A DNA stretch of 54,652 bases, from contig JACRLC010000054.1 in assembly GCA_016235425.1 (NCBI GenBank), forward strand, positions 1 through 54,652, given 5' to 3'. This document shows, piece by piece, positions 1 through 54,652 of this stretch; position 1 is the stretch's first letter, and the number at the start of each line of letters is the position of its first letter. The stretch is from Chloroflexota bacterium. GTDB taxonomy: Bacteria > Chloroflexota > Anaerolineae > Anaerolineales > Villigracilaceae. Both the position numbers and the translations under genes were made by a program. The notes under the pieces are model-generated. The model worked only from the letters and a program-made list of their open reading frames with translations, did not search any database and was not told the DNA's origin.

Positions 1-118
1 AATTCTCAAGCAGTTGTTGTTCCGCTTTTCTAAAGAATGCGGGCAGGTTAGGTATTGTCCCAGTCCTGCGAATTGAGAGCCTTTTCAAGTTAAAATGGAC
101 TGTCTGGTGTATTGGTTT
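1..118. other. Left edge, no gene assigned
   Basis: I see no supported coding region in this stretch. It lies downstream of the stop codon of the GAF-domain gene that reads leftward into it, so it may hold the 3' end of a neighbouring transcript or a terminator that is cut by the window edge. Confidence 0.4.
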
Positions 119-1093
119 TTAAGGTGCAAAAGTCGAGTTACTCCCACTCCGTTTTACGATTAACTCGCCCAGTGTCACGCCTAAATAACGGGCGAAGGTT
201 GTGGCAATTTCCTTTTCGTTGCTCGTGTAAGGGGAGGGGGAAAGCCGCGATAACGAGAGCAGGCCGAGTGTCCCGGTTCGATCCGAGAGCGGGATGCCCA
301 TCCAGGCGCGGGCGTTGCTGTCCCCGTTATGTCCGATCCAAAGCGGCATGGTTGATACGTCATCCACGCACAGGGATTGGCGCATCTCCAGGATCATCTT
401 GTACGTGTTATTTTGCTCCAATGCATGGTCTGCACTTGGATGGACGATCATTTCCCCAAATTTCGTGGGCCCATCCAATGGGCGCTTCAGCAGGATGCTG
501 GATTTATGGAAGGGGACGATGCGCTTGAGAGTATCCATGATCAGTTCGAGCATATCGCTGTGTTCAACATTGCGCGCCATGGACTTCTCGATATGGGTAA
601 TGCTGGACATCAGCCCGTTGATATTTTCCAGCGTCTGCGATTGCGAGAGCAGAAGGGTATACATATCCAACAGGCGGTAGCGATTGTCCTCATACGAAAC
701 AACAATCGGGTCGTAGATTGTGTGAAGGTCACGGTTCAGGCCGCGCTTTACCGCATCGTCCACGCGTAAATGACTGTACAACGAAAACATCTGCGCGCCG
801 ATTTCCTGTTGAAGTTTCAGGATCGGTTTTTGCAGGAAGAGTTCGATGCCGTAGCGCTGACCGAGCCGCTCGAACATTTTCATGCGCGGGATGATGCCCA
901 GCAGGCGTTCCCTGTCGAAGATCATCACGCCGGGGATATCCTCGTGGCGATGCAGGTAGGCGGCCACCTCTTCGGCGGGCACGTCATACGAAACCTGGTA
1001 GTTGGAGGAAGGCAGGTCCCCAATGCACACCGGCACGGGGATTTGTCCTGTTGGAAAGATCTGGTAATGATGAGGGAGGATGCGCTCTTTCAC
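119..1093 (-). CDS. GAF-domain protein with CBS-like N-terminal region
   Basis: A 324-residue soluble protein. Residues about 30-100 resemble a CBS-type regulatory segment (VPAEEVAAYLHRHEDIPGVM, then FDRERLLGIIPR). Residues about 165-315 read as a GAF sensor domain (DMLELIMDTLKRIVPFHKSS, then AWMGIPLSDRTGTLGLLSL). There is no output domain such as a kinase, GGDEF or HTH, so it is probably a sensory adaptor; the ligand and partner are unknown. The start is GTG at 1093. It has no Shine-Dalgarno, but a perfect TATAAT lies 7 nt upstream, which suggests a leaderless mRNA. Family assignment is by motif reading only. Confidence 0.75.
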   Translation of the reverse strand: MKERILPHHYQIFPTGQIPVPVCIGDLPSSNYQVSYDVPAEEVAAYLHRHEDIPGVMIFDRERLLGIIPRMKMFERLGQRYGIELFLQKPILKLQQEIGAQMFSLYSHLRVDDAVKRGLNRDLHTIYDPIVVSYEDNRYRLLDMYTLLLSQSQTLENINGLMSSITHIEKSMARNVEHSDMLELIMDTLKRIVPFHKSSILLKRPLDGPTKFGEMIVHPSADHALEQNNTYKMILEMRQSLCVDDVSTMPLWIGHNGDSNARAWMGIPLSDRTGTLGLLSLSRLSPSPYTSNEKEIATTFARYLGVTLGELIVKRSGSNSTFAP

Positions 1094-1100
1094 GTCCCGG

Positions 1101-1106
1101 ATTATA
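1101..1106 (-). promoter_or_regulatory. -10 box (TATAAT), leaderless start
   Basis: On the minus strand TATAAT is followed by 7 nt and then the GTG start codon at 1093. Transcription would begin at or next to the start codon. No good -35 hexamer is visible. Confidence 0.5.
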
Positions 1107-1157
1107 AAAGCCCGAATTTAAGCCCCCATGAAGAACAGGTTAACGATGAGTTATTTT

Positions 1158-1490
1158 TTATCTTTTGAAATACAGACTCGCCAGGTTCCCCAAAAAGAAA
1201 ACAAACAAAACAGCCACGATCACTTCCGCACCCCAGCCGATCACCGGGACGAAAGTCAACAACTCCAGCGCCACATCCTGCAAAATGGTGGAAAGCCCAT
1301 AAATTGCGACAGCGGAATAGCCGATTTCCTTCAAGCCCAGTTTGTAGTCATTTCGCTTGGCAAGGTCAACGAGCATATAAATTTCCAGGCCGGTTAAAAG
1401 CAGGGACGTCCCCGGAATCGGCGCGGTCAGCCCCGCGACTACTCCTGCGACCAGGGTATAAATTACTGATTTTTGAAAAATGTAAGTCAC
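1158..1490 (-). CDS. Small integral membrane protein, start inside a repeat element
   Basis: A 110-residue hydrophobic protein with about three to four predicted membrane segments (for example LTAPIPGTSLLLTGLEIYML and a C-terminal VIGWGAEVIVAVLFVFFLG). I do not recognise the family. The only usable start is GTG at 1490, preceded by an in-frame TAG four codons upstream. This start and the first nine codons lie inside a 95-bp MITE-like repeat whose identical twin occurs at 23978-24072. The original 5' end may have been replaced by the element, which would then supply the start codon, or the gene may be 5'-truncated. No convincing Shine-Dalgarno is present. Confidence 0.55.
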   Translation of the reverse strand: MTYIFQKSVIYTLVAGVVAGLTAPIPGTSLLLTGLEIYMLVDLAKRNDYKLGLKEIGYSAVAIYGLSTILQDVALELLTFVPVIGWGAEVIVAVLFVFFLGNLASLYFKR

Positions 1491-1557
1491 AAAAAATGGC
1501 TATTTTCTCTCGTGTTTTTGGCTAAAAATGAGACTTTCTTATTTCAAAACTCAGTAG
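1463..1557 (-). mobile_element. MITE-like element, copy 1 (95 bp)
   Basis: Identical over 95 bp to the reverse complement of 23978-24072. The ends form imperfect terminal inverted repeats: TACTGAGTTTTGAAATAAG at one end and TACTGATTTTTGAAAAATG at the other, with similarity reaching about 28 bp. Each end carries TA, compatible with a TA target duplication of IS630/Tc1-type elements. It has no coding capacity of its own. Flanking sequence differs between the copies, which marks the boundaries. Confidence 0.75.
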
Positions 1558-1565
1558 GATCAGCT

Positions 1566-1871
1566 TCATGGCTTCCTCATCAACGCGATCTTATACGGAT
1601 ATAAAGACGCTCGCATCACCCCGGACCTCACGGCTGGATCAGCCTCCATGATCATTTGCGCCGCCGATTCATTTTCCGCTTCGAAAATGCAAATCCCAAA
1701 TGCGGATTCATCGTTATTTTGCGTTCGTCCCATCAGGATCATCACGCCCTTCGCTGTCAAATCCTGTAAATGCGCAAAGTGACGTGAGACAATCTCCGCC
1801 TCTTCGGATGTGGGACCATCAGTCAACATGCCGAGGCGGGTTGGTTTGAGCAGATAAAGCCACTGTCGCAT
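1566..1871 (-). CDS. YciI-like (YCII family) protein
   Basis: A 101-residue protein with the pattern of the YCII/YciI family of small dimeric alpha/beta-barrel proteins. It has an N-terminal strand (QWLYLLKPTR), a helix with a conserved His (SRHFAHLQDLTAKGVMILMG) and the terminal AVRSGVMRASLYPYKIAL. These proteins are thought to be minor enzymes or stress proteins; the exact reaction is not known. The ATG at 1871 follows TATAAT by 7 nt and has no Shine-Dalgarno, another likely leaderless mRNA. It lies 15 bp downstream of the prenyltransferase-repeat gene on the same strand. Confidence 0.75.
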   Translation of the reverse strand: MRQWLYLLKPTRLGMLTDGPTSEEAEIVSRHFAHLQDLTAKGVMILMGRTQNNDESAFGICIFEAENESAAQMIMEADPAVRSGVMRASLYPYKIALMRKP

Positions 1872-1878
1872 GGCCGCA

Positions 1879-1884
1879 ATTATA
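1879..1884 (-). promoter_or_regulatory. -10 box (TATAAT) of the YciI-like gene
   Basis: A perfect TATAAT on the minus strand ends 7 nt before the ATG at 1871. It sits at the end of the upstream prenyltransferase-repeat gene, so the YciI-like gene could be transcribed on its own, without a leader. Confidence 0.5.
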
Positions 1885-1886
1885 TT

Positions 1887-2906
1887 TTATTTAATTGCCT
1901 TCAATACCCTTAATGCCCGCAACGTAACCCACTTATTCGGCTGTTTCTTCGCACCAAAATTCACCCACGTCTTGCCGGCGTAATCATAGTCCATTGACCA
2001 GCGGCCGTTTTCATCCTGCTTTTCACGGATGATATTTAAAGTATTTGTGAGACGCGGATCATTGCCATAGTCCAATCCAACCAGCGCTTCGGCAATCTGT
2101 AAAATATCGGATACGTAAAAAATCGGGAAGCCGAACTTCCACCAGTTTCTGCTGGTCTTCTCGCCGGTGCGGTTCGGATAATTCGCGGTAGCCGGGTCAA
2201 CGCTGAAGAAGAAATCCACCCCGCGTTTGATCGCCTTTTTGATCAACGGAGTCCGCCGTTTGACCGGCCACTTCCCGAGCGCAAGCATTACTTTGACTCC
2301 ACCCCATGCGCAGGGAAGTTTATTGTTCACGCCGCAGGCGAAGGTCGGCCCACATTTGTATGCGTAATAGCGGACGCTTGCATCCTTGTCTTCCATCGGC
2401 GCAATGCCATCGTCGGTGACGGTTCGCGCCATCCATTCGTAGGCTTTCTTCAAATGTGGGTGGTCATAGCCCAACTGCATCAACGACCAGCACAAGTTTC
2501 CCTGAAGGCAGTCTACCGTGCCAGACGGCGCGCCGGATGTAGTCGTAGTGAATTGACCGCCTTCCGTAAGATTGTGATCCAAAAGATATTTGCAGGCTTG
2601 CTCGATACGTTTATCCTCACCGGCCGACGCGCCGAGCTGCGCCAGCATGATGATTGACCATACGGTTGACCTGTACTTCGGATTGTATCCCGGGCCCGGC
2701 TTTACCCAATAGCCCGCCTGTTCCATCTTGGACAGAATCTCTGCAATCGGCCCCTCCTTGTGTGCCTTCTTTCTCGCAGATTTCAACGCCGAATCACCGG
2801 CGGGAAGATCAAGCAGGTCGCGCATCGTCACGTAGCGAACGCCGGGGTTATCAGCTTCGAGCAACCACGAAACAGAATCTCCCCTCAATTGAGTTGACCA
2901 GGACAT
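1887..2906 (-). CDS. Prenyltransferase/squalene-cyclase repeat protein
   Basis: About 339 residues with an alpha-toroid repeat pattern like that of terpene cyclases and prenyltransferases. Repeated helices end in QLG or LG motifs (STVWSIIMLAQLGASAGEDK; CLQGNLCWSLMQLGYDHPHL; DILQIAEALVGLDYGNDPRL), with a closing DENGRWSMDYDYAGKTWVNF. I do not see the DCTAE or DXDD catalytic motif of squalene-hopene or diterpene cyclases, so a cyclase reaction is not supported. It may be a non-enzymatic or unknown enzyme. The start is the ATG at 2906, chosen because GGAGG lies 5 nt upstream; the upstream in-frame ATG lacks such a site. Confidence 0.7.
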   Translation of the reverse strand: MSWSTQLRGDSVSWLLEADNPGVRYVTMRDLLDLPAGDSALKSARKKAHKEGPIAEILSKMEQAGYWVKPGPGYNPKYRSTVWSIIMLAQLGASAGEDKRIEQACKYLLDHNLTEGGQFTTTTSGAPSGTVDCLQGNLCWSLMQLGYDHPHLKKAYEWMARTVTDDGIAPMEDKDASVRYYAYKCGPTFACGVNNKLPCAWGGVKVMLALGKWPVKRRTPLIKKAIKRGVDFFFSVDPATANYPNRTGEKTSRNWWKFGFPIFYVSDILQIAEALVGLDYGNDPRLTNTLNIIREKQDENGRWSMDYDYAGKTWVNFGAKKQPNKWVTLRALRVLKAIK

Positions 2907-2921
2907 TTTTGCCTCCTGCAA

Positions 2922-3430
2922 AACTTCCCTTCCTGTTGTTTCGCAATCAGGAAGACAAACACTATTTTCCTAAATCCAGTATAGACTGCACTGCAAAAAC
3001 GTCTTTGCACCGCGACCCCGCACGTTCGATTACCAACGTTGTATGAAACGTGCGGGGCGAAGCACGCAAAGAGCGCAAAGATTCTTAAAGGTCAACCGCG
3101 CGGAGTTTCAGATTTTCAATCGAAACCTTCAGAATTCCTTTGTGTATTTCGTGTTTGAAATGGTTTTTGCAGTAGACTCAGTATAGCATTATTCAAAAGG
3201 AAGATAAATCATTTGCTGACATCAGCCTGCGCTTGATCGGCACATCCGAATGGGCGCTGACAGTCGTCCCCAGCGCCTGATTCCGATTCGTTGCGTCATC
3301 GTCAGGTACAGCCATGCAAAAAACATGAAGGGACTATATCAAGCAGAACACCTTTTGGGATATTCTTCCGACAGCCTGTTGTACTTACGAGTTGGATTCA
3401 CACACGAGAAAAATGATCTGGCGTCTTACT
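2922..3430. other. Long intergenic region with repeats
   Basis: About 500 bp between a gene start and the stop of the glycosyltransferase gene. It holds an 11-bp perfect inverted repeat (3016-3057) and a GCAAAGAGCGCAAAGATT repeat tract that recurs near 28720. The remainder, about 3190-3430, shows no recognisable gene or RNA. Confidence 0.5.
3016..3057. repeat. Inverted repeat, 11-bp arms
   Basis: CCCCGCACGTT at 3016-3026 pairs perfectly with AACGTGCGGGG at 3047-3057, loop 20 nt. No T-tract follows, so a terminator role is uncertain. Confidence 0.6.
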
Positions 3431-4885
3431 TCAAGGTGCAGGTATTTCGAAGACTTCAAGAGGTTCCCTGTTCAAGGAAATCAAATAGTCTTTATTTGGC
3501 GAAAAGACGAGTTGAGCGTCAAGTTGCGCCAACATTTCCCGGTAATAGCCGCTGAATACAACCAGGTGAGTGGCGTGCTTTTCGTGGACATAACCTGCCA
3601 GTTCAGTTTGATTTTTCATGATCGGTACAACCTCAGGTGTTACCAACCCGGCAAGGTCAACGATCTGCCGTTGCGTAAAATACCCGATGATACCGATATC
3701 ATGTGTGGCAACAATGGCGTCCGGTGGTGTGTTGGCGTTGATCCAGTTGGCGGCCTGGAGGTGAGTCTCTGTTAGCAGTTTAACCCTGTATGCAAAGTCG
3801 GCCGCGCCGTGCACCCACAGTAGAATGACCATACTGCCAAAAGTCAACCATGTTGCCAGGTGTAAAGGGGATTTGCCCGGAAATCTCTCGAGGAATTTGA
3901 ATAATCCCTCAACACCATAAATCGCAAGGATTGGCATTAGGGGCATCAGGTAGCGGCCATGGTCAAAAATGGTTGGAAGCGCTATGGCGTAGATGCCGAT
4001 CAAGGTCAGCGGCCAGACCAGCGGGTAGAGAATATCCGTTCTTTGGAGGCGGAAGGTCTTATAGAACAGGAATCCTGCGGCAAGGACAAGCAGCATGGAC
4101 GGTCCTTCCGAAAAATAGATCAACACATCCAAAAGATATTTTGGTGATTTCCATAGCGACCAGGGATAACCATACATCATGAACTTCGCTGAAACGGTGT
4201 TGGGAAATGGCCTGCCACTGTAAGTGAGATTGAATATCACACATGGACTGATGACGATCAGGAAGATGGCAATGAAAATGCCAATTTCAGTCAGTAATTG
4301 CTTCGGATTCTCTCTCCTGGTGAGAAGCAGTTTTACGCCATATAGCACGGCAAGGATGATGGCCTCGGGGCGGACCAGGAAAGTTAAACCTATTAATGAG
4401 CCCATTAAAAAGGGAGAGGAGTTGCGGTGAAGCAGGAGCAGGATGAGCAGGGTAAGAAAGGTGAACAGGCTGACTTCCATGCCGGAAAACGCCGCCCAGG
4501 CAAGATGCCATTCAACGATACAAATGATGGCGACGATTACCGCGCGTTTGAAATCTTTGAAATAACTTTTGCTAAGAGCCGCTACGGTGAACGCCGTGGC
4601 GACGGCGAATATGCCGCCCAGAATATAAGTCCAGCCGAAGAAAGGGACTTTCAACTTGTAACCCATGGCGAGAAGAATGGTCCACCCCGGGGATGTACTG
4701 CCTGTGGATGGCTGGCCTGACGAGAATGCCATGGCACCGTGCAATCCAAGATTGCGTGCATAGGTTTGATGAATCCACGCATCATCAAGCGGAAAGCCGA
4801 ACTGGTCCATAGGGCCCAGGTACAGTGCGGCATTCAGGATTTCGAGCACGATCAACAGCGCCAGTAATGAACCCCATTTTTTCAT
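3431..4885 (-). CDS. Polytopic membrane glycosyltransferase, GT-C fold type
   Basis: About 484 residues with roughly ten membrane segments. Early on, FPLDDAWIHQTYARNL carries the paired acidic residues in the first periplasmic loop that mark GT-C enzymes using a lipid-linked sugar donor (PMT/ArnT/GT39-83-like). Conserved inter-helix motifs GQPSTGSTSPGW and the C-terminal soluble part (AANWINANTPPDAIVATHDI, YFTQRQIVDLAGL) match bacterial membrane mannosyltransferase-like proteins. Acceptor and sugar are not predictable. The start ATG at 4885 is chosen over 4951 because AGGAG lies 10 nt upstream and the signal-anchor helix follows at once. Confidence 0.75.
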   Translation of the reverse strand: MKKWGSLLALLIVLEILNAALYLGPMDQFGFPLDDAWIHQTYARNLGLHGAMAFSSGQPSTGSTSPGWTILLAMGYKLKVPFFGWTYILGGIFAVATAFTVAALSKSYFKDFKRAVIVAIICIVEWHLAWAAFSGMEVSLFTFLTLLILLLLHRNSSPFLMGSLIGLTFLVRPEAIILAVLYGVKLLLTRRENPKQLLTEIGIFIAIFLIVISPCVIFNLTYSGRPFPNTVSAKFMMYGYPWSLWKSPKYLLDVLIYFSEGPSMLLVLAAGFLFYKTFRLQRTDILYPLVWPLTLIGIYAIALPTIFDHGRYLMPLMPILAIYGVEGLFKFLERFPGKSPLHLATWLTFGSMVILLWVHGAADFAYRVKLLTETHLQAANWINANTPPDAIVATHDIGIIGYFTQRQIVDLAGLVTPEVVPIMKNQTELAGYVHEKHATHLVVFSGYYREMLAQLDAQLVFSPNKDYLISLNREPLEVFEIPAP

Positions 4886-4927
4886 GTGAATGATCTCCTG
4901 GTCAATTTTGCAAAGTTTGTTCACAAC

Positions 4928-4974
4928 CCATGCGTGGATAGCGGCGCGCATCGGGGACGGTATCGCAGAAACCA
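4928..4974. repeat. Dispersed repeat, copy 1
   Basis: About 45 bp (ATGCGTGGATAGCGGC through GGTATCGCAGAAACC) resembling 5606-5651 with several substitutions. The two copies bracket the two-gene module at 5008-5486. Confidence 0.45.
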
Positions 4975-4992
4975 GCCGGCCATAACGCGGAG

Positions 4993-4998
4993 TATAAT
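4993..4998 (+). promoter_or_regulatory. -10 box (TATAAT) of the two-gene module
   Basis: TATAAT lies 9 nt before the ATG at 5008, leaving at most a few leader nucleotides; there is no Shine-Dalgarno. Confidence 0.5.
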
Positions 4999-5007
4999 AA
5001 AAGCACT

Positions 5008-5253
5008 ATGTGGCCTGAAGAAGTCGAGGTCATCGGCGAAATCACAGAGGTCGAAATCATTGCTGTCGGTCACTCTATTCGTGAATTGGATAGGTTGCAG
5101 AGAAAGCATGGCAAAGGACGCTGGCGTAAACTCAAAGGATTGGCAGCCGTCCGTCTTCCAGATGATACGACTTGCTTTGCTGAAATTCATTGGTACGAAG
5201 CGCATGGTATTGGAAAACGTGACATCAAAGTAAAACGAATTCTCGGAAAATAA
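5008..5253 (+). CDS. Uncharacterised basic protein, module gene A (copy 1)
   Basis: An 81-residue protein with the order: acidic N-terminus, EVEIIAVGHSIREL, a helix DRLQRKHGKG, then basic RWRKLKGLAAVRLPDD, then AEIHWYEAHGIGKRDIKVKR. It is clearly paralogous to the product at 16482-16715 (same motifs EIIA.G.SIR.L, RKLKG, HWYEA). I know of no assigned function; it has a small, compact, basic alpha/beta look. It is followed after 2 nt by gene B, and the same A-B order recurs at 16257-16715, so the two probably act together. A toxin-antitoxin role is possible but not shown. Confidence 0.8.
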   Translation: MWPEEVEVIGEITEVEIIAVGHSIRELDRLQRKHGKGRWRKLKGLAAVRLPDDTTCFAEIHWYEAHGIGKRDIKVKRILGK

Positions 5254-5255
5254 TT

Positions 5256-5486
5256 ATGACTACTAAAACATCCCCTCAATTTGTCGTGTGCCTCAAAAAC
5301 AATGGCTACGAAGCCTCACTCGAACCGCGCAAGATTTATCAGGTATTGCATGATAAGGAAGCGGAGAGCCACAAAATGATTCGCGTTGTTGACGAATCGG
5401 GCGAAGACTATCTCTTCCCTGTCAGTTTGTTCTCGCCAATCTCATTGCCTCAAACTTTGATAAAAGAATTGGCTCTTTCAGCATAA
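5256..5486 (+). CDS. Uncharacterised small protein, module gene B (copy 1)
   Basis: A 76-residue protein: VVCLKNNGYEASLEPRKIYQ, then MIRVVDESGEDYLFPVSLF, then a helix LPQTLIKELALSA. It is paralogous to the product at 16257-16478 (shared YEASL, RK.Y.V, RV.DESGEDYL). The fold looks like a small all-beta barrel followed by a helix, by inference from alternating strands. The start ATG is 2 nt after the stop of gene A, consistent with translational coupling. Function unknown. Confidence 0.8.
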   Translation: MTTKTSPQFVVCLKNNGYEASLEPRKIYQVLHDKEAESHKMIRVVDESGEDYLFPVSLFSPISLPQTLIKELALSA

Positions 5487-5513
5487 AAACTAAACTCGAA
5501 TACCTGAAAAACC

Positions 5514-5546
5514 ATGAAGGTTGGATGCACTCGTTCCAGCCTTCAT
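5514..5546 (+). terminator. Hairpin after the two-gene module
   Basis: ATGAAGGTTGGA (5514-5525) pairs with TCCAGCCTTCAT (5535-5546) with one G-U wobble. TTCTTATTGT follows, a modest T-rich tail. It lies 28 bp after the stop of module gene B. Confidence 0.55.
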
Positions 5547-5565
5547 TTCTTATTGTACACACGCC

Positions 5566-5661
5566 AGACCTGACAGGTTTTGTCGTAACGCAAGTCAATC
5601 ACATTCCACGCGTGGGCAGCGGCACGCCTCAAGGGCGGTATCGCGAAAACCTGTCAGGTCT
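5566..5661. repeat. Inverted repeat with 16-bp perfect arms
   Basis: AGACCTGACAGGTTTT at 5566-5581 and AAAACCTGTCAGGTCT at 5646-5661 are exact reverse complements, 64 bp apart. The spacer contains the second copy of the repeat found at 4928-4974. It looks like a small palindromic intergenic element next to the restriction-modification genes. Confidence 0.65.
5606..5651. repeat. Dispersed repeat, copy 2
   Basis: CCACGCGTGGGCAGCGGC through GGTATCGCGAAAACC. It matches 4928-4974 imperfectly and lies inside the larger inverted repeat. Confidence 0.45.
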
Positions 5662-5696
5662 TAACATCACGTGCGGATTTTGTGGTTGAGGCGTGA

Positions 5697-6587
5697 TTAC
5701 AATTTGTCCACCCAGTTTAGGTCACGGCCAATGAGTAGTTCAGTCATTGTAGTATTATGAGTATTTGTCATTGCAACTAGGCGCGTTTCAAATCTATATT
5801 TCAACGCCAAGGCTCGAACTTCATCGGCATCGTCGTAAGTCATCAGGAAATCGCCTTTTGCTTTTGACATTAATTCAAATAATTTCGCGTGGTCAACCTG
5901 ATGATATTTGTAAAGTCGAGCCCCCGCTTTTTTCTTTGAAGCAGTATAAGGAGGGTCAACAAAATAGACAACATCGGAGACACCCGAATATTTCTTTATT
6001 GTCTGGAATCCGTCGCCTTTAATAAACTTCAAATTTTCCCTGACTTTTGAAATGTCAAGTATCCGCCTCTTGAGTGTTGCGGGGTACCATCTGGATAGTA
6101 TTCCTTTTCCTTTTTCACCATTCTTCAAAATACCTGCGCCGTCAGCAAGGATGCCGCCGTGACTCACACGGTTTTGAATAATTGTCTTGAACGCCAGATC
6201 TCTGGACGAATTTGATTGAGATGAAATCAATAATCTTGCTGATTCGGGTGTCAATTTGAAATTAATGATTTTGTTGGCCAGCCACTCTGCACCATCATCT
6301 GTATTGATAATTGTCTGCCAGACAGCCGCGACCTGCTCATCTTTTTCCACCAAAATCACAAAATCAGCAAGACTTTCAAATGCAACCGTCAAGCCCGTGA
6401 TTGCCCCACCAGCAAAAGGCTCTATAAATTTTTTGGGTTTTGACGGCAGACTTCTCAGCCATTGCCTGGCTCTTGGCACAAGCCAGGTTTTGCCTCCAGG
6501 ATAGCGGAAAGGACTACGCTGAGGAACACTCGCGACATTTACTACTTTCGGAGGAACTTCAACTTCCCAAAAACCAAGTTGGTTCAT
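5697..6587 (-). CDS. D12-class N6-adenine DNA methyltransferase (of the NotI-family system)
   Basis: A 296-residue Dam-like (D12 class, alpha-type) methyltransferase. FRYPGGKTWLVPR at about 27-39 and FIEPFAGGAITGL at 54-66 form the AdoMet-binding motif; DPPY at 211-214 is the catalytic motif IV; FLMTYDDADEVR is a typical C-terminal segment. It methylates adenine in the recognition site and protects host DNA. It starts 5 nt after the stop of the NotI-family endonuclease, so the two form an R-M operon. The strong cognate pairing is inferred from adjacency. Confidence 0.9.
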   Translation of the reverse strand: MNQLGFWEVEVPPKVVNVASVPQRSPFRYPGGKTWLVPRARQWLRSLPSKPKKFIEPFAGGAITGLTVAFESLADFVILVEKDEQVAAVWQTIINTDDGAEWLANKIINFKLTPESARLLISSQSNSSRDLAFKTIIQNRVSHGGILADGAGILKNGEKGKGILSRWYPATLKRRILDISKVRENLKFIKGDGFQTIKKYSGVSDVVYFVDPPYTASKKKAGARLYKYHQVDHAKLFELMSKAKGDFLMTYDDADEVRALALKYRFETRLVAMTNTHNTTMTELLIGRDLNWVDKL

Positions 6588-6592
6588 ATCAT

Positions 6593-7483
6593 TTACTTGC
6601 TGAAAGAATCAGGCAAAGGCTCAACGTCCGGGGAAATTCCAGAAGATGTTGGTGTTCCCATTGTTTTACCTTTTGTAATTCTGACTTTCAAGTACTCCAC
6701 AAAGTCATTGACATCACCTACCTCTGGCGTTGTCATCGTCGCCAATGCACTTTCAAATTGGGTATATCGTATTCCTTTTCTACGCAAGGAATAACGCTCT
6801 CCCTTTTTCTGAAAACTATAAACTATCCACGCGATGTCGGCTGATTCTTTGTCAACTTCTTCCAATACGGGCAATTGCGCGAAAAAGTTTTCGTCAACAA
6901 CCACAGCCATCTTCCTGCCCCATTTATGTAGAATTCCGCCTTTATAAATCAATTGCGGAGCAAGTCTCTTGCGTGAAGAAGATAGATAATCCGGGCTTGG
7001 ATAATTCTTTGCAGGCCATTCCATGCCCTGATTTTTCTTTGGGTTTTCCATATACTTCTCAAAGACATTTCTCACGTTACCCGTGATGTAAACCGCCTGA
7101 ACTTCAACCGCGCCAAAATCCAGAACTTCGCCTTTTTTATCAACAGCCGCAATGACGATGTCAATGTTTCCAGCCGATTTACCATGCAAATCTTTAAGTC
7201 TTGCCTCGGTCAGAGCGACATAATTGCTTCCCGGAAAAAAGAAATCCGCCGCGTCAGAAACGATTTGGAAATCTTCCCTAAAACGAACAGGGCAAGTAGC
7301 CACAATTTTGCTTCCATCGAAAATCGTGCATACACCGATTGAGTCTGTTGCGCTACTCTTTGTACAGTTAATCCCCGATGAGTTGTGAAATGGACACAAA
7401 CGACCACGCCGATGATTGTTCGCGTCCTGGGTCATATTGTCAACAGGGTAGCCGAAGACTTCTGCGAGTGGGTTTTTAGGCAT
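6593..7483 (-). CDS. NotI-family type II restriction endonuclease
   Basis: About 296 residues. The N-terminus has four cysteines (C30, C40, C52, C64) in the pattern LCPF..NC.K.....GVC..C that matches the iron-binding fold of NotI. The PD-(D/E)xK-like core follows: D108 in NIDIVI, then E127-x-Q129 in GAVEVQAVY, as in NotI (Asp, then Glu-x-Gln). It should cut double-stranded DNA at a GC-rich site, but the site cannot be read from sequence. The start is the ATG at 7483 because GGAGAG lies just upstream; the longer in-frame start lacks it. It is cotranscribed with the methyltransferase that follows. Confidence 0.85.
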   Translation of the reverse strand: MPKNPLAEVFGYPVDNMTQDANNHRRGRLCPFHNSSGINCTKSSATDSIGVCTIFDGSKIVATCPVRFREDFQIVSDAADFFFPGSNYVALTEARLKDLHGKSAGNIDIVIAAVDKKGEVLDFGAVEVQAVYITGNVRNVFEKYMENPKKNQGMEWPAKNYPSPDYLSSSRKRLAPQLIYKGGILHKWGRKMAVVVDENFFAQLPVLEEVDKESADIAWIVYSFQKKGERYSLRRKGIRYTQFESALATMTTPEVGDVNDFVEYLKVRITKGKTMGTPTSSGISPDVEPLPDSFSK

Positions 7484-7524
7484 GGCGCTCTCCAAAATGA
7501 TTCTTAAACACAGTATAACATCCC

Positions 7525-9543
7525 CTATCCCTGCATCCTCTCCCACTCCGCCAGCTTCTCATCCATCTCCTTCTGCACGCGCTCGTATTCCTTTCCCAAT
7601 ACTGCCACCTCATTCGGCTTCACAAGCGGACTCCCCAGTTGCGCGCCCAAATTGGACAAGGTCGCTTCAAGTTCTGCGATGGTGTTCTCCAACTCCTGCA
7701 ACTGTGCCATCTTTCTTCGCTCTGCCTTCACGGAGTCCGACGACTCCTGTCGTCGGGGTTTCGTGCGAGTTTCCGAAGTCGGGAGACTTCGGAGTCCTTC
7801 TGTTGCCAACCGCTCCTCTTCTTTCCTTCTTTCATCTTTCATCTGTGAATATGTCCCATTGAACGCGATCATCTGATTTTCATCAGGATTGATTTCCCAG
7901 ATTTGCGTCGCGAGTGCATCCACGAGATAGCGGTCGTGGGTGATGAGCAGGATGGTGCCTCTGTAATCGTCCAGCACAGCTTCGAGCACTTCCTGTGACG
8001 GGATGTCGAGATGGTTGGTTGGCTCGTCGAGCAGGAGCAGGTTCGTATCCTGCAAGGCCAGTTTGGACAATGCCAAACGTCCGCGCTCGCCGCCGGAGAG
8101 CATATCCACTTTTTTGTAGACGTCATCGCCGCTGAACAGATACTTGCCGAGATAATCGCGAATCTGACCAGGAAGCCAGTTCGGCATGACCGAGTCGATT
8201 TCTTCGAGGACGGTCTTGTTCGGGTTGAGACCTTCGTGCGCCTGCGCGAAGTATCCGATGTGCAGGGACGACCCAAGAATTACTTCGCCAGCCAGCGGTT
8301 CGATTTGACCCAATATCGTCTTCAAAAATGTCGTCTTGCCCGCGCCGTTGGGACCGATCAACGCGCCGCAGTCTTTTCGACGCAGTTCAATGTCAGGCGC
8401 GGAGAACAGGAATTTCCCAGGGTCGCCTGCGACAGCATGGTAACCAATCTTCAAATCCTTTGTGCGAATGACCAGATCGCCCGAACGTTTTTCGGAGCCG
8501 AGTCGCAAATGCAGGCGCGGCAACGTCCGCACGGGAGAGCGCAGACCACGCACGCGCTTTTCGGCTTCCTCCACGCTGAACGAACTGGTCGTCGTTTCCA
8601 CGTCCAGTTGCGACCAGTTGGTATTGAGCGCGGCTTCCATGCCGACCTGTTCGATGGCCTGCACCATGCGCGACAGCCGTTTCAACTTGCCTTTGGCCTG
8701 TAACGTGTTCTGTCCCGAAATATTTTTCTTGATGTACTCGACTTCCTTGAGAAGTTTTTCCTTTTCGCTCTCGAAAATTTCCTGCCTGCGTTCGGCGCGC
8801 TCCTGCCGCTGATGAAGGTATGCGGAGTAGTTGCCGTGATACAACTCGAACGCGCCGGGGTGCATTTCGAGAATTACGTTGCAGGCCTTGTCCAGAAAAT
8901 AACGGTCGTGCGAAACGATCACCGCCGCGCCGCCCCATTGCGAGAGATACCCTTCGAGCCACTCGACCGCGCGAATGTCCAGGTGGTTGGTCGGCTCATC
9001 GAGCAGGAGCAGGTCCGGGTCCGAGAGAAGGAGGCGGGCTAAAAAGGCGCGCGTCCTCTGTCCGCCGGAGAGATGATCGAGCGAGAGTCCGTAATCAGCC
9101 GCGTCGAATCCCAGCCCGGTCAACACCTGCTTGATGCGCGTCACGTACGTGTATCCGCCGCGCCGCTCGAAGTCCTCCTGCAGCTTTCCGTAACGCTCCA
9201 TCACATCGTGCTGCGTCGCCATCAGACTTTCGAGCCTGTGCAGTTCATCCTGTTGTTTGATTAAATCATCGAAGACGGAATGACACGCATCCCAGAGAGT
9301 TCCCTCCATTTTGAAATCTGCCTCCTGCGACAGATACCCGATTCGGACTCCCCGCGAGCGGCTGACCGTTCCCGAAGAGGCTTCATCCTCCCCGACGAGG
9401 ATTCGGAGGAGCGTGGTTTTGCCGACGCCGTTCGGACCGACGAGCGCCATGCGCGCGCCCTTCGCAACGGAGAAGGTGAGGCTGGTAAAGAGATCGGTCG
9501 TGCCGAAGGATTTGGTGAGGGAGGAAACGGAGATGAGGGACAT
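7525..9543 (-). CDS. ABC-F family ATPase
   Basis: About 672 residues with two ABC ATPase domains in one chain and no membrane segment: Walker A GPNGVGKTTL and GPNGAGKTTF, signatures LSGGQRTRAF and LSGGERGRLA, Walker B LLLLDEPTNHLD twice. A linker with coiled-coil character lies between them, and there is a C-terminal coiled coil. ABC-F proteins act on the ribosome (translation factors or antibiotic protection; Uup/EttA/YdiF types). The linker before the C-terminal coiled coil contains two 20-bp palindromes in frame (see 7737-7792). The start at 9543 fits MSLISVSSLTKSFG; the longer upstream ORF adds an unsupported extension. Confidence 0.9.
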   Translation of the reverse strand: MSLISVSSLTKSFGTTDLFTSLTFSVAKGARMALVGPNGVGKTTLLRILVGEDEASSGTVSRSRGVRIGYLSQEADFKMEGTLWDACHSVFDDLIKQQDELHRLESLMATQHDVMERYGKLQEDFERRGGYTYVTRIKQVLTGLGFDAADYGLSLDHLSGGQRTRAFLARLLLSDPDLLLLDEPTNHLDIRAVEWLEGYLSQWGGAAVIVSHDRYFLDKACNVILEMHPGAFELYHGNYSAYLHQRQERAERRQEIFESEKEKLLKEVEYIKKNISGQNTLQAKGKLKRLSRMVQAIEQVGMEAALNTNWSQLDVETTTSSFSVEEAEKRVRGLRSPVRTLPRLHLRLGSEKRSGDLVIRTKDLKIGYHAVAGDPGKFLFSAPDIELRRKDCGALIGPNGAGKTTFLKTILGQIEPLAGEVILGSSLHIGYFAQAHEGLNPNKTVLEEIDSVMPNWLPGQIRDYLGKYLFSGDDVYKKVDMLSGGERGRLALSKLALQDTNLLLLDEPTNHLDIPSQEVLEAVLDDYRGTILLITHDRYLVDALATQIWEINPDENQMIAFNGTYSQMKDERRKEEERLATEGLRSLPTSETRTKPRRQESSDSVKAERRKMAQLQELENTIAELEATLSNLGAQLGSPLVKPNEVAVLGKEYERVQKEMDEKLAEWERMQG
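7737..7756. repeat. In-frame palindrome 1 within the ABC-F gene
   Basis: CCGACGAC-TCCT-GTCGTCGG, 8-bp perfect stem, 4-nt loop, inside the coding region for the C-terminal linker (protein segment PRRQESSDSV). Confidence 0.7.
7773..7792. repeat. In-frame palindrome 2 within the ABC-F gene
   Basis: CCGAAGTC-GGGA-GACTTCGG, 8-bp perfect stem, 4-nt loop. It lies 16 bp from palindrome 1 and shares its layout, in the segment coding LRSLPTSETR. Confidence 0.7.
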
Positions 9544-9611
9544 GGGGACTCTTTTAGAAAACGTGTATAATAATACCGTATTGTTTTCAATAATTATAAG
9601 GCAAGGTAAAA

Positions 9612-9944
9612 ATGCCAAAAATCCCAGATGAGTTTGCCAAAAAAATCAAGATTGAAAGAATTTACCCTGACGAGTTGAAGTCATATTTTGTCTCAAATGT
9701 CGTTGTTCAGCATCAGCCCGATAACTTTATCCTTTCTTTCTTTGAAGTCTGGCCTCCAGCAGTTCTTGGAGAGACCGACGAAGAAAAAGAAGAAGCCTTT
9801 AATGCCATTGACCATGTGGAAGCAAAGTGTGTAGCCCGCTTAGTGGTCACTCCTTCAACTATGAAGCAGTTTTTAGATACTATCGCAGAGAATTGGAAAA
9901 ACTATGAGCGTTTAATCCAGATAGAGTCTGGAGATAAGAAATAA
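9612..9944 (+). CDS. DUF3467 family protein
   Basis: A 110-residue protein with the DUF3467 pattern: SNVVVQHQPDNFILSFFEVWPP, then ARLVVTPSTMKQFLDTIAENWKNYE. The family is widespread and small; its biochemical role is not established. It is the first gene of a tight three-gene operon, ending 2 nt before the antitoxin-like gene and followed by mazF. DUF3467 proteins are not a usual part of MazEF modules, so this linkage is worth noting. Confidence 0.75.
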   Translation: MPKIPDEFAKKIKIERIYPDELKSYFVSNVVVQHQPDNFILSFFEVWPPAVLGETDEEKEEAFNAIDHVEAKCVARLVVTPSTMKQFLDTIAENWKNYERLIQIESGDKK

Positions 9945-9946
9945 CT

Positions 9947-10219
9947 ATGCTTGACACCTTTACTCTGACATATAATAGCAATTCAAATAGCCAAAAAACT
10001 GACTTGCTCCCAACATCAGCAATTCAGCATTTTGCCGTTTCAGTATTTGACCAATACAATATTTTGGATTGGTCACAATTGCTAGGGGTTTCAGTTTTGC
10101 AATTCAAAATGCGGGAGTTGTTAAAATCAGAGGCGTATCAAACCATGCTCGCTTCGGAAAGTATCCTTAGCCGGGATTGGGATTCACCTGAAGAGGATGA
10201 GGCATGGGCAAATTTGTAA
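9947..10219 (+). CDS. Putative antitoxin of the MazF toxin
   Basis: A 90-residue acidic protein with no family I recognise. The N-terminal half, with LPTSAIQHFAVSVFDQYNIL, is helical, and the C-terminus SRDWDSPEEDEAWANL is acidic and probably disordered, as in antitoxin tails that wrap their toxin. The assignment rests mainly on position: its last 16 bp overlap the start of a clear MazF/PemK gene. There is no obvious AbrB or RHH DNA-binding motif. Confidence 0.6.
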   Translation: MLDTFTLTYNSNSNSQKTDLLPTSAIQHFAVSVFDQYNILDWSQLLGVSVLQFKMRELLKSEAYQTMLASESILSRDWDSPEEDEAWANL

Positions 10220-10536
10220 AGGGGGATGTGGTTGTCATACCGTTTCCATTCTCAGACTTAAGCGCTTCAAAAAAGCGTCCCGCATTTGTGGTAACTCAAT
10301 TAACAGGAGATGATGTCATTCTCTGCATGATTACCACACCTGCAAAGGCTGATAATTATTCTATTCCGGTTATGAAGGCTGATTTCATTGCTGGGGGGAT
10401 AGACCACGACTCGCATGTTCGGCCAAATAGGTTATTTACAGCAGACTCAAAATTAGTAACGCGCTCTGCAGGAAAATTATCAAGGAAAAAGATTGAGCAA
10501 GTTATATCAAAAATCATAGAGATTGTGCAGTCGTAA
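10204..10536 (+). CDS. MazF/PemK family endoribonuclease toxin
   Basis: A 110-residue member of the MazF/PemK fold: GDVVVIPFPFSDLSASKKRP at the N-terminus (PFPFSD and KKRP are signature motifs), VILCMITTPAK in the middle and VRPNRLFTADSKLVTRSAGKLS near the end. Such toxins cut single-stranded RNA at short sequence motifs. The start overlaps the upstream antitoxin-like gene by 16 bp, so translation is likely coupled. A strong terminator follows at once. Confidence 0.9.
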   Translation: MGKFVKGDVVVIPFPFSDLSASKKRPAFVVTQLTGDDVILCMITTPAKADNYSIPVMKADFIAGGIDHDSHVRPNRLFTADSKLVTRSAGKLSRKKIEQVISKIIEIVQS

Positions 10537-10563
10537 AAAGCAGACAAATTACATCTGCTTTTT
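10535..10563 (+). terminator. Rho-independent terminator after mazF
   Basis: AAAAAGCAGA (10535-10544) pairs perfectly with TCTGCTTTTT (10554-10563), with extra T residues following. It overlaps the end of the mazF gene and closes the operon. Confidence 0.85.
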
Positions 10564-10638
10564 TATTTCCAAAGTTGCGTTGACGACATAAAACGAGCAA
10601 GCGTATTGCGAACTCCAGTCGGATTTGGGGAGGTGTTC

Positions 10639-13134
10639 CTACTTCAACGTGCCCGCCAGCAACGCGCGCAAATCTGCAGGGATGAAGGCGACCCGCTGGT
10701 CGTCCAGTGCGCCTGCAAATAACAGCGCGGCCCTCTTCAAGCGGCCGGGAACGCTTTTGGGTTCGTGGTATTTCCAAAATGGAGATTCATCCATGTCGTC
10801 GCCGTATTTATTTGTAAACTCTCTCCACGCGCGTCGTCCGCCGCCATCCAAAACCCATTTCAGGGCTTCCGTCTCTTTTTCGTTTAGTTCTTTCAACAAC
10901 TCTTCCAAAATGCCAGCATCAAGGATGCGGTCATTTAGCCGCTCGACCATTTCGTTCTTTTTGCCATAAGCGATTGTGCGCCAGAAACCACACATGGACG
11001 AGAGGGTTTCGTTGGTCATTTTGGAAAGGCAATCTGCCAGCGTCATCTCTTCTGCCAGTATGGTGTTGAGCATCTTGAGATGGAAGCGGCGCCTGCTGTC
11101 GCGTTGATAATCGAACAGGAATTTGTGCGACTCGTAATATGCCTCCGCTTCGTCCAGCTCCTCTTCATAATGCTTCAAACTTCTGTGACCCGGATTAATC
11201 TCCTTCGCGGTCTCAAGGATATGGCGCGCCTCTTCCAGGCTGCCCTTGTCAATTTGGAGGATCATGTTGGCATAACTGGTAATGGATGCGGTATCGGGCG
11301 TGATGACTTTTGCCTTTTGCACAACCTGAAGATGGTCGAGAGCGGCGCTTTCATTGCCATCCTCCGCTTCCCTCAAGGCAAGGTTGGCGTGACCGAACGC
11401 ATAATCCGGGTCTACCTCGACCGATTTCCGAATGTAAGCCAGGCCTTCTTCTTCATTACCCTGATTGATGGTGAATGCGCCGAGGTTGTACCAGGCCATC
11501 GCGCAGGTTGGGTCTTTCTCCAGCACGCGCCGCAAAATGGCGATTCCTTCCTCCTTATTTTTGATTTTAGAGGCTTCCTGGATGAGCCGCAGGGATTCAG
11601 GATTGATGTCAGGGATGTAATCTTCGATGCGCTGTGAGAAGAACTGCACATCAGCCCACTCTTGTTTTTTCGAGCTCCAGAAACGTATTGATTCGCCAGG
11701 CGTGTACCTGCTGCCTGCCTCGCTCAGTTTCGCGATGGCATTCATGCGGCTGTCGTCATCGCCGCAATCGCTCAACGCAAAGCGGAGAATTTCCGCATCA
11801 GCCTCGGATTTGTTCGCATAAAGCAGTCCCAATATTCCCACAGCGGACGTCATTTCAGTCCACATCATTTTCCTGAACCCTTGCAGAATGAAGGGATATT
11901 TGGAATAGTACTCATCGAGCTTCCGTTGCTGGGAGGGCGTTGGAGCGCTTTCCTGTTCCTCGATTTTTTGGATCACATTCAGCAGGTCGAACAAAACACG
12001 TTCAGGCATGAACATTACAAACGCGGGATAGGGAGGAGGCCAAAGGAGTTTCTTTTCCTTTGACTTAATGGCGTTATCTATTTTGTCCAGCAGGGAAACG
12101 TCTTCCTGGTCTGGCGCGTTTCCAATTTCCCCATATTCCAGTAGTTTCCTTGCCTCCTTAAAATGACCCAGCCGCGCGGCAGCGACGCCGAAACAGTCCC
12201 ATGAAAATGTATCCAATGCAACCTGGGGCAGATTCTTGTAATGTTGAGCGGCCTGCCAGATGCGGACCGTATCTTCCAGCGTTCCCAGAACAGAGAGGAG
12301 GATGTCAATATCGCCTGTGTTCTGATCGAGTTGTCCGTTTTCCCAGAGTACGAACAAGCGGTCTGCGTATGATTTCGCTTTTTCCTCCTCCCCCAATCCT
12401 GCGTGAAAGAAAGCAAGGTTTTTCAAACCATGCACATTGGACGGGTCATTCATCAAAACGCCTTCGCATTCTGCGATTGCCTCGGAGCATTTTCCCAAAA
12501 AATAACTGGCATATGCATGGTTGTTGCGTGCGGAGTTCCAGTGAGGCGCAATTTTCAATGCCTGCCTCGCTTGGTATTCCGCCTCCGTATAATTGAAATC
12601 CAGAATCGCCATCTGCCCGTTTTCGTCATGCCAGCATACTTGCTCCACCTTATCCTGTGGGAGGTTTAATTTTTCAGTCAGGGCATGGAGTTTTATCTTT
12701 GCATCGTTGATTACGCTTTGGGCGGTTTCCCTGCCCATCGCGTCGAAATCGCGCGTGTTCAGAACCTTTTGCGCGGCGCGGGTAGCGTGCGCGGGCCACG
12801 AGTGCATGAGATACCATCCCGCCAATGGCAGGTTCACTTCCACAAATTGCGGATATTGCTTTTGCAATTCCAAAAGGATTTCGCCGCTTTGTTTCATGTC
12901 TCCGTATTCCATTAATGCGGCGGCATACGTGAAACGCATATATGGCTCACGTTTCAGACTTGGCGGCAGAGAATCCATCAGGCGAAGCGCGCCTTCCACA
13001 TTCCCCTTCTGTAAAAGGGATTCAAGTTCAGCGATTGTTTTATCCCTCGGGGGAGGCGGCGTACCCCGCGCATTTGCGGGACCGGACATGGGAAAATTGG
13101 ATTGGGAGGAGGAATGTCTTTTTCTACGGGACAT
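10639..13134 (-). CDS. Large TPR-repeat protein
   Basis: An 831-residue protein of helical hairpin repeats. Clear TPR-like units occur at about 45-160, 190-300 and 530-640 (for example CAMAWYNLGAFTINQGNEEE and YAFGHANLALREAEDGNESA). The N-terminus is low-complexity (SSSQSNFPMSGPANARGTPP), probably a flexible tail. It acts presumably as a protein-protein scaffold; no catalytic domain is visible. The start ATG at 13134 is preceded by TATAGA 11 nt upstream but no Shine-Dalgarno. Confidence 0.8.
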   Translation of the reverse strand: MSRRKRHSSSQSNFPMSGPANARGTPPPPRDKTIAELESLLQKGNVEGALRLMDSLPPSLKREPYMRFTYAAALMEYGDMKQSGEILLELQKQYPQFVEVNLPLAGWYLMHSWPAHATRAAQKVLNTRDFDAMGRETAQSVINDAKIKLHALTEKLNLPQDKVEQVCWHDENGQMAILDFNYTEAEYQARQALKIAPHWNSARNNHAYASYFLGKCSEAIAECEGVLMNDPSNVHGLKNLAFFHAGLGEEEKAKSYADRLFVLWENGQLDQNTGDIDILLSVLGTLEDTVRIWQAAQHYKNLPQVALDTFSWDCFGVAAARLGHFKEARKLLEYGEIGNAPDQEDVSLLDKIDNAIKSKEKKLLWPPPYPAFVMFMPERVLFDLLNVIQKIEEQESAPTPSQQRKLDEYYSKYPFILQGFRKMMWTEMTSAVGILGLLYANKSEADAEILRFALSDCGDDDSRMNAIAKLSEAGSRYTPGESIRFWSSKKQEWADVQFFSQRIEDYIPDINPESLRLIQEASKIKNKEEGIAILRRVLEKDPTCAMAWYNLGAFTINQGNEEEGLAYIRKSVEVDPDYAFGHANLALREAEDGNESAALDHLQVVQKAKVITPDTASITSYANMILQIDKGSLEEARHILETAKEINPGHRSLKHYEEELDEAEAYYESHKFLFDYQRDSRRRFHLKMLNTILAEEMTLADCLSKMTNETLSSMCGFWRTIAYGKKNEMVERLNDRILDAGILEELLKELNEKETEALKWVLDGGGRRAWREFTNKYGDDMDESPFWKYHEPKSVPGRLKRAALLFAGALDDQRVAFIPADLRALLAGTLK

Positions 13135-13331
13135 GGCGGCTCATTTCTATATGAAGCGTAATAAGCAAAACACAGATGGATTCTAACGCACCAGAATGCG
13201 TCCAATGAATCGGTGTGATAGATAAAACAACCGAGCGGATTGCGGCCTGCCCACCCTGCCGCCTCAGATTTCGGTGTCTAATTTGGGGGAGGCGCCAGAG
13301 GCGGAGGGGCGCAGGTAAATGAAATAAATTT

Positions 13332-14768
13332 TTAACGGAACAAGTACAAAACCGCCACAAAGGAACAGGAAAGGAGGCAGGCAGTTATCAGGCTGAGAGT
13401 GAGCAAGACCCAGGCGGGTATACGTTCCAGCCAGGTCCAGCGCGGCGGTGAAGTGAATGCTTTTTCATCCCCGATCACCTTTTCGCGCCGCTTCCATACC
13501 AGCCATATGACATAAGGGATACCAAGAAAGAGACCGCTCAGGGCGAAAAGATCGTTAATAAGACCTTGAACATCAAGGGCAAGTTCTTTTGTTTCCACAA
13601 CGCGCTCTCTCGAGATCAAAAGCATGAATGTGACCACAAGGATGACGGTACCGAAATAAAGAAGGATGCGCGCTCCACGCGGCATGACCCTGCCATCCAC
13701 GCCGGTGAATGTAACGCCGGTGCCCATAAGATTGTAGGTTGTCAGACTGACAAATAACAGAAGCGGCGGGAAGATGCCGGTCAATGCCAAAAGCAATTCC
13801 ACCACGTCACTGCCATTGAAGGCCATGGAAACTCCCAGAAAGGCTACGGGAGACGCGAAGCTCAATGACAGGAATGTTGCCGCCGCAGCAGTATTCCAGC
13901 GGTGCATAAGCCATACAAAAGACGCCCCGAGGACAAGAGGCATTGACAGGATAAGATCAACAAACCACCAGCCCCAGTTTTTGGTCAGCATCAATGCAGA
14001 CAAAACGATCGCAGGATGAACAAGCAATATGAAGACCGTCAAGGCGGATAGCGCCGGGAATGGTAGGAAACGACGCGCAATGATGGTCAGCGATCTGCCA
14101 ATCGTGATTCCCAGGTTCATAATATCCAGCCCGAGGAAGACCCAGAATATGAGCGTGATCAACATAATTACATAGAAATTCGTAACCAGGCTGGCGGCGA
14201 TCATGGAATCTGTCATTGCAGTGCCGACACCCAGGATCATGAAAAAAAGAATTACGCCCAGCCATCCCCCAAAATGGAGAAGAGGGAAATTCCGCCAAAA
14301 CTTTGTGCGATATGTCAGGGCATAGACGATAAGAAATGCAAGGAAAAATATAAACTCTCCAGCTATTGGAAACACACTCTGCGACACTCCCACGATCATG
14401 AACAGTTGGAACGAAAATAACGCCAACACAGACAAAAAGACTCGCGCTTTTGCCATGCCCGCGCCTGTCAACAGATAAACCCACCCGACAATAAAAAATA
14501 GAACGGCTATGGCCATAACTGCCAGAGGCAGGCTTATGTTTCGCGGGTCGCCCGGAAATGAAAATTGAATGGATGGGAGGTCGTCTCCAATGATCTCGAA
14601 CAACAGCACGATTAACAGGAGGAAGAAGACGGAAAGATACCCCCCGATGGTTAACAACTTGATGCTCAACGGCAGGCCGCGCAAGTCTATGAAATTCTCC
14701 GCCAGGCGGCCAAATATGGATCTTGATTGGGGGTTGATTGTTGAGTTGCTCATAATAGCCAGCTCCAA
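13332..14768 (-). CDS. Polytopic membrane protein of unknown function
   Basis: A 478-residue protein with about eleven to twelve hydrophobic spans and short loops, for example IKLLTIGGYLSVFFLLLIVL and PLAVMAIAVLFFIVGWVYLL. No transport or enzyme signature is evident. It ends with a positively charged stretch (VWKRREKVIGDEK) before a last hairpin. The start could be ATG 14768 or the ATG at 14753, which has GGAG about 9 nt upstream and gives MSNSTINPQSRS; I keep the longer span with that caveat. Confidence 0.65.
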   Translation of the reverse strand: MELAIMSNSTINPQSRSIFGRLAENFIDLRGLPLSIKLLTIGGYLSVFFLLLIVLLFEIIGDDLPSIQFSFPGDPRNISLPLAVMAIAVLFFIVGWVYLLTGAGMAKARVFLSVLALFSFQLFMIVGVSQSVFPIAGEFIFFLAFLIVYALTYRTKFWRNFPLLHFGGWLGVILFFMILGVGTAMTDSMIAASLVTNFYVIMLITLIFWVFLGLDIMNLGITIGRSLTIIARRFLPFPALSALTVFILLVHPAIVLSALMLTKNWGWWFVDLILSMPLVLGASFVWLMHRWNTAAAATFLSLSFASPVAFLGVSMAFNGSDVVELLLALTGIFPPLLLFVSLTTYNLMGTGVTFTGVDGRVMPRGARILLYFGTVILVVTFMLLISRERVVETKELALDVQGLINDLFALSGLFLGIPYVIWLVWKRREKVIGDEKAFTSPPRWTWLERIPAWVLLTLSLITACLLSCSFVAVLYLFR

Positions 14769-14789
14769 GCTCAGTGGCTTTTGGATGAA

Positions 14790-15326
14790 TCACGGCTTTA
14801 CGATTGCATAAATATAACAATCACGCGGCGCATCGCTGATGTTGGGATGGACAATATACTTTCGCAGCAAACCCTCACGCGCCATGCCTGCCTTCTCCAA
14901 CACACGCTGGGAGGCAATGTTTTCCACATCTGTCATGGCGTAGACGCGATAAATGGATGGTTGTTGAAATGCCCAATCAACGACGGCGCGTGTCGCTTCG
15001 GTCATGTAGCCCTTGCGTTGATAAGCTCTGTTCATAACATAACCAATCCCAACCCTGGGACCTTCCACGCGCGGGTCAATCATGCCGATGACAGCACTGC
15101 TTTCCTTCAATGTAATCATAAATGGGAAGCGCGTTTCTTCATCCCACGCGGCGATTGCCTTCATGAGAATGGACTCGGTCTGCCCGATGTTTTCATGCGG
15201 ACGCCATGTGAGAAAACGCGTCACACCGGGGTCCTGGACCCAGCCTGCGAAGATGGTGGGCGCATCGTCCATGCGCGGCTTGCGGAGGATGAGACGCTCT
15301 GTTTTGATTTGTTCAGGCGGCTTCAT
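14790..15326 (-). CDS. GNAT acetyltransferase, RimJ/RimL type
   Basis: A 178-residue protein typical of the RimJ/RimL subfamily: TERLILRKPRMDDAPTIFAG at the N-terminus, VGIGYVMNRAYQRKGYMTEA as the acetyl-CoA-binding motif A (Q/R-x-x-G-x-G/A-like), and ENIASQRVLEKAGMAREGLL at the C-terminus. It probably N-acetylates a protein or small amine; the substrate is unknown. It overlaps proC by 4 bp (ATGA), so it is co-translated with it. Confidence 0.85.
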   Translation of the reverse strand: MKPPEQIKTERLILRKPRMDDAPTIFAGWVQDPGVTRFLTWRPHENIGQTESILMKAIAAWDEETRFPFMITLKESSAVIGMIDPRVEGPRVGIGYVMNRAYQRKGYMTEATRAVVDWAFQQPSIYRVYAMTDVENIASQRVLEKAGMAREGLLRKYIVHPNISDAPRDCYIYAIVKP

Positions 15327-16174
15327 TTCTCTTCTTCATCGGGAGATTCGTGAAGATGCCCGGGTTTTTCCTTCCCCAATTCCAGGGATCGTTGATACGC
15401 GGCCCAGACCGCGCGTGAAATCGCCGTGCGGAAGCCTGCCTTTTCCAAGTAGTACAATGCCTCGGCAGACGTTCCTCCCGGCGAAGTGACCTGATTCCGC
15501 AACGTGGCGGGATGTCTCCCCGCGTATTGATAAAACGAGGCCGAGCCTTTGATGGTCTGCAAGACCAATTGCTCGGCGATGCGGCGCGGGAAGCCCATGT
15601 GCACGCCCGCGTCAATTAATGCTTCAGTAAAAAGAAAAACGTAAGCGGGGCCGGTACCTGACAAAGCAGTTGCCATATCCAGATAACTTTCGTCTTCCAC
15701 AAAGACTTCTTCGCCCAGCGCGCCGAGAATGGAGCGAGTCATCTCCTGCTGTTCCTCGGTCACTTCCTTGGACGCAGTCCACACCGTAATTCCCTCGCCG
15801 ATTTGTCCCGGCGTATTTGGCATGGAGCGAACGATCGCCTTATGTTTCAGTCCCGTGCTGATCTTCCTGATGGACGCGCCCGCAACAATGGATAGCACCA
15901 GCGCGTCCGCGCGGACTCCTTTCAGGCCTTTCATTACTTCGCTGAGTCTCTGCGGCTTGACGGAGAGCACCACCATGTCCGCTTCGTGGACGGCGGAAGC
16001 GTTCTCTGTGGTCGCTTTGATGTTGTATTTCTTGCGAAGTTCCGCACCGCGTTCCCCGCGCGGGCCGGAAGCGATGATATTCTCCGGCTTGGCAAGTTTT
16101 TTGTTGAGCAACCCTGCGATCATGGCTTCCGCCATGACGCCCGGGCCGATAAATGCAATTTTCTTTTTGAGCAT
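15323..16174 (-). CDS. proC: Pyrroline-5-carboxylate reductase
   Basis: About 283 residues; the last step of proline synthesis, NAD(P)H-dependent reduction of pyrroline-5-carboxylate. It begins KKKIAFIGPGVMAEAMIAGL (Rossmann nucleotide motif) and contains VVLSVKPQRL, VRSMPNTPGQIGEG and the family signature ALSGTGPAYVFLFTEALIDA with VTSPGGTSAEALYYLE. The ATG at 16174 is the start because GGAGG lies 5 nt before it; the longer frame to 16267 has no such site. The length is normal for the family. Confidence 0.93.
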   Translation of the reverse strand: MLKKKIAFIGPGVMAEAMIAGLLNKKLAKPENIIASGPRGERGAELRKKYNIKATTENASAVHEADMVVLSVKPQRLSEVMKGLKGVRADALVLSIVAGASIRKISTGLKHKAIVRSMPNTPGQIGEGITVWTASKEVTEEQQEMTRSILGALGEEVFVEDESYLDMATALSGTGPAYVFLFTEALIDAGVHMGFPRRIAEQLVLQTIKGSASFYQYAGRHPATLRNQVTSPGGTSAEALYYLEKAGFRTAISRAVWAAYQRSLELGKEKPGHLHESPDEEEK

Positions 16175-16256
16175 GATGTCCTCCGGGTTCATTATATAAC
16201 AAGCGAGCGGACGAAATGTCCGCTCAAATGATAGACAGTATGAAGGGCTTGGAATT

Positions 16257-16478
16257 TTACGCCGCAATTAATGCTTTTTCCACTTCGGCGGGCAGGTGGA
16301 TGAAAACAAAGTGACTGATGTGATAAAGGTAATCTTCGCCGCTTTCGTCAATTACGCGGATTAAATCATCCTTCTCCGCCTGTGGGTCGGGGATGACTTC
16401 GTAAACTTTGCGCGTGATTAAAGACGCTTCGTAGTCTGTATTGTCGATACAAAGGACAAAATGTTTTTTTGTGCTCAT
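16257..16478 (-). CDS. Uncharacterised small protein, module gene B (copy 2)
   Basis: A 73-residue paralogue of the product at 5256-5486: FVLCIDNTDYEASLITRKVY, LIRVIDESGEDYLYHISHF, LPAEVEKALIAA. The conserved core YEASL/RK.Y.V/RV.DESGEDYL is intact, so this gene looks functional. It starts 3 nt after the natural end of gene A copy 2. Function unknown. Confidence 0.75.
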   Translation of the reverse strand: MSTKKHFVLCIDNTDYEASLITRKVYEVIPDPQAEKDDLIRVIDESGEDYLYHISHFVFIHLPAEVEKALIAA

Positions 16479-16481
16479 AAT

Positions 16482-16715
16482 TTAATCCAAATACCGTTTG
16501 ATTTTGATATCTTTTCGGCCAATTCAGCCTGCTTCATACCAGTGAAGTTCAACATGTCGGATGTTGCCGTTAGATAATTTGACGTGGGCAAAGCCCTTTA
16601 ACTTCCTCCAGTGTCCGTGCCCGTGCATTTTTTGCAAATATGCCAGGTCGCGTATACTGGAGCCAATTGCGATAATTTCTACTCCCACAATTTCGTCAAC
16701 GATTTCGAATTTCAC
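16482..16715 (-). pseudogene. Module gene A (copy 2) with in-frame TGA
   Basis: It starts with GTG at 16715: EIVDEIVGVEIIAIGSSIRD, then GHWRKLKGFAHVKLSNG, then HVELHWYEAG. Here an in-frame TGA occurs (16524-16526). Without a frameshift the reading continues IGRKDIKIKRYLD and ends at TAA 16482-16484, 3 nt before gene B. The continued part matches the C-terminus of copy 1 (GIGKRDIKVKRILGK), so the ancestral protein had 77 residues and a nonsense change cut it to 63. It may be a recent pseudogene, a functional short form, or a readthrough site; a sequencing error cannot be excluded. Confidence 0.65.
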
Positions 16716-16721
16716 ATCTCA

Positions 16722-16750
16722 AGTTTAGCATTTCTTGGAAGGTGTAGCAA
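16722..16750 (-). promoter_or_regulatory. Promoter of module copy 2
   Basis: On the minus strand TTGCTA (16750-16745), a 17-nt spacer and TAAACT (16727-16722). The GTG start at 16715 follows the -10 box by 6 nt, so the mRNA would be leaderless, as in copy 1. Confidence 0.45.
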
Positions 16751-16761
16751 GTCAAATTTTG

Positions 16762-16806
16762 CCAGTGAGCAGATGAAATGTTCGCTCACTGGTTACTGCT
16801 CACTGA
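16762..16806. repeat. Palindromic repeat abutting the ruvA stop codon
   Basis: CAGTGAGCAG (16763-16772) pairs with CTGCTCACTG (16796-16805). On the minus strand it begins right after the ruvA stop (CAG TAA TCAGTGAGCAG). The motif resembles the palindrome inside the methyltransferase gene at 53331-53374. Confidence 0.55.
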
Positions 16807-17382
16807 TTACTGGAAATACCCCAACGCCACGCGCAATCTTTCTTCCACATCCTTTGGTGCATCCTTCGGCAGGGACTGTATCGCGGCTTGTGCTTCGACG
16901 ACCGAGTAGCCCAGCGCAGTCAACGCGGCGAGGACTTCGCTGTCGTAATCTGCCATCGCGGCGACTTTGGCAAGCGCGTCCGTTGGCTTGAGTTTGTCCT
17001 TGAGATGGAGCGCCATCTTTTGCGCGGTCTTTTTGCCCACGCCAGGGACGCGGCTCAACAAGTCTGCTTCGTCGGCGAAGATGGCGCGTTGGACCGCGTC
17101 AATCGTGAGCGTGGACAGCACGGAGAGCGCGACTTTCGGGCCGACTCCATCCACGCCGAGCAGGATGTTGAAGAGGTCCCTATCAGCCTGGGATTCAAAA
17201 CCGTAGAGGGTCAGCGCGTCTTCGCGGACGACGAGATGGGTGTACAAAAACGCGGCTTCGCCAGCCTTCAAGCGTCCGCGCAATGGGGCAGGGACAAAGA
17301 CACGCAGTCCCACGCCGCCCATTTCAATGATGAGAGCGTTATCTTCGATCTGGGTGATTTCACCACGGAGGGTTGCTATCAT
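16807..17382 (-). CDS. ruvA: Holliday junction DNA helicase subunit RuvA
   Basis: A 191-residue protein that binds four-way DNA junctions and loads RuvB for branch migration. It begins MIATLRGEITQIEDNALIIE (OB-fold), has VREDALTLYGFESQADRDLF, and two helix-hairpin-helix motifs LLGVDGVGPKVALSVLS and LLSRVPGVGKKTAQKMALHL. The C-terminal domain III (LAALTALGYSVVEAQAAIQS) contacts RuvB. ruvB itself is not in the window. The ATG at 17382 follows TATAAT by 7 nt with no Shine-Dalgarno. Confidence 0.95.
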   Translation of the reverse strand: MIATLRGEITQIEDNALIIEMGGVGLRVFVPAPLRGRLKAGEAAFLYTHLVVREDALTLYGFESQADRDLFNILLGVDGVGPKVALSVLSTLTIDAVQRAIFADEADLLSRVPGVGKKTAQKMALHLKDKLKPTDALAKVAAMADYDSEVLAALTALGYSVVEAQAAIQSLPKDAPKDVEERLRVALGYFQ

Positions 17383-17389
17383 GGGTTCA

Positions 17390-17395
17390 ATTATA
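17390..17395 (-). promoter_or_regulatory. -10 box (TATAAT) of ruvA
   Basis: TATAAT on the minus strand, 7 nt before the ruvA ATG. The upstream promoter region is the palindromic repeat at 17396-17516. Confidence 0.5.
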
Positions 17396-17516
17396 TGTCA
17401 TTGCGAGCGCACTTTGCTAAGCAATCTCCTGTTTAACGGGATCATCTTGTTGGGGAACTTCGCCTGTAAAATACAGAGATTGCTTCGTCGGGAAGAACAC
17501 CCTCCTCGCAATGACA
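17396..17516. repeat. TGTCATTGCGAG palindromic repeat, copy 1
   Basis: TGTCATTGCGAG (17396-17407) and CTCGCAATGACA (17505-17516) are exact complements at the two ends; inside are GCAATCTC and GAGATTGC arms. On the minus strand the element begins at the base directly after the ruvC TAA. It recurs at 34909-34984. Confidence 0.8.
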
Positions 17517-17996
17517 TTAGTAACGGTTCGTATTCAAATGCGTGATCGCAATCGCCAGCGCGTCGGCGGCATCGTCGGGTTTGGGGATGGAGTCGAGTTG
17601 GAGCAGGGCGCGCACCATTTCCTGAACCTGACGTTTATCGGCGGAGCCATATCCTGCCACGGCTTGTTTGACTTCGTTGGGTGTGTATTCGAGAGTATCT
17701 ATCCCTGCCTGTTGCAAGGCGAGCATGACCACGCCGCGCGCCTGTCCCACTGCGAGGGCGGTGCTGACGTTTCGTTGAAAGAATAATTTTTCGACTGCGG
17801 CGGTCTCGGGTTTGTGCTTTTTGATCAACTTGCGTAAATCGTTGTAGAGGATTTCAAGACGGACGGGGGCAGGGGTATCTTTTGGGGTGGAGATAATGCC
17901 AAATGCAACGGCCTCCAGGCTTCCGTCCCGCGTGAGGCGGACGAGTCCGTAGCCTGTCGTCGCTGTCCCTGGGTCAATTCCCAATGCGAGGGTCAT
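17517..17996 (-). CDS. ruvC: Holliday junction resolvase RuvC
   Basis: A 159-residue RNase H-fold endonuclease that cuts Holliday junctions symmetrically. It starts TLALGIDPGTATTGYGLVRL, which holds the first catalytic Asp; the others sit in AAVEKLFFQRNVSTALAVGQ (Glu) and PDDAADALAIAITH (Asp pair). The signature VKQAVAGYGSADKRQVQEMV is present. It lies upstream of ruvA on the same strand, separated by a repeat element. Confidence 0.95.
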   Translation of the reverse strand: MTLALGIDPGTATTGYGLVRLTRDGSLEAVAFGIISTPKDTPAPVRLEILYNDLRKLIKKHKPETAAVEKLFFQRNVSTALAVGQARGVVMLALQQAGIDTLEYTPNEVKQAVAGYGSADKRQVQEMVRALLQLDSIPKPDDAADALAIAITHLNTNRY

Positions 17997-18005
17997 TTAA
18001 ATAAT

Positions 18006-18036
18006 GTAGGGGCGTAGTATATTGCTACGCCCCTAC
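18006..18036. repeat. Inverted repeat between yebC and ruvC
   Basis: GTAGGGGCGTAG (18006-18017) and CTACGCCCCTAC (18025-18036), a perfect 12-bp stem with a 7-nt loop. No T-tract; it may form a stable mRNA hairpin between the two genes. Confidence 0.7.
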
Positions 18037-18041
18037 GATTA

Positions 18042-18797
18042 TTACGCGGCTTCGAGCGCCGCGAGCGCTTCGTCGGAGACTTTCAGGTTGGAGTAGACGT
18101 TCTGAACGTCGTCGAGGTCTTCGATGGTTTCGAGGGCTTTCATAACCGAAACGGTATGTTCGGGACTGAGTTCCATTTCCTGCTTCGGGATCATGCGCAG
18201 GCCCGCTTCTTCGGGCTGGACGTTGGCCTTATGCAGGCGGTCGGCGATTTCCTTGAAGGTGTCGACGGGGCCGATAATCTCAATCGTGCCGTTGTCATCG
18301 AGGACGTCGTTCGCGCCGGCTTCAATGCCGAGTTCGAAGGCTTGGTCAAAGTTCATCGCGCTGGCGGGGAAGGAGAAATAGCAAACGCGCTCGAACTGCC
18401 ATGCGACCGAGCCGAGTTCGCCCATGTTGCCGCCCGCTTTTGTGAGCGCGTGACGCAATTCAGAGACAGTGCGGTTGCGGTTATCCGTGACGGTTTCGAC
18501 CAAAACCGCCACGCCATGCGGGGCATAACCTTCATACGTAATGGTTTCAAACGCCGCGGCGTCCTTGTCTTCACCTGCGCCGCGCCGGATGGCTCGTTCG
18601 ATGTTGTCCTTGGGCATGTTTTCGGCACGCGCCTTATCCCACGCAAGCCGCAAACGAAAATTTGATTCGAGGTCGCCGCCGCCTTCGCGCGCCGCCATTA
18701 CCAATTCACGAGTTAAACGCGTAAAGACCGCGCCGCGCTTCGCGTCGGCCGCGCCCTTTTTGCGCTTGATGGTAGACCATTTTGAATGACCAGACAT
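18042..18797 (-). CDS. YebC/PmpR-family protein
   Basis: A 251-residue member of the YebC family, known as DNA-binding regulators and, more recently, as translation factors that help ribosomes with proline stretches. It starts MSGHSKWSTIKRKKGAADAK and contains RLRLAWDKARAENMPKDNIE and VAVLVETVTDNRNRTVSELR, all hallmarks. YebC is commonly linked to ruvC/ruvA, as here. The start has AAGGAG about 6 nt upstream. A minus-strand TATAAT at 18856-18861 could be its promoter. Confidence 0.93.
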   Translation of the reverse strand: MSGHSKWSTIKRKKGAADAKRGAVFTRLTRELVMAAREGGGDLESNFRLRLAWDKARAENMPKDNIERAIRRGAGEDKDAAAFETITYEGYAPHGVAVLVETVTDNRNRTVSELRHALTKAGGNMGELGSVAWQFERVCYFSFPASAMNFDQAFELGIEAGANDVLDDNGTIEIIGPVDTFKEIADRLHKANVQPEEAGLRMIPKQEMELSPEHTVSVMKALETIEDLDDVQNVYSNLKVSDEALAALEAA

Positions 18798-18855
18798 GAC
18801 GTTCTCCTTGAAAAATAACCACGTTTGTGGGGAATTTATGCGATGAGCGGGAAAG

Positions 18856-18861
18856 ATTATA
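18856..18861 (-). promoter_or_regulatory. -10 box (TATAAT) for yebC-ruvC
   Basis: Minus-strand TATAAT about 60 bp before the yebC ATG, leaving a leader with a Shine-Dalgarno. The -35 is not clear. Confidence 0.4.
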
Positions 18862-19007
18862 CCATGTGCTTTTGTTCACGAATTTTCACGTCACGTCGTA
18901 CTGCCTGTACCTTTGCGGCCTCGCTCTCTGGACTGCCTGGACGACAGTCCATGACGGGCTGACCCGAACAGGAGGTGGCACAGGTGAGCGGGTCGAAGCG
19001 GTAAAGA

Positions 19008-20057
19008 CTATAAATCCTCGCGTTCGACTCCGGGAAATTGGAGGATAAAGTCTGGGCCAAAGAAACTGCTTGGGGTGTGAAAACCAGCTACCGGGGCGGA
19101 CAGGAGGCGTTTCATGATCTCGACGGAGGTCAATGCGGTGAGGCGATATCCTTCGGGCGTCCGCAATTTGGCTCGAAGGGTCTTTTGTCCATCAGTGACT
19201 TCAGCAATCATCAGGCTGAAGCCGTTTTCATTTCGTTCACGCGATGGGCCGGGTGCGAAGAAGACTTTGATCAGCCATTTGAGCAATTCTTTGACCGGGC
19301 GCAGGTAAAGAAGCGGGCCAATCACGCGGCTGGCATAGAGCCAGTTGATCATCGCAGGCGGAAAGGCCATGTAGGTTTCGACGTTTGGAATGCCCGTGCT
19401 ATGATACGCAGTGCTGACGTCACCCCAGCCGATGGAAACCAATTTGACCGGGCCGCGGCCAAAATCAATTTCCTTCACCTGCCAGGCGGGAGGAACCTGC
19501 ACGATTTTACCGTCACGGCGGATGCGCCCCTGGCGGTGCATGTTTTCGATGCCGGAACGCGCCGTGCCACGCGAGACGCCGCCGCGCACACTGCGGATGT
19601 AAAGACGCAGATGTGTCGCAGTGGGAAGTTTATTACTCAAATACTTGATGAGGCAATCCGAAGGAACGACGTCAAAGCCAGTACCGGGGAGGAGCGTTAC
19701 GCCAGCCTGTTTTGCTTTTTCATCGAGCGCGGCCAGTGCTTCGAAGCCCTCGATTTCGCCGCTGATATCCACGTAATGTTTGCCATTCGCGATGCACGCT
19801 TCGGCCATCTGGCGAAACGTGAGAACGAATGGCCCGGCACAGTGCAACACCGCATTCACTTCTTGAAGGGCAGAATTCAACGCGGCAGTGTCATCGAGTG
19901 AAAAGGCGCGGTATTCAAGGCCGAATTCGTTCGCCTGTGCGCGCAGTTGAGATTCATCGCGGCCAGCGAGGATGGGACGAAGTCCCTCCTTCACTGCGTG
20001 CTCAACGATCAACTTTCCTGTGTAGCCGTACGAACCGTAGATGAGAAATGTTTTCAT
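19008..20057 (-). CDS. Saccharopine dehydrogenase-like / trans-acting enoyl reductase family protein
   Basis: A 349-residue NAD(P)-binding oxidoreductase. It begins TFLIYGSYGYTGKLIVEHAV (Rossmann motif GxYGYTG typical of this family), then NAVLHCAGPFVLTFRQMAEA, GKHYVDISGEIEGFE and LLPGTGFDVVPSDCLIKYLS, all strongly conserved in saccharopine dehydrogenase-like and trans-acting enoyl reductase proteins. Saccharopine as the true substrate is unlikely for this subfamily; the reaction is unknown. No Shine-Dalgarno is seen at the ATG. Confidence 0.85.
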   Translation of the reverse strand: MKTFLIYGSYGYTGKLIVEHAVKEGLRPILAGRDESQLRAQANEFGLEYRAFSLDDTAALNSALQEVNAVLHCAGPFVLTFRQMAEACIANGKHYVDISGEIEGFEALAALDEKAKQAGVTLLPGTGFDVVPSDCLIKYLSNKLPTATHLRLYIRSVRGGVSRGTARSGIENMHRQGRIRRDGKIVQVPPAWQVKEIDFGRGPVKLVSIGWGDVSTAYHSTGIPNVETYMAFPPAMINWLYASRVIGPLLYLRPVKELLKWLIKVFFAPGPSRERNENGFSLMIAEVTDGQKTLRAKLRTPEGYRLTALTSVEIMKRLLSAPVAGFHTPSSFFGPDFILQFPGVEREDL

Positions 20058-20125
20058 AATGTGTGTTCGCGCTGAGTGCAGTCGAAGCGCGGGTGACCTT
20101 GAAATGCAGATTTTGTTTGCAGCTT

Positions 20126-20175
20126 GTCCTTCGACTGCGTTCGTCGCAGCCAGCGCTCCTCTCTCCGCTCAGGAC
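20126..20175. repeat. CCTTCGA...GCTCAGGAC dispersed repeat (expanded copy)
   Basis: Begins GTCCTTCGACTGCG and ends CCGCTCAGGAC. It is an expanded form of the 20-bp repeat also at 25955, 42321 and 53729. Confidence 0.5.
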
Positions 20176-20181
20176 GGAGGG

Positions 20182-20628
20182 TCAAAGTTTCTTCACGAAA
20201 TGCACCAACCGTTCCATTTCCTGATACCCCATCTTCAAATGCGCGACGATGCTCGTCTCGTTTTCGAGCCAGGTATCCGAAGCCATCTCGGTCATGCCAA
20301 GCGAACGCGCCCAATCTTCGGCGGTCTGCACCAACCGTTTGCCTACGCCGCGTTGGCGCACATCATCGGCCACGTACCAGCCTTCGATGTAACCAACGGG
20401 ACTTGTCTCGCAGCCTTCACCGTAACTCCTCATGCCGGCTTCCAGAAAACCGCACGGACTCCCATCTTTCCGCACCGCAAAAAAAATGGCTTGCTTCGGG
20501 TCGTTCAGCGCATCTTCCAAACCCCAACGCAAATCCTCAATGGGCGACGTGCCCCACAGTGCCTGCCTCATCCTCAGCCATTCGGGGATGTCTTCATACG
20601 TTGTGCGCCGTATCGAAATCTCAGACAT
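20182..20628 (-). CDS. AAC(6')-I-like aminoglycoside N-acetyltransferase (GNAT)
   Basis: About 148 residues. The sequence follows the AAC(6')-I group of chromosomal aminoglycoside 6'-acetyltransferases: LRMRQALWGTSP, PCGFLEAGMRSYGEGCETSP, VGYIEGWYVADDVRQRGVGK (acetyl-CoA motif), EMASDTWLENETSIVAHLKM and GYQEMERLVHFVKK. It would transfer acetyl from acetyl-CoA to an amine; whether aminoglycosides are the natural substrate is not known. The start at 20628 is chosen because it overlaps the stop of the lipoate ligase gene (TAATG). Confidence 0.8.
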   Translation of the reverse strand: MSEISIRRTTYEDIPEWLRMRQALWGTSPIEDLRWGLEDALNDPKQAIFFAVRKDGSPCGFLEAGMRSYGEGCETSPVGYIEGWYVADDVRQRGVGKRLVQTAEDWARSLGMTEMASDTWLENETSIVAHLKMGYQEMERLVHFVKKL

Positions 20629-21443
20629 TAAACTCTCTCCGTCCAACCGGGATGACCATATTTTTCCTTGACCAATTCTTCCGTTCTCTTTAATTCGGAT
20701 TGAGACATTTCTTCGCGCTCAAGGCGGATTCCCAATCCCGCTTCAAACCCTCGGACGAAGGCCTGGGCCGCCGTTTCCCAACCGACTCTATACCCAAGCA
20801 CAGACTCCACTGTCACCGCCCGCGCGAGCAATCTCTGCACGGCGTTGGCGCGCGCAGGTTCATCTTTGAACGTGAGCGCATCGCAAATGCGCGTCAGGTC
20901 GCCGGTCAATGGCAAAGAGCCGTGCTGCAAAACGCCTTCCTTTTTACGGGCCTGCGCGGAGCCAATCAACTTTTTACCTTGCACGGTAATTTCATAAGTG
21001 GATGGCACTTCAAAACAGACGGGATTCAAATTCTGCATCGCCGGTTCTGTAACATGCTCCTTCATTTCAACCGGCAATCCCAACTCATGGACAGCGGACA
21101 ACAATGCCTGCGCGATCCGGTTGTAGGATTCCAGTACACCGCCAGTCAGGATAGGTTCCTCCGCGCCTCCCGTCACGGAATAGGTCAACTCATCCGTGTG
21201 CAGGATGGCGCGCCCGCCCGTTGCGCGGCGGACAACATCCCAGCCATGTTCTTTCAGCCGGGCAGTGTCCACATCAGCAAAAGGCTGGGCATGTCCGAGC
21301 GAAAGACAGGGTGGATTCCACGCGTACAATCGCAAGGTCGGTTTCGACTCGCCGCGATGGATGTGTTCGAGGATGACCTCGTCCGCGGCCATGTTCCATG
21401 GTCCGCGTGCGGGCGGGGTGAAGAGGAGTCGCCAGGTGGTCAT
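20628..21443 (-). CDS. Lipoate-protein ligase A family protein
   Basis: A 271-residue protein of the biotin/lipoate ligase fold: GPWNMAADEVILEHIHRGES, LRLYAWNPPCLSLGHAQPFA, the lipoyl-binding signature VVRRATGGRAILHTDELTYS, and KKLIGSAQARKKEGVLQHGS. It attaches lipoate (or octanoate) to lipoyl domains of ketoacid dehydrogenases or the glycine cleavage H protein. It has no separate C-terminal accessory domain like that of E. coli LplA. It overlaps the following acetyltransferase gene by one base. Confidence 0.87.
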   Translation of the reverse strand: MTTWRLLFTPPARGPWNMAADEVILEHIHRGESKPTLRLYAWNPPCLSLGHAQPFADVDTARLKEHGWDVVRRATGGRAILHTDELTYSVTGGAEEPILTGGVLESYNRIAQALLSAVHELGLPVEMKEHVTEPAMQNLNPVCFEVPSTYEITVQGKKLIGSAQARKKEGVLQHGSLPLTGDLTRICDALTFKDEPARANAVQRLLARAVTVESVLGYRVGWETAAQAFVRGFEAGLGIRLEREEMSQSELKRTEELVKEKYGHPGWTERV

Positions 21444-21600
21444 AACGGGAAGCCAGCTTTATTCCAACGACTTCCAACGAACTGGAAAATAATCCTTCGT
21501 CTTTGCCAAAATGCCATGTTTCTCATTCCAATTCTTTGGCAAAGGTTCGAGGGTGAAAATTTCCGATTTCCAAAGAGCATTTTCAACGAGTGGATAGTAT

Positions 21601-22488
21601 TTAACTAATCGCCTTGAAATTTAATTTTGGTGCTTTAATTGCTTGCGGGTTATCTGATTTGGGAACTATGAGGTTATTACAAAAGAATAATATCTCATTG
21701 CCCTTGTATTTGTCTTGTGCAGTGTAATGTAGTTTATATGCCAAGGATTTATATTTCTTGTAAAGCAAGCGAATTTCAGGCACATCATCATATGAAATAA
21801 TCCAACGATGATTCACATGTGAAATTAAATTGGCAATAGATTTGTGGTCGTTAGGCTCATAATAATTTACATATAACATTTGTTGACCTTTTATGTAATA
21901 AGGTGGGTCAAGGTAAACAAGAGAGTTTGTTCCTAATTTTGGCAATTCGGTTTGAATGAATGCAAATGCATCTTTGTTGAACAAAGAGATCTTCTGCTTA
22001 TATTCAGATATCTTTCTTATTCGTTGCAATAATTCGGGCTTATTAAACCTACAATCTAATTTCCAATCTCCATTTTGTTCTTTTCCTCCAATTACTCCGC
22101 CACTAATAATGCCAGACCTGTTTGTTCGATTTAAGAAGAAAGTCGAAAAACCCAATTCAACCAAAGATGCACGCTTCTTGTTTTCTTGGATTTTCCGCTG
22201 TTTATACCATTCTTCGATAGTAACAGACGTTTCTTGAATTAGTTTGGTTAATTTTTCGGTTTTGTACAACACTGAATACCAAAACGCATAAACTGCTCTA
22301 TCTAAATCATTTATGTAAATGTGATTTACATAGCCATCAATTAATAGTGCTAGACCTATGCTTGCGCCACCTGCGTAAGGCTCAACATATTGCCCCCTAA
22401 TAAGACCATTCTCTTGGATGATAGTCTTCATGAAGTTGACAAGCCTTCGCTTGCCGCCAGGATATCGAAGTGGGGAGAGAAAAGGCAT
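21601..22488 (-). CDS. D12-class N6-adenine DNA methyltransferase (second)
   Basis: About 295 residues. PLRYPGGKRRLVNFM at 6-20 and VEPYAGGASIGLALL at 35-49 bind AdoMet; DPPY at 194-197 is the catalytic motif; WIISYDDVPEIRLLYKKY is typical near the C-terminus. It belongs to the same class as the gene at 5697-6587 but is clearly divergent and AT-richer, suggesting separate acquisition. The start at 22488 follows the stop of the ParB-domain gene by 11 nt with GAGAG upstream. There is no recognisable endonuclease next to it, so it may act with the ParB-domain protein. Confidence 0.88.
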   Translation of the reverse strand: MPFLSPLRYPGGKRRLVNFMKTIIQENGLIRGQYVEPYAGGASIGLALLIDGYVNHIYINDLDRAVYAFWYSVLYKTEKLTKLIQETSVTIEEWYKQRKIQENKKRASLVELGFSTFFLNRTNRSGIISGGVIGGKEQNGDWKLDCRFNKPELLQRIRKISEYKQKISLFNKDAFAFIQTELPKLGTNSLVYLDPPYYIKGQQMLYVNYYEPNDHKSIANLISHVNHRWIISYDDVPEIRLLYKKYKSLAYKLHYTAQDKYKGNEILFFCNNLIVPKSDNPQAIKAPKLNFKAIS

Positions 22489-22499
22489 TCTTTGCACTC

Positions 22500-23861
22500 T
22501 CAAACTGGCCACAGATTTGAAAGGAATGGTGCGATATCGTCCCATGCCGTTTTTAATTCGGATGGTATTGGAGAGAAATATTGATTATGGACAAATCCAT
22601 GCAAAGTTTTTATTGATGCCGCCAGCAAAGTTTGTCCACCTGCCGCTTTTCTAATGGGGGCTAATTGTCTTGAAGTCATTGTTTGTTTGTTTTCGAGTTC
22701 GTTAGCTACCGCTGTCAATTTTTGTGCAAGCCCGGAGTTTTCTATTTTTGGTTCGCCCCACTTCATTGTCTCCTCAAGAAAATGGTCTAAACTTAATTCT
22801 AAAAATACACGAAACATCACAGCGGCCGCGTTTGGAAATTCATCTACATTTAGTTTTTTCAATTCCACAAAGATTTTATTAATTCGAGTTTGCGTTACAT
22901 CTGCCAAAAAGTCCTTTGGAATAAGAGTAGTTCGAGGCTTTTCTTCCTTAGAAGCCTTCTTTTTAGTGCCAGCAGACAATGGAGAAGTTACAGGTGCATC
23001 TTTTGTGGAACTATTCGTTTTACTATTTTCAGCAAGATGAGGGTCAAACAACTTATCTATATACTCAATTCGTTGGTCTACTCTTTTTATATCTGATACA
23101 GTTCTGTATTCAGTACCAAGATCTTCAATTATCTGTGCAAGACTTTTGATGGTTTTATCGTCAAACGAATCTATGACGCCTTTATTAATCTGAAGGCCAA
23201 TCTTTTTTCGCACGTAGGGAGTATTAATTAAGCGCGTCAGACTTGTAATTGGGAACTTGCCGTTTTCGATTTTTTCACGGGTTTTCTGTGACAAAGTTTT
23301 ATGGTCTTTTGTCAAATCAAGAATCTGGAGAGCAGCAGGCGCGCTCCTTTCGCCAATACCTTTTCTTTCGTCATACCTGGCTGCTACCTGACCGTTCCAT
23401 TCAACCAATCCTGCACCCTGGCTTTCGCCACGATGAATGAGTTGTATCCACGGGTCGGCCTGCTCTCGGTCATTGAAAACTACACACTCAAGTTCACTGA
23501 TTGGCCCACTTTTATACTTTGAAGATAGCTCCCTGATTTTTTGTACTACCGAACCGTTAATAATGCCATCAATAAGTTCTGGGCGTTCAAGTAGCCTTAA
23601 AGCAGTTAGGCGACGATTTCCGTCAAGAACGTAATACATTTTTTCGTTTTCAGCGACTGGAATTACAATTGGCAAACTCGCTGGGTTAGTTCCATTATTT
23701 GCCAAATGTTGCGCCAAAGCAAAAACCTTGCTTCCCTGCGTCTTTATCATCAATCGAATCGCATCATCCTGGCTTGATTGCATTTCAGGCAACCTAGGAT
23801 TTTGTGTGTCAACTAACAATTGACTAATGGGTATTCTTGTTTGAAGAAATGTTGTGTTCAA
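22500..23861 (-). CDS. ParB/Srx-like nuclease-domain protein with helical C-terminus
   Basis: About 453 residues. The N-terminal ParB-like domain has TRIPISQLLVDTQNPRL and YYVLDGNRRLTALRLL (DGNRR at 80-84, the nucleotide-binding-type motif). A central region is Lys/Ser-rich (about residues 275-305). The C-terminal third is helical, with SIKTLHGFVHNQYF and KTAWDDIAPFLSNLW, as in phage-defence proteins that carry a HEPN-like tail; that last match is only an impression. TTG at 23861 is the start: AGGAGG lies 6 nt before it, and the ATG at 23918 has none. It is paired with the adenine methyltransferase downstream. Confidence 0.75.
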   Translation of the reverse strand: MNTTFLQTRIPISQLLVDTQNPRLPEMQSSQDDAIRLMIKTQGSKVFALAQHLANNGTNPASLPIVIPVAENEKMYYVLDGNRRLTALRLLERPELIDGIINGSVVQKIRELSSKYKSGPISELECVVFNDREQADPWIQLIHRGESQGAGLVEWNGQVAARYDERKGIGERSAPAALQILDLTKDHKTLSQKTREKIENGKFPITSLTRLINTPYVRKKIGLQINKGVIDSFDDKTIKSLAQIIEDLGTEYRTVSDIKRVDQRIEYIDKLFDPHLAENSKTNSSTKDAPVTSPLSAGTKKKASKEEKPRTTLIPKDFLADVTQTRINKIFVELKKLNVDEFPNAAAVMFRVFLELSLDHFLEETMKWGEPKIENSGLAQKLTAVANELENKQTMTSRQLAPIRKAAGGQTLLAASIKTLHGFVHNQYFSPIPSELKTAWDDIAPFLSNLWPV

Positions 23862-23977
23862 GGTTTTCCTCCTATTGTTGAGGGTGCCTCTTATTTTAAC
23901 ACTTAATGCGTTCTCCATTTCCTGAGTATCCTCGCCACCTCCCCTCTTTCCACCTTCTTCCTCAATTACTCAGACAA

Positions 23978-24072
23978 CTACTGAGTTTTGAAATAAGAAA
24001 GTCTCATTTTTAGCCAAAAACACGAGAGAAAATAGCCATTTTTTGTGACTTACATTTTTCAAAAATCAGTAA
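23978..24072 (+). mobile_element. MITE-like element, copy 2 (95 bp)
   Basis: Exact copy, in opposite orientation, of the element at 1463-1557, with the same imperfect TACTGA terminal inverted repeats. It lies in the region upstream of the ParB-domain gene. Its internal GTG is followed here by a stop after 14 codons, so it has no gene. Confidence 0.75.
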
Positions 24073-24139
24073 CTTACAACTTCCGATGGTAAAACAATTT
24101 GACCTTCTCGCGAGATTATGCGAATCTGCTTTTTGTTGC

Positions 24140-25066
24140 TCATTCCTTATTAAATTCTAAAAACTCCTTCAAAGCAATTTCTTCTGCTCCATTGTTCATT
24201 TCCTCCAGCGGCGGTTTGACCGTCCAACGCGGGAGATCATATAAGCGGTGCAGAAGAGCCTTCAAACTCGGTGGGAAGGGCGTGTATTTTTCAAGGATGT
24301 GTCTTTGCTCTGTGACGCGCGCCTGCGCTTCGGAGGGGTCTTCTCCTCTTTGATACATATCCCAGATTTCGCGCAGGCTGGGGGAGATGATGTTGGCAGG
24401 CGCGGTGATCGCGCCCGACGCGCCGTTTTGCAGGGCAAGATGGAAGTATGAGTCTGTGCCGTTGAAGACGGCGAGGTCTGAGCCGAAGCGTTTGCCAAGT
24501 TCGACTGCAAAGGATTCATCGTGGGAGGAATCTTTGATGCCCGCGAATTGATTTGGGAATGCGTCTTTCAAACGGGAAAGCAGATCGAGCGAGAAACCGA
24601 TCCCGGTCATGCTGGGGATATGATAGCCAAGCAGATATTTGTTCGCTGGCACAGCTTTTCTGATGAGTTCGCTGAACCAGTTAAATAAACCGTCGTCTGT
24701 GGCTTTGCGGAAGTAGTAGGGCGGCAGGACGACGACGCCATCGTAGCCAAGCTCGAAGGCGAACTTGGTCAGGTCAATGGTTTCGCTGAGGCTGGGAGTG
24801 CCCGTGCCTGCCAGCAAACGGAAGCCGGGTACTTGCTGTCGAAAGGCACGCACGGATCGCAGGAAAGATTCGCGCTCAGATGGTGAAAAGGAAGGCCCTT
24901 CGCCAGTGGTGCCAAAAAAGAGCGCACCGTGACACCCCCGGGCGGCGAGGAATCTCAATAAAACGGGAACAGCTTCAAAGTCAATGCTTGAATCGGGCTT
25001 CAGGGGAGTCACTGCCGCGGCGTAGACTCCGGCGAGGGGGTGTAAATCCGGCATGGTGTTAGTCAT
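24140..25066 (-). CDS. DapA-family (dihydrodipicolinate synthase/NAL) aldolase
   Basis: About 308 residues, class I aldolase fold. It has AAAVTPLKPDSSIDFEAVPV, the GTTGEG loop (GALFFGTTGEGPSFSPSERE), the Tyr-containing LLGYHIPSM and the Schiff-base Lys in FAGIKDSSHDESF. The family cleaves or forms pyruvate adducts (lysine synthesis, sialate or sugar acid degradation); the substrate is not resolved and a second, canonical dapA may exist elsewhere. It overlaps the preceding DUF4032-type gene by 8 bp, so it is translationally coupled. M28 of the longest ORF is an alternative start. Confidence 0.85.
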   Translation of the reverse strand: MTNTMPDLHPLAGVYAAAVTPLKPDSSIDFEAVPVLLRFLAARGCHGALFFGTTGEGPSFSPSERESFLRSVRAFRQQVPGFRLLAGTGTPSLSETIDLTKFAFELGYDGVVVLPPYYFRKATDDGLFNWFSELIRKAVPANKYLLGYHIPSMTGIGFSLDLLSRLKDAFPNQFAGIKDSSHDESFAVELGKRFGSDLAVFNGTDSYFHLALQNGASGAITAPANIISPSLREIWDMYQRGEDPSEAQARVTEQRHILEKYTPFPPSLKALLHRLYDLPRWTVKPPLEEMNNGAEEIALKEFLEFNKE

Positions 25067-25910
25067 CCTTTTCTTCAATGAAATGCCGCGCGGCCTGGTC
25101 GGGCGGCTGGAGGGGTCTTCCTTCTGCGGTGGCAAGGTAATGCTGGTGATCGAGTACCCAGAGATAAAGATCGCCTTCGGTTCTGCCGGGGAAGTCTTTG
25201 AGGATTTTGCTTTTGCGAATCACTTTGACGATGGGCAGGTAAACCGTTTCGTACCAGTGTTCAACGGCCTCGCGTTCGGAAATGTCGCGCTTCCAATCCA
25301 GCCCCATGAAATAGCGGTGGACGGCGATGTGCTGGAGCATCCGGTCGAAGCCATCGGGGATGGTGAGTTTGATGTTTGCGCCGGGGTGAATGTTATCGAG
25401 CGCGGTGCGTTCGAGGAATTGGACTTTTGCGCCAAGGATTTCCAGGTCTTCGGGTTTGAGATCGGGCGTGATGTTGACGCGGGTGGCGCATTCGCGGATC
25501 TCAGCATCAATGAATTCCTGTCCCTGTTCGCGGGCGACGGAGACGCGGTGGTGGCCGTCCACAACAAAATAGACCTGGCCGATTTTGTAGAGCAGGATGG
25601 GCGGCAGGTTGACATCCTGGTAGAAGGCGCGGTCAACGCTTTGCCAGCGGTTGGAGGTTTCATTTTGGGTGGGGAGGAAGGCGCGGTCGAATTCGTGGTA
25701 GCGGTTGAGGCTTCCGACAATTTGGTCAACACGGATGGTTTGCACGCCGCGGTAGATGGGGCCGCCGATGCGCAGTTTTTCCTTCACTTCATCATAGGAG
25801 AGGAGCTGTGTGGGCGTGCCGGAAATTGCCGCCCAGACTCGATTTAGAAAGGCTTTGAAACGGGCACGCTCGAAATCGGCGCGCACGCGCATGGTTAGTT
25901 CGTCAGACAT
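25059..25910 (-). CDS. ParB-like/DUF4032-type protein
   Basis: A 283-residue protein. The middle has a ParB-like nucleotide-binding motif VYFVVDGHHRVSVAREQGQE, and before it a signature GGPIYRGVQTIRVDQIVGSL. The C-terminal RTEGDLYLWVLDHQHYLATA resembles the DUF4032 domain. It may bind nucleic acid or nucleotide, but function is unknown. It is co-directional with the metallophosphoesterase upstream and the aldolase downstream. Confidence 0.7.
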   Translation of the reverse strand: MSDELTMRVRADFERARFKAFLNRVWAAISGTPTQLLSYDEVKEKLRIGGPIYRGVQTIRVDQIVGSLNRYHEFDRAFLPTQNETSNRWQSVDRAFYQDVNLPPILLYKIGQVYFVVDGHHRVSVAREQGQEFIDAEIRECATRVNITPDLKPEDLEILGAKVQFLERTALDNIHPGANIKLTIPDGFDRMLQHIAVHRYFMGLDWKRDISEREAVEHWYETVYLPIVKVIRKSKILKDFPGRTEGDLYLWVLDHQHYLATAEGRPLQPPDQAARHFIEEKDD

Positions 25911-25954
25911 GGTTATATTTTTACTCAGCTTATTGCGCTTCGACTTCAGCGCAC

Positions 25955-25974
25955 CCTTCGACTTCGCTCAGGAC
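25955..25974. repeat. CCTTCGA...GCTCAGGAC dispersed repeat
   Basis: CCTTCGACTTCGCTCAGGAC; 20 bp, sharing its ends with the copies at 20126, 42321 and 53729. Confidence 0.55.
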
Positions 25975-26000
25975 GCACCTCCGCTCAGCGCGAATAATTT

Positions 26001-26627
26001 TTAATGGCTTACGTCAATTACCTTGTATGGAAATACGTTGATAATTGTCGTCATGCCGAGGGTGGTTTCGGATTGGGCGAGGTTATTTCGGTAGAAGTGT
26101 GTGTGGCCGTGAAAAAGGTAGCGCGGTTTGGCGATCCGCAGGAGCAGGTTGATGGCACGCAGTCCCGTGTGTGCCTGGGTGTCTTCATCATGGATTCCAA
26201 GCGGAGGGGAATGGCTGATGAGGATGTCCAATGCCCGCCCGTAATGGATGCGATTGAGCAGGAGGCCGGGGAGCAGGCGCATTGCACGGAACCAGGCTTC
26301 GCTTTGTGTGTGCTGATTGACTCCATCCGGCCGGTAGCGGATGGAGCCTCCAAAGCCGCCAATCAAAAATTTTTTGTGCCGCGCCAGTTTGAGGTCCAGG
26401 TTGGAGGCGCCTTCGGCTCGAGTCAACTGGTTACGCGGATCGTATTCCGGGTCATGGTTGCCTGGCACGTAGAACATCGGAACGTTCAGGACCGTGAGCA
26501 GGTATTCCAGGTAGGGATAGGGGAGGTCGCCGCAACCGAGGATCAGGTCCACATCTTGAAAGTGGCCGCTGGATGCGAGGGAATAGACGCGGTCAACCAC
26601 CTGGTCGCTTACGGCAAGAATTTTCAC
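26001..26627 (-). CDS. Metallophosphoesterase (calcineurin-like)
   Basis: A 208-residue calcineurin-like phosphoesterase. Motifs: LILGCGDLPYPYLEYLLTVL (GD), FYVPGNHDPEYDPRN (GNHD), ILISHSPPLGIHD and YLFHGHTHFYRN (GHxH). The first motif, normally DxH, reads SDQV here, so one metal ligand appears changed; a weak or different metal site is possible. The start is GTG at 26627. No clear Shine-Dalgarno. Confidence 0.85.
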   Translation of the reverse strand: MKILAVSDQVVDRVYSLASSGHFQDVDLILGCGDLPYPYLEYLLTVLNVPMFYVPGNHDPEYDPRNQLTRAEGASNLDLKLARHKKFLIGGFGGSIRYRPDGVNQHTQSEAWFRAMRLLPGLLLNRIHYGRALDILISHSPPLGIHDEDTQAHTGLRAINLLLRIAKPRYLFHGHTHFYRNNLAQSETTLGMTTIINVFPYKVIDVSH

Positions 26628-26745
26628 GGCGCTTTCATTTTGCCGCAGAACCCCATTCCGTGCAAGTGCCGCAGCTTCCTTATTAATTTCATGAGGCTGC
26701 GGTACAAGCGCCGCCTTCCCCTACAAAATTGCAACCTTATGAGCA

Positions 26746-26775
26746 TTTGCATTTCCCTCAACTGCACACTATAAT
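26746..26775 (+). promoter_or_regulatory. Promoter of the kinase/J-domain operon
   Basis: TTTGCA at 26746-26751 (-35), an 18-nt spacer and TATAAT at 26770-26775 (-10). Expected start of transcription about 26782. Confidence 0.6.
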
Positions 26776-26784
26776 TTGGTAAGC

Positions 26785-26798
26785 CCGCATATATGCGG
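26785..26798. promoter_or_regulatory. Perfect 14-bp palindrome just after the promoter
   Basis: CCGCATATATGCGG, directly downstream of the predicted start of transcription and 2 nt before the AGGAG ribosome site. It could be an operator or a 5' mRNA hairpin. Confidence 0.5.
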
Positions 26799-26812
26799 AT
26801 AGGAGTTGGATA

Positions 26813-28690
26813 CTGGATACTAAAAATATCACTCAGCCACTTGAGCCTGGGGATGAAACTCCCCGTCAACAGCTTCAATCTGGCGTAACGCTGGTCAAAC
26901 GATACAGCATTCAGGAAGTTATTGGTATCGGAGGCATGGGGTCGGTTTATCGCGCCCGTGACCTGCATTTCCCGAATGTGGTGAAACTGGTGGCGGTGAA
27001 GGAGATGATCAACCTCGCACCCGACCCGCTCGTGCGGCAGACGATCGTGCAGAATTTCGAGCGCGAAGCCAACCTGCTGGCGACTTTGAATCATCCGTCC
27101 ATTCCGCGCATCTACGATTATTTTTCCCAGGACAACCGGTCTTATCTCGTTTTGGAATTCGTTCATGGCAAGGACCTCGAGACGGTCATCGACGATTCAA
27201 ACGGATTCATGCCCGAAGACCAGGTGATCAGTTGGGCGATCCAGCTTTGCGACGTGCTGGCCTACCTGCACGGCCACAAACCCGACCCGATCATCTTCCG
27301 CGACATGAAGCCTTCCAACGTGATGATCAATCACAATGGTGATGTGGTGCTCGTGGATTTTGGCATCGCCAAGACCTTCCAAACCGGCATCAAAGGGACG
27401 ATGATCGGCACGGAAGGATATTCTCCTCCCGAACAATATCGCGGCGAAGCCACACAACTGGCGGATATCTATTCGCTGGGTGCAACCCTGCACCACACGC
27501 TTACGCGCCGCGACCCGCGCCTTGAACCGCCATTCTCATTTGCGGAAAGACCCATCCGGCGCATAAACTCCAACGTCTCTGTGGAGTTGGAGGCAGTGGT
27601 CAACACCGCTTTGCAGTACAATCCGTCCGAACGTTTTCCCGGCGCTCCTGCAATGAAGGAGGCGCTGATGAATGTTGCGCGCAAAACGGGCGCGCTCACC
27701 AAGATCACTTCCGCGCTTCCGGTCAAAACCGGCGGCATCAAGCCGCTCTGGTCATTCAAGTGTGAAGACGAAGTGCGCGGCACGCCGATCCTGCACCAGA
27801 ACACGCTCTTCATCGGCTGCTATGATAACAACCTGTACGCGCTCAACGCCGCCGAAGGCCGCTTCCAATGGAAGTACGCCGCCGAGGGCGGGATCGTTGC
27901 CCGCCCGGCCGTGTATGACGGCAATATCTTTTTCGGTTCGGAAGACCAGCGCCTGCACGTGGTGAGCATTCGTTCCGGCAAAGTGGTGTGGACGTATTAC
28001 ACCGACGGCAAGGTGCGTTCGTCGCCGCGCATCGCCGAGGGTCACATTTTCTTCGGTTCGGATGATAACTGCCTGCACGCCGTAAACCTGACCAGCGGCC
28101 GCGCCGTCTGGAAATTCGACACCGGCGACCCGATCCATTCCACACCCGTGGTTGCCAACGAATTGGTATGCGTCGGTACGGAGGGGGGCGGCATGTGCGC
28201 CATTGATTTCCGCGGCGAATTGAAGTGGCGTTTCCAGGCCAAGCGTGCCATTACCTCTTCGCCTGCCGCCGAGGGACAGGCCATTTATTTCTCCTCCCTC
28301 GACAGCACGCTTTACGCGTTAGACTCGAAGAACGGCTGGGTGATCTGGCGCTTTCGCCTGGGGAAGGGTTCAGTCTCTTCGCCGGTGGTTGCTGACGGGC
28401 TTGTTTTTGTGGGCGCGGCGGATGGTTTCATCTACTGTGTGGATGCGCGCACCGCCAAGGAAGTCTGGCGTTTCCGCACCGATAATCAAGTCAGCAGTTC
28501 GCCAACCATTTACAAGGATTCCCTTTATTGTGGTTCCGTGGATGGCAGCCTTTATTGTCTCGAATATCGTTCCGGGCGCCTGCGCTGGAAATTTGAAACC
28601 GAAGGCCACATTACCGGTTCTCCGCTGGTCTTTGATGACATTGTTTACGTCGGCTCCACCGATCACCAAGTCTATGCATTGTTCGCCTAA
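26813..28690 (+). CDS. Ser/Thr protein kinase with C-terminal PQQ-type beta-propeller
   Basis: About 625 residues, cytoplasmic, no membrane segment. The kinase domain runs about 28-295: Gly loop GIGGMGSVYRA at 38, VAVKEM, catalytic loop FRDMKPSNVM (residues 162-171; F162 replaces the usual His of HRD), DFG at 182-184, and GTEGYSPPEQYRG. Residues about 300-625 are seven to eight propeller repeats of the PQQ type (units like GKVVWTYYTDGKVRSSPRIA), likely sensing a ligand or binding partners. No ATG, GTG or TTG exists in frame upstream of the Gly loop; a CTG at 26813 has AGGAG 7 nt before it. First gene of the operon with PP2C, J-VWA and FHA. Confidence 0.87.
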   Translation: MDTKNITQPLEPGDETPRQQLQSGVTLVKRYSIQEVIGIGGMGSVYRARDLHFPNVVKLVAVKEMINLAPDPLVRQTIVQNFEREANLLATLNHPSIPRIYDYFSQDNRSYLVLEFVHGKDLETVIDDSNGFMPEDQVISWAIQLCDVLAYLHGHKPDPIIFRDMKPSNVMINHNGDVVLVDFGIAKTFQTGIKGTMIGTEGYSPPEQYRGEATQLADIYSLGATLHHTLTRRDPRLEPPFSFAERPIRRINSNVSVELEAVVNTALQYNPSERFPGAPAMKEALMNVARKTGALTKITSALPVKTGGIKPLWSFKCEDEVRGTPILHQNTLFIGCYDNNLYALNAAEGRFQWKYAAEGGIVARPAVYDGNIFFGSEDQRLHVVSIRSGKVVWTYYTDGKVRSSPRIAEGHIFFGSDDNCLHAVNLTSGRAVWKFDTGDPIHSTPVVANELVCVGTEGGGMCAIDFRGELKWRFQAKRAITSSPAAEGQAIYFSSLDSTLYALDSKNGWVIWRFRLGKGSVSSPVVADGLVFVGAADGFIYCVDARTAKEVWRFRTDNQVSSSPTIYKDSLYCGSVDGSLYCLEYRSGRLRWKFETEGHITGSPLVFDDIVYVGSTDHQVYALFA

Positions 28691-28712
28691 CTCGGACGAG
28701 CCGAAAAAGTTT

Positions 28713-28785
28713 TACCGCGAAGCCCGCTAAGAGCGCAAAGATTTTAAAGGTTTTTCTTAGCGGCCTTTGCGTGCTTGGCGGTTCA
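28713..28785. repeat. Repeat with GCGCAAAGATT motif between kinase and phosphatase
   Basis: Contains GAGCGCAAAGATT, shared with 3060-3085, and complementary arms CCGCTAAG and CTTAGCGG that could fold. It may weaken readthrough between the kinase and the PP2C gene. Confidence 0.45.
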
Positions 28786-28816
28786 AAAATTCTTGCACAA
28801 AAAACAAGGAGTTCAC

Positions 28817-29725
28817 TTGTCAGGTATCTTCCGCAAACTTTTTGGAAAAGAACAACAGGAAACACCGAAAGTGATCGATTCGGCCACCACCGCCCCGCTT
28901 TCGGACCAGCAAATCAACTCGATCATTCACAGCCAGAACGTGCGTTATGAGATGCAACAACTCATCGCCAGCAGTGGACAATCCGTTGGCAAACAGCGTG
29001 AGCATAACGAGGACAGCCTGCTGGCGCTTACGACCACAATTGCAGGCAACGCCGAAAGCGTTCCCTTCGGCCTCTATATTGTGGCCGATGGCATGGGCGG
29101 GCATCAGTTTGGAGAGGTGGCAAGCAACGCCGCGATCCGCATCATGGCAGGACACGTCCTGCGAAAGTTCCACTCGTACTTATTCAACCTGCCAACGCAG
29201 GCTCTTGAGGAGTCCCTCCAGGAGGTAATGGAAACTGCCATACGCGATGCCCACCGTTTCGTCCAGCGTGAAGCGCCGGGAAGCGGAACCACCGTTACCG
29301 CCGCGCTGGTGCTCGGTCAGCAGGTGACGATTGCGCACGTGGGCGACAGCCGCGCCTATTCGATTTATCCCGATGGAAGAATAGAGCCGATCACGCGGGA
29401 CCATAGCCTGGTCAAGCGGCTTGAGGAACTCGGCCACCTCAGCAAAGACGAAGCCGCCAACTTCCCGCATCGCAACGTGTTGATCCGCGCACTGGGACAG
29501 GGCGAAAGCCTCGAAGCCGATATCTTCACTATTCCTTTTCCACAGCCCGGTTATCTCATGCTGTGCAGTGACGGTCTGTGGGGCGTGGTGAACGAGAAGG
29601 ATATTTATCGCGCAGTGATCGAGGCCCCCAACCTGCACCGCGCCTGCCTCAATTTAGTGGAAGCCGCCAACATTGCAGGCGGCCCCGATAATATTACTGT
29701 TATTCTCGCTCAATTAATCGGATAA
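28817..29725 (+). CDS. PP2C-family Ser/Thr protein phosphatase
   Basis: About 302 residues. The PP2C domain covers about 50-300: GKQREHNEDSLLAL (motif 1, ED), YIVADGMGGHQFGE (DG, metal ligands), GSGTTVTAALVLGQQVTIAH (T..T..), HVGDSRAYSI (GD), SLVKRLEELGHLS, LMLCSDGLWGVV (DG) and GGPDNITVIL (DN). All metal ligands are present, so it should be active, removing phosphate from targets of the neighbouring kinase. The start is TTG at 28817 (AAGGAG 5 nt upstream); a longer in-frame start at 28775 runs through a repeat. The 50-residue N-terminus is basic and then polar, of unknown role. Confidence 0.92.
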   Translation: MSGIFRKLFGKEQQETPKVIDSATTAPLSDQQINSIIHSQNVRYEMQQLIASSGQSVGKQREHNEDSLLALTTTIAGNAESVPFGLYIVADGMGGHQFGEVASNAAIRIMAGHVLRKFHSYLFNLPTQALEESLQEVMETAIRDAHRFVQREAPGSGTTVTAALVLGQQVTIAHVGDSRAYSIYPDGRIEPITRDHSLVKRLEELGHLSKDEAANFPHRNVLIRALGQGESLEADIFTIPFPQPGYLMLCSDGLWGVVNEKDIYRAVIEAPNLHRACLNLVEAANIAGGPDNITVILAQLIG

Positions 29726-29727
29726 TC

Positions 29728-31209
29728 ATGCCTATTTCCAAGTCGGATCACTATGCTGTTTTGGGCGTCTTGCGCGATGCCACGCAGGAGGAGATCAAGC
29801 GCGCGTATTTTGAGGCTGCCCAAAAATTGCACCCGGATAAAAATGTGGCTCCCGGTGAAACCGAATTATTCCTTGAAATTCAACAAGCATACGAAGTTCT
29901 TTCCAGCCCTCAGCGCCGATCACAATACGATGCCACCCTTCCGCCTGACCTGGGGATGAATACCCTCGTAAAGCACCAGGTCTTTTTTAGCCGCCCCAAC
30001 CTGGTGAAATTGAATGAGCCGCAGTTGGTCTACGTGCTGGTCGAGATCAGCCAGCGCGACGAAACAGAGAAAATCCCGACCCCGCCGCTCAACATCTGTC
30101 TCGTGCTCGATCGTTCCACCTCCATGCAGGGTGAAAAATTGGATATGGTGAAAGCGGCGGCCATTCAATTCATCCGCAGTTTGAGGCCGCAGGATATATT
30201 CAGCGTCGTCGCGTTCAGCGACCGGCCCGAGGTGATCGTTCCCGCTTCCCTTCAAATGGACCGCGCCAAGCAGGAAAGCCGCATCCAGATGATGAAACCG
30301 TTTGGCGCGACGGAGATATTCCAGGGTCTGGAGGCCGGGGTGAAGGAAGTTCGTCATGGCCTCGATCCGTCCCGCGTCAATCACATTATCCTGCTTACAG
30401 ACGGTCATACTTACGGCGATGAGCAGGCCTCCCTGGAACTGGCCGAACAGGTCGCCCAGCAAAACATAGGCATCACCGGCATGGGCATTGGCAATGAATG
30501 GAACGACATCTTTCTCGACGCCATTGCCAGCCGCACCGGAAGTTCCAGCTCCTACATCTCCAGCCCCAAGGATATTCAAAACCTGCTGGTGAAAAAATTC
30601 AAAGCTCTTGCCAATACGTTCGCCGATGAAGTGATTTTGGAATTCAAGCAACAGGATGGCGTTCAGATGAACTATGCCTTCCGGCTTCAGCCTGAAGGCG
30701 GGCCTCTCACTGTGGAACCCCAGATGCGCCTCGGACCAATCCTACAGGACGCGCCCCTTCATTTTTTGATTGAATTTGTCGTTCAACCTTCCGCACTAAA
30801 GAATGAGACCATTGCCCTGCTGGACGGTTCCCTGAAAATTTCCATTGCCGCCCGTCCCACTCCTGTCCCGCCCATTCGTTTGCGTCTCACACGGGATGTA
30901 AAAACCGACGCCGCGCCTTCGCCGCCGCCCACCAAGGTATTGCGCGCACTTTCCCGTCTCACCCTCTATCGTATGCAGGAACGCGCCCACACTGAGGTGG
31001 AAGTAGGCAATTACGAATCCGCTTCGCGCCACCTGCATAATCTTGCATCGCACCTGCTTTCACAGGGCGAACAACAACTTGCCAAAACCGCCCTGCTGGA
31101 GGCGGATCACATTGAACGTATGCATAATTGGTCGGCTGGCGGCGACAAAGCCATTAAATACCATACGCGTGCGCTTTTGCTGAATAGCGTAAAGGAGAAA
31201 GAGCAATGA
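29728..31209 (+). CDS. J-domain (DnaJ) / von Willebrand A fusion protein
   Basis: 493 residues. Residues 6-72 are a J domain with the HPD motif at 35-37 (KLHPDKNV), which stimulates Hsp70 ATPase. Residues about 118-300 are a VWA domain with a complete MIDAS: DRSTS at 128-132, a Thr in GATEIFQGL and Asp in LLTDGHTYGDE. The C-terminal part (about 310-400) is beta-rich, and 410-490 helical. It starts 2 nt after the PP2C stop and overlaps the FHA gene by 4 bp, so this is a coupled operon. The fusion of J and VWA is unusual; it may couple chaperone recruitment to a phosphorylation-controlled metal-binding scaffold. Confidence 0.9.
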   Translation: MPISKSDHYAVLGVLRDATQEEIKRAYFEAAQKLHPDKNVAPGETELFLEIQQAYEVLSSPQRRSQYDATLPPDLGMNTLVKHQVFFSRPNLVKLNEPQLVYVLVEISQRDETEKIPTPPLNICLVLDRSTSMQGEKLDMVKAAAIQFIRSLRPQDIFSVVAFSDRPEVIVPASLQMDRAKQESRIQMMKPFGATEIFQGLEAGVKEVRHGLDPSRVNHIILLTDGHTYGDEQASLELAEQVAQQNIGITGMGIGNEWNDIFLDAIASRTGSSSSYISSPKDIQNLLVKKFKALANTFADEVILEFKQQDGVQMNYAFRLQPEGGPLTVEPQMRLGPILQDAPLHFLIEFVVQPSALKNETIALLDGSLKISIAARPTPVPPIRLRLTRDVKTDAAPSPPPTKVLRALSRLTLYRMQERAHTEVEVGNYESASRHLHNLASHLLSQGEQQLAKTALLEADHIERMHNWSAGGDKAIKYHTRALLLNSVKEKEQ

Positions 31210-31715
31210 TCGTTTGTCCAAATTGTAAACATACAAACATGGCAGGCACTATGTTTTGCAGTGAATGCGGCGCCCAACTTGTTGGAAAAGATTCGTTGAT
31301 CACTCAAAACATCGCGCCCGGCCAGGATGAAGTTCTTCCACAGGGTCCATCTGTCCCGCCGCGCAGTTACCAGCCTGGCGGTGCAGACGCCTGGGGTAGC
31401 CTGCATCTATTGGATACCGGACAGGTACTGCCGTTGACCGGCCGAAATGAATTCACGCTTGGCCGTATCAGCGAAGGCCAGCCGATCATGCCGGATATTG
31501 ACCTTTCTCCATACCAGGCCTATGCGAGCGGTGTCTCGCGTTTACATGCAGTGGTAAAACGCGACGGTGGGCGCATCATCATCATGGACCTGGGCTCCGC
31601 CAACGGAACATATATCAACGGCAAACGAGTTGTAACCAACGTTGAACAAATTCTTAATCACGGCGATATTGTTGCCCTGGGAAAATTAAAAATACAGGTT
31701 TTGCTAAAGAGTTAA
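31206..31715 (+). CDS. Zinc-ribbon/FHA-domain protein
   Basis: 169 residues. The N-terminus is a C4 zinc ribbon (C4, C7, C18, C21: CPNC...CSEC). Residues about 78-165 are an FHA domain: TLGRISEGQPIMPDIDLSPY, SRLHAVVKRDGGR, DLGSANGTYINGKRV, which binds phospho-threonine. It is the likely reader of sites written by the operon's kinase. The start overlaps the J-VWA stop by 4 bp (ATGA). Confidence 0.9.
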   Translation: MIVCPNCKHTNMAGTMFCSECGAQLVGKDSLITQNIAPGQDEVLPQGPSVPPRSYQPGGADAWGSLHLLDTGQVLPLTGRNEFTLGRISEGQPIMPDIDLSPYQAYASGVSRLHAVVKRDGGRIIIMDLGSANGTYINGKRVVTNVEQILNHGDIVALGKLKIQVLLKS

Positions 31716-31735
31716 TCTGCTGAAAGAGACTCAAC

Positions 31736-31978
31736 ATGGCCTATACAGTCATTTTGCATATTGCCGGAGAAACCGCCATCGCGGGAGAAGTGGAAGAACT
31801 TCCCAAACCCACGGATACGATCCTCGTCGTCACCAACCCGCGCCTGCGGGACGGTAAGGATATCCATTACCTGGAGGCAAACGTTGTTAAAGTGATCTGG
31901 CCGATTGCCAAGATCAACCTGATCGAAGTCCTTGAAGGCACGGATGAGGAAAAGATCATCGGCTTCGTGAGGGAATAA
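31736..31978 (+). CDS. Conserved small protein of unknown function
   Basis: 80 residues, mixed beta: [60 protein letters not shown] do not recognise it. It lies in the operon 20 bp after the FHA gene and 1 bp before the response regulator, so it is probably co-translated; perhaps a small regulatory partner. Confidence 0.7.
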
Positions 31979-31979
31979 C

Positions 31980-32699
31980 ATGCCAGAGTCATTTGAACGC
32001 CGCCGCATCCTGATTGTGGACGACGAAGAGCGCATGGTACGCTTCATTCGCATGAACCTCGAGCATGACGGCTTTCAGGTCAGCGAAGCCTTCAACGGCA
32101 AACAGGCCATCCAAAAACTGCGCGACGTTACCCCCGACCTGATCCTGCTTGATATCATGATGCCCGACCTCGACGGGTTCGAAGTGCTCGAAACCGTGCG
32201 TGAGATCAGCACCGTGCCGGTCATCATGCTCACGGCCAAAGGCGAGGAGGATGACCGTGTGCGCGGCCTTGAGCTCGGCGCGGACGATTACATCACCAAG
32301 CCGTTCAGCCCGCGCGAAATGGTCAGCCGCGTGAAGGCCGTCCTGCGCCGCACCGAAGGCGTCAGCGGATCCATGCACGGGCTTCTCGAAATTGACGACC
32401 GCCTGAAAATTGATTTCGACCGCCGTGAGATTTGGCTCGAAGGCAAACTCGTCAAACTGCGCCCCACCGAATACCGCCTGCTCTTTCATCTCGTGCAAAA
32501 TGCAGGCTGGGTGGTCTCACACGATCAATTGCTCCAGAAAGTATGGGGCTACGAATACCGTGACGAACCGCATTACGTGCGCCTGTACATCAATTACCTG
32601 CGCCAAAAACTGGAAAAGGATCCGGCCAGCCCCAAATACATCCTCACCGAGCGCGGTGTAGGTTATCGCTTCGTGGATTTCAAAAGACAAAAAGAATAG
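31980..32699 (+). CDS. OmpR-family response regulator
   Basis: 239 residues. Receiver domain about 9-120 with D14/D15, phospho-acceptor D58 ([11 protein letters not shown]) and a Lys in YITKPFSP. The winged-helix DNA-binding domain is about 140-235 ([49 protein letters not shown]). No sensor kinase gene is adjacent; candidates are elsewhere, for example the hybrid-type kinase at 35937-38549, but pairing is unproven. Its place in the Ser/Thr kinase operon may allow cross-talk. Confidence 0.93.
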
Positions 32700-32702
32700 G
32701 CC

Positions 32703-32825
32703 ATGTCTCCTGAAAACCAACCCGATGGCAAACTCCGCATGGCGGTAAAACTGCTGTTGATCTGTGCGATCTGTTTCGGCGCAATTTATGGCATGGTCTC
32801 GCTGATTGCCGCCCTGACCCAATAA
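32703..32825 (+). CDS. 40-residue single-span membrane peptide
   Basis: A short ORF 3 bp after the response regulator: polar N-terminus (MSPENQPDGKLRMAVK) followed by a hydrophobic span (LLLICAICFGAIYGMVSLIA), then stop. A start ATG, a compact fit in the operon and the strong hydrophobic segment support it as a real small membrane protein, though no homologue is known to me. It precedes the terminator. Confidence 0.55.
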   Translation: MSPENQPDGKLRMAVKLLLICAICFGAIYGMVSLIAALTQ

Positions 32826-32853
32826 CCACCAAAAAATTTAACGGAATTTTTAT

Positions 32854-32886
32854 AAAAGGCTTGCGTTTTTCTGACGCGAGCCTTTT
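32854..32886. terminator. Rho-independent terminator after the signalling operon
   Basis: AAAAGGCTTGCG (32854-32865) pairs with CGCGAGCCTTTT (32875-32886) with one G-U pair; A and T tracts flank it on both sides, so it works in both directions. It separates the operon from the Hsp20 gene. Confidence 0.8.
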
Positions 32887-32927
32887 AAATTTAGGGCGTA
32901 AATTTCAATCACCAAAAGGAGGTACCT

Positions 32928-33380
32928 ATGTCCAATTTAATTCGATGGGAACCGGCTCGTGAGATGATGACCCTGCATGAGGCCATGGACCGCCTCTTCG
33001 ACGACGCATTCACCCGCCCGTTCAACCTGACCGGTAACTGGTCTGGGCCTGCGATTGACATGTATCAAACCGACAACGAGATCGTCGTAAAAGCCGCACT
33101 GCCCGGCATCAAAGCCGACGAAGTCCAGATTAACGTCACCGGTGATGTGCTCACGCTGAAAGGCGAGATCAATCACAAGGAAGAGGTAAAGGAAAAGACC
33201 TGCCATATCCGCGAACAGCGCTGGGGTTCGTTCGAGCGCTCCGTCATGCTTCCCACTGAAGTGATCGCCGATAAGGCCAAAGCAGATTTCGAGAACGGCA
33301 TCATCACCATCACACTGCCCAAAGCCGAAGAAGCCCGTCCCAAGACGATCACCATCAAAGCCAGGTTCGCGGGCAGTTAG
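32928..33380 (+). CDS. Hsp20/alpha-crystallin small heat-shock protein
   Basis: 150 residues. After an N-terminal MDRLFDDAFTRPF, the alpha-crystallin domain spans about 42-140: PAIDMYQTDNEIVVKAALPG, VTGDVLTLKGEI, SFERSVMLPTEV, AKADFENGIITITLPKAEE. It is an ATP-independent holdase. GGAGG lies 5 nt before the ATG. It lies directly after the operon with the J-domain protein, though a terminator separates them; no CIRCE or other obvious heat-shock operator is seen. Confidence 0.93.
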   Translation: MSNLIRWEPAREMMTLHEAMDRLFDDAFTRPFNLTGNWSGPAIDMYQTDNEIVVKAALPGIKADEVQINVTGDVLTLKGEINHKEEVKEKTCHIREQRWGSFERSVMLPTEVIADKAKADFENGIITITLPKAEEARPKTITIKARFAGS

Positions 33381-33402
33381 TTGTACTGCGAGCGGGGTAT
33401 TT

Positions 33403-33963
33403 CTACCAAAGCGGGAATCCGATCAGCGACACGATCCATCCGATCAACGGCTCGTGGATTTGCAGTCCGATCAGCGCGGCGAGAATGCCAACGACCGCGC
33501 CTGCCGCAATATCTGACACATAATGCACACCCATCGCGACGCGCGCCAGCGCAACCAATGGCGCCCAGATCCAAAGGAGGGCGGCCAGCCAGAGAGGGGC
33601 AAGCGCAGTTGCCAGCACTGCAATCAGAAACGAACGCGCCGCGTGGCCGGATGGGAACGAATGCGGATCGGTGTTGCGGTAGATACTGCCCCAGTCGCCT
33701 TCGGGCCGCCTCCTCTTCACGATGAACTTGATGCTCATCACCAGCGCCACCAGCAGGCTGATTCCCACAAACTCCACAACTTCCCATTGCTTCCAATAGG
33801 GATTGCTGACAAACCATAAAAGAATAAGCGCCGCACCCCAGAACCACGAATCACCGGAGTGGGCAAAAATGGCGGACATATTCCGTAAAAGACCCGGCTT
33901 TTCGGCCACACGTAATTGGCCGGAGAGCCGGGCATCGAGTTCAAGCAATGACCGAAAACTCAT
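33403..33963 (-). CDS. PAP2-family membrane phosphatase
   Basis: About 186 residues with five to six membrane spans. The three phosphatase motifs are present: KFIVKRRRPEGD (KX6RP), HSFPSGHAARS (PSGH) and ALARVAMGVHYVSD (SRxxxxxHxxxD-like; Ala replaces the usual Ser). It dephosphorylates lipids such as phosphatidic acid, PGP or undecaprenyl diphosphate; which is not predictable. The start at 33963 overlaps the stop of the nucleotidyltransferase gene by 4 bp; the longer frame to 34185 is that gene's shadow. Confidence 0.88.
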   Translation of the reverse strand: MSFRSLLELDARLSGQLRVAEKPGLLRNMSAIFAHSGDSWFWGAALILLWFVSNPYWKQWEVVEFVGISLLVALVMSIKFIVKRRRPEGDWGSIYRNTDPHSFPSGHAARSFLIAVLATALAPLWLAALLWIWAPLVALARVAMGVHYVSDIAAGAVVGILAALIGLQIHEPLIGWIVSLIGFPLW

Positions 33964-34889
33964 TTGGCTTCGGCCTTCGCTTTCGTTTTGGATTTTAGCC
34001 GGGCTGTGGGCATCTTCTTCGTCGAAGTTTTCAATGTTTTTGCAGGTTTTGCTTTCACCGCCTTTTTGGCCGCCGGTTTTGCCTTCGCTGTTTTTTTCAA
34101 TGCGGGCGAGGCGGACTTGACCTGTTGCGGCGCAAGATCGGCGCGCAGGATTTCCAACTGGTGCGGCTTGTCCACGTCCATGCACGGTTCGGCGTGATCC
34201 CAGACAATGGCGCGGCCTTTGATGTTAATGCGTTTGCAGACCTTTTCAACCAGATCGTCCAGTGTGATGCTATGTGTTGCCACCTGGAAGAGCGTGTCGA
34301 AGCCGATGGTGGCCGCCTGCCGGAGCGGACTCTTGCGGTTGCCGATCAGAGATTCCCACAGGTCGAGATGTTCCGTCGCCATGCGGACGTGAGTGATATT
34401 GATGTCGGCGCCACAAAGTTCAATGTCCTTGAGCCGGGTATAGGTCCGGTTGGAGGCGGGATAGCGGGATTCCATTACTTCACGCGGACAGACTCCGTAG
34501 TACAGGTCGTCCTTTGTTTCCATGGAAGTAGTCACGAGCCAGTCCACCATTTCGGGCCTGAGGGCGGGAATATCTGCGGAGACGATCAGCACGTATTTTG
34601 TTTTTGCATTAAGTTCCAGTGACTTGTTTACGCCCGCGACGATGTTTGCCAACATGCGTCCCTGGTTGGAAAGATAGTGTAACGGTTTCTTGCACGTCAA
34701 ACCGCTCTTGGGCGAGAGGCCGATCAGGATAACGTTATCCACCTGTTTGGCGCCGCCGAGGGCATCCAACACCCATTGCACCATGGGCTTGCCGGCCACA
34801 TCAATGAGCGTCTTTGAATCACCTTTTGAATAACCATATAAAGGATCGTCTGGGCGGGGGATTCCGCCTGCGGTTACGATTGCATCCAT
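33960..34889 (-). CDS. Nucleotidyltransferase (MobA-like) with Lys/Ala-rich tail
   Basis: 309 residues. The N-terminal 230 residues are an NTP-transferase fold: MDAIVTAGG, KTLIDVAGKPMVQWVLDAL (sugar- or molybdopterin-nucleotidyltransferase pattern) and LIVSADIPALRPEMVDWLV. Substrate unknown. The last about 65 residues are low-complexity, rich in Lys, Ala, Pro and Thr (KKTAKAKPAAKKAVKAKPAK), like histone H1 tails, and could bind nucleic acid or polyphosphate. It is followed by the PAP2 gene with a 4-bp overlap. Confidence 0.8.
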   Translation of the reverse strand: MDAIVTAGGIPRPDDPLYGYSKGDSKTLIDVAGKPMVQWVLDALGGAKQVDNVILIGLSPKSGLTCKKPLHYLSNQGRMLANIVAGVNKSLELNAKTKYVLIVSADIPALRPEMVDWLVTTSMETKDDLYYGVCPREVMESRYPASNRTYTRLKDIELCGADINITHVRMATEHLDLWESLIGNRKSPLRQAATIGFDTLFQVATHSITLDDLVEKVCKRINIKGRAIVWDHAEPCMDVDKPHQLEILRADLAPQQVKSASPALKKTAKAKPAAKKAVKAKPAKTLKTSTKKMPTARLKSKTKAKAEAK

Positions 34890-34908
34890 AAAAATCTCCT
34901 TATCAGCA

Positions 34909-34984
34909 TGTCATTGCGAGCGTTCTGTGCGAAGCAATCCCATGTTCCATGCGAGAGATTGCTTCCCGAAGGTTCGCAATGACA
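34909..34984. repeat. TGTCATTGCGAG palindromic repeat, copy 2
   Basis: Starts TGTCATTGCGAG at 34909 and ends TTCGCAATGACA at 34984 with GAAGCAATC and GATTGCTTC inside. On the minus strand it begins directly after the TGA of the gene at 34985-35890. Same family as 17396-17516. Confidence 0.78.
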
Positions 34985-35890
34985 TCAATTCAGCTCCTGC
35001 AACTGTGGTTCAAATCCCAGCTTATCGAGCATCTCATCCAGTTCAGGCCAGGTGAGCGGGCGATTTTTGCCGGAGATGGCCACCAGCGCGGCTTCCATCA
35101 TGTTTGTGCCAAAGGAGCGGCCATCCATCACGGGTGTGGTGGTGACAAGATATTTCACGCCGCACTTTTTAAAGAGTTCAACATCTTCCGGCGTGGTGGT
35201 ATTGGTGACGATCACCTTGCCTTCCATATCGTCCGGCATGTTGCGTTTGATGTAGAGGCAGTCGCCTGCGACCACGGTTGCCCACTTGTACCACTTCTCC
35301 CATTTGGGGATTCGCAAGTTCTGTTTTTCGCCGGTGGGGTAAAGCCATTCAAACGGGAAGCGCGTGACGATGGGGATCATGATCGCGGCCAGGGTCTTCA
35401 ACCCGCCAATCGAGCGGATGGGGATGGGGATATCCAGGGCAAACATCAGGTCGCAGAAGACCGTTTCGTAGCCTGCCTTTACAAACGAAGATGAGAGTCC
35501 CCAGCGATCCACGCCGACGGTCATCATCATTTTGCGGCCGCGGGCATTAATATAATCGCCAATCTTTTCATCCAAAAATGCGGGAGCTTTGTTTTCAAGT
35601 GTATTCTTTAAACCGCCCCCATCCACCACCGGCGTTTTTTCGATGTAGCGCACCAGCTTTTGCACTGAATGAAAGGGATAGAACTTGCCTTCCACGATTG
35701 CGCCCAGGTCGGCGCCGCCGACGCCAAACGCATCCACCTTTCCATCCAGTTCCTTGTATTTCAATGCGGCGGCTTCCATGTCGCCGTCGGTGCCGATGCG
35801 TTCGATGCTGACCTTTTCGCCCAGCAAGGTCACCTCCACTGACTTGTTTCGTTTGGATGAGCCAATGCTGATGCTGACCGCTCGTTTCAT
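34985..35890 (-). CDS. Conserved protein, sometimes named quinate 5-dehydrogenase
   Basis: 301 residues. Distinctive segments: RAVSISIGSSKRNKSVEVTL, GKVDAFGVGGADLGAIVEG, RKMMMTVGVDRWGLSSSFVK, RSIGGLKTLAAIMIPIVTRF, VIVTNTTTPEDVELFKKCG. I recall similar proteins from Chloroflexota being named quinate 5-dehydrogenase, but I see no classical shikimate dehydrogenase motif, so treat that name as weak. Function unresolved. It is bounded downstream by the palindromic repeat. Confidence 0.55.
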   Translation of the reverse strand: MKRAVSISIGSSKRNKSVEVTLLGEKVSIERIGTDGDMEAAALKYKELDGKVDAFGVGGADLGAIVEGKFYPFHSVQKLVRYIEKTPVVDGGGLKNTLENKAPAFLDEKIGDYINARGRKMMMTVGVDRWGLSSSFVKAGYETVFCDLMFALDIPIPIRSIGGLKTLAAIMIPIVTRFPFEWLYPTGEKQNLRIPKWEKWYKWATVVAGDCLYIKRNMPDDMEGKVIVTNTTTPEDVELFKKCGVKYLVTTTPVMDGRSFGTNMMEAALVAISGKNRPLTWPELDEMLDKLGFEPQLQELN

Positions 35891-35936
35891 AGAGCTTCCT
35901 CCTGGGATGAGATTCCTGCCAGTTATAACACGGAAA

Positions 35937-38549
35937 TCAGGCCACAGGTCCGGTTGGAAGCGTTCCTAAAATCGGAAGCGTGAAGCAGAACGCCGCGCCT
36001 TTCCCCGCTTCGCTCTCGACCCATATCCTGCCTCCGTGGACCTCGATAATTCTCTTCACCAGGGCGAGTCCAATGCCGGTCCCTTCCGAGGAGACGTCCA
36101 GTTTGTTGAACAGGCCGAAGACCCGGTCGTGATGTTCGGGGGCAATGCCGATCCCGTTGTCGCGGACGAAGAAAACGATGCCTCCATTTTCATCGGTGCG
36201 CGATCCGATCTCGATACATGGATCAGGTTGGCCGCCCATGAATTTGGCGGAATTATCCACAAGGTTTTGAATCACTTCGAGGAGCCGCTGGCGGTCACCC
36301 TGAATATTCGGCAGGCCGCTTTGGATCTTAATTCGGATGTTTTTCCCCTGCAATCGCCCCTGCACGAGTTCGACCGCATCGCGCGCGAGCGCATCGAAGG
36401 GAATGTTTTGCGGGGGATTCATCAAGCGGCCAACGCGGGAGAGTTCAAGCAGTTCGCTGAGCAATGTTTGCATTTTATCGGTTGCATCGCTGATGCGTTG
36501 AATGTCCCTTTTCAAGCGCGGGATGTTGCCGCTGGAAGTATCCTGTTCGATGAAACCGAGAAAGCCTTTGATCGTGATGAGAGGCGACTTAAGATCGTGT
36601 GAAACCGTGTAGGTGAATCGTTCGAGTTCCGCGTTTTTGTCTTCGAGTTCCTGGATGAGTTTCTCGCGTTCGGTCTCCACCCATTTGCGCTGGGTGATAT
36701 CGCGGATCATCACGAGCGCAGACTCGGCGCTTATCGCGGCGACGCGCGCTTCGAAAAAGTGCATTTCCTCGCCGGGTGGAAGACCGTACTCGAAGGCATG
36801 AAGCTGGTCGGTTTGAATGGCGCGTTCGAGCGCGAAGATGGTTTGCGCGGCGATTTGCGGCGGCAACAAGTCTTTGATGTTTTTGCCGAGGAACTCCTCC
36901 GGCGGCATCAGGTTTTGGACATCCTTGGCGGGGATAAAGTTCAGAAAAATACCGTCGTGCGAGATCTCAAAGATCATGTCGGGGATGGCATTGAGCAGGG
37001 CGCGGGTGCGGGCCTCGCTTGCCAGCAAGGCGCTCTGCGCCTGTCTTTGGAGGGTGACGTCATAGAACATGGACAGGATGCAGGTCTCTTCGCCCAATTG
37101 CACCAGTTCATAGAATGCAATCACAGATTTATTTTTGCCCGCGGCCGCTTTGAATTGGTAATCAGGATCGTTGATGGAGCGCGCCCGAATTAGTTTATCT
37201 ATAAAGTTCGAGCGCTCCTCTGTGCTGGGCCACAGGTTCAGATCGAGGGCGGTCTTGCCGCGCGCTTTTTCCGGGCCGAAGCCGCTCAAATTCCAGTATG
37301 CCGCGTTTGCGTCAATGAAACGGCCTTCATTGAGTGAAGTGATACAGATGGCAACCGGGCTGGCGTGGAATATCTTCCGAAAACGTTCCTCGGTGGCGCG
37401 CAGGGCGGTTTCGGTGGCGCGCCGTTCCTTTAGTTCGTTCTGAGCCTGTTCGTAAAGACGGGCATTGTCAATCGCGAGAGAGGCCAGCGCGGCAAAGCGT
37501 TCAAGCAGGGACACCTGCTCGTAGGTAAACGGATTCCCTTCTTCGATGCGGGCCATGGACAGCGCGCCGATGACCGTATTGCCGGATTTCAGCGGCACGG
37601 CCATGACGGTCTTGACCCCAAGGTTGAGGATTTCCCGATTATGTCCCTCCCAGTTTGGATAATCATTTACCAGCACGGTCTGGCCGCTTGTCCAGGCCTG
37701 GCCGGTAGCGCCTTCATTCCGCCGCGTAAGTGAACCGTTGTATTGGGTTAGAAGTCCATGCCCAAATTCCTGCTGAAGGGCAGAGTCATCTGGCAGGGTC
37801 AATTCCACAACCCCGTGGGGGGTGCCGACCAACTCACAGGCGCGGGTCAGGATCGATTCAAGGAGTGGGTGAAGTTCGAGCCGGTTAACCAGCCCAAGGG
37901 TCGTCTCATGAAGCGCTGTAAGATAGTCCGCCTGGCGCTGTAATTTTTCCTCGGCGCGCAGGCGTTCCTTCAACTCGAGCCGCGCGTCGTAGAGGGAGCG
38001 ATTCAGGTTATTGACCAGCAAATAGATCAGCGTTCCGGCAAGGAGAAAAATAGCCGTCAGGTCGCGCGCGTAATTCAGCGGGTCGTCAATGTGCGTTGGG
38101 CGGATGTTGTTTTTTTCGAGTACGGCAAAATACCAAATGGCCCCAATGCTTATGGCAGTGAATATGAGCGCCGGGCGCAAGCCGAGCAGGAGACTGGCAG
38201 TCAGGATAACGATCAGGTAGGCAACCGCGGCCGCGTCGCGGATTCCGTCGGCTTCCCACACTTGCAGGGTCATCGCGGCCCAGGTACTTAAAACCAGGAA
38301 GACACTGGCTTCTCTCACGTATCCAAGCCGCATCGCCACTTGCACCAGGAGAAGAACGATGGCAATCGCGCCGAGAATTAGCAATGGTGTAATCCCGTTC
38401 TCAGCCTGGAAGATGGCCCGAATCAGGATGAGCAGGATGAGCAGGGTAATCGCACTCCACGAAAAGGAGTTCAGGAATCGCGCCGCGCGGTTTTTCTCCT
38501 CGCTTTCAAAAATAGGCGCACTGAACAGGCGGCGGAAATAGGACGGCAT
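35937..38549 (-). CDS. Membrane sensor histidine kinase with GAF and PAS domains
   Basis: 870 residues. Five to six membrane spans about 27-200; a GAF domain about 225-370 (LESILTRACELVGTPHGVVE, AVPLKSGNTVIGALSM); a PAS domain about 395-510 and another about 515-630; HisKA with H-box TYTVSHDLKSPLITIKGFLG at about 652-670; HATPase_c with N-box VIQNLVDNSAKFMG, FFVRDNGIGIAPEHHDRVF and GTGIGLALVKRIIEVHGG. It phosphorylates a response regulator; partner unknown. Fumarase beta ends just 3 bp before its start. Confidence 0.93.
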   Translation of the reverse strand: MPSYFRRLFSAPIFESEEKNRAARFLNSFSWSAITLLILLILIRAIFQAENGITPLLILGAIAIVLLLVQVAMRLGYVREASVFLVLSTWAAMTLQVWEADGIRDAAAVAYLIVILTASLLLGLRPALIFTAISIGAIWYFAVLEKNNIRPTHIDDPLNYARDLTAIFLLAGTLIYLLVNNLNRSLYDARLELKERLRAEEKLQRQADYLTALHETTLGLVNRLELHPLLESILTRACELVGTPHGVVELTLPDDSALQQEFGHGLLTQYNGSLTRRNEGATGQAWTSGQTVLVNDYPNWEGHNREILNLGVKTVMAVPLKSGNTVIGALSMARIEEGNPFTYEQVSLLERFAALASLAIDNARLYEQAQNELKERRATETALRATEERFRKIFHASPVAICITSLNEGRFIDANAAYWNLSGFGPEKARGKTALDLNLWPSTEERSNFIDKLIRARSINDPDYQFKAAAGKNKSVIAFYELVQLGEETCILSMFYDVTLQRQAQSALLASEARTRALLNAIPDMIFEISHDGIFLNFIPAKDVQNLMPPEEFLGKNIKDLLPPQIAAQTIFALERAIQTDQLHAFEYGLPPGEEMHFFEARVAAISAESALVMIRDITQRKWVETEREKLIQELEDKNAELERFTYTVSHDLKSPLITIKGFLGFIEQDTSSGNIPRLKRDIQRISDATDKMQTLLSELLELSRVGRLMNPPQNIPFDALARDAVELVQGRLQGKNIRIKIQSGLPNIQGDRQRLLEVIQNLVDNSAKFMGGQPDPCIEIGSRTDENGGIVFFVRDNGIGIAPEHHDRVFGLFNKLDVSSEGTGIGLALVKRIIEVHGGRIWVESEAGKGAAFCFTLPILGTLPTGPVA

Positions 38550-38552
38550 GGA

Positions 38553-39173
38553 TTATCTTGCCAGCAGCTCGTCCAAAACTTTTTTCGACTGCTCCTCGAT
38601 CACCGCATGTTGACTCCCGCCATGCGAATCCATTGTGACCACCACCGGGAATTCCTTTACTTCGATCACCCACATCGCCTCAGGGACGCCAAACTCCATT
38701 TTGAAAACCCCATGCACGCGCGTGACGGTCTGCGCGAGATACGAAGCCGCTCCGCCGATGGCGTGGAGATAAGCAAACGGGACTTCCTGGCAACCCTTCA
38801 ACGTCTTCGCACCCATCCCGCCCTTGCCGATCACGCCCTTGACGTTGAAATGCTTCATCATATCGGCCTGGTACGGCTCCTCGCGAATGGACGTGGTGGG
38901 GCCTGCCGCGACGAATTTATATTCCTTCGTGTCCAGCCCGGCCACAACCGGCCCGCAATGATAGATAACCGAACCGTTCAACAACCTCTTCAACTCTTCG
39001 TACACCTGCAAATCATCGCCCTGCGGCGGACGCGTCTTCTTGACAAAAGTTTCGATCATCCATTTATGCGCCGCGTCACGCCCGGTGACCATGATGCCCG
39101 TCAATGTCACTGCTTCGCCCACTTTCAATGAGCGGATGGTTTCATCGCTGATGGGGGTTGTTATTTCTCGCAT
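38553..39173 (-). CDS. Class I fumarate hydratase, beta subunit (C-terminal type)
   Basis: About 206 residues; matches the C-terminal part of iron-sulfur fumarases and the L-tartrate dehydratase beta subunit: LKVGEAVTLTGIMVTGRDAA, VIYHCGPVVAG, VAAGPTTSIREEPYQADMMK, GVIGKGGMGAKTLKGCQEVP, YLHAIGGAASYLAQTVTRVH and EFGVPEAMWVIEVKEFPVVV. The start is ATG 39173, with GGAG shortly upstream. The alpha subunit gene precedes it. The two form the [4Fe-4S] fumarase. Confidence 0.92.
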   Translation of the reverse strand: MREITTPISDETIRSLKVGEAVTLTGIMVTGRDAAHKWMIETFVKKTRPPQGDDLQVYEELKRLLNGSVIYHCGPVVAGLDTKEYKFVAAGPTTSIREEPYQADMMKHFNVKGVIGKGGMGAKTLKGCQEVPFAYLHAIGGAASYLAQTVTRVHGVFKMEFGVPEAMWVIEVKEFPVVVTMDSHGGSQHAVIEEQSKKVLDELLAR

Positions 39174-39186
39174 GATATTCTCCATA

Positions 39187-39231
39187 ACGGAACACGCAAC
39201 ACGCATTACTTCTTCGTGTTGCGTGTTCCGT
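39187..39231. repeat. Perfect 17-bp stem between fumarase subunit genes
   Basis: ACGGAACACGCAACACG (39187-39203) and CGTGTTGCGTGTTCCGT (39215-39231), loop 11 nt. It sits between the alpha stop and the beta start and may modulate relative subunit expression. Confidence 0.7.
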
Positions 39232-39238
39232 CAACTGA

Positions 39239-40114
39239 TTAATCGTAACTAACCTCTTCCCCCGTCACTGTCATCTTCCGCCTGCGATACGCCCAACACA
39301 TGTACGAGACGGAAACAAAATACGACGCGGGCAAACGATGCAAACCGGTGATCTTCGTATCCAGCACGGTTGTCCTGCCGCCGAAACCCATCGGGCCGAT
39401 GCCCATTTCGTTGGCTTCCTTCGTTAGGTGCTCTTCAAGTTCGGCAAGTTTCGGGTCAGCGTTGCGCGTGCCCATTTCGCTCAACAATACTTCCTTCGAC
39501 TTGATATAAGAGGAGCCGCGGTCGCCGCCGATGGACACGCCCAGCACGCCCGGCGCGCAACCCTGTCCCTGCGCCTTTTGCACTGCATCCAAAACCACCT
39601 TGCGGACTCCCGCCAGGTCGCGCCCCGCGCCGAGGGAATTATCGGGCAAAGAATATTGACGACCAACATTCTCGCAACCGCCGCCCTTCAACATCAACTC
39701 GATGGTCAACGGCTGGTCTGCATCTACTTCTTCAAAATGGACATAGGGGAAGTCGTCGCCGCCAAGATTGTTTCCGCTGTTTTTGTCATACACGGCATCC
39801 ACGGCATTCGGTCTCATATAGGACCGTTTGGTTGCCTCCGCCATCGCGGCACGGATCTGCCCTTTGAGTTTTCTCGTTGACCAGCCCTCCGGGTAATGAA
39901 CGTGAAAGATCGGTGTGCCGGTATCCTGGCAGATGGGCGTTGAATTCGCACGAGAAAGCTCAACGTTTTTCAAAATAGTTTCAAATGCGCCGCGCGCCGG
40001 GGAACCAGGTTCCTCCTTTTCAATCGCTTCGCGCAGACGCTTCTCCACGTCCGCGGGCAGACTGCTCGACGCGCGGCGGATCAGTTCAAGGATTTCATTG
40101 GTCAAATCACGCAT
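39239..40114 (-). CDS. Class I fumarate hydratase, alpha subunit
   Basis: About 291 residues; N-terminal part of the iron-sulfur fumarase/tartrate dehydratase. Cluster ligands are in PICQDTGTPIFHVHYP, GGGCENVGRQYSLP and GQGCAPGVLGVSIGGDRGSS, with three Cys as expected. It catalyses reversible hydration of fumarate to malate with the beta subunit. The start at 40114 is chosen because GGAGG lies 6 nt upstream; the longer frame lacks it. Confidence 0.92.
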   Translation of the reverse strand: MRDLTNEILELIRRASSSLPADVEKRLREAIEKEEPGSPARGAFETILKNVELSRANSTPICQDTGTPIFHVHYPEGWSTRKLKGQIRAAMAEATKRSYMRPNAVDAVYDKNSGNNLGGDDFPYVHFEEVDADQPLTIELMLKGGGCENVGRQYSLPDNSLGAGRDLAGVRKVVLDAVQKAQGQGCAPGVLGVSIGGDRGSSYIKSKEVLLSEMGTRNADPKLAELEEHLTKEANEMGIGPMGFGGRTTVLDTKITGLHRLPASYFVSVSYMCWAYRRRKMTVTGEEVSYD

Positions 40115-40372
40115 GGGATGCCTCCAAAAATTCAAGCCTATGATAATCCCGAAACTATGAAAATGCCATTTTAAAAAGTGAATGAGATTCCCCGTACAAC
40201 ATCTTGGCGATGTAATCGCAAAGGAACACAATACCTGGTCTCAGCCAGGCTGGTTATGCTTATATATGGGGATTCCTTGGTAACGAATTGTGCAAACAAT
40301 TACGCCCTTCGCCAGCAGGACGCGTAATTGTCCCGAAAAATGATGTTTCCCAAAAATCCATTTAAGACATCC
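40115..40372. other. Intergenic region with an inverted repeat
   Basis: A 258-bp spacer between fumarase alpha and the adenosine deaminase gene. It contains ACAATTACGC (40296-40305) paired with GCGTAATTGT (40322-40331), a perfect 10-bp stem. No gene seen. Confidence 0.5.
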
Positions 40373-41410
40373 TCAAATTTCCTTAAACGCGTCCCATTCC
40401 TTGCGCAATTCCGATTTCCCGTCTTCTTCCAAAAAAGCGGCGTTCAGACCATTAAGATTTAACTGCCACAACTCATCAACTGTAAAACCTTGGGCGGCAA
40501 GTAATAGATATTCCTGGGTAAGATCGGTGGAAAACATTGGAGGATCATCAGAATTCACCGTTACATAGACTCCCCGGTCCATGAGATCTCGAATGGGATG
40601 ACGTTGATTCGGCGGTACTACCTTGAGACGATAGTTGCTATATGGAGAGACCTCGAGTGGTATCTGCGTTTTGCGCAGTTCGTCAACCAGACGCGGATCT
40701 TCGATAGCGCGCACTCCGTGACCGATCCGCTCGGCGCGCAAACTGTGAAGCGCGCCCCAAATACTTTGCGGGCCTTCGGTCTCGCCCGCGTGCGCCACCA
40801 CATGTAAACCCTGGCGACGGGCTTCGGTAAACACGTCCGAGAATAGTTCGGGGGGAAATCCAATTTCCCTGCCGCCCACGCCAAGGCCAATGAAGATGCC
40901 GCGTTCCCGCCCCTTCAATACAAAATCTAGAACCCGATAACGTGATTCTGGCATTTCGCGGGCAATATCAGGGATGAAGCGGAGTTGAATGCCAAACGCT
41001 GCTTTGCCGCGACTGGCACCTTCAGCCAGGGCAGCGATCACTTCATCCTGTGGAAATTTATCCAGCATCAGCGACGCGCTTAAAAACACCTCGCAATATT
41101 TGACATTGTGTTGAGCCTGACGTTGGAGAAATCGCTCCGTCATAAAGGCGAAATCGCTGGGTGTTTGCATGCAACTTGCAGCAAGCAGGTAGATGTCAAC
41201 GAAATGATCGAAGTCTCTAAACGTGTACATTGCCTGCCAGTCTTCCAATCTCGACGCGGGAAGTATCACGTGATTGCGCTGCGCAAGTTCCCAGACGGTG
41301 GCGGCATCGGTTGCGCCTTCAAGATGAACATGCAATTCAACTTTTGGCATCGTCTGCAGAAAATGAGTGAGTTCTGCCGAAACAAAGGTGGATGTATATA
41401 TTGGATTCAT
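40373..41410 (-). CDS. Adenosine deaminase family protein
   Basis: 345 residues of the metal-dependent deaminase fold: MPKVELHVHLEGA (metal-binding HxH), YCEVFLSASLMLD, GLHVVAHAGETEGPQS (HAGE), RIGHGVRAIED and VYVTVNSDDPPMFSTDLTQE (SDDP, catalytic Asp). It removes the amino group of adenosine (or a related purine). The exact substrate can vary in this family. It lies just after the Lrp/AsnC-family gene and likely in an operon with it. Confidence 0.9.
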   Translation of the reverse strand: MNPIYTSTFVSAELTHFLQTMPKVELHVHLEGATDAATVWELAQRNHVILPASRLEDWQAMYTFRDFDHFVDIYLLAASCMQTPSDFAFMTERFLQRQAQHNVKYCEVFLSASLMLDKFPQDEVIAALAEGASRGKAAFGIQLRFIPDIAREMPESRYRVLDFVLKGRERGIFIGLGVGGREIGFPPELFSDVFTEARRQGLHVVAHAGETEGPQSIWGALHSLRAERIGHGVRAIEDPRLVDELRKTQIPLEVSPYSNYRLKVVPPNQRHPIRDLMDRGVYVTVNSDDPPMFSTDLTQEYLLLAAQGFTVDELWQLNLNGLNAAFLEEDGKSELRKEWDAFKEI

Positions 41411-41415
41411 AATCG

Positions 41416-41883
41416 TTATAAAGATTCTCCTTGGGATGTTGGTGCGGCTTGTTCCTCATGATAGGCCGTTAGCGAGAGAATGGTCATGGTGTTTTGCACA
41501 CCATCCACACTATAGATACGGTCAATGAAATTCTTAAGAATTGACACCGATAAAACATGGACTTTAATCAATAAACACCATTCGCCAGTGATGCCATCAC
41601 ACGCTTCGATGATAACTTCAGGCATGTTGAGCTGTAGGAGAGCGCCAGCTGTGTCGTCAGATTTGGCGCGGCTGGACACCCAAATAAAGGCAGTGATTGC
41701 ATAGCCGAGCGCCGACCAATCAATGTCGGCATGATATCCGCGAATAACCCCCTGCGTTTCAAGCCGCTTGACACGTTCATGAACAGCCGGACGGGAGAGA
41801 TTTACGGCTTGTTCCAGCTGCTCGTGAGATAAGCGTCCCTGTTGAGCGAGTAGGGAAACGATTTTTTTGTCAATTTCATCCAT
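41416..41883 (-). CDS. Lrp/AsnC-family transcriptional regulator
   Basis: About 155 residues. HTH about 2-60 (MDEIDKKIVSLLAQQGRLSH, LSRPAVHERVKRLETQGVI) and an RAM/ASNC effector domain about 65-145 (AITAFIWVSS, VIEACDGITGEWCLLIKVHV). The start is ATG 41883 with GAGG about 8 nt upstream. It precedes the adenosine deaminase gene by 5 bp and may regulate it, binding an amino acid or nucleoside-related effector. Confidence 0.92.
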   Translation of the reverse strand: MDEIDKKIVSLLAQQGRLSHEQLEQAVNLSRPAVHERVKRLETQGVIRGYHADIDWSALGYAITAFIWVSSRAKSDDTAGALLQLNMPEVIIEACDGITGEWCLLIKVHVLSVSILKNFIDRIYSVDGVQNTMTILSLTAYHEEQAAPTSQGESL

Positions 41884-42175
41884 CGCAGTTTCCTCACGAT
41901 CAAAATGTGCAAGGATAATAGAATATCGGCAACGAAAAGTCAATGTAATATTGCAAAGTCCAACGGAACGTCGGAATAGTTGCTCTTGATTTCAGTGATG
42001 GATGGCTTGTTGCCGACGAACTGTCGGCACTGAATGTTTTTTGCTGCACGAGACTGGCCCGAGTAACTCGCTGAAATCGGCCTGAGGTTGCTGTTCATGT
42101 CATTATCATGATGAAAACTACACCGCCTGAAGGGTGGCCGCCTGCTTTCCTCCTCAATCATGGTACATTGCCTCT

Positions 42176-42232
42176 ATGTCCGCTCACACCGCCACCGCCC
42201 AAGCCGCGCCAAATATAGTATTCAAATATTGA
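42176..42232 (+). pseudogene. Possible mevalonate diphosphate decarboxylase start remnant
   Basis: The 18-codon ORF MSAHTATAQAAPNIVFKY and then TGA resembles the start of mevalonate diphosphate decarboxylases (PNIAF.KYWG), with a missing residue between F and K. No further similarity follows. It may be a leftover of a deleted gene. Weak. Confidence 0.3.
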
Positions 42233-42320
42233 TGTTACATCCAAAATTGATTGAAGATAAAAAACGGCGTCACCGCAATAAGCGTGGAGCTTCTTTCTGG
42301 GCTAAAACCCATCCGCGAAT

Positions 42321-42340
42321 CCTTCGAGACGCTCAGGACA
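42321..42340. repeat. CCTTCGA...GCTCAGGAC dispersed repeat
   Basis: CCTTCGAGACGCTCAGGACA; member of the family also found at 20126, 25955 and 53729. Confidence 0.5.
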
Positions 42341-42432
42341 GGTTTACGCCAATCTGCGCGAATTGGTTTAGAAATTAGCGAAAATTCGCGGACAAGTGCC
42401 TGACCGCGTTAAGTGCAATCCCACCCAAAAAA

Positions 42433-42473
42433 CTCTCTCCGCAACAAACCCGGATGGATCGTTGCGGAGAGAG
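42433..42473 (-). terminator. Rho-independent terminator after the amylase gene
   Basis: CTCTCTCCGCAAC (42433-42445) and GTTGCGGAGAGAG (42461-42473), a 13-bp perfect stem. On the minus strand TTTTTT follows. It is 8 bp from the end of the amylase coding region. Confidence 0.85.
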
Positions 42474-42481
42474 AATAAAGG

Positions 42482-44893
42482 TTACGGTTGCCAGTTATCG
42501 GTTCGCGAACCGGAGCCGCTGGTTGGGACCGTGTAGGTATGGTTGCTCCCGCCTTCCCAGACGATGGAGCCATTCGGATTCTTGACGATGTATTTGTACT
42601 GGATCGTCTGGCCCTTGCTGGCGGTAAACGTCACCGGGCCGCTCCAGGTGTTGCTGTTTACCCAGGCTAGTGGAACGGCTTGAGCCGTGTTCCAGTTGCC
42701 CAGTTCGGGCACATTGCCGACGATGAAGATGTTTTGTCCATAGTAAGTCACATAGCCGACCTCCGTAAAGGTGACTTGAACCGAGGCAGAGGTGGGGGTT
42801 GCCGTGGGGGGAATTGGCGTAGGCGTTGCCGTGGCAGGGATGGGCGTGGGCGTCGCGGTGGGTGATGAGCCGCCTGCCACCAATACGGCTCCCCAACGGG
42901 CCGACACAGGCACAGACACCGAGCCGTTGGACACAGTATAAGTTGCACTCCCGTTCAAAACATCGGTCAACATTGTGCCATTGGCAACATAGCCGGAGAC
43001 GTTGATGGTCAATGTGCGTGCCGCCGCATTGTTATTGAGCGCAACGACGATCTTGTTGGAAGCGTCATCGCGGCCAAACGCGTACCCGCCATTGGCATCG
43101 TCAACCAACAATCCATGCTGAACGTTGCCGGTACGCAGGGCAGAGTAGCTCTTCCGCAGGCTGATGAGCTGTTTGTACGCGTTGCGTAAGGTCAGGTCTT
43201 CACTGCCCCACGGATAAGTGCGCCGCGAATCGGGGTCATTACCGCCGGTTACACCTACTTCATCGCCATAATAGATCGTGGGCGCACCGGCGTAGGTCAT
43301 TTGGAAAAGGGCGGCCAGTTTGAGCTTGCTCTTATCCCCTCCTGCGTCGTTCAGGAAGCGGGCTGTATCATGTGAATCGATCAGATTCATCATGGCATAC
43401 CAAGCCGGAGCCGGGTAATCCTCCTGGATCGCTGCCAGGAGATTGTTGAAGGTTGTTGCGTTGCTTGTTCCTTTGGCGATGAAATCGGTGAGCGCAAATT
43501 TGAAGCGATAATTCATCAGCGAGTCCATCTCGTTGCCGACCAGATACTCACTGCCATCGCCCCAGACCTCGCCGATCAGCGGCGCGTTGCTGTTGGCGGC
43601 TTTGATCGCCGTGCGCGAGCCCTGCCAAAAAGTATGGCTGACCTCGTCGGCTACGTCAAAGCGCCAGCCCGCCGCACCCTGGTTGAGCCAGTATTTCTGA
43701 ACGCTGTCTGTGTTGTTGTAAATGTAATTCTTGACATCCGCAGTTTCACTCAGCGTTGGGATGGTGGCAAAGCCCCACCAACTGCTGTAATCGGGCGAAC
43801 CCAGGATTCCCTGCACTGGCGTATCCCAGTTGATCTGAGGCTCGCCGGAATCCCATGTGTGATTTCTGTTCAGGTCGTCATACCAGCGGATCGGGCACTG
43901 GCTTACCGCATACCACGTCCAGTATGCCGAAGCGGAGCAGTTGGTGACAACATCCTGGAAGTATGGATGCGCCACGCTGGTGTGATTGAAAACGCCGTCG
44001 AGAATGACCTTGATGCCGCGGGCATTCGCCTCGGTGATGAGAGTTTGGAAAGCCGCCAAATCCCCAAAATACGGATCAATGGTTTTGTAATCGCCGGTAT
44101 CATACAAATGATTGGACGGCGCGCTGAAAACCGGGTTGAAGTAAATCACCGTCACACCCAGGTCCTGGAGAACGTCGAGTTTGGCAGTCACACCCGCCAG
44201 GTCGCCGCCGAAGAAATCGCGCCCTTTGGGAGGATTCTCCGGCAGGTCATTCCAGTTGGTGTGCATCAGGACGTTATCGCCGTAAACCTTGTCGGTGGAG
44301 AGGGGATCGTTCGCGGTGCTGCCGTTATAGAAGCGGTCGGGGAAAATCTGATAGATAACGGCGTCTTTCAGCCACTGGGGAGTGCTGAAGTTCGGGTCGT
44401 AAACAGTGATGTTGTAGTCGCTGACTTGATTTTCCAGGTCGAACATTTGCCCCCAACCGCCGTCACGCGAACCGTCGTCGCTGTAGTAGTCTGTGTCATT
44501 TCCGTCCACAACCCGGAAGTGATACCACAGCACCGTGGGCGTGGACTGGGCGGGAATCGTCACCTGCCAATAATCGTAAGTGGCGTCGTTGCTGGCCCAA
44601 CTCATGGAATAGAGTTGTTCCTGCCCCAGAGTGGAGTTCCAAATACGGACGGCGGCCCCGGTTATGTCGTAGCGATAGGAACGCAGCTTGAGCGTGATCG
44701 CCTGGCCTGTGGGAACGGCTCCGTAAAGACTCCGGTAGGAGGTGTCACGTGTATTGTGGCCCACGCCATTCCATTCGACGTTATTGTCGTTGGCGGCGGC
44801 TTGGACCGGTGAAGTGCTCCCAAGCATGGTCAGCACCAATACAAGGACCAGTCCTGCAAAAAACAACAGTTTCGGAAATGTAGCACGTTGCAT
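42482..44893 (-). CDS. Secreted GH13 alpha-amylase/neopullulanase-type enzyme with CBM20
   Basis: 803 residues. Signal peptide about 1-33 (LLFFAGLVLVLVLTMLGSTS then VQAAA). An N-terminal beta domain (about 35-160) of the pullulanase/neopullulanase type; the GH13 barrel from about 175 (LKDAVIYQIFPDRFYNGS), with the catalytic nucleophile in GWRFDVADE (about residue 410), acid/base in LIGEVWGDGSE (about 440) and IDSHDTARF (about 507). A Thr/Pro-rich linker (TATPTPIPATATPTPIPPTA) leads to a CBM20 starch-binding domain (VTFTEVGYVTYYGQNIFIVG, ELGNWNTAQAVPL). It degrades starch or maltodextrin outside the cell. AAGGAG before the ATG. Confidence 0.92.
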   Translation of the reverse strand: MQRATFPKLLFFAGLVLVLVLTMLGSTSPVQAAANDNNVEWNGVGHNTRDTSYRSLYGAVPTGQAITLKLRSYRYDITGAAVRIWNSTLGQEQLYSMSWASNDATYDYWQVTIPAQSTPTVLWYHFRVVDGNDTDYYSDDGSRDGGWGQMFDLENQVSDYNITVYDPNFSTPQWLKDAVIYQIFPDRFYNGSTANDPLSTDKVYGDNVLMHTNWNDLPENPPKGRDFFGGDLAGVTAKLDVLQDLGVTVIYFNPVFSAPSNHLYDTGDYKTIDPYFGDLAAFQTLITEANARGIKVILDGVFNHTSVAHPYFQDVVTNCSASAYWTWYAVSQCPIRWYDDLNRNHTWDSGEPQINWDTPVQGILGSPDYSSWWGFATIPTLSETADVKNYIYNNTDSVQKYWLNQGAAGWRFDVADEVSHTFWQGSRTAIKAANSNAPLIGEVWGDGSEYLVGNEMDSLMNYRFKFALTDFIAKGTSNATTFNNLLAAIQEDYPAPAWYAMMNLIDSHDTARFLNDAGGDKSKLKLAALFQMTYAGAPTIYYGDEVGVTGGNDPDSRRTYPWGSEDLTLRNAYKQLISLRKSYSALRTGNVQHGLLVDDANGGYAFGRDDASNKIVVALNNNAAARTLTINVSGYVANGTMLTDVLNGSATYTVSNGSVSVPVSARWGAVLVAGGSSPTATPTPIPATATPTPIPPTATPTSASVQVTFTEVGYVTYYGQNIFIVGNVPELGNWNTAQAVPLAWVNSNTWSGPVTFTASKGQTIQYKYIVKNPNGSIVWEGGSNHTYTVPTSGSGSRTDNWQP

Positions 44894-45100
44894 AAAGTAT
44901 CTCCTTCTTCTTGTTTGGAATATTTATCAGCCAGAAATTGCCTGGCATAATATTCTGAGCGAGGAAACTTTTTCACAACCCGGACAAATGACTGCTGTGT
45001 AATTACAACTGCACTAAAAAGAGAAAAACGGCAGGATTCATTATCTTTCGCTATCCGCTGATTATATGCGGGTTAAATTGAATTGCAATGGTAAATAAGG

Positions 45101-46138
45101 TTATGATCGCACGACCCTTGCCCTCATCACAAACCGATTAATTGCCCCAAAGCGATACTTGTATTCCTCGTCGCCGCGCATGAAATCGAATTCACAACGG
45201 TTGTTCTCACAACACCATTGAATGACATGCGCCAGCAAGACCCAGCCCGGTGAAAGTTCCATGTGGCCGCGGCCTACGCCTGAGTTGTAACCCCATAATT
45301 TTCCCTTGTAATCGAAGTTGAGCGACGCGGCGGCTTTGACGCCGTCCACTTCCAGGAAGCCGAGCCACAGATAACCCTGCTCGTGCGCGGCGCGCAGGAT
45401 GGCGGTCATTTGCGCGCGCATGGCCGGGTGCAGGAAGTTTGCCTTGTTCGGGTCCTGTACCATGAGATCGAAGAAACCGTTGATCTCAGTTTCGATATCC
45501 GCGGTATGGTCTGCAGCGTAAAAACGGACAATCCCCGATTCCACCGCCCTTCGCATCTTGCGGCGGATCTCGTGACGCTGTTTCTTTTCGATGCCCGCAA
45601 GATAGGCTTCAAAATCACCTGTCAGCGGGATGTAGGGGGTGGGACGGTATATCTCCTTTGTGAAGGTCCAGCCGCGTTTGGCGGATTCCTCTTCGAGCGC
45701 GGCTAACGTGGGAGATGAACCGGGGAGGTTATACCAATCGAGGCCGTGCCAGCTCGAGGTCCCGCGTGAAGCGATGTAATCGAGCAGGCCGCTGATGAAG
45801 CGCGGTAAATCTGCGGGGCGGACGATCAAGTCCAGGTAGTCGGAAATTTCGATACTGCCAATGAACATCAACGCGGGCTGGCTTTCATATTCGGCCAGGA
45901 AGAGAGGGGCGATGCCGATAAGCTGGCCGTTTTCGCGGGCTGAGATGAGAAGCAGTTCAGCCTGCTTCCATTCACCGCCGCCAAGATGTTCCCACCATGC
46001 GCGCAAATATTCATATCGAAGAAAGGGCGTATCGTTGATGGACTCGGATAATAGGTTGTTCCATGTTTGAGGATCGAGTTCAGAGAAATCTTTGTGAAGG
46101 ATGAATTCCATTATCAATTCCGTGATGTGTTGGGACAT
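45101..46138 (-). CDS. FemAB/BioF2-like GNAT acyltransferase
   Basis: 345 residues of the CelD/BioF2-FemAB type: DTPFLRYEYLRAWWEHLGGG, APLFLAEYESQPALMFIGSI, PYIPLTGDFEAYLAGIEKKQ, HEIRRKMRRAVESG, and a C-terminal KLWGYNSGVGRGHMELSPGW then CEFDFMRGDEEYKYRFG. Such enzymes transfer acyl or aminoacyl groups to polysaccharide or peptidoglycan precursors; the substrate is unknown. The internal ATG at 46111 is an alternative start; neither has a strong Shine-Dalgarno. Confidence 0.82.
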   Translation of the reverse strand: MSQHITELIMEFILHKDFSELDPQTWNNLLSESINDTPFLRYEYLRAWWEHLGGGEWKQAELLLISARENGQLIGIAPLFLAEYESQPALMFIGSIEISDYLDLIVRPADLPRFISGLLDYIASRGTSSWHGLDWYNLPGSSPTLAALEEESAKRGWTFTKEIYRPTPYIPLTGDFEAYLAGIEKKQRHEIRRKMRRAVESGIVRFYAADHTADIETEINGFFDLMVQDPNKANFLHPAMRAQMTAILRAAHEQGYLWLGFLEVDGVKAAASLNFDYKGKLWGYNSGVGRGHMELSPGWVLLAHVIQWCCENNRCEFDFMRGDEEYKYRFGAINRFVMRARVVRS

Positions 46139-46194
46139 GTTTCGGCCAAATTTTACCAGTATAATGATGGCAACCCTTTGGTTATTCTTACGCT

Positions 46195-48609
46195 ATGGCT
46201 CTTGACCTGACTCTCCTGCCACTCTATCGCAATAACGGACAGGAAGCCGCTTCCATGCCCGGCTTGCTTGTTCTCACGCCGCCTCGAAAGACAGCGCGCG
46301 GCCGCGAGCAGGACCGGCTCACGGCTTACCTGCTTCTTACGGGCAACGCAAGTTTTACCGGCGCGGAGTACACAAAACTTGCCGCAGACGCGGTGAACGT
46401 TTTTTATCAATCTCCCGGTTCGCTCACCAATGCACTGCGCCTCGCGGCTGAATCAGTCAACCATGCTTTGCTCGAACGCAACATGTCCACCAGCGGGCGC
46501 GGCCAATACGTTATTGGCTGGCTCACGCTGGCCGCGTTGCGCGAAAACCAATGCACGCTTTTACTCAGCGGTCCCATGCACGTTTACTGGCTCGGTCACG
46601 GCGGCGCGCGCCACTATTTTGAGCCTGCCATTTCGGGCAAGGGTCTTGGACTGGGTCAAGCGGCGGCCATCCATTATTCACAGGCCGCGCTCCAGGCAGG
46701 CGACCGTCTTGTGCTTTGTGGCAAGGTTCCCGCCGCGTGGGAAAGCACATTGAACGATGCCGCGCCTGCTTCGCTGGACGCGACCCGCCGCCGCCTCGTC
46801 AGCCTCACCGGCGACGATTTGAATGCGGTTTTGATTCAAGCGACTGAAGGCACGGGCAGGCTGACTCTGCTAAACGGAACGTTCCAACCCCAGGCCGATC
46901 CCGTTACCCAAACCGCCTCGCATCCACCCCTGACCTCAAACCTGCCGCGCGTCAAAGAAACAGAATCTCAAACCGAAGAGATCCCCGTTCCCCTCCCCGC
47001 GCATGTTGTGCAGCCTTCAGCGTATACCATTCCGCCGCAGCATGAAGAAGAAGTTTTGGAGCAGCCAGCTTCTTCAAATTTGACCTTTACCCCAATCAAT
47101 CCGACGCGCAGAACGGCGCCGCGCGAATTTCCTTCATCCATACCGCGCGCGAAGCCTCAGGAACCACAGCCCGAACCGCCTGCCGAGGAGAAAGTCCCTC
47201 CAATTATTCAGGAGGACATCCCGCCCCAATACGGCGGGGAAACCAAAAAACCTGAGACGCCGCGCGAACCCTCCGAGCGGACGCGGCAGGCGGCAAAGGC
47301 ACTTGCCGGCGGAATTCAGGGAGTCCGCCGCATGAATATACGCGTGGGCGAAGGCTTGCAAAAGTTTTTGCCGCGCCTGCTTCCGGGAAGCGAACCTGGC
47401 GAAATGCTTACCTTGTCTCCTGCCATGATGGTCTTTTTAGCCGTCCTGATCCCGCTTCTTGTGAGCACAATCGCAATCACAGTATTTTTCAAATATGGCT
47501 ACAGCCTCCAATATCAAAATTATCTGGACCAGGCAAAGGAATTCGGCGCACAGGCCTCCAGCCTTACTGACCCGGTGGAACAGCGCGAGGCCTGGCGAAA
47601 CGTTTTACTCAACCTGGAACGCGCCGAGGACTTCAAAGAAACCGAGGAGACGAAATCCCTGCGCCGGGAGGCCGAAGCCCATCTCGATCAACTGCTCGGA
47701 ACCATGCGCCTGCAATTTTCACCCGCCTTCAGCAGTAATCTGGGTATGGAGATCAGCCGCATGGCCGCCAGTGAAACGGACTTATTCCTGCTCAACGCGG
47801 CCAACGGGGAAGTCATGCGCGCCGAACTCACCAGCAACGGTTTTCAACTGGATACCGCCTTCAATTGCGCGCCCGGCGATTTCGGAAACGCGACTGTCGG
47901 CCCGCTGGTGGATATCCTTGCCATGCCGGGATTGAATTCGATCAATGCGACTGTGCTCGGCGTGGATGCCAGTGGAAACTTGTTATATTGTGCGCCGGGC
48001 CAGGTGGCGCAGGCCATTCCACTGCTGCCTCCCGATACCAATTGGGTGCGCGTCACCGCCTTTACGATGGATGGGGGCAACCTTTACGTGCTTGATGCTC
48101 CCGCCCGCGCGGTGTGGGTCTATACGGGGAAGGATGGCACTTTTATAGACCGGCCCTACTTTTTCTTTGGCGGCCAGACTCCCGAAAAGCAGGATGTGAT
48201 CGACCTGCTCGTGGCAGGTGATGAACTCTACATGCTCCACGCCGACGGGCATCTTTCCAATTGTTCGTACAGCCGCATCGAGAGCGCGCCCACACATTGT
48301 GAAGATCCGATCATGCTGACCAACCCGTTCCCGGCTTATCAGGATCAGGACCTGTTTGGAACCGCTCACATCACACAGATGGCCGCCAGCGCCCCGCCGG
48401 ATACATCCCTCCTTTTGTTGAGCGCGGACGATCAGTCTGTGCTTCGGATCACACCGCGTTCGTTTGAGCTGCAAAACCAAATCCGGCCCGCTGCGGGATC
48501 GTCGAGTCCGCTGGCATCGGGACCTGTGGGTGCGATGGCTGTCGGTCCAAACCACGTGCTTTATCTGGCGCTAAAAGGCCAGGTCTATTTTGCGACGGGC
48601 ATGCCGTAA
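46195..48609 (+). CDS. Membrane protein with degenerate PP2C-like domain and extracellular propeller-like part
   Basis: 804 residues. Residues about 1-225 resemble a PP2C fold (VNHALLERN...GQYVIGWLTLAALRENQCTL, HVYWLGHGGARHYFEPAISG, AGDRLVLCGKVP) but the DG and GD metal motifs are missing, so it is probably a pseudophosphatase. Residues 225-390 are Pro/Glu-rich linker. One membrane span lies near 405-430 (MMVFLAVLIPLLVSTIAITV). The C-terminal 370 residues form beta-rich repeats, probably a sensor or scaffold outside. TATAAT at 46160-46165 is a likely promoter. It may be linked functionally to the kinase/PP2C operon. Confidence 0.65.
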   Translation: MALDLTLLPLYRNNGQEAASMPGLLVLTPPRKTARGREQDRLTAYLLLTGNASFTGAEYTKLAADAVNVFYQSPGSLTNALRLAAESVNHALLERNMSTSGRGQYVIGWLTLAALRENQCTLLLSGPMHVYWLGHGGARHYFEPAISGKGLGLGQAAAIHYSQAALQAGDRLVLCGKVPAAWESTLNDAAPASLDATRRRLVSLTGDDLNAVLIQATEGTGRLTLLNGTFQPQADPVTQTASHPPLTSNLPRVKETESQTEEIPVPLPAHVVQPSAYTIPPQHEEEVLEQPASSNLTFTPINPTRRTAPREFPSSIPRAKPQEPQPEPPAEEKVPPIIQEDIPPQYGGETKKPETPREPSERTRQAAKALAGGIQGVRRMNIRVGEGLQKFLPRLLPGSEPGEMLTLSPAMMVFLAVLIPLLVSTIAITVFFKYGYSLQYQNYLDQAKEFGAQASSLTDPVEQREAWRNVLLNLERAEDFKETEETKSLRREAEAHLDQLLGTMRLQFSPAFSSNLGMEISRMAASETDLFLLNAANGEVMRAELTSNGFQLDTAFNCAPGDFGNATVGPLVDILAMPGLNSINATVLGVDASGNLLYCAPGQVAQAIPLLPPDTNWVRVTAFTMDGGNLYVLDAPARAVWVYTGKDGTFIDRPYFFFGGQTPEKQDVIDLLVAGDELYMLHADGHLSNCSYSRIESAPTHCEDPIMLTNPFPAYQDQDLFGTAHITQMAASAPPDTSLLLLSADDQSVLRITPRSFELQNQIRPAAGSSSPLASGPVGAMAVGPNHVLYLALKGQVYFATGMP

Positions 48610-48710
48610 GTATCCCTGACCTGCCGGCAGTTGTACCCGGCTTGCTTCATCCGCAGTTCAACCACCGATGGAACAACCTGCAATTGTGATGGAATTTAAC
48701 AGGAGACATC

Positions 48711-49703
48711 ATGTCGAACTTTCTCGCATCTCTCTCCAAATTATTTGCTCCCAAATCCGCCCCGATTAAATTGCCGCCCGATAGCCTCACTGAACCGGCG
48801 CAGATCACCCAGAGTAAAGTGCTGGTGACCGTTTACGATCCGGTGATGGATGCCGCCGGAAGGACTCTCTCAGAGCAGCAAAGCTGGTATCGCACCGCAG
48901 ACCTGGTCACCGGTTTTATGGCCGATATCCTGCAAACCAGCAACGGCCTGGCTCGTTATCAAATCGTTCAGCGTGTGGACGTGGACGAATTCCCCGCCAA
49001 GATCGACGGCTTTCGTTACACCCCGCAAACCTACATGGACGTTCTGCGCGGCGCGTCGTCCCCGCATATGCCGCAGGAAGTGGATTACAACGCCATTCTC
49101 GGCAAATACAATATTCCGAGCCGCGTGGCAAAAAATGAGATTGACGAAGTGTGGGTGTTCGCTTTTCCCCATGCCGGGTTTTATGAATCCATCATGGCCG
49201 GACCGGGCGCCTTCTGGTGTAACGCACCCGCGCTGAAAAACACGGATACCAGCAAGCGCCGCTTCGTGGTCATGGGCTTTTCGTACGAGCGTTACATCGG
49301 CGAAATGCTCGAATCCTTCGGCCATCGCACCGAATCGATCATGGAAAAGACGTTCAGCAAATTGACGGGAGAGGCAAATCTCTGGAAGCGCTTTATCTGT
49401 TACGAAAAATCCGCGCCAGGCAGGGCCGCCTGCGGCAACATTCATTTTGCGCCCAACAGCCAGCAGGACTATGACTGGAATAACCCGACTCCTGTGAAAA
49501 GCGAATGCTACGATTGGCAGTTAAACTTCCCCAATTTCAAAAAAGACATTCGCACGGTCAGCCCTTCCGAGTGGGGAAGCGGGGACATCCGCGCCCATCA
49601 TACCTGGTGGCTGGGCCACATCCCGAAAGTGGCCGGGCGCAGGAACGGGATTCACAATAACTGGTGGCAGTATGCTGTGAATCCGAATAAAGTGATCGTT
49701 TAG
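48711..49703 (+). CDS. Conserved protein of unknown function
   Basis: 330 residues, no signal peptide. Conserved-looking segments include NEIDEVWVFAFPHAGFYESI, MAGPGAFWCNAPALKN, RRFVVMGFSYERYIGEMLES, FGHRTESIMEKTFS, CGNIHFAPNSQQDYDWNNP and HHTWWLGHIPKVAGRRNGIH. The histidine and acidic residues in HAGF, GHRTES and HHTWW could bind a metal, suggesting a hydrolase, but I cannot name the family. AGGAG 5 nt before the ATG. Confidence 0.7.
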   Translation: MSNFLASLSKLFAPKSAPIKLPPDSLTEPAQITQSKVLVTVYDPVMDAAGRTLSEQQSWYRTADLVTGFMADILQTSNGLARYQIVQRVDVDEFPAKIDGFRYTPQTYMDVLRGASSPHMPQEVDYNAILGKYNIPSRVAKNEIDEVWVFAFPHAGFYESIMAGPGAFWCNAPALKNTDTSKRRFVVMGFSYERYIGEMLESFGHRTESIMEKTFSKLTGEANLWKRFICYEKSAPGRAACGNIHFAPNSQQDYDWNNPTPVKSECYDWQLNFPNFKKDIRTVSPSEWGSGDIRAHHTWWLGHIPKVAGRRNGIHNNWWQYAVNPNKVIV

Positions 49704-49852
49704 GGATCGGGCCGGCGCGCCTTCCTCGAGCGGTTGAAGATTCCTATGAAATTTGCAAGTTGGCTGTTATTCATCTGTAACGTGCCGGGGGGAAAGCCGC
49801 GCATACAATGTAATTGTAAGTGTAAAAGTTCATTTGCACTTTTCGAGCGATT

Positions 49853-52800
49853 ATGTATGCTCACTTGCCGTTATTGATCCCGCTGATCTACCTGCTCGCC
49901 GCCATTCCATATGCAAGCCTGGGGTTATACGCGTGGCATCATAGGCCCGCCGCGGCGGTTATTCCCTTCGCGTGGATGATGCTTGGGATGGCTGTATGGT
50001 CGTCTTTATATTCACTTGAAATCCTATTCCCGGATGTCAATACCAAGCTTCGACTCGATAATATCGAGTACTTCGGCGTCGTCTCGATCCCCGTCTTTTT
50101 TCTGATTTTTGCGCTCGAATACAATGGCAAAGGCCATCTTCTCACTTTGCGTAACAAGGGCTTACTCTGGTGTATCCCGCTGGTTATTTTGATCCTTGTC
50201 TCGACCAATGAATTTCACGGATTAATGTGGAAATCCGCGACGGTCGAGCAAAACTACGGCTTATTTCTGCTAAATATTCAGCCTCAATTTTTCTTTTGGG
50301 TAAACGTAATTTACTCCTATATCCTTCTTTTAGCCGGAAGCTTGATCCTCATCATGGAGTTCGTTCAGCGGCCGGGAATTTATCGTTTCCAGGCGAGTCT
50401 CGTAATTATCGGTTTAATCTTCCCCTGGATTGGAAACGTTATTTATCTGACCGGGCTTGGTCCCATCCACAACCTTGACCTGACCCCGCTTTTCTTCATC
50501 CCAACCAGCATCGCCCTGGGATGGGCTATTGCGCGCTATCGCCTGTTGGATGTCATCCCGCTCGAACATGCGGCGGTATTGCAGAACATGCGCGATGGCG
50601 TCATCGTGCTGGATTCGCAGGAACGCGTTTTATACATCAATCCGATTGCCGGGCTGTTGATGGGCCGCACGGAGGCGGAGACAATCGGCCAGCCGCTTAC
50701 CCGCGTTTCCGCGAGCTATGCGGATGCAATAACGCCCGAACTGACAGGGCAGGAAAAACAATTCGAAGTGACATTTAATGGGAGCGGAAGCGCATCCATC
50801 TACGATGTAACCATCTCTCCCATGCCCGCGTCACAGAAATCCATTGCCCCTCAAAACTCCAACTATGTGGTCATCTTTCACGATATTACCCAGCGCAAGG
50901 AAATGGAGACAATCCTCAGCCGCCGGGAAGCCATGATGGAAGCCGTCAGCCTTGCCGCGGATCAATTTCTGAAAGAGTCCCTGTGGGAGCATAACATTCC
51001 CGATATTCTCAAAAGGATCGGGCAGGCGGCGGATGTAAGCCGGGTATACGTGGTTATGAATTACACGGATGAGAAAGGCGTCCTCCACAGCAGCCTGTGT
51101 TATGAGTGGGCGGCTCCGGGCATAAAATCGCGGCTGGATGATTTGAATATGCAGCATATCCCGCTTCAGCAGGCCGGTTTCAGCCGCTGGGAGGATACTC
51201 TCAAAAAGGGACAATCCGTTCACGGCCTGTTGCGAGAATTCCCGGAATCTGAAAAGGACTTTTTGAAGAAGTACAAGATCAAATCAATGGCGGTCATGCC
51301 CATTTTTGTGGACAAGTTATGGTGGGGATTCATTGGGTTCGACGATTGCCGCCGCGAACGCAAATGGACCGTTGTCGAATTGGAAGCCCTGCATATCGCC
51401 GCCAATATCTTCGGCTCCACCGAAACGCGCGCCCGCGCCGAGCAAAAACTACTTCGCCGACAGCGCACGCTGAACATGCTTCACGAGATCGTCCTGCTCT
51501 CCCTTCAAGCTCCCAACCTGCAATCCATGGCGCATAACCTTGTGGAGCGCATGAAGGAACTGCTCAATGCCGATGGCTGTTATCTCGCTCTTTGGGACGA
51601 ACCCTACCGGCAGGCCATTCCTCTGGCCGGTTCCGGCAAGGAAATAGACGCGTTCCTGGCATTCCGCCCTGCGCCGGGAGAAAAAACACTCACAGCCTCC
51701 GCCCTGCAGATTGGGCACACATTGGTGATAGGGGATACCCAGAATCACCAACTGACCGACTACAAATTTCCTCCCAATTTCTCCGCGAAATCCATCATCG
51801 TATTTCCGCTGATTGCAGGCAATAACCGGCTGGGCGCGATCATCCTGACTTCTAACCGCTATCGCCAGTTACTGCCCGAGGAAATTTCCATCGGCGAACA
51901 GGCATCCAGTTTGATTGCGCTCTCCCTCGAAAAATTCCAGGCCATGGAACATGCCCGCCGCCGGGCCGAAGAATCCGAAACCCTGCGAAAGGCCGGGGCC
52001 GCAGTCACTGAAACCCTGCACCATGAAGAGGCGGTTGTCCGCATTCTCGAACAACTGTCGCAGGTGATTTCCTACGACAGCGCCTCCGTTCAAATCCTCG
52101 ATGGGAACGAACTGGAGATCATTGGCGGGCGCGGTTGGGAAAATGTGAGCGACGTAATCGGCATTCGTTTTCCAATTCCCGGAGATAACCCCAATACCAT
52201 CGTTATTCAAACCGGAAAACCCTACCTGTTGTTGGAGGCGGATAAAGCCTACAAGGCCTTCAATAACCCGCCTCATAACCATATCCTTTCCTGGCTGGGA
52301 GTGCCGCTCATGGTGCAGGATCGTGTCATCGGCCTGCTTGCCGTTGATAGTTCCAAACCGCATCATTTTACGAATGAGAATATTAACCTGGTGGCCGCAT
52401 TTGCCGAACAGGTTGCCATCGCGCTTGAGAATGCCCGCCTCTTCACCCAAACCCAAACCCTTGCCATCACCGATGCGCTTACGGGTGTGTACAATCGCCG
52501 CGGCCTGATCGAGTTGGGAGAATTCGAGTTCGCCCGCGCCCGCCGCATCAGCCGCCCATTCTCTGTGATCATGATTGACATTGACCACTTCAAGCGCGTC
52601 AACGACCACCACGGCCATGCCGCAGGCGATGAAGTCCTTCGGGCATTGGCGCAGCGCTGCCGGGTCGGCTCGCGAACCGTTGACCTGGTTGGGAGATACG
52701 GCGGCGAAGAATTTCTGATCCTTTTGCCCGAATCCAATCTTGAATCTGCCCGGCTTGTGGCCGAACGCCTTAGGCAGTCCCTGCACAATGAATCCATTCA

Positions 52801-52951
52801 AACCGAAGCCGGGCCGATGCGGATTACGATCAGCATCGGCGTTGCAGAAATGACCGACACAGACAATCTTAAGTCATTGATCGCCCGCGCCGACGGGGCA
52901 TTGTACGAAGCCAAGAACAGCGGACGAAATCGCGTTATGCTCGCAAAATGA
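49853..52951 (+). CDS. 7TM-PAS-GAF-GGDEF diguanylate cyclase
   Basis: 1032 residues. An N-terminal seven-helix sensor domain (about 1-225, histidine-kinase N7TM type), PAS about 235-345 (VLQNMRDGVIVLDSQERVLY), three GAF-like domains (about 360-530, 540-690, 700-860), then GGDEF about 870-1030. The active site reads GRYGGEEFLIL, with DIDHFKRVNDHHGHAAGDEV upstream, so it should make cyclic di-GMP. The inhibitory RxxD site is present five residues before GGEEF (RTVD), which implies product feedback control. No EAL domain. Confidence 0.93.
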   Translation: MYAHLPLLIPLIYLLAAIPYASLGLYAWHHRPAAAVIPFAWMMLGMAVWSSLYSLEILFPDVNTKLRLDNIEYFGVVSIPVFFLIFALEYNGKGHLLTLRNKGLLWCIPLVILILVSTNEFHGLMWKSATVEQNYGLFLLNIQPQFFFWVNVIYSYILLLAGSLILIMEFVQRPGIYRFQASLVIIGLIFPWIGNVIYLTGLGPIHNLDLTPLFFIPTSIALGWAIARYRLLDVIPLEHAAVLQNMRDGVIVLDSQERVLYINPIAGLLMGRTEAETIGQPLTRVSASYADAITPELTGQEKQFEVTFNGSGSASIYDVTISPMPASQKSIAPQNSNYVVIFHDITQRKEMETILSRREAMMEAVSLAADQFLKESLWEHNIPDILKRIGQAADVSRVYVVMNYTDEKGVLHSSLCYEWAAPGIKSRLDDLNMQHIPLQQAGFSRWEDTLKKGQSVHGLLREFPESEKDFLKKYKIKSMAVMPIFVDKLWWGFIGFDDCRRERKWTVVELEALHIAANIFGSTETRARAEQKLLRRQRTLNMLHEIVLLSLQAPNLQSMAHNLVERMKELLNADGCYLALWDEPYRQAIPLAGSGKEIDAFLAFRPAPGEKTLTASALQIGHTLVIGDTQNHQLTDYKFPPNFSAKSIIVFPLIAGNNRLGAIILTSNRYRQLLPEEISIGEQASSLIALSLEKFQAMEHARRRAEESETLRKAGAAVTETLHHEEAVVRILEQLSQVISYDSASVQILDGNELEIIGGRGWENVSDVIGIRFPIPGDNPNTIVIQTGKPYLLLEADKAYKAFNNPPHNHILSWLGVPLMVQDRVIGLLAVDSSKPHHFTNENINLVAAFAEQVAIALENARLFTQTQTLAITDALTGVYNRRGLIELGEFEFARARRISRPFSVIMIDIDHFKRVNDHHGHAAGDEVLRALAQRCRVGSRTVDLVGRYGGEEFLILLPESNLESARLVAERLRQSLHNESIQTEAGPMRITISIGVAEMTDTDNLKSLIARADGALYEAKNSGRNRVMLAK

Positions 52952-53677
52952 TCAGGCGCGTTTCCACACCTGATACAACCCCAAATTCCCCCCCTCGCCA
53001 TCAGACAAAAACGAATCAATGATACGGAACCCGCTCTGTTCAGCCAAAGCGGACAATTCCTCCGCTGTGAAATGGTGCGCGTACCGCAGACCTTCCCCCC
53101 CGCTCCGCCAATCCAATAAATAATCTCCCGCATCCACTTCGGACCGAGAAACTGCTGAGGCCTCCCACGGCTTGATCCTTGCCTTGAGTTTTTCACTGTT
53201 CAAAAACTGCCAATTCGACAGAATGAATCGCCCATCCTCTGCAAGCAATTTATGAACTGTTTTCAAAATGTCCAAACGTAATTCATCGCTTGGAATATGG
53301 TGCAAAACCGCAAAGGCAGTGATCAGTGTCCAGTTATCAGTGATCAGTAACTGATCACTGATCACTGATAACTGATTCAAATCAACCTCCATAAACCTGG
53401 CAGAAAACTCTTTCGGCTGGGACTCCGCATCTCGGAGCAGAGGCAGGCTAAAGTCCAGGCCAAGATACGGGCCGCGATGACCGCGCTTCGCCAATGCGCG
53501 GGCAAGTTCCCCATTGCCGCATCCCAGATCCAGGATAGTTTCGTCCCCTTTTAAAGATTCAAGGATTCGCTTTACCCCAGGCTGCAACCGCTGACGCGTG
53601 GCCGAAAAGGACGCGCCGAAGTGGTCGTAAAATTCGCGGTTGAGGGCAATGAGTTTCGCGGCAGTGGTTGGGTTCAT
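52952..53677 (-). CDS. SAM-dependent methyltransferase with an in-frame palindromic insertion
   Basis: About 241 residues, class I Rossmann type: ETILDLGCGNGELARALAKR (motif I), YLGLDFSLPLLRDAE (motif II), ITAFAVLHHIPSDELRLDIL (post-I and motif III), FILSNWQFLNSEKLKARI. Between motif II and the FAVLHH strand the protein has LSVISDQLLITDNWTLI, which is encoded by an 18-bp hairpin repeat; relatives usually have a short acidic loop there. Substrate unknown. The start at 53677 is likely; no good Shine-Dalgarno. Confidence 0.82.
   Translation of the reverse strand: MNPTTAAKLIALNREFYDHFGASFSATRQRLQPGVKRILESLKGDETILDLGCGNGELARALAKRGHRGPYLGLDFSLPLLRDAESQPKEFSARFMEVDLNQLSVISDQLLITDNWTLITAFAVLHHIPSDELRLDILKTVHKLLAEDGRFILSNWQFLNSEKLKARIKPWEASAVSRSEVDAGDYLLDWRSGGEGLRYAHHFTAEELSALAEQSGFRIIDSFLSDGEGGNLGLYQVWKRA
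53331..53374. repeat. 18-bp hairpin repeat inside the methyltransferase gene
   Basis: CAGTTATCAGTGATCAGT (53331-53348) pairs perfectly with ACTGATCACTGATAACTG (53357-53374), loop 8 nt. It keeps the reading frame. The motif resembles the palindrome after ruvA. Confidence 0.8.
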
Positions 53678-53728
53678 GAGTGTAATGCGACATTCATGTC
53701 GCAATGGGCGGGAGCGACATGAATGCCT

Positions 53729-53747
53729 GTCCTGAGCTTGTCGAAGG
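53729..53747. repeat. CCTTCGA...GCTCAGGAC dispersed repeat
   Basis: GTCCTGAGCTTGTCGAAGG, reverse orientation, between the divergent methyltransferase and cysH genes. Confidence 0.5.
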
Positions 53748-53770
53748 GTCGCGCTGCAGAATTATAACGG

Positions 53771-53776
53771 TATAAT
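53771..53776 (+). promoter_or_regulatory. -10 box (TATAAT) of cysH
   Basis: TATAAT ends 6 nt before the ATG at 53783, so the mRNA probably begins at the start codon. No Shine-Dalgarno. Confidence 0.55.
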
Positions 53777-53782
53777 CTCAAC

Positions 53783-54541
53783 ATGTTATCGGCAGCCGAG
53801 ATCGAGAGGCTCGCACAGGAATTCGAGAGCAAGTCGCCGCAGGAAATCATTGGGTGGGCAGTGGAGACTTTTTGGCCTGAGGTCGCGCTGAGTTCATCGT
53901 TCCAAACGCAGTCCATGCCGCTTTTGCACATGGCCGCCCGCATCAAACGCGGACTGCCCGTGTTCTTTCTGGATACGGGCTACCATTTTTGGGAGACGTT
54001 GATGTTCCGTGAGCAGATTGCTTCGGAATGGCAAATCAACGTCATTGACCTGTACCGCGACACTCGCTGGGACGTGTTCGCCCGCCAGCATACCCGCTCG
54101 CTCCCCGCCGAAGACCCGAACCTGTGCTGCTACCTTCATAAAGTCCAACCCATGCAAAAGGCGCTGAAGGATTTGAAGGCCTGGATAACTGGCATTCGCC
54201 GCGACCAGACATCCGTGCGGGCGCACGCGAAGATTTTGGAATTGCAGGATGACGGCCTGTTGAAAATCAACCCGTTGCTGAACTGGACAAAGGCGGATGT
54301 GGAGCGTTACATGGAAGAATACAACCTGCCGTCCCATCCATTACTGGAGAAAGGCTATCGAAGTATCGGCTGTGCGCCATGTACAATCGCCATCGGCGTG
54401 AACGACGATGATCGCGCAGGCCGCTGGGTCGGCCGCGGCAAAACTGAGTGCGGCTTGCACACCGAGATGTTCCAGCATAAGGATATTGCCGAAGTGAAGA
54501 AAGAGTTTCAGCTAGCAGTTTGTCGGAGTGAACGAGGTTGA
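53783..54541 (+). CDS. cysH: Phosphoadenylyl-/adenylyl-sulfate reductase, iron-sulfur type
   Basis: 252 residues of the CysH family: EVALSSSFQTQSMPLLHMAA, PVFFLDTGYHFWETL, LCCYLHKVQPMQKAL, AWITGIRRDQTSVRAHA, INPLLNWTKADVERYMEEYN, and GYRSIGCAPCTIAIGVNDDD with KTECGLHTEMF. The paired CC and CxxC indicate the [4Fe-4S] form, usually APS-type in assimilation of sulfate to sulfite; catalytic Cys in ECGLH. The last residues VCRSERG look foreign and may be replaced by insertion of the IS that follows. Confidence 0.93.
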   Translation: MLSAAEIERLAQEFESKSPQEIIGWAVETFWPEVALSSSFQTQSMPLLHMAARIKRGLPVFFLDTGYHFWETLMFREQIASEWQINVIDLYRDTRWDVFARQHTRSLPAEDPNLCCYLHKVQPMQKALKDLKAWITGIRRDQTSVRAHAKILELQDDGLLKINPLLNWTKADVERYMEEYNLPSHPLLEKGYRSIGCAPCTIAIGVNDDDRAGRWVGRGKTECGLHTEMFQHKDIAEVKKEFQLAVCRSERG

Positions 54542-54652
54542 GACAGGTGATAAACTTCCACCATGAGCCGAAAATTTCGAACCGCCAATTATGAAGCGAC
54601 CTTGAAGCAGACGATTCAGCTGGGAGAAGCGCTGCCTCCGAACCACCTGGCA
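54542..54652 (+). mobile_element. Partial insertion sequence, transposase 5' end
   Basis: An ORF begins at ATG 54563 and continues past the window edge for 30 visible codons (MSRKFRTANYEATLKQTIQL, then GEALPPNHLA). This resembles the N-terminus of IS1182/IS5-like transposases (GEALPPNHLARF). Only the left end is visible, so the family is tentative. Confidence 0.55.

What the first reader, a model, noticed from the sequence alone, without database searches (positions are those of the whole stretch)
5008..5486. Uncharacterised two-gene module present twice (also 16257-16715)
Both copies have the same order (gene A basic, RWRKLKG/HWYEA; gene B YEASL/DESGEDYL) with 2- to 3-bp spacing, and both have a -10 box just before the first start. 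Two paralogous copies 11 kb apart suggest a mobile or duplicated functional unit, for example toxin-antitoxin or RNA-binding pair.
Basis: partly seen in the sequence, partly recalled or inferred. Interest (0 to 1): 0.68.

Follow-up and report, generated by a model that had tools for sequence, protein, structure and literature searches.

The report
Toxin-antitoxin pair resembling phage capsid toxins
Two small bacterial genes that nearly always travel together look like a poison and its antidote; the poison resembles the tail end of capsid proteins of bacterial viruses, and one of the two copies here has a broken poison gene but an intact antidote.

Summary
The two-gene module is real and occurs twice, with corrections. 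The copies lie on opposite strands. They belong to two separate lineages (53% and 49% amino-acid identity for A and B), so they are not a recent duplication. Copy 2 gene A carries an in-frame TGA, so its 3-nt spacing holds only if that stop is ignored.

A and B match no Pfam or NCBIfam family above its cut-off and no PADLOC model. In overlapping samples of 301 order and 301 phylum genomes, 46 of 49 A genes have B adjacent; the rest are a contig end, a fragment, and a divergent A followed by a B-like ORF. B often persists with A broken or absent: about 20 loci (hand-judged), against none the other way.

Distant relatives of A form the C-terminal domain of phage head proteins (MuF1, MuF2, portal), followed by a small B relative, as in MuF polymorphic toxins and their immunity genes. 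A models as a confident beta-alpha-beta-beta-beta domain with conserved E59 and H61; B as an SH3-like barrel.

Best reading: a solo toxin (A, possibly an RNase) and antitoxin (B), an uncatalogued family shared with capsid-borne toxins. Toxicity, catalysis and A-B binding are inferred, not shown. 'Duplicated unit' fails; 'toxin-antitoxin' is supported.

The parts
5008..5253 (+). Gene A, copy 1: 81-aa basic protein, predicted toxin; conserved WRKLKG core and EIHWYEAHGIG; confident beta-alpha-beta-beta-beta model
   Evidence: dN/dS 0.07-0.11 in the 4 of 7 comparisons where dS could be computed
5256..5486 (+). Gene B, copy 1: 76-aa acidic protein, predicted antitoxin/immunity protein, SH3-like barrel, DESGEDYLFP motif
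   Evidence: dN/dS 0.02-0.09 in the 6 of 7 comparisons where dS could be computed
4993..4998 (+). TATAAT, 15 nt upstream of the A start (near-leaderless transcript inferred; no -35 match)
   Evidence: a perfect TATAAT lies within 35 nt upstream of A in 13 of 33 members; 13 of 29 with 0.25 expected, from which four members without it were left out
16482..16715 (-). Gene A, copy 2: GTG start, in-frame TGA at 16524-16526, final TAA 16482-16484; predicted disabled toxin
16257..16478 (-). Gene B, copy 2: 73 aa, intact, predicted antitoxin kept after loss of its toxin
   Evidence: dN 0.054, dS 2.7 against the B of L027
16722..16727 (-). TAAACT, 12 nt upstream of the copy 2 A start; this hexamer lies just upstream of A in 7 of the 8 members of its clade
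   Evidence: sequences read by eye
16204..16226 (-). Terminator-like hairpin downstream of copy 2 B (pattern match only)
   Evidence: 1 found, 0.9 expected in shuffles
4921..4973 (+). Left copy of a 53-nt direct repeat (77%) that flanks copy 1
5599..5651 (+). Right copy of that direct repeat, inside an element with 16-nt perfect inverted ends (5566-5581/5646-5661); three further matches (two of 96 nt, one of 28 nt) lie elsewhere in the genome

Best explanation
A-B is a solo toxin-antitoxin (toxin-immunity) pair. Shown here by comparison: A and B are co-inherited as one unit; A is homologous to the C-terminal domain of phage head proteins; B is homologous to the small ORF that follows those domains; and A decays while B is kept under purifying selection. 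Inferred: A is a toxin, most likely a metal-independent RNase using conserved E59 and H61 with the near-invariant K74/K76 (about even odds for RNase); B binds A through its SH3-like barrel and blocks it; the pair is read from its own near-leaderless promoter with B translated just behind A. Copy 1 would be an active pair. In copy 2 the toxin is disabled by a TGA that removes its last 14 residues (the whole last strand, with K74 and K76 in copy 1 numbering), while the antitoxin is kept, perhaps as protection against related toxins.
For: Co-occurrence: A in 29 and B in 35 of the same 301 order genomes, 27 with both (Fisher p 4e-29); 15 and 19 of 301 phylum genomes, 14 with both (p 4e-19). The samples share genomes: 39 distinct genomes have A, 48 have B, 36 both. 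Adjacent also on a gammaproteobacterial plasmid. Phage link: in IMG/VR contigs, A-like C-termini of MuF1 (PF04233), MuF2 (PF06152), HK97 portal (PF04860) and phrog_2494 minor-head proteins; 9 of the 9 longer carriers I scanned matched a head or portal family, and in 16 of the 16 A loci a small B-like ORF follows within -17 to +6 nt. Profile-profile E 3.6e-22 for A and 3.2e-16 for B. The best structural match of A among viral proteins is a minor capsid protein (E 6e-4, TM 0.69). Decay: by hand about 20 loci with B intact and A broken or gone (8 broken A, 12 no A by profile), none seen with intact A and broken B. B genes without a working A keep low dN against dS (0.056 against 1.3).
Against: No toxicity, RNase or binding data exist. 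The fold of A has no clear PDB match (best Z 4.1; no Foldseek E under 0.001), so catalysis rests on conserved residues alone. B shows no DNA-binding domain in its model, unlike many type II antitoxins. The phage tail domain has not itself been shown to be toxic. No full promoter match at either copy. The decay counts are judged by hand and come from related genomes. L008 has an A fragment without B.
Confidence: 0.8

Rival explanations
1. The roles are reversed: B, with an SH3-like barrel as in MazF/CcdB toxins (recalled), is the toxin and A the antitoxin.
For: B models as an SH3-like barrel.
Against: A is the part fused to phage head proteins. A is what decays, while B survives alone under purifying selection. 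No MazF-type Pfam match for B.
Confidence: 0.06
2. The pair is not toxic: A and B form a housekeeping or RNA-binding complex.
For: Purifying selection on both genes; A is basic. A B relative sits next to an Rsr/Ro60 gene in two large viral contigs.
Against: Patchy presence (A in 29, B in 35 of 301 order genomes); the eight window neighbours tested occur at no other locus held then; frequent loss of A with B retained; MuF toxin-like architecture.
Confidence: 0.12
3. The module is a mobile cassette duplicated within this genome.
For: Two copies 11 kb apart; imperfect direct repeats flank 7 of 28 modules against 17 of 269 control placements (p 0.0035; 6 of 28, p 0.013, if a low-complexity case is dropped).
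Against: The copies lie in two separate clades, each with ultrafast bootstrap 100, on opposite strands, with almost no shared DNA. The flanking repeats differ from locus to locus and are only 71-90% alike, unlike target-site duplications.
Confidence: 0.05
4. Copy 2 gene A is functional because the TGA is recoded or is a sequencing error.
For: The frame stays open and well conserved after the TGA. In G477 and G552 the TGA stands where relatives have Trp, which taken alone would fit TGA read as Trp.
Against: In copy 2 the TGA stands at a Gly position. The nearest relative L027 and G173 have TAG, and A is broken by a frameshift in G272 and G310 and by deletion in G106, changes that recoding does not cure.
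Confidence: 0.1

Closest known systems
MuF polymorphic toxins of temperate phages (PMC5576092; Bxa and Apk2 in PMC11699363)
   Same: A is homologous to the C-terminal domain of MuF1 and MuF2 proteins, and a small ORF homologous to B follows
   Different: The window A has no MuF domain and its neighbours are chromosomal genes; this tail domain is matched by no Pfam or NCBIfam model; it also occurs on an HK97 portal protein
Type II toxin-antitoxin systems
   Same: Two small adjacent genes, basic then acidic products, patchy presence and one-sided decay
   Different: Putative toxin gene first; B models as an SH3 barrel with no DNA-binding domain seen; no match to a catalogued TA family
Ntox24 and RES toxin domains, reported both in polymorphic toxins and in type II TA systems (PMC3482391, passages)
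   Same: Precedent for one toxin domain used in both solo pairs and delivered toxins
   Different: A1 matches no Pfam model at E up to 10; relation to these domains was not tested further

Membership tests
Type II toxin-antitoxin system | Two small adjacent co-oriented genes kept together | tested here: met
   46 of 49 A genes adjacent to B; the other three are a contig end, a fragment, and one with a divergent B-like ORF 2 nt on
Type II toxin-antitoxin system | Toxin harms the cell and the antitoxin protein neutralises it by binding | not testable with these tools
   needs expression and pull-down
Type II toxin-antitoxin system | Antitoxin may be kept without toxin, but not toxin without antitoxin | tested here: met
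   about 20 loci against 0, hand-classified, related genomes; L008 A fragment without B lies outside the tally
Type II toxin-antitoxin system | Antitoxin with DNA-binding, autoregulatory domain (typical, not universal) | tested here: inconclusive
   B model shows an SH3-like barrel plus a C-terminal helix; DNA binding not assayed
Type II toxin-antitoxin system | Homology to a catalogued TA family | tested here: not met
   no Pfam or NCBIfam family above cut-off, no PADLOC model
MuF polymorphic toxin | N-terminal MuF (capsid) domain | tested here: not met
   window A is 81 aa, the tail domain alone, with no Pfam match
MuF polymorphic toxin | C-terminal toxin domain followed by a small immunity ORF | tested here: met
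   homologous tail domain and following ORF in phage contigs; toxicity of that domain untested
BECR-fold (Barnase-EndoU-ColicinE5/D-RelE) RNases | BECR fold | tested here: inconclusive
   no significant PDB match; best Z 4.1 to cystatin-like scaffolds
MazF/PemK toxins (for B) | PF02452 match | tested here: not met
   no hit for B1 or B2, while another window ORF at 10204-10536 does match

The most novel reading that the evidence does not exclude
A is an undescribed RNase toxin domain with two lives: as the payload tail of phage capsid and portal proteins, and as a chromosomal toxin-antitoxin pair. Solo or toxin-less B genes, such as copy 2 B, persist because they protect the cell against capsid-delivered toxins of infecting or competing phages, so B would be an anti-phage or anti-toxin immunity gene.
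Probability: 0.25. Interest if true: 0.75.

Novelty: new member of a known kind. Interest (0 to 1): 0.57.

Why it matters
It assigns a testable function to an unclassified protein pair found across Chloroflexota, in two metagenome-assembled genomes labelled Acidobacteria and SAR324, and on a gammaproteobacterial plasmid. It also points to an uncatalogued C-terminal domain of MuF and portal proteins with its likely immunity gene, and links capsid-borne toxins to chromosomal toxin-antitoxin pairs. The many toxin-less B genes make 'immunity kept after toxin loss' open to direct experiment.

Tried and rejected
Family searches of A and B: nothing above a curated cut-off in Pfam or NCBIfam, nothing at E up to 1 in PADLOC, no usable PHROGs or PDB-sequence hit. 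Chance-level hits not followed: Fn3-like (E 0.24) and TIGR00367 (E 0.025) for truncated A2, ribosomal L8 (E 0.0059) for the A profile, Mago nashi (0.58) for the B profile. Copy 2 B had a weak hit to phrog_34144 (E 0.031), a family that later matched phage B proteins strongly. The PDB fold search of A gave nothing clear; BECR, colicin E3 and RNase A folds are neither shown nor excluded. The L026 A and B proteins found nothing in the annotated phage collection at E 0.1, and A and B queries found one plasmid only. Single-sequence searches of viral contigs found nothing; profile searches did.

Counts mended on the way. G416 first looked like A without B; reading the locus showed a divergent B-like ORF 2 nt downstream. 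My first decay tally (10 broken-A pairs plus 13 solo B genes, 23 against 0) was too generous: in G258 and G038:C49 the B start is lost and in G552 B looks degraded. I therefore report about 20 (8 plus 12); G173:C130 (GTG start) and G477 are judgement calls, and two of the 12 come from one genome (G154). In G085 an A that I counted as intact has no clear start and a W-to-G change. Eight of the 67 B places were set aside as fragments before the count of 59 full-length B. I did not check the B start codon by eye in each of the 36 pairs with an intact A; there I rely on full-length profile matches without stops and. L008 (30-residue A core, no B, transposase-like sequence beside it by eye) is outside the tally. 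For the TATAAT count, one search used 29 of the 33 members; the four left out have no perfect TATAAT, and 10 of the 13 members with it belong to the copy 1 clade. With at least 5 of 6 matches, 18 of 33 have a site against 7.8 expected in shuffles. The flanking-repeat enrichment is modest, and the control placements partly overlap modules.

Literature searches: only; I claim no absence from print beyond them. Papers: PMC5576092 (abstract and outline, passages, section 8), PMC3482391 (passages), PMC11699363 (passages); all others seen as search listings only.

Full report
What is there. Copy 1 is a plus-strand pair: A at 5008-5253 (81 aa) and B at 5256-5486 (76 aa), 2 nt apart. Copy 2 is on the minus strand: A at 16715-16482 with a GTG start and an in-frame TGA at 16526-16524, and B at 16478-16257 (73 aa, intact). 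A1 and A2 are 53% identical and B1 and B2 49% over the alignment; these are the only A genes found in the 5.0-Mb assembly. By the titles of its closest relatives the genome is of the Anaerolineae/Chloroflexota type; its name was not given.

Not a duplication. In a joint A+B tree of 32 pairs, copy 1 falls in a clade of 14 and copy 2 in a clade of 8, each with ultrafast bootstrap 100 and each containing genes from other genomes. Copy 2 is 82% (A) and 90% (B) identical to L027 but only about half identical to copy 1. The surrounding DNA is unrelated, and the eight window neighbour proteins that I tested (including the glycosyltransferase-like, methyltransferase, NotI, ProC, RuvA and RuvC genes) match no other locus held at that time. 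Two separate acquisitions fit better than a local duplication; this is an inference.

A and B are one unit. In the order sample A is in 29 and B in 35 of 301 genomes, 27 with both; in the phylum sample 15 and 19 of 301, 14 with both. The samples overlap; together 39 distinct genomes have A, 48 have B and 36 both. At gene level 46 of 49 A genes, intact or broken, have B adjacent. The three others are a contig end (G080), a short fragment (G209), and a divergent A (G416) followed 2 nt later by an ORF with the B pattern. Outside these samples, L008 has a 30-residue A core with no B; what follows looks by eye like a transposase. The pair also sits on a Thiodictyon plasmid and in metagenome-assembled genomes labelled Acidobacteria and SAR324, where A is split by a frame change. 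Both genes are under purifying selection (dN/dS 0.02-0.11 where dS could be computed). A perfect TATAAT lies within 35 nt upstream of A in 13 of 33 members; on 29 of these members 0.25 would be expected from the same loci. So the pair seems to carry its own promoter. The copy 2 clade has TAAACT there in 7 of 8 members. A full sigma-70 match is reported at neither window copy.

One-sided decay. B is often intact where A is broken or gone. Copy 2 (TGA), L027 (TAG), G477 (TGA), G173 (TAG and truncation), G272 and G310 (frame changes), G276 (truncation) and G106 (core deleted, both ends left) have a broken A beside a B with a usable start. Thirteen full-length B genes have no A by profile. Three of them keep a short A remnant just upstream: a C-terminal piece in G311 and in G047, an N-terminal piece in G432. 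In one of the thirteen (G038:C49) the B start is lost. This gives about 20 loci with B intact and A broken or gone, and I saw no intact A beside a broken B. The classification is by hand and the genomes are related, so the binomial figure (for 23 cases) overstates the evidence. A is the better conserved of the two (mean column identity 68% against 43%), so missed detection should bias the other way. B genes without a working A still evolve under constraint (dN 0.056 against dS 1.3 for L124 and L139; dS could be computed in 6 of 8 comparisons).

Phage link. Profile searches of IMG/VR (E-values there relate to candidate stretches only) found A-like domains at the C-terminal end of phage head proteins: MuF1 PF04233 (L083, L093, L098, L101, L104), MuF2 PF06152 (L105, L111), an HK97 portal protein PF04860 (L094) and a phrog_2494 minor-head protein (L088). 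All nine longer carriers that I scanned gave such a match; near-identical carriers were not scanned. Of the 16 A loci, four (L079-L082) are not fused to a recognised carrier and resemble the solo form, two (L090, L091) are 91-aa ORFs without a carrier domain, and L092 is cut by the contig end. In all 16 a small B-like ORF follows within -17 to +6 nt; twelve of these were aligned with B, the other four show the same sequences as aligned ones. Of the 14 B loci examined, ten have an A-like domain upstream; for L095, L096, L097 and L110 none was listed. Profile-profile comparison of solo and phage forms gives E 3.6e-22 for A and 3.2e-16 for B. This is the architecture described for MuF toxins and their immunity genes (PMC5576092), of which Bxa and Apk2 are reported to be antibacterial with neutralising neighbours (PMC11699363, passages).

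Structure. The A model has mean pLDDT 92.4 and strand-helix-three-strand topology. W39, G44, E59 and H61 are invariant and K74 and K76 nearly so across solo and phage forms. PDB searches gave no clear match; the best viral match is a minor capsid protein. B has mean pLDDT 84.9, and the top PDB rows are nearly all SH3 domains (best Z 7.7, rmsd 3.5, 69 aligned; one search also lists a few other small barrels). Z under 8 shows fold similarity at most, not function.

Mechanism. I propose that A is a toxin and B its antitoxin. The step from 'toxin-like by architecture and decay' to 'RNase' is an inference from conserved Glu, His and Lys (about even odds). Direct neutralisation by binding is inferred from the analogy with MuF immunity proteins. 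Copy 2 is best read as a pair whose toxin has been inactivated while the antitoxin is retained.

Mobility. Seven of 28 modules have imperfect direct repeats (71-90%) in their 600-nt flanks, against 17 of 269 control placements. In L011 the repeat looks like the start of a priA-type gene (recognised by eye, not searched). This may reflect imported DNA joining at diverged homologous sequence; it is suggestive only.

Novelty. The kind (toxin-antitoxin or toxin-immunity pair) is known, and so is the sharing of toxin domains between polymorphic toxins and TA systems (PMC3482391, passages). The family itself has no Pfam or NCBIfam match, and phrog_34144, which fits the phage B proteins, has no assigned function.

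Noticed in passing
window 5697-7546 (-): A D12-class adenine methyltransferase next to a NotI-type restriction endonuclease (PF12183, E 9e-56): a complete-looking restriction-modification pair directly beside copy 1.
   Followed up: partly
window 9612-10536 (+): DUF3467 protein, a 90-aa ORF without a match, and a MazF/PemK-like toxin (PF02452): a likely second toxin-antitoxin system.
   Followed up: partly
window 21601-23918 (-): A second D12 methyltransferase and an adjacent 472-aa ORF with a ParB-like look (by eye, not searched) in a low-GC stretch.
   Followed up: no
L095/L096 5983-6156: A small B relative without A sits just after an Rsr/Ro60-type gene in contigs of 195 and 253 kb.
   Followed up: no
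L109 5439-5918 and L112 2859-3335: The A-like domain also ends short (158-159 aa) proteins with a DUF7211 segment.
   Followed up: no
window 5566-5661: Element with perfect 16-nt inverted ends; two 96-nt matches on contig C31 and a 28-nt match on C9 elsewhere in the genome.
   Followed up: partly
L153 638-1233 (genome G416): A divergent A (86 aa) with an extended B-like ORF (110 aa) 2 nt downstream, suggesting a wider superfamily than the profiles reach.
   Followed up: no
L008 3380-3800: A 30-residue A core breaks off into sequence that looks by eye like a transposase, with no B nearby.
   Followed up: partly
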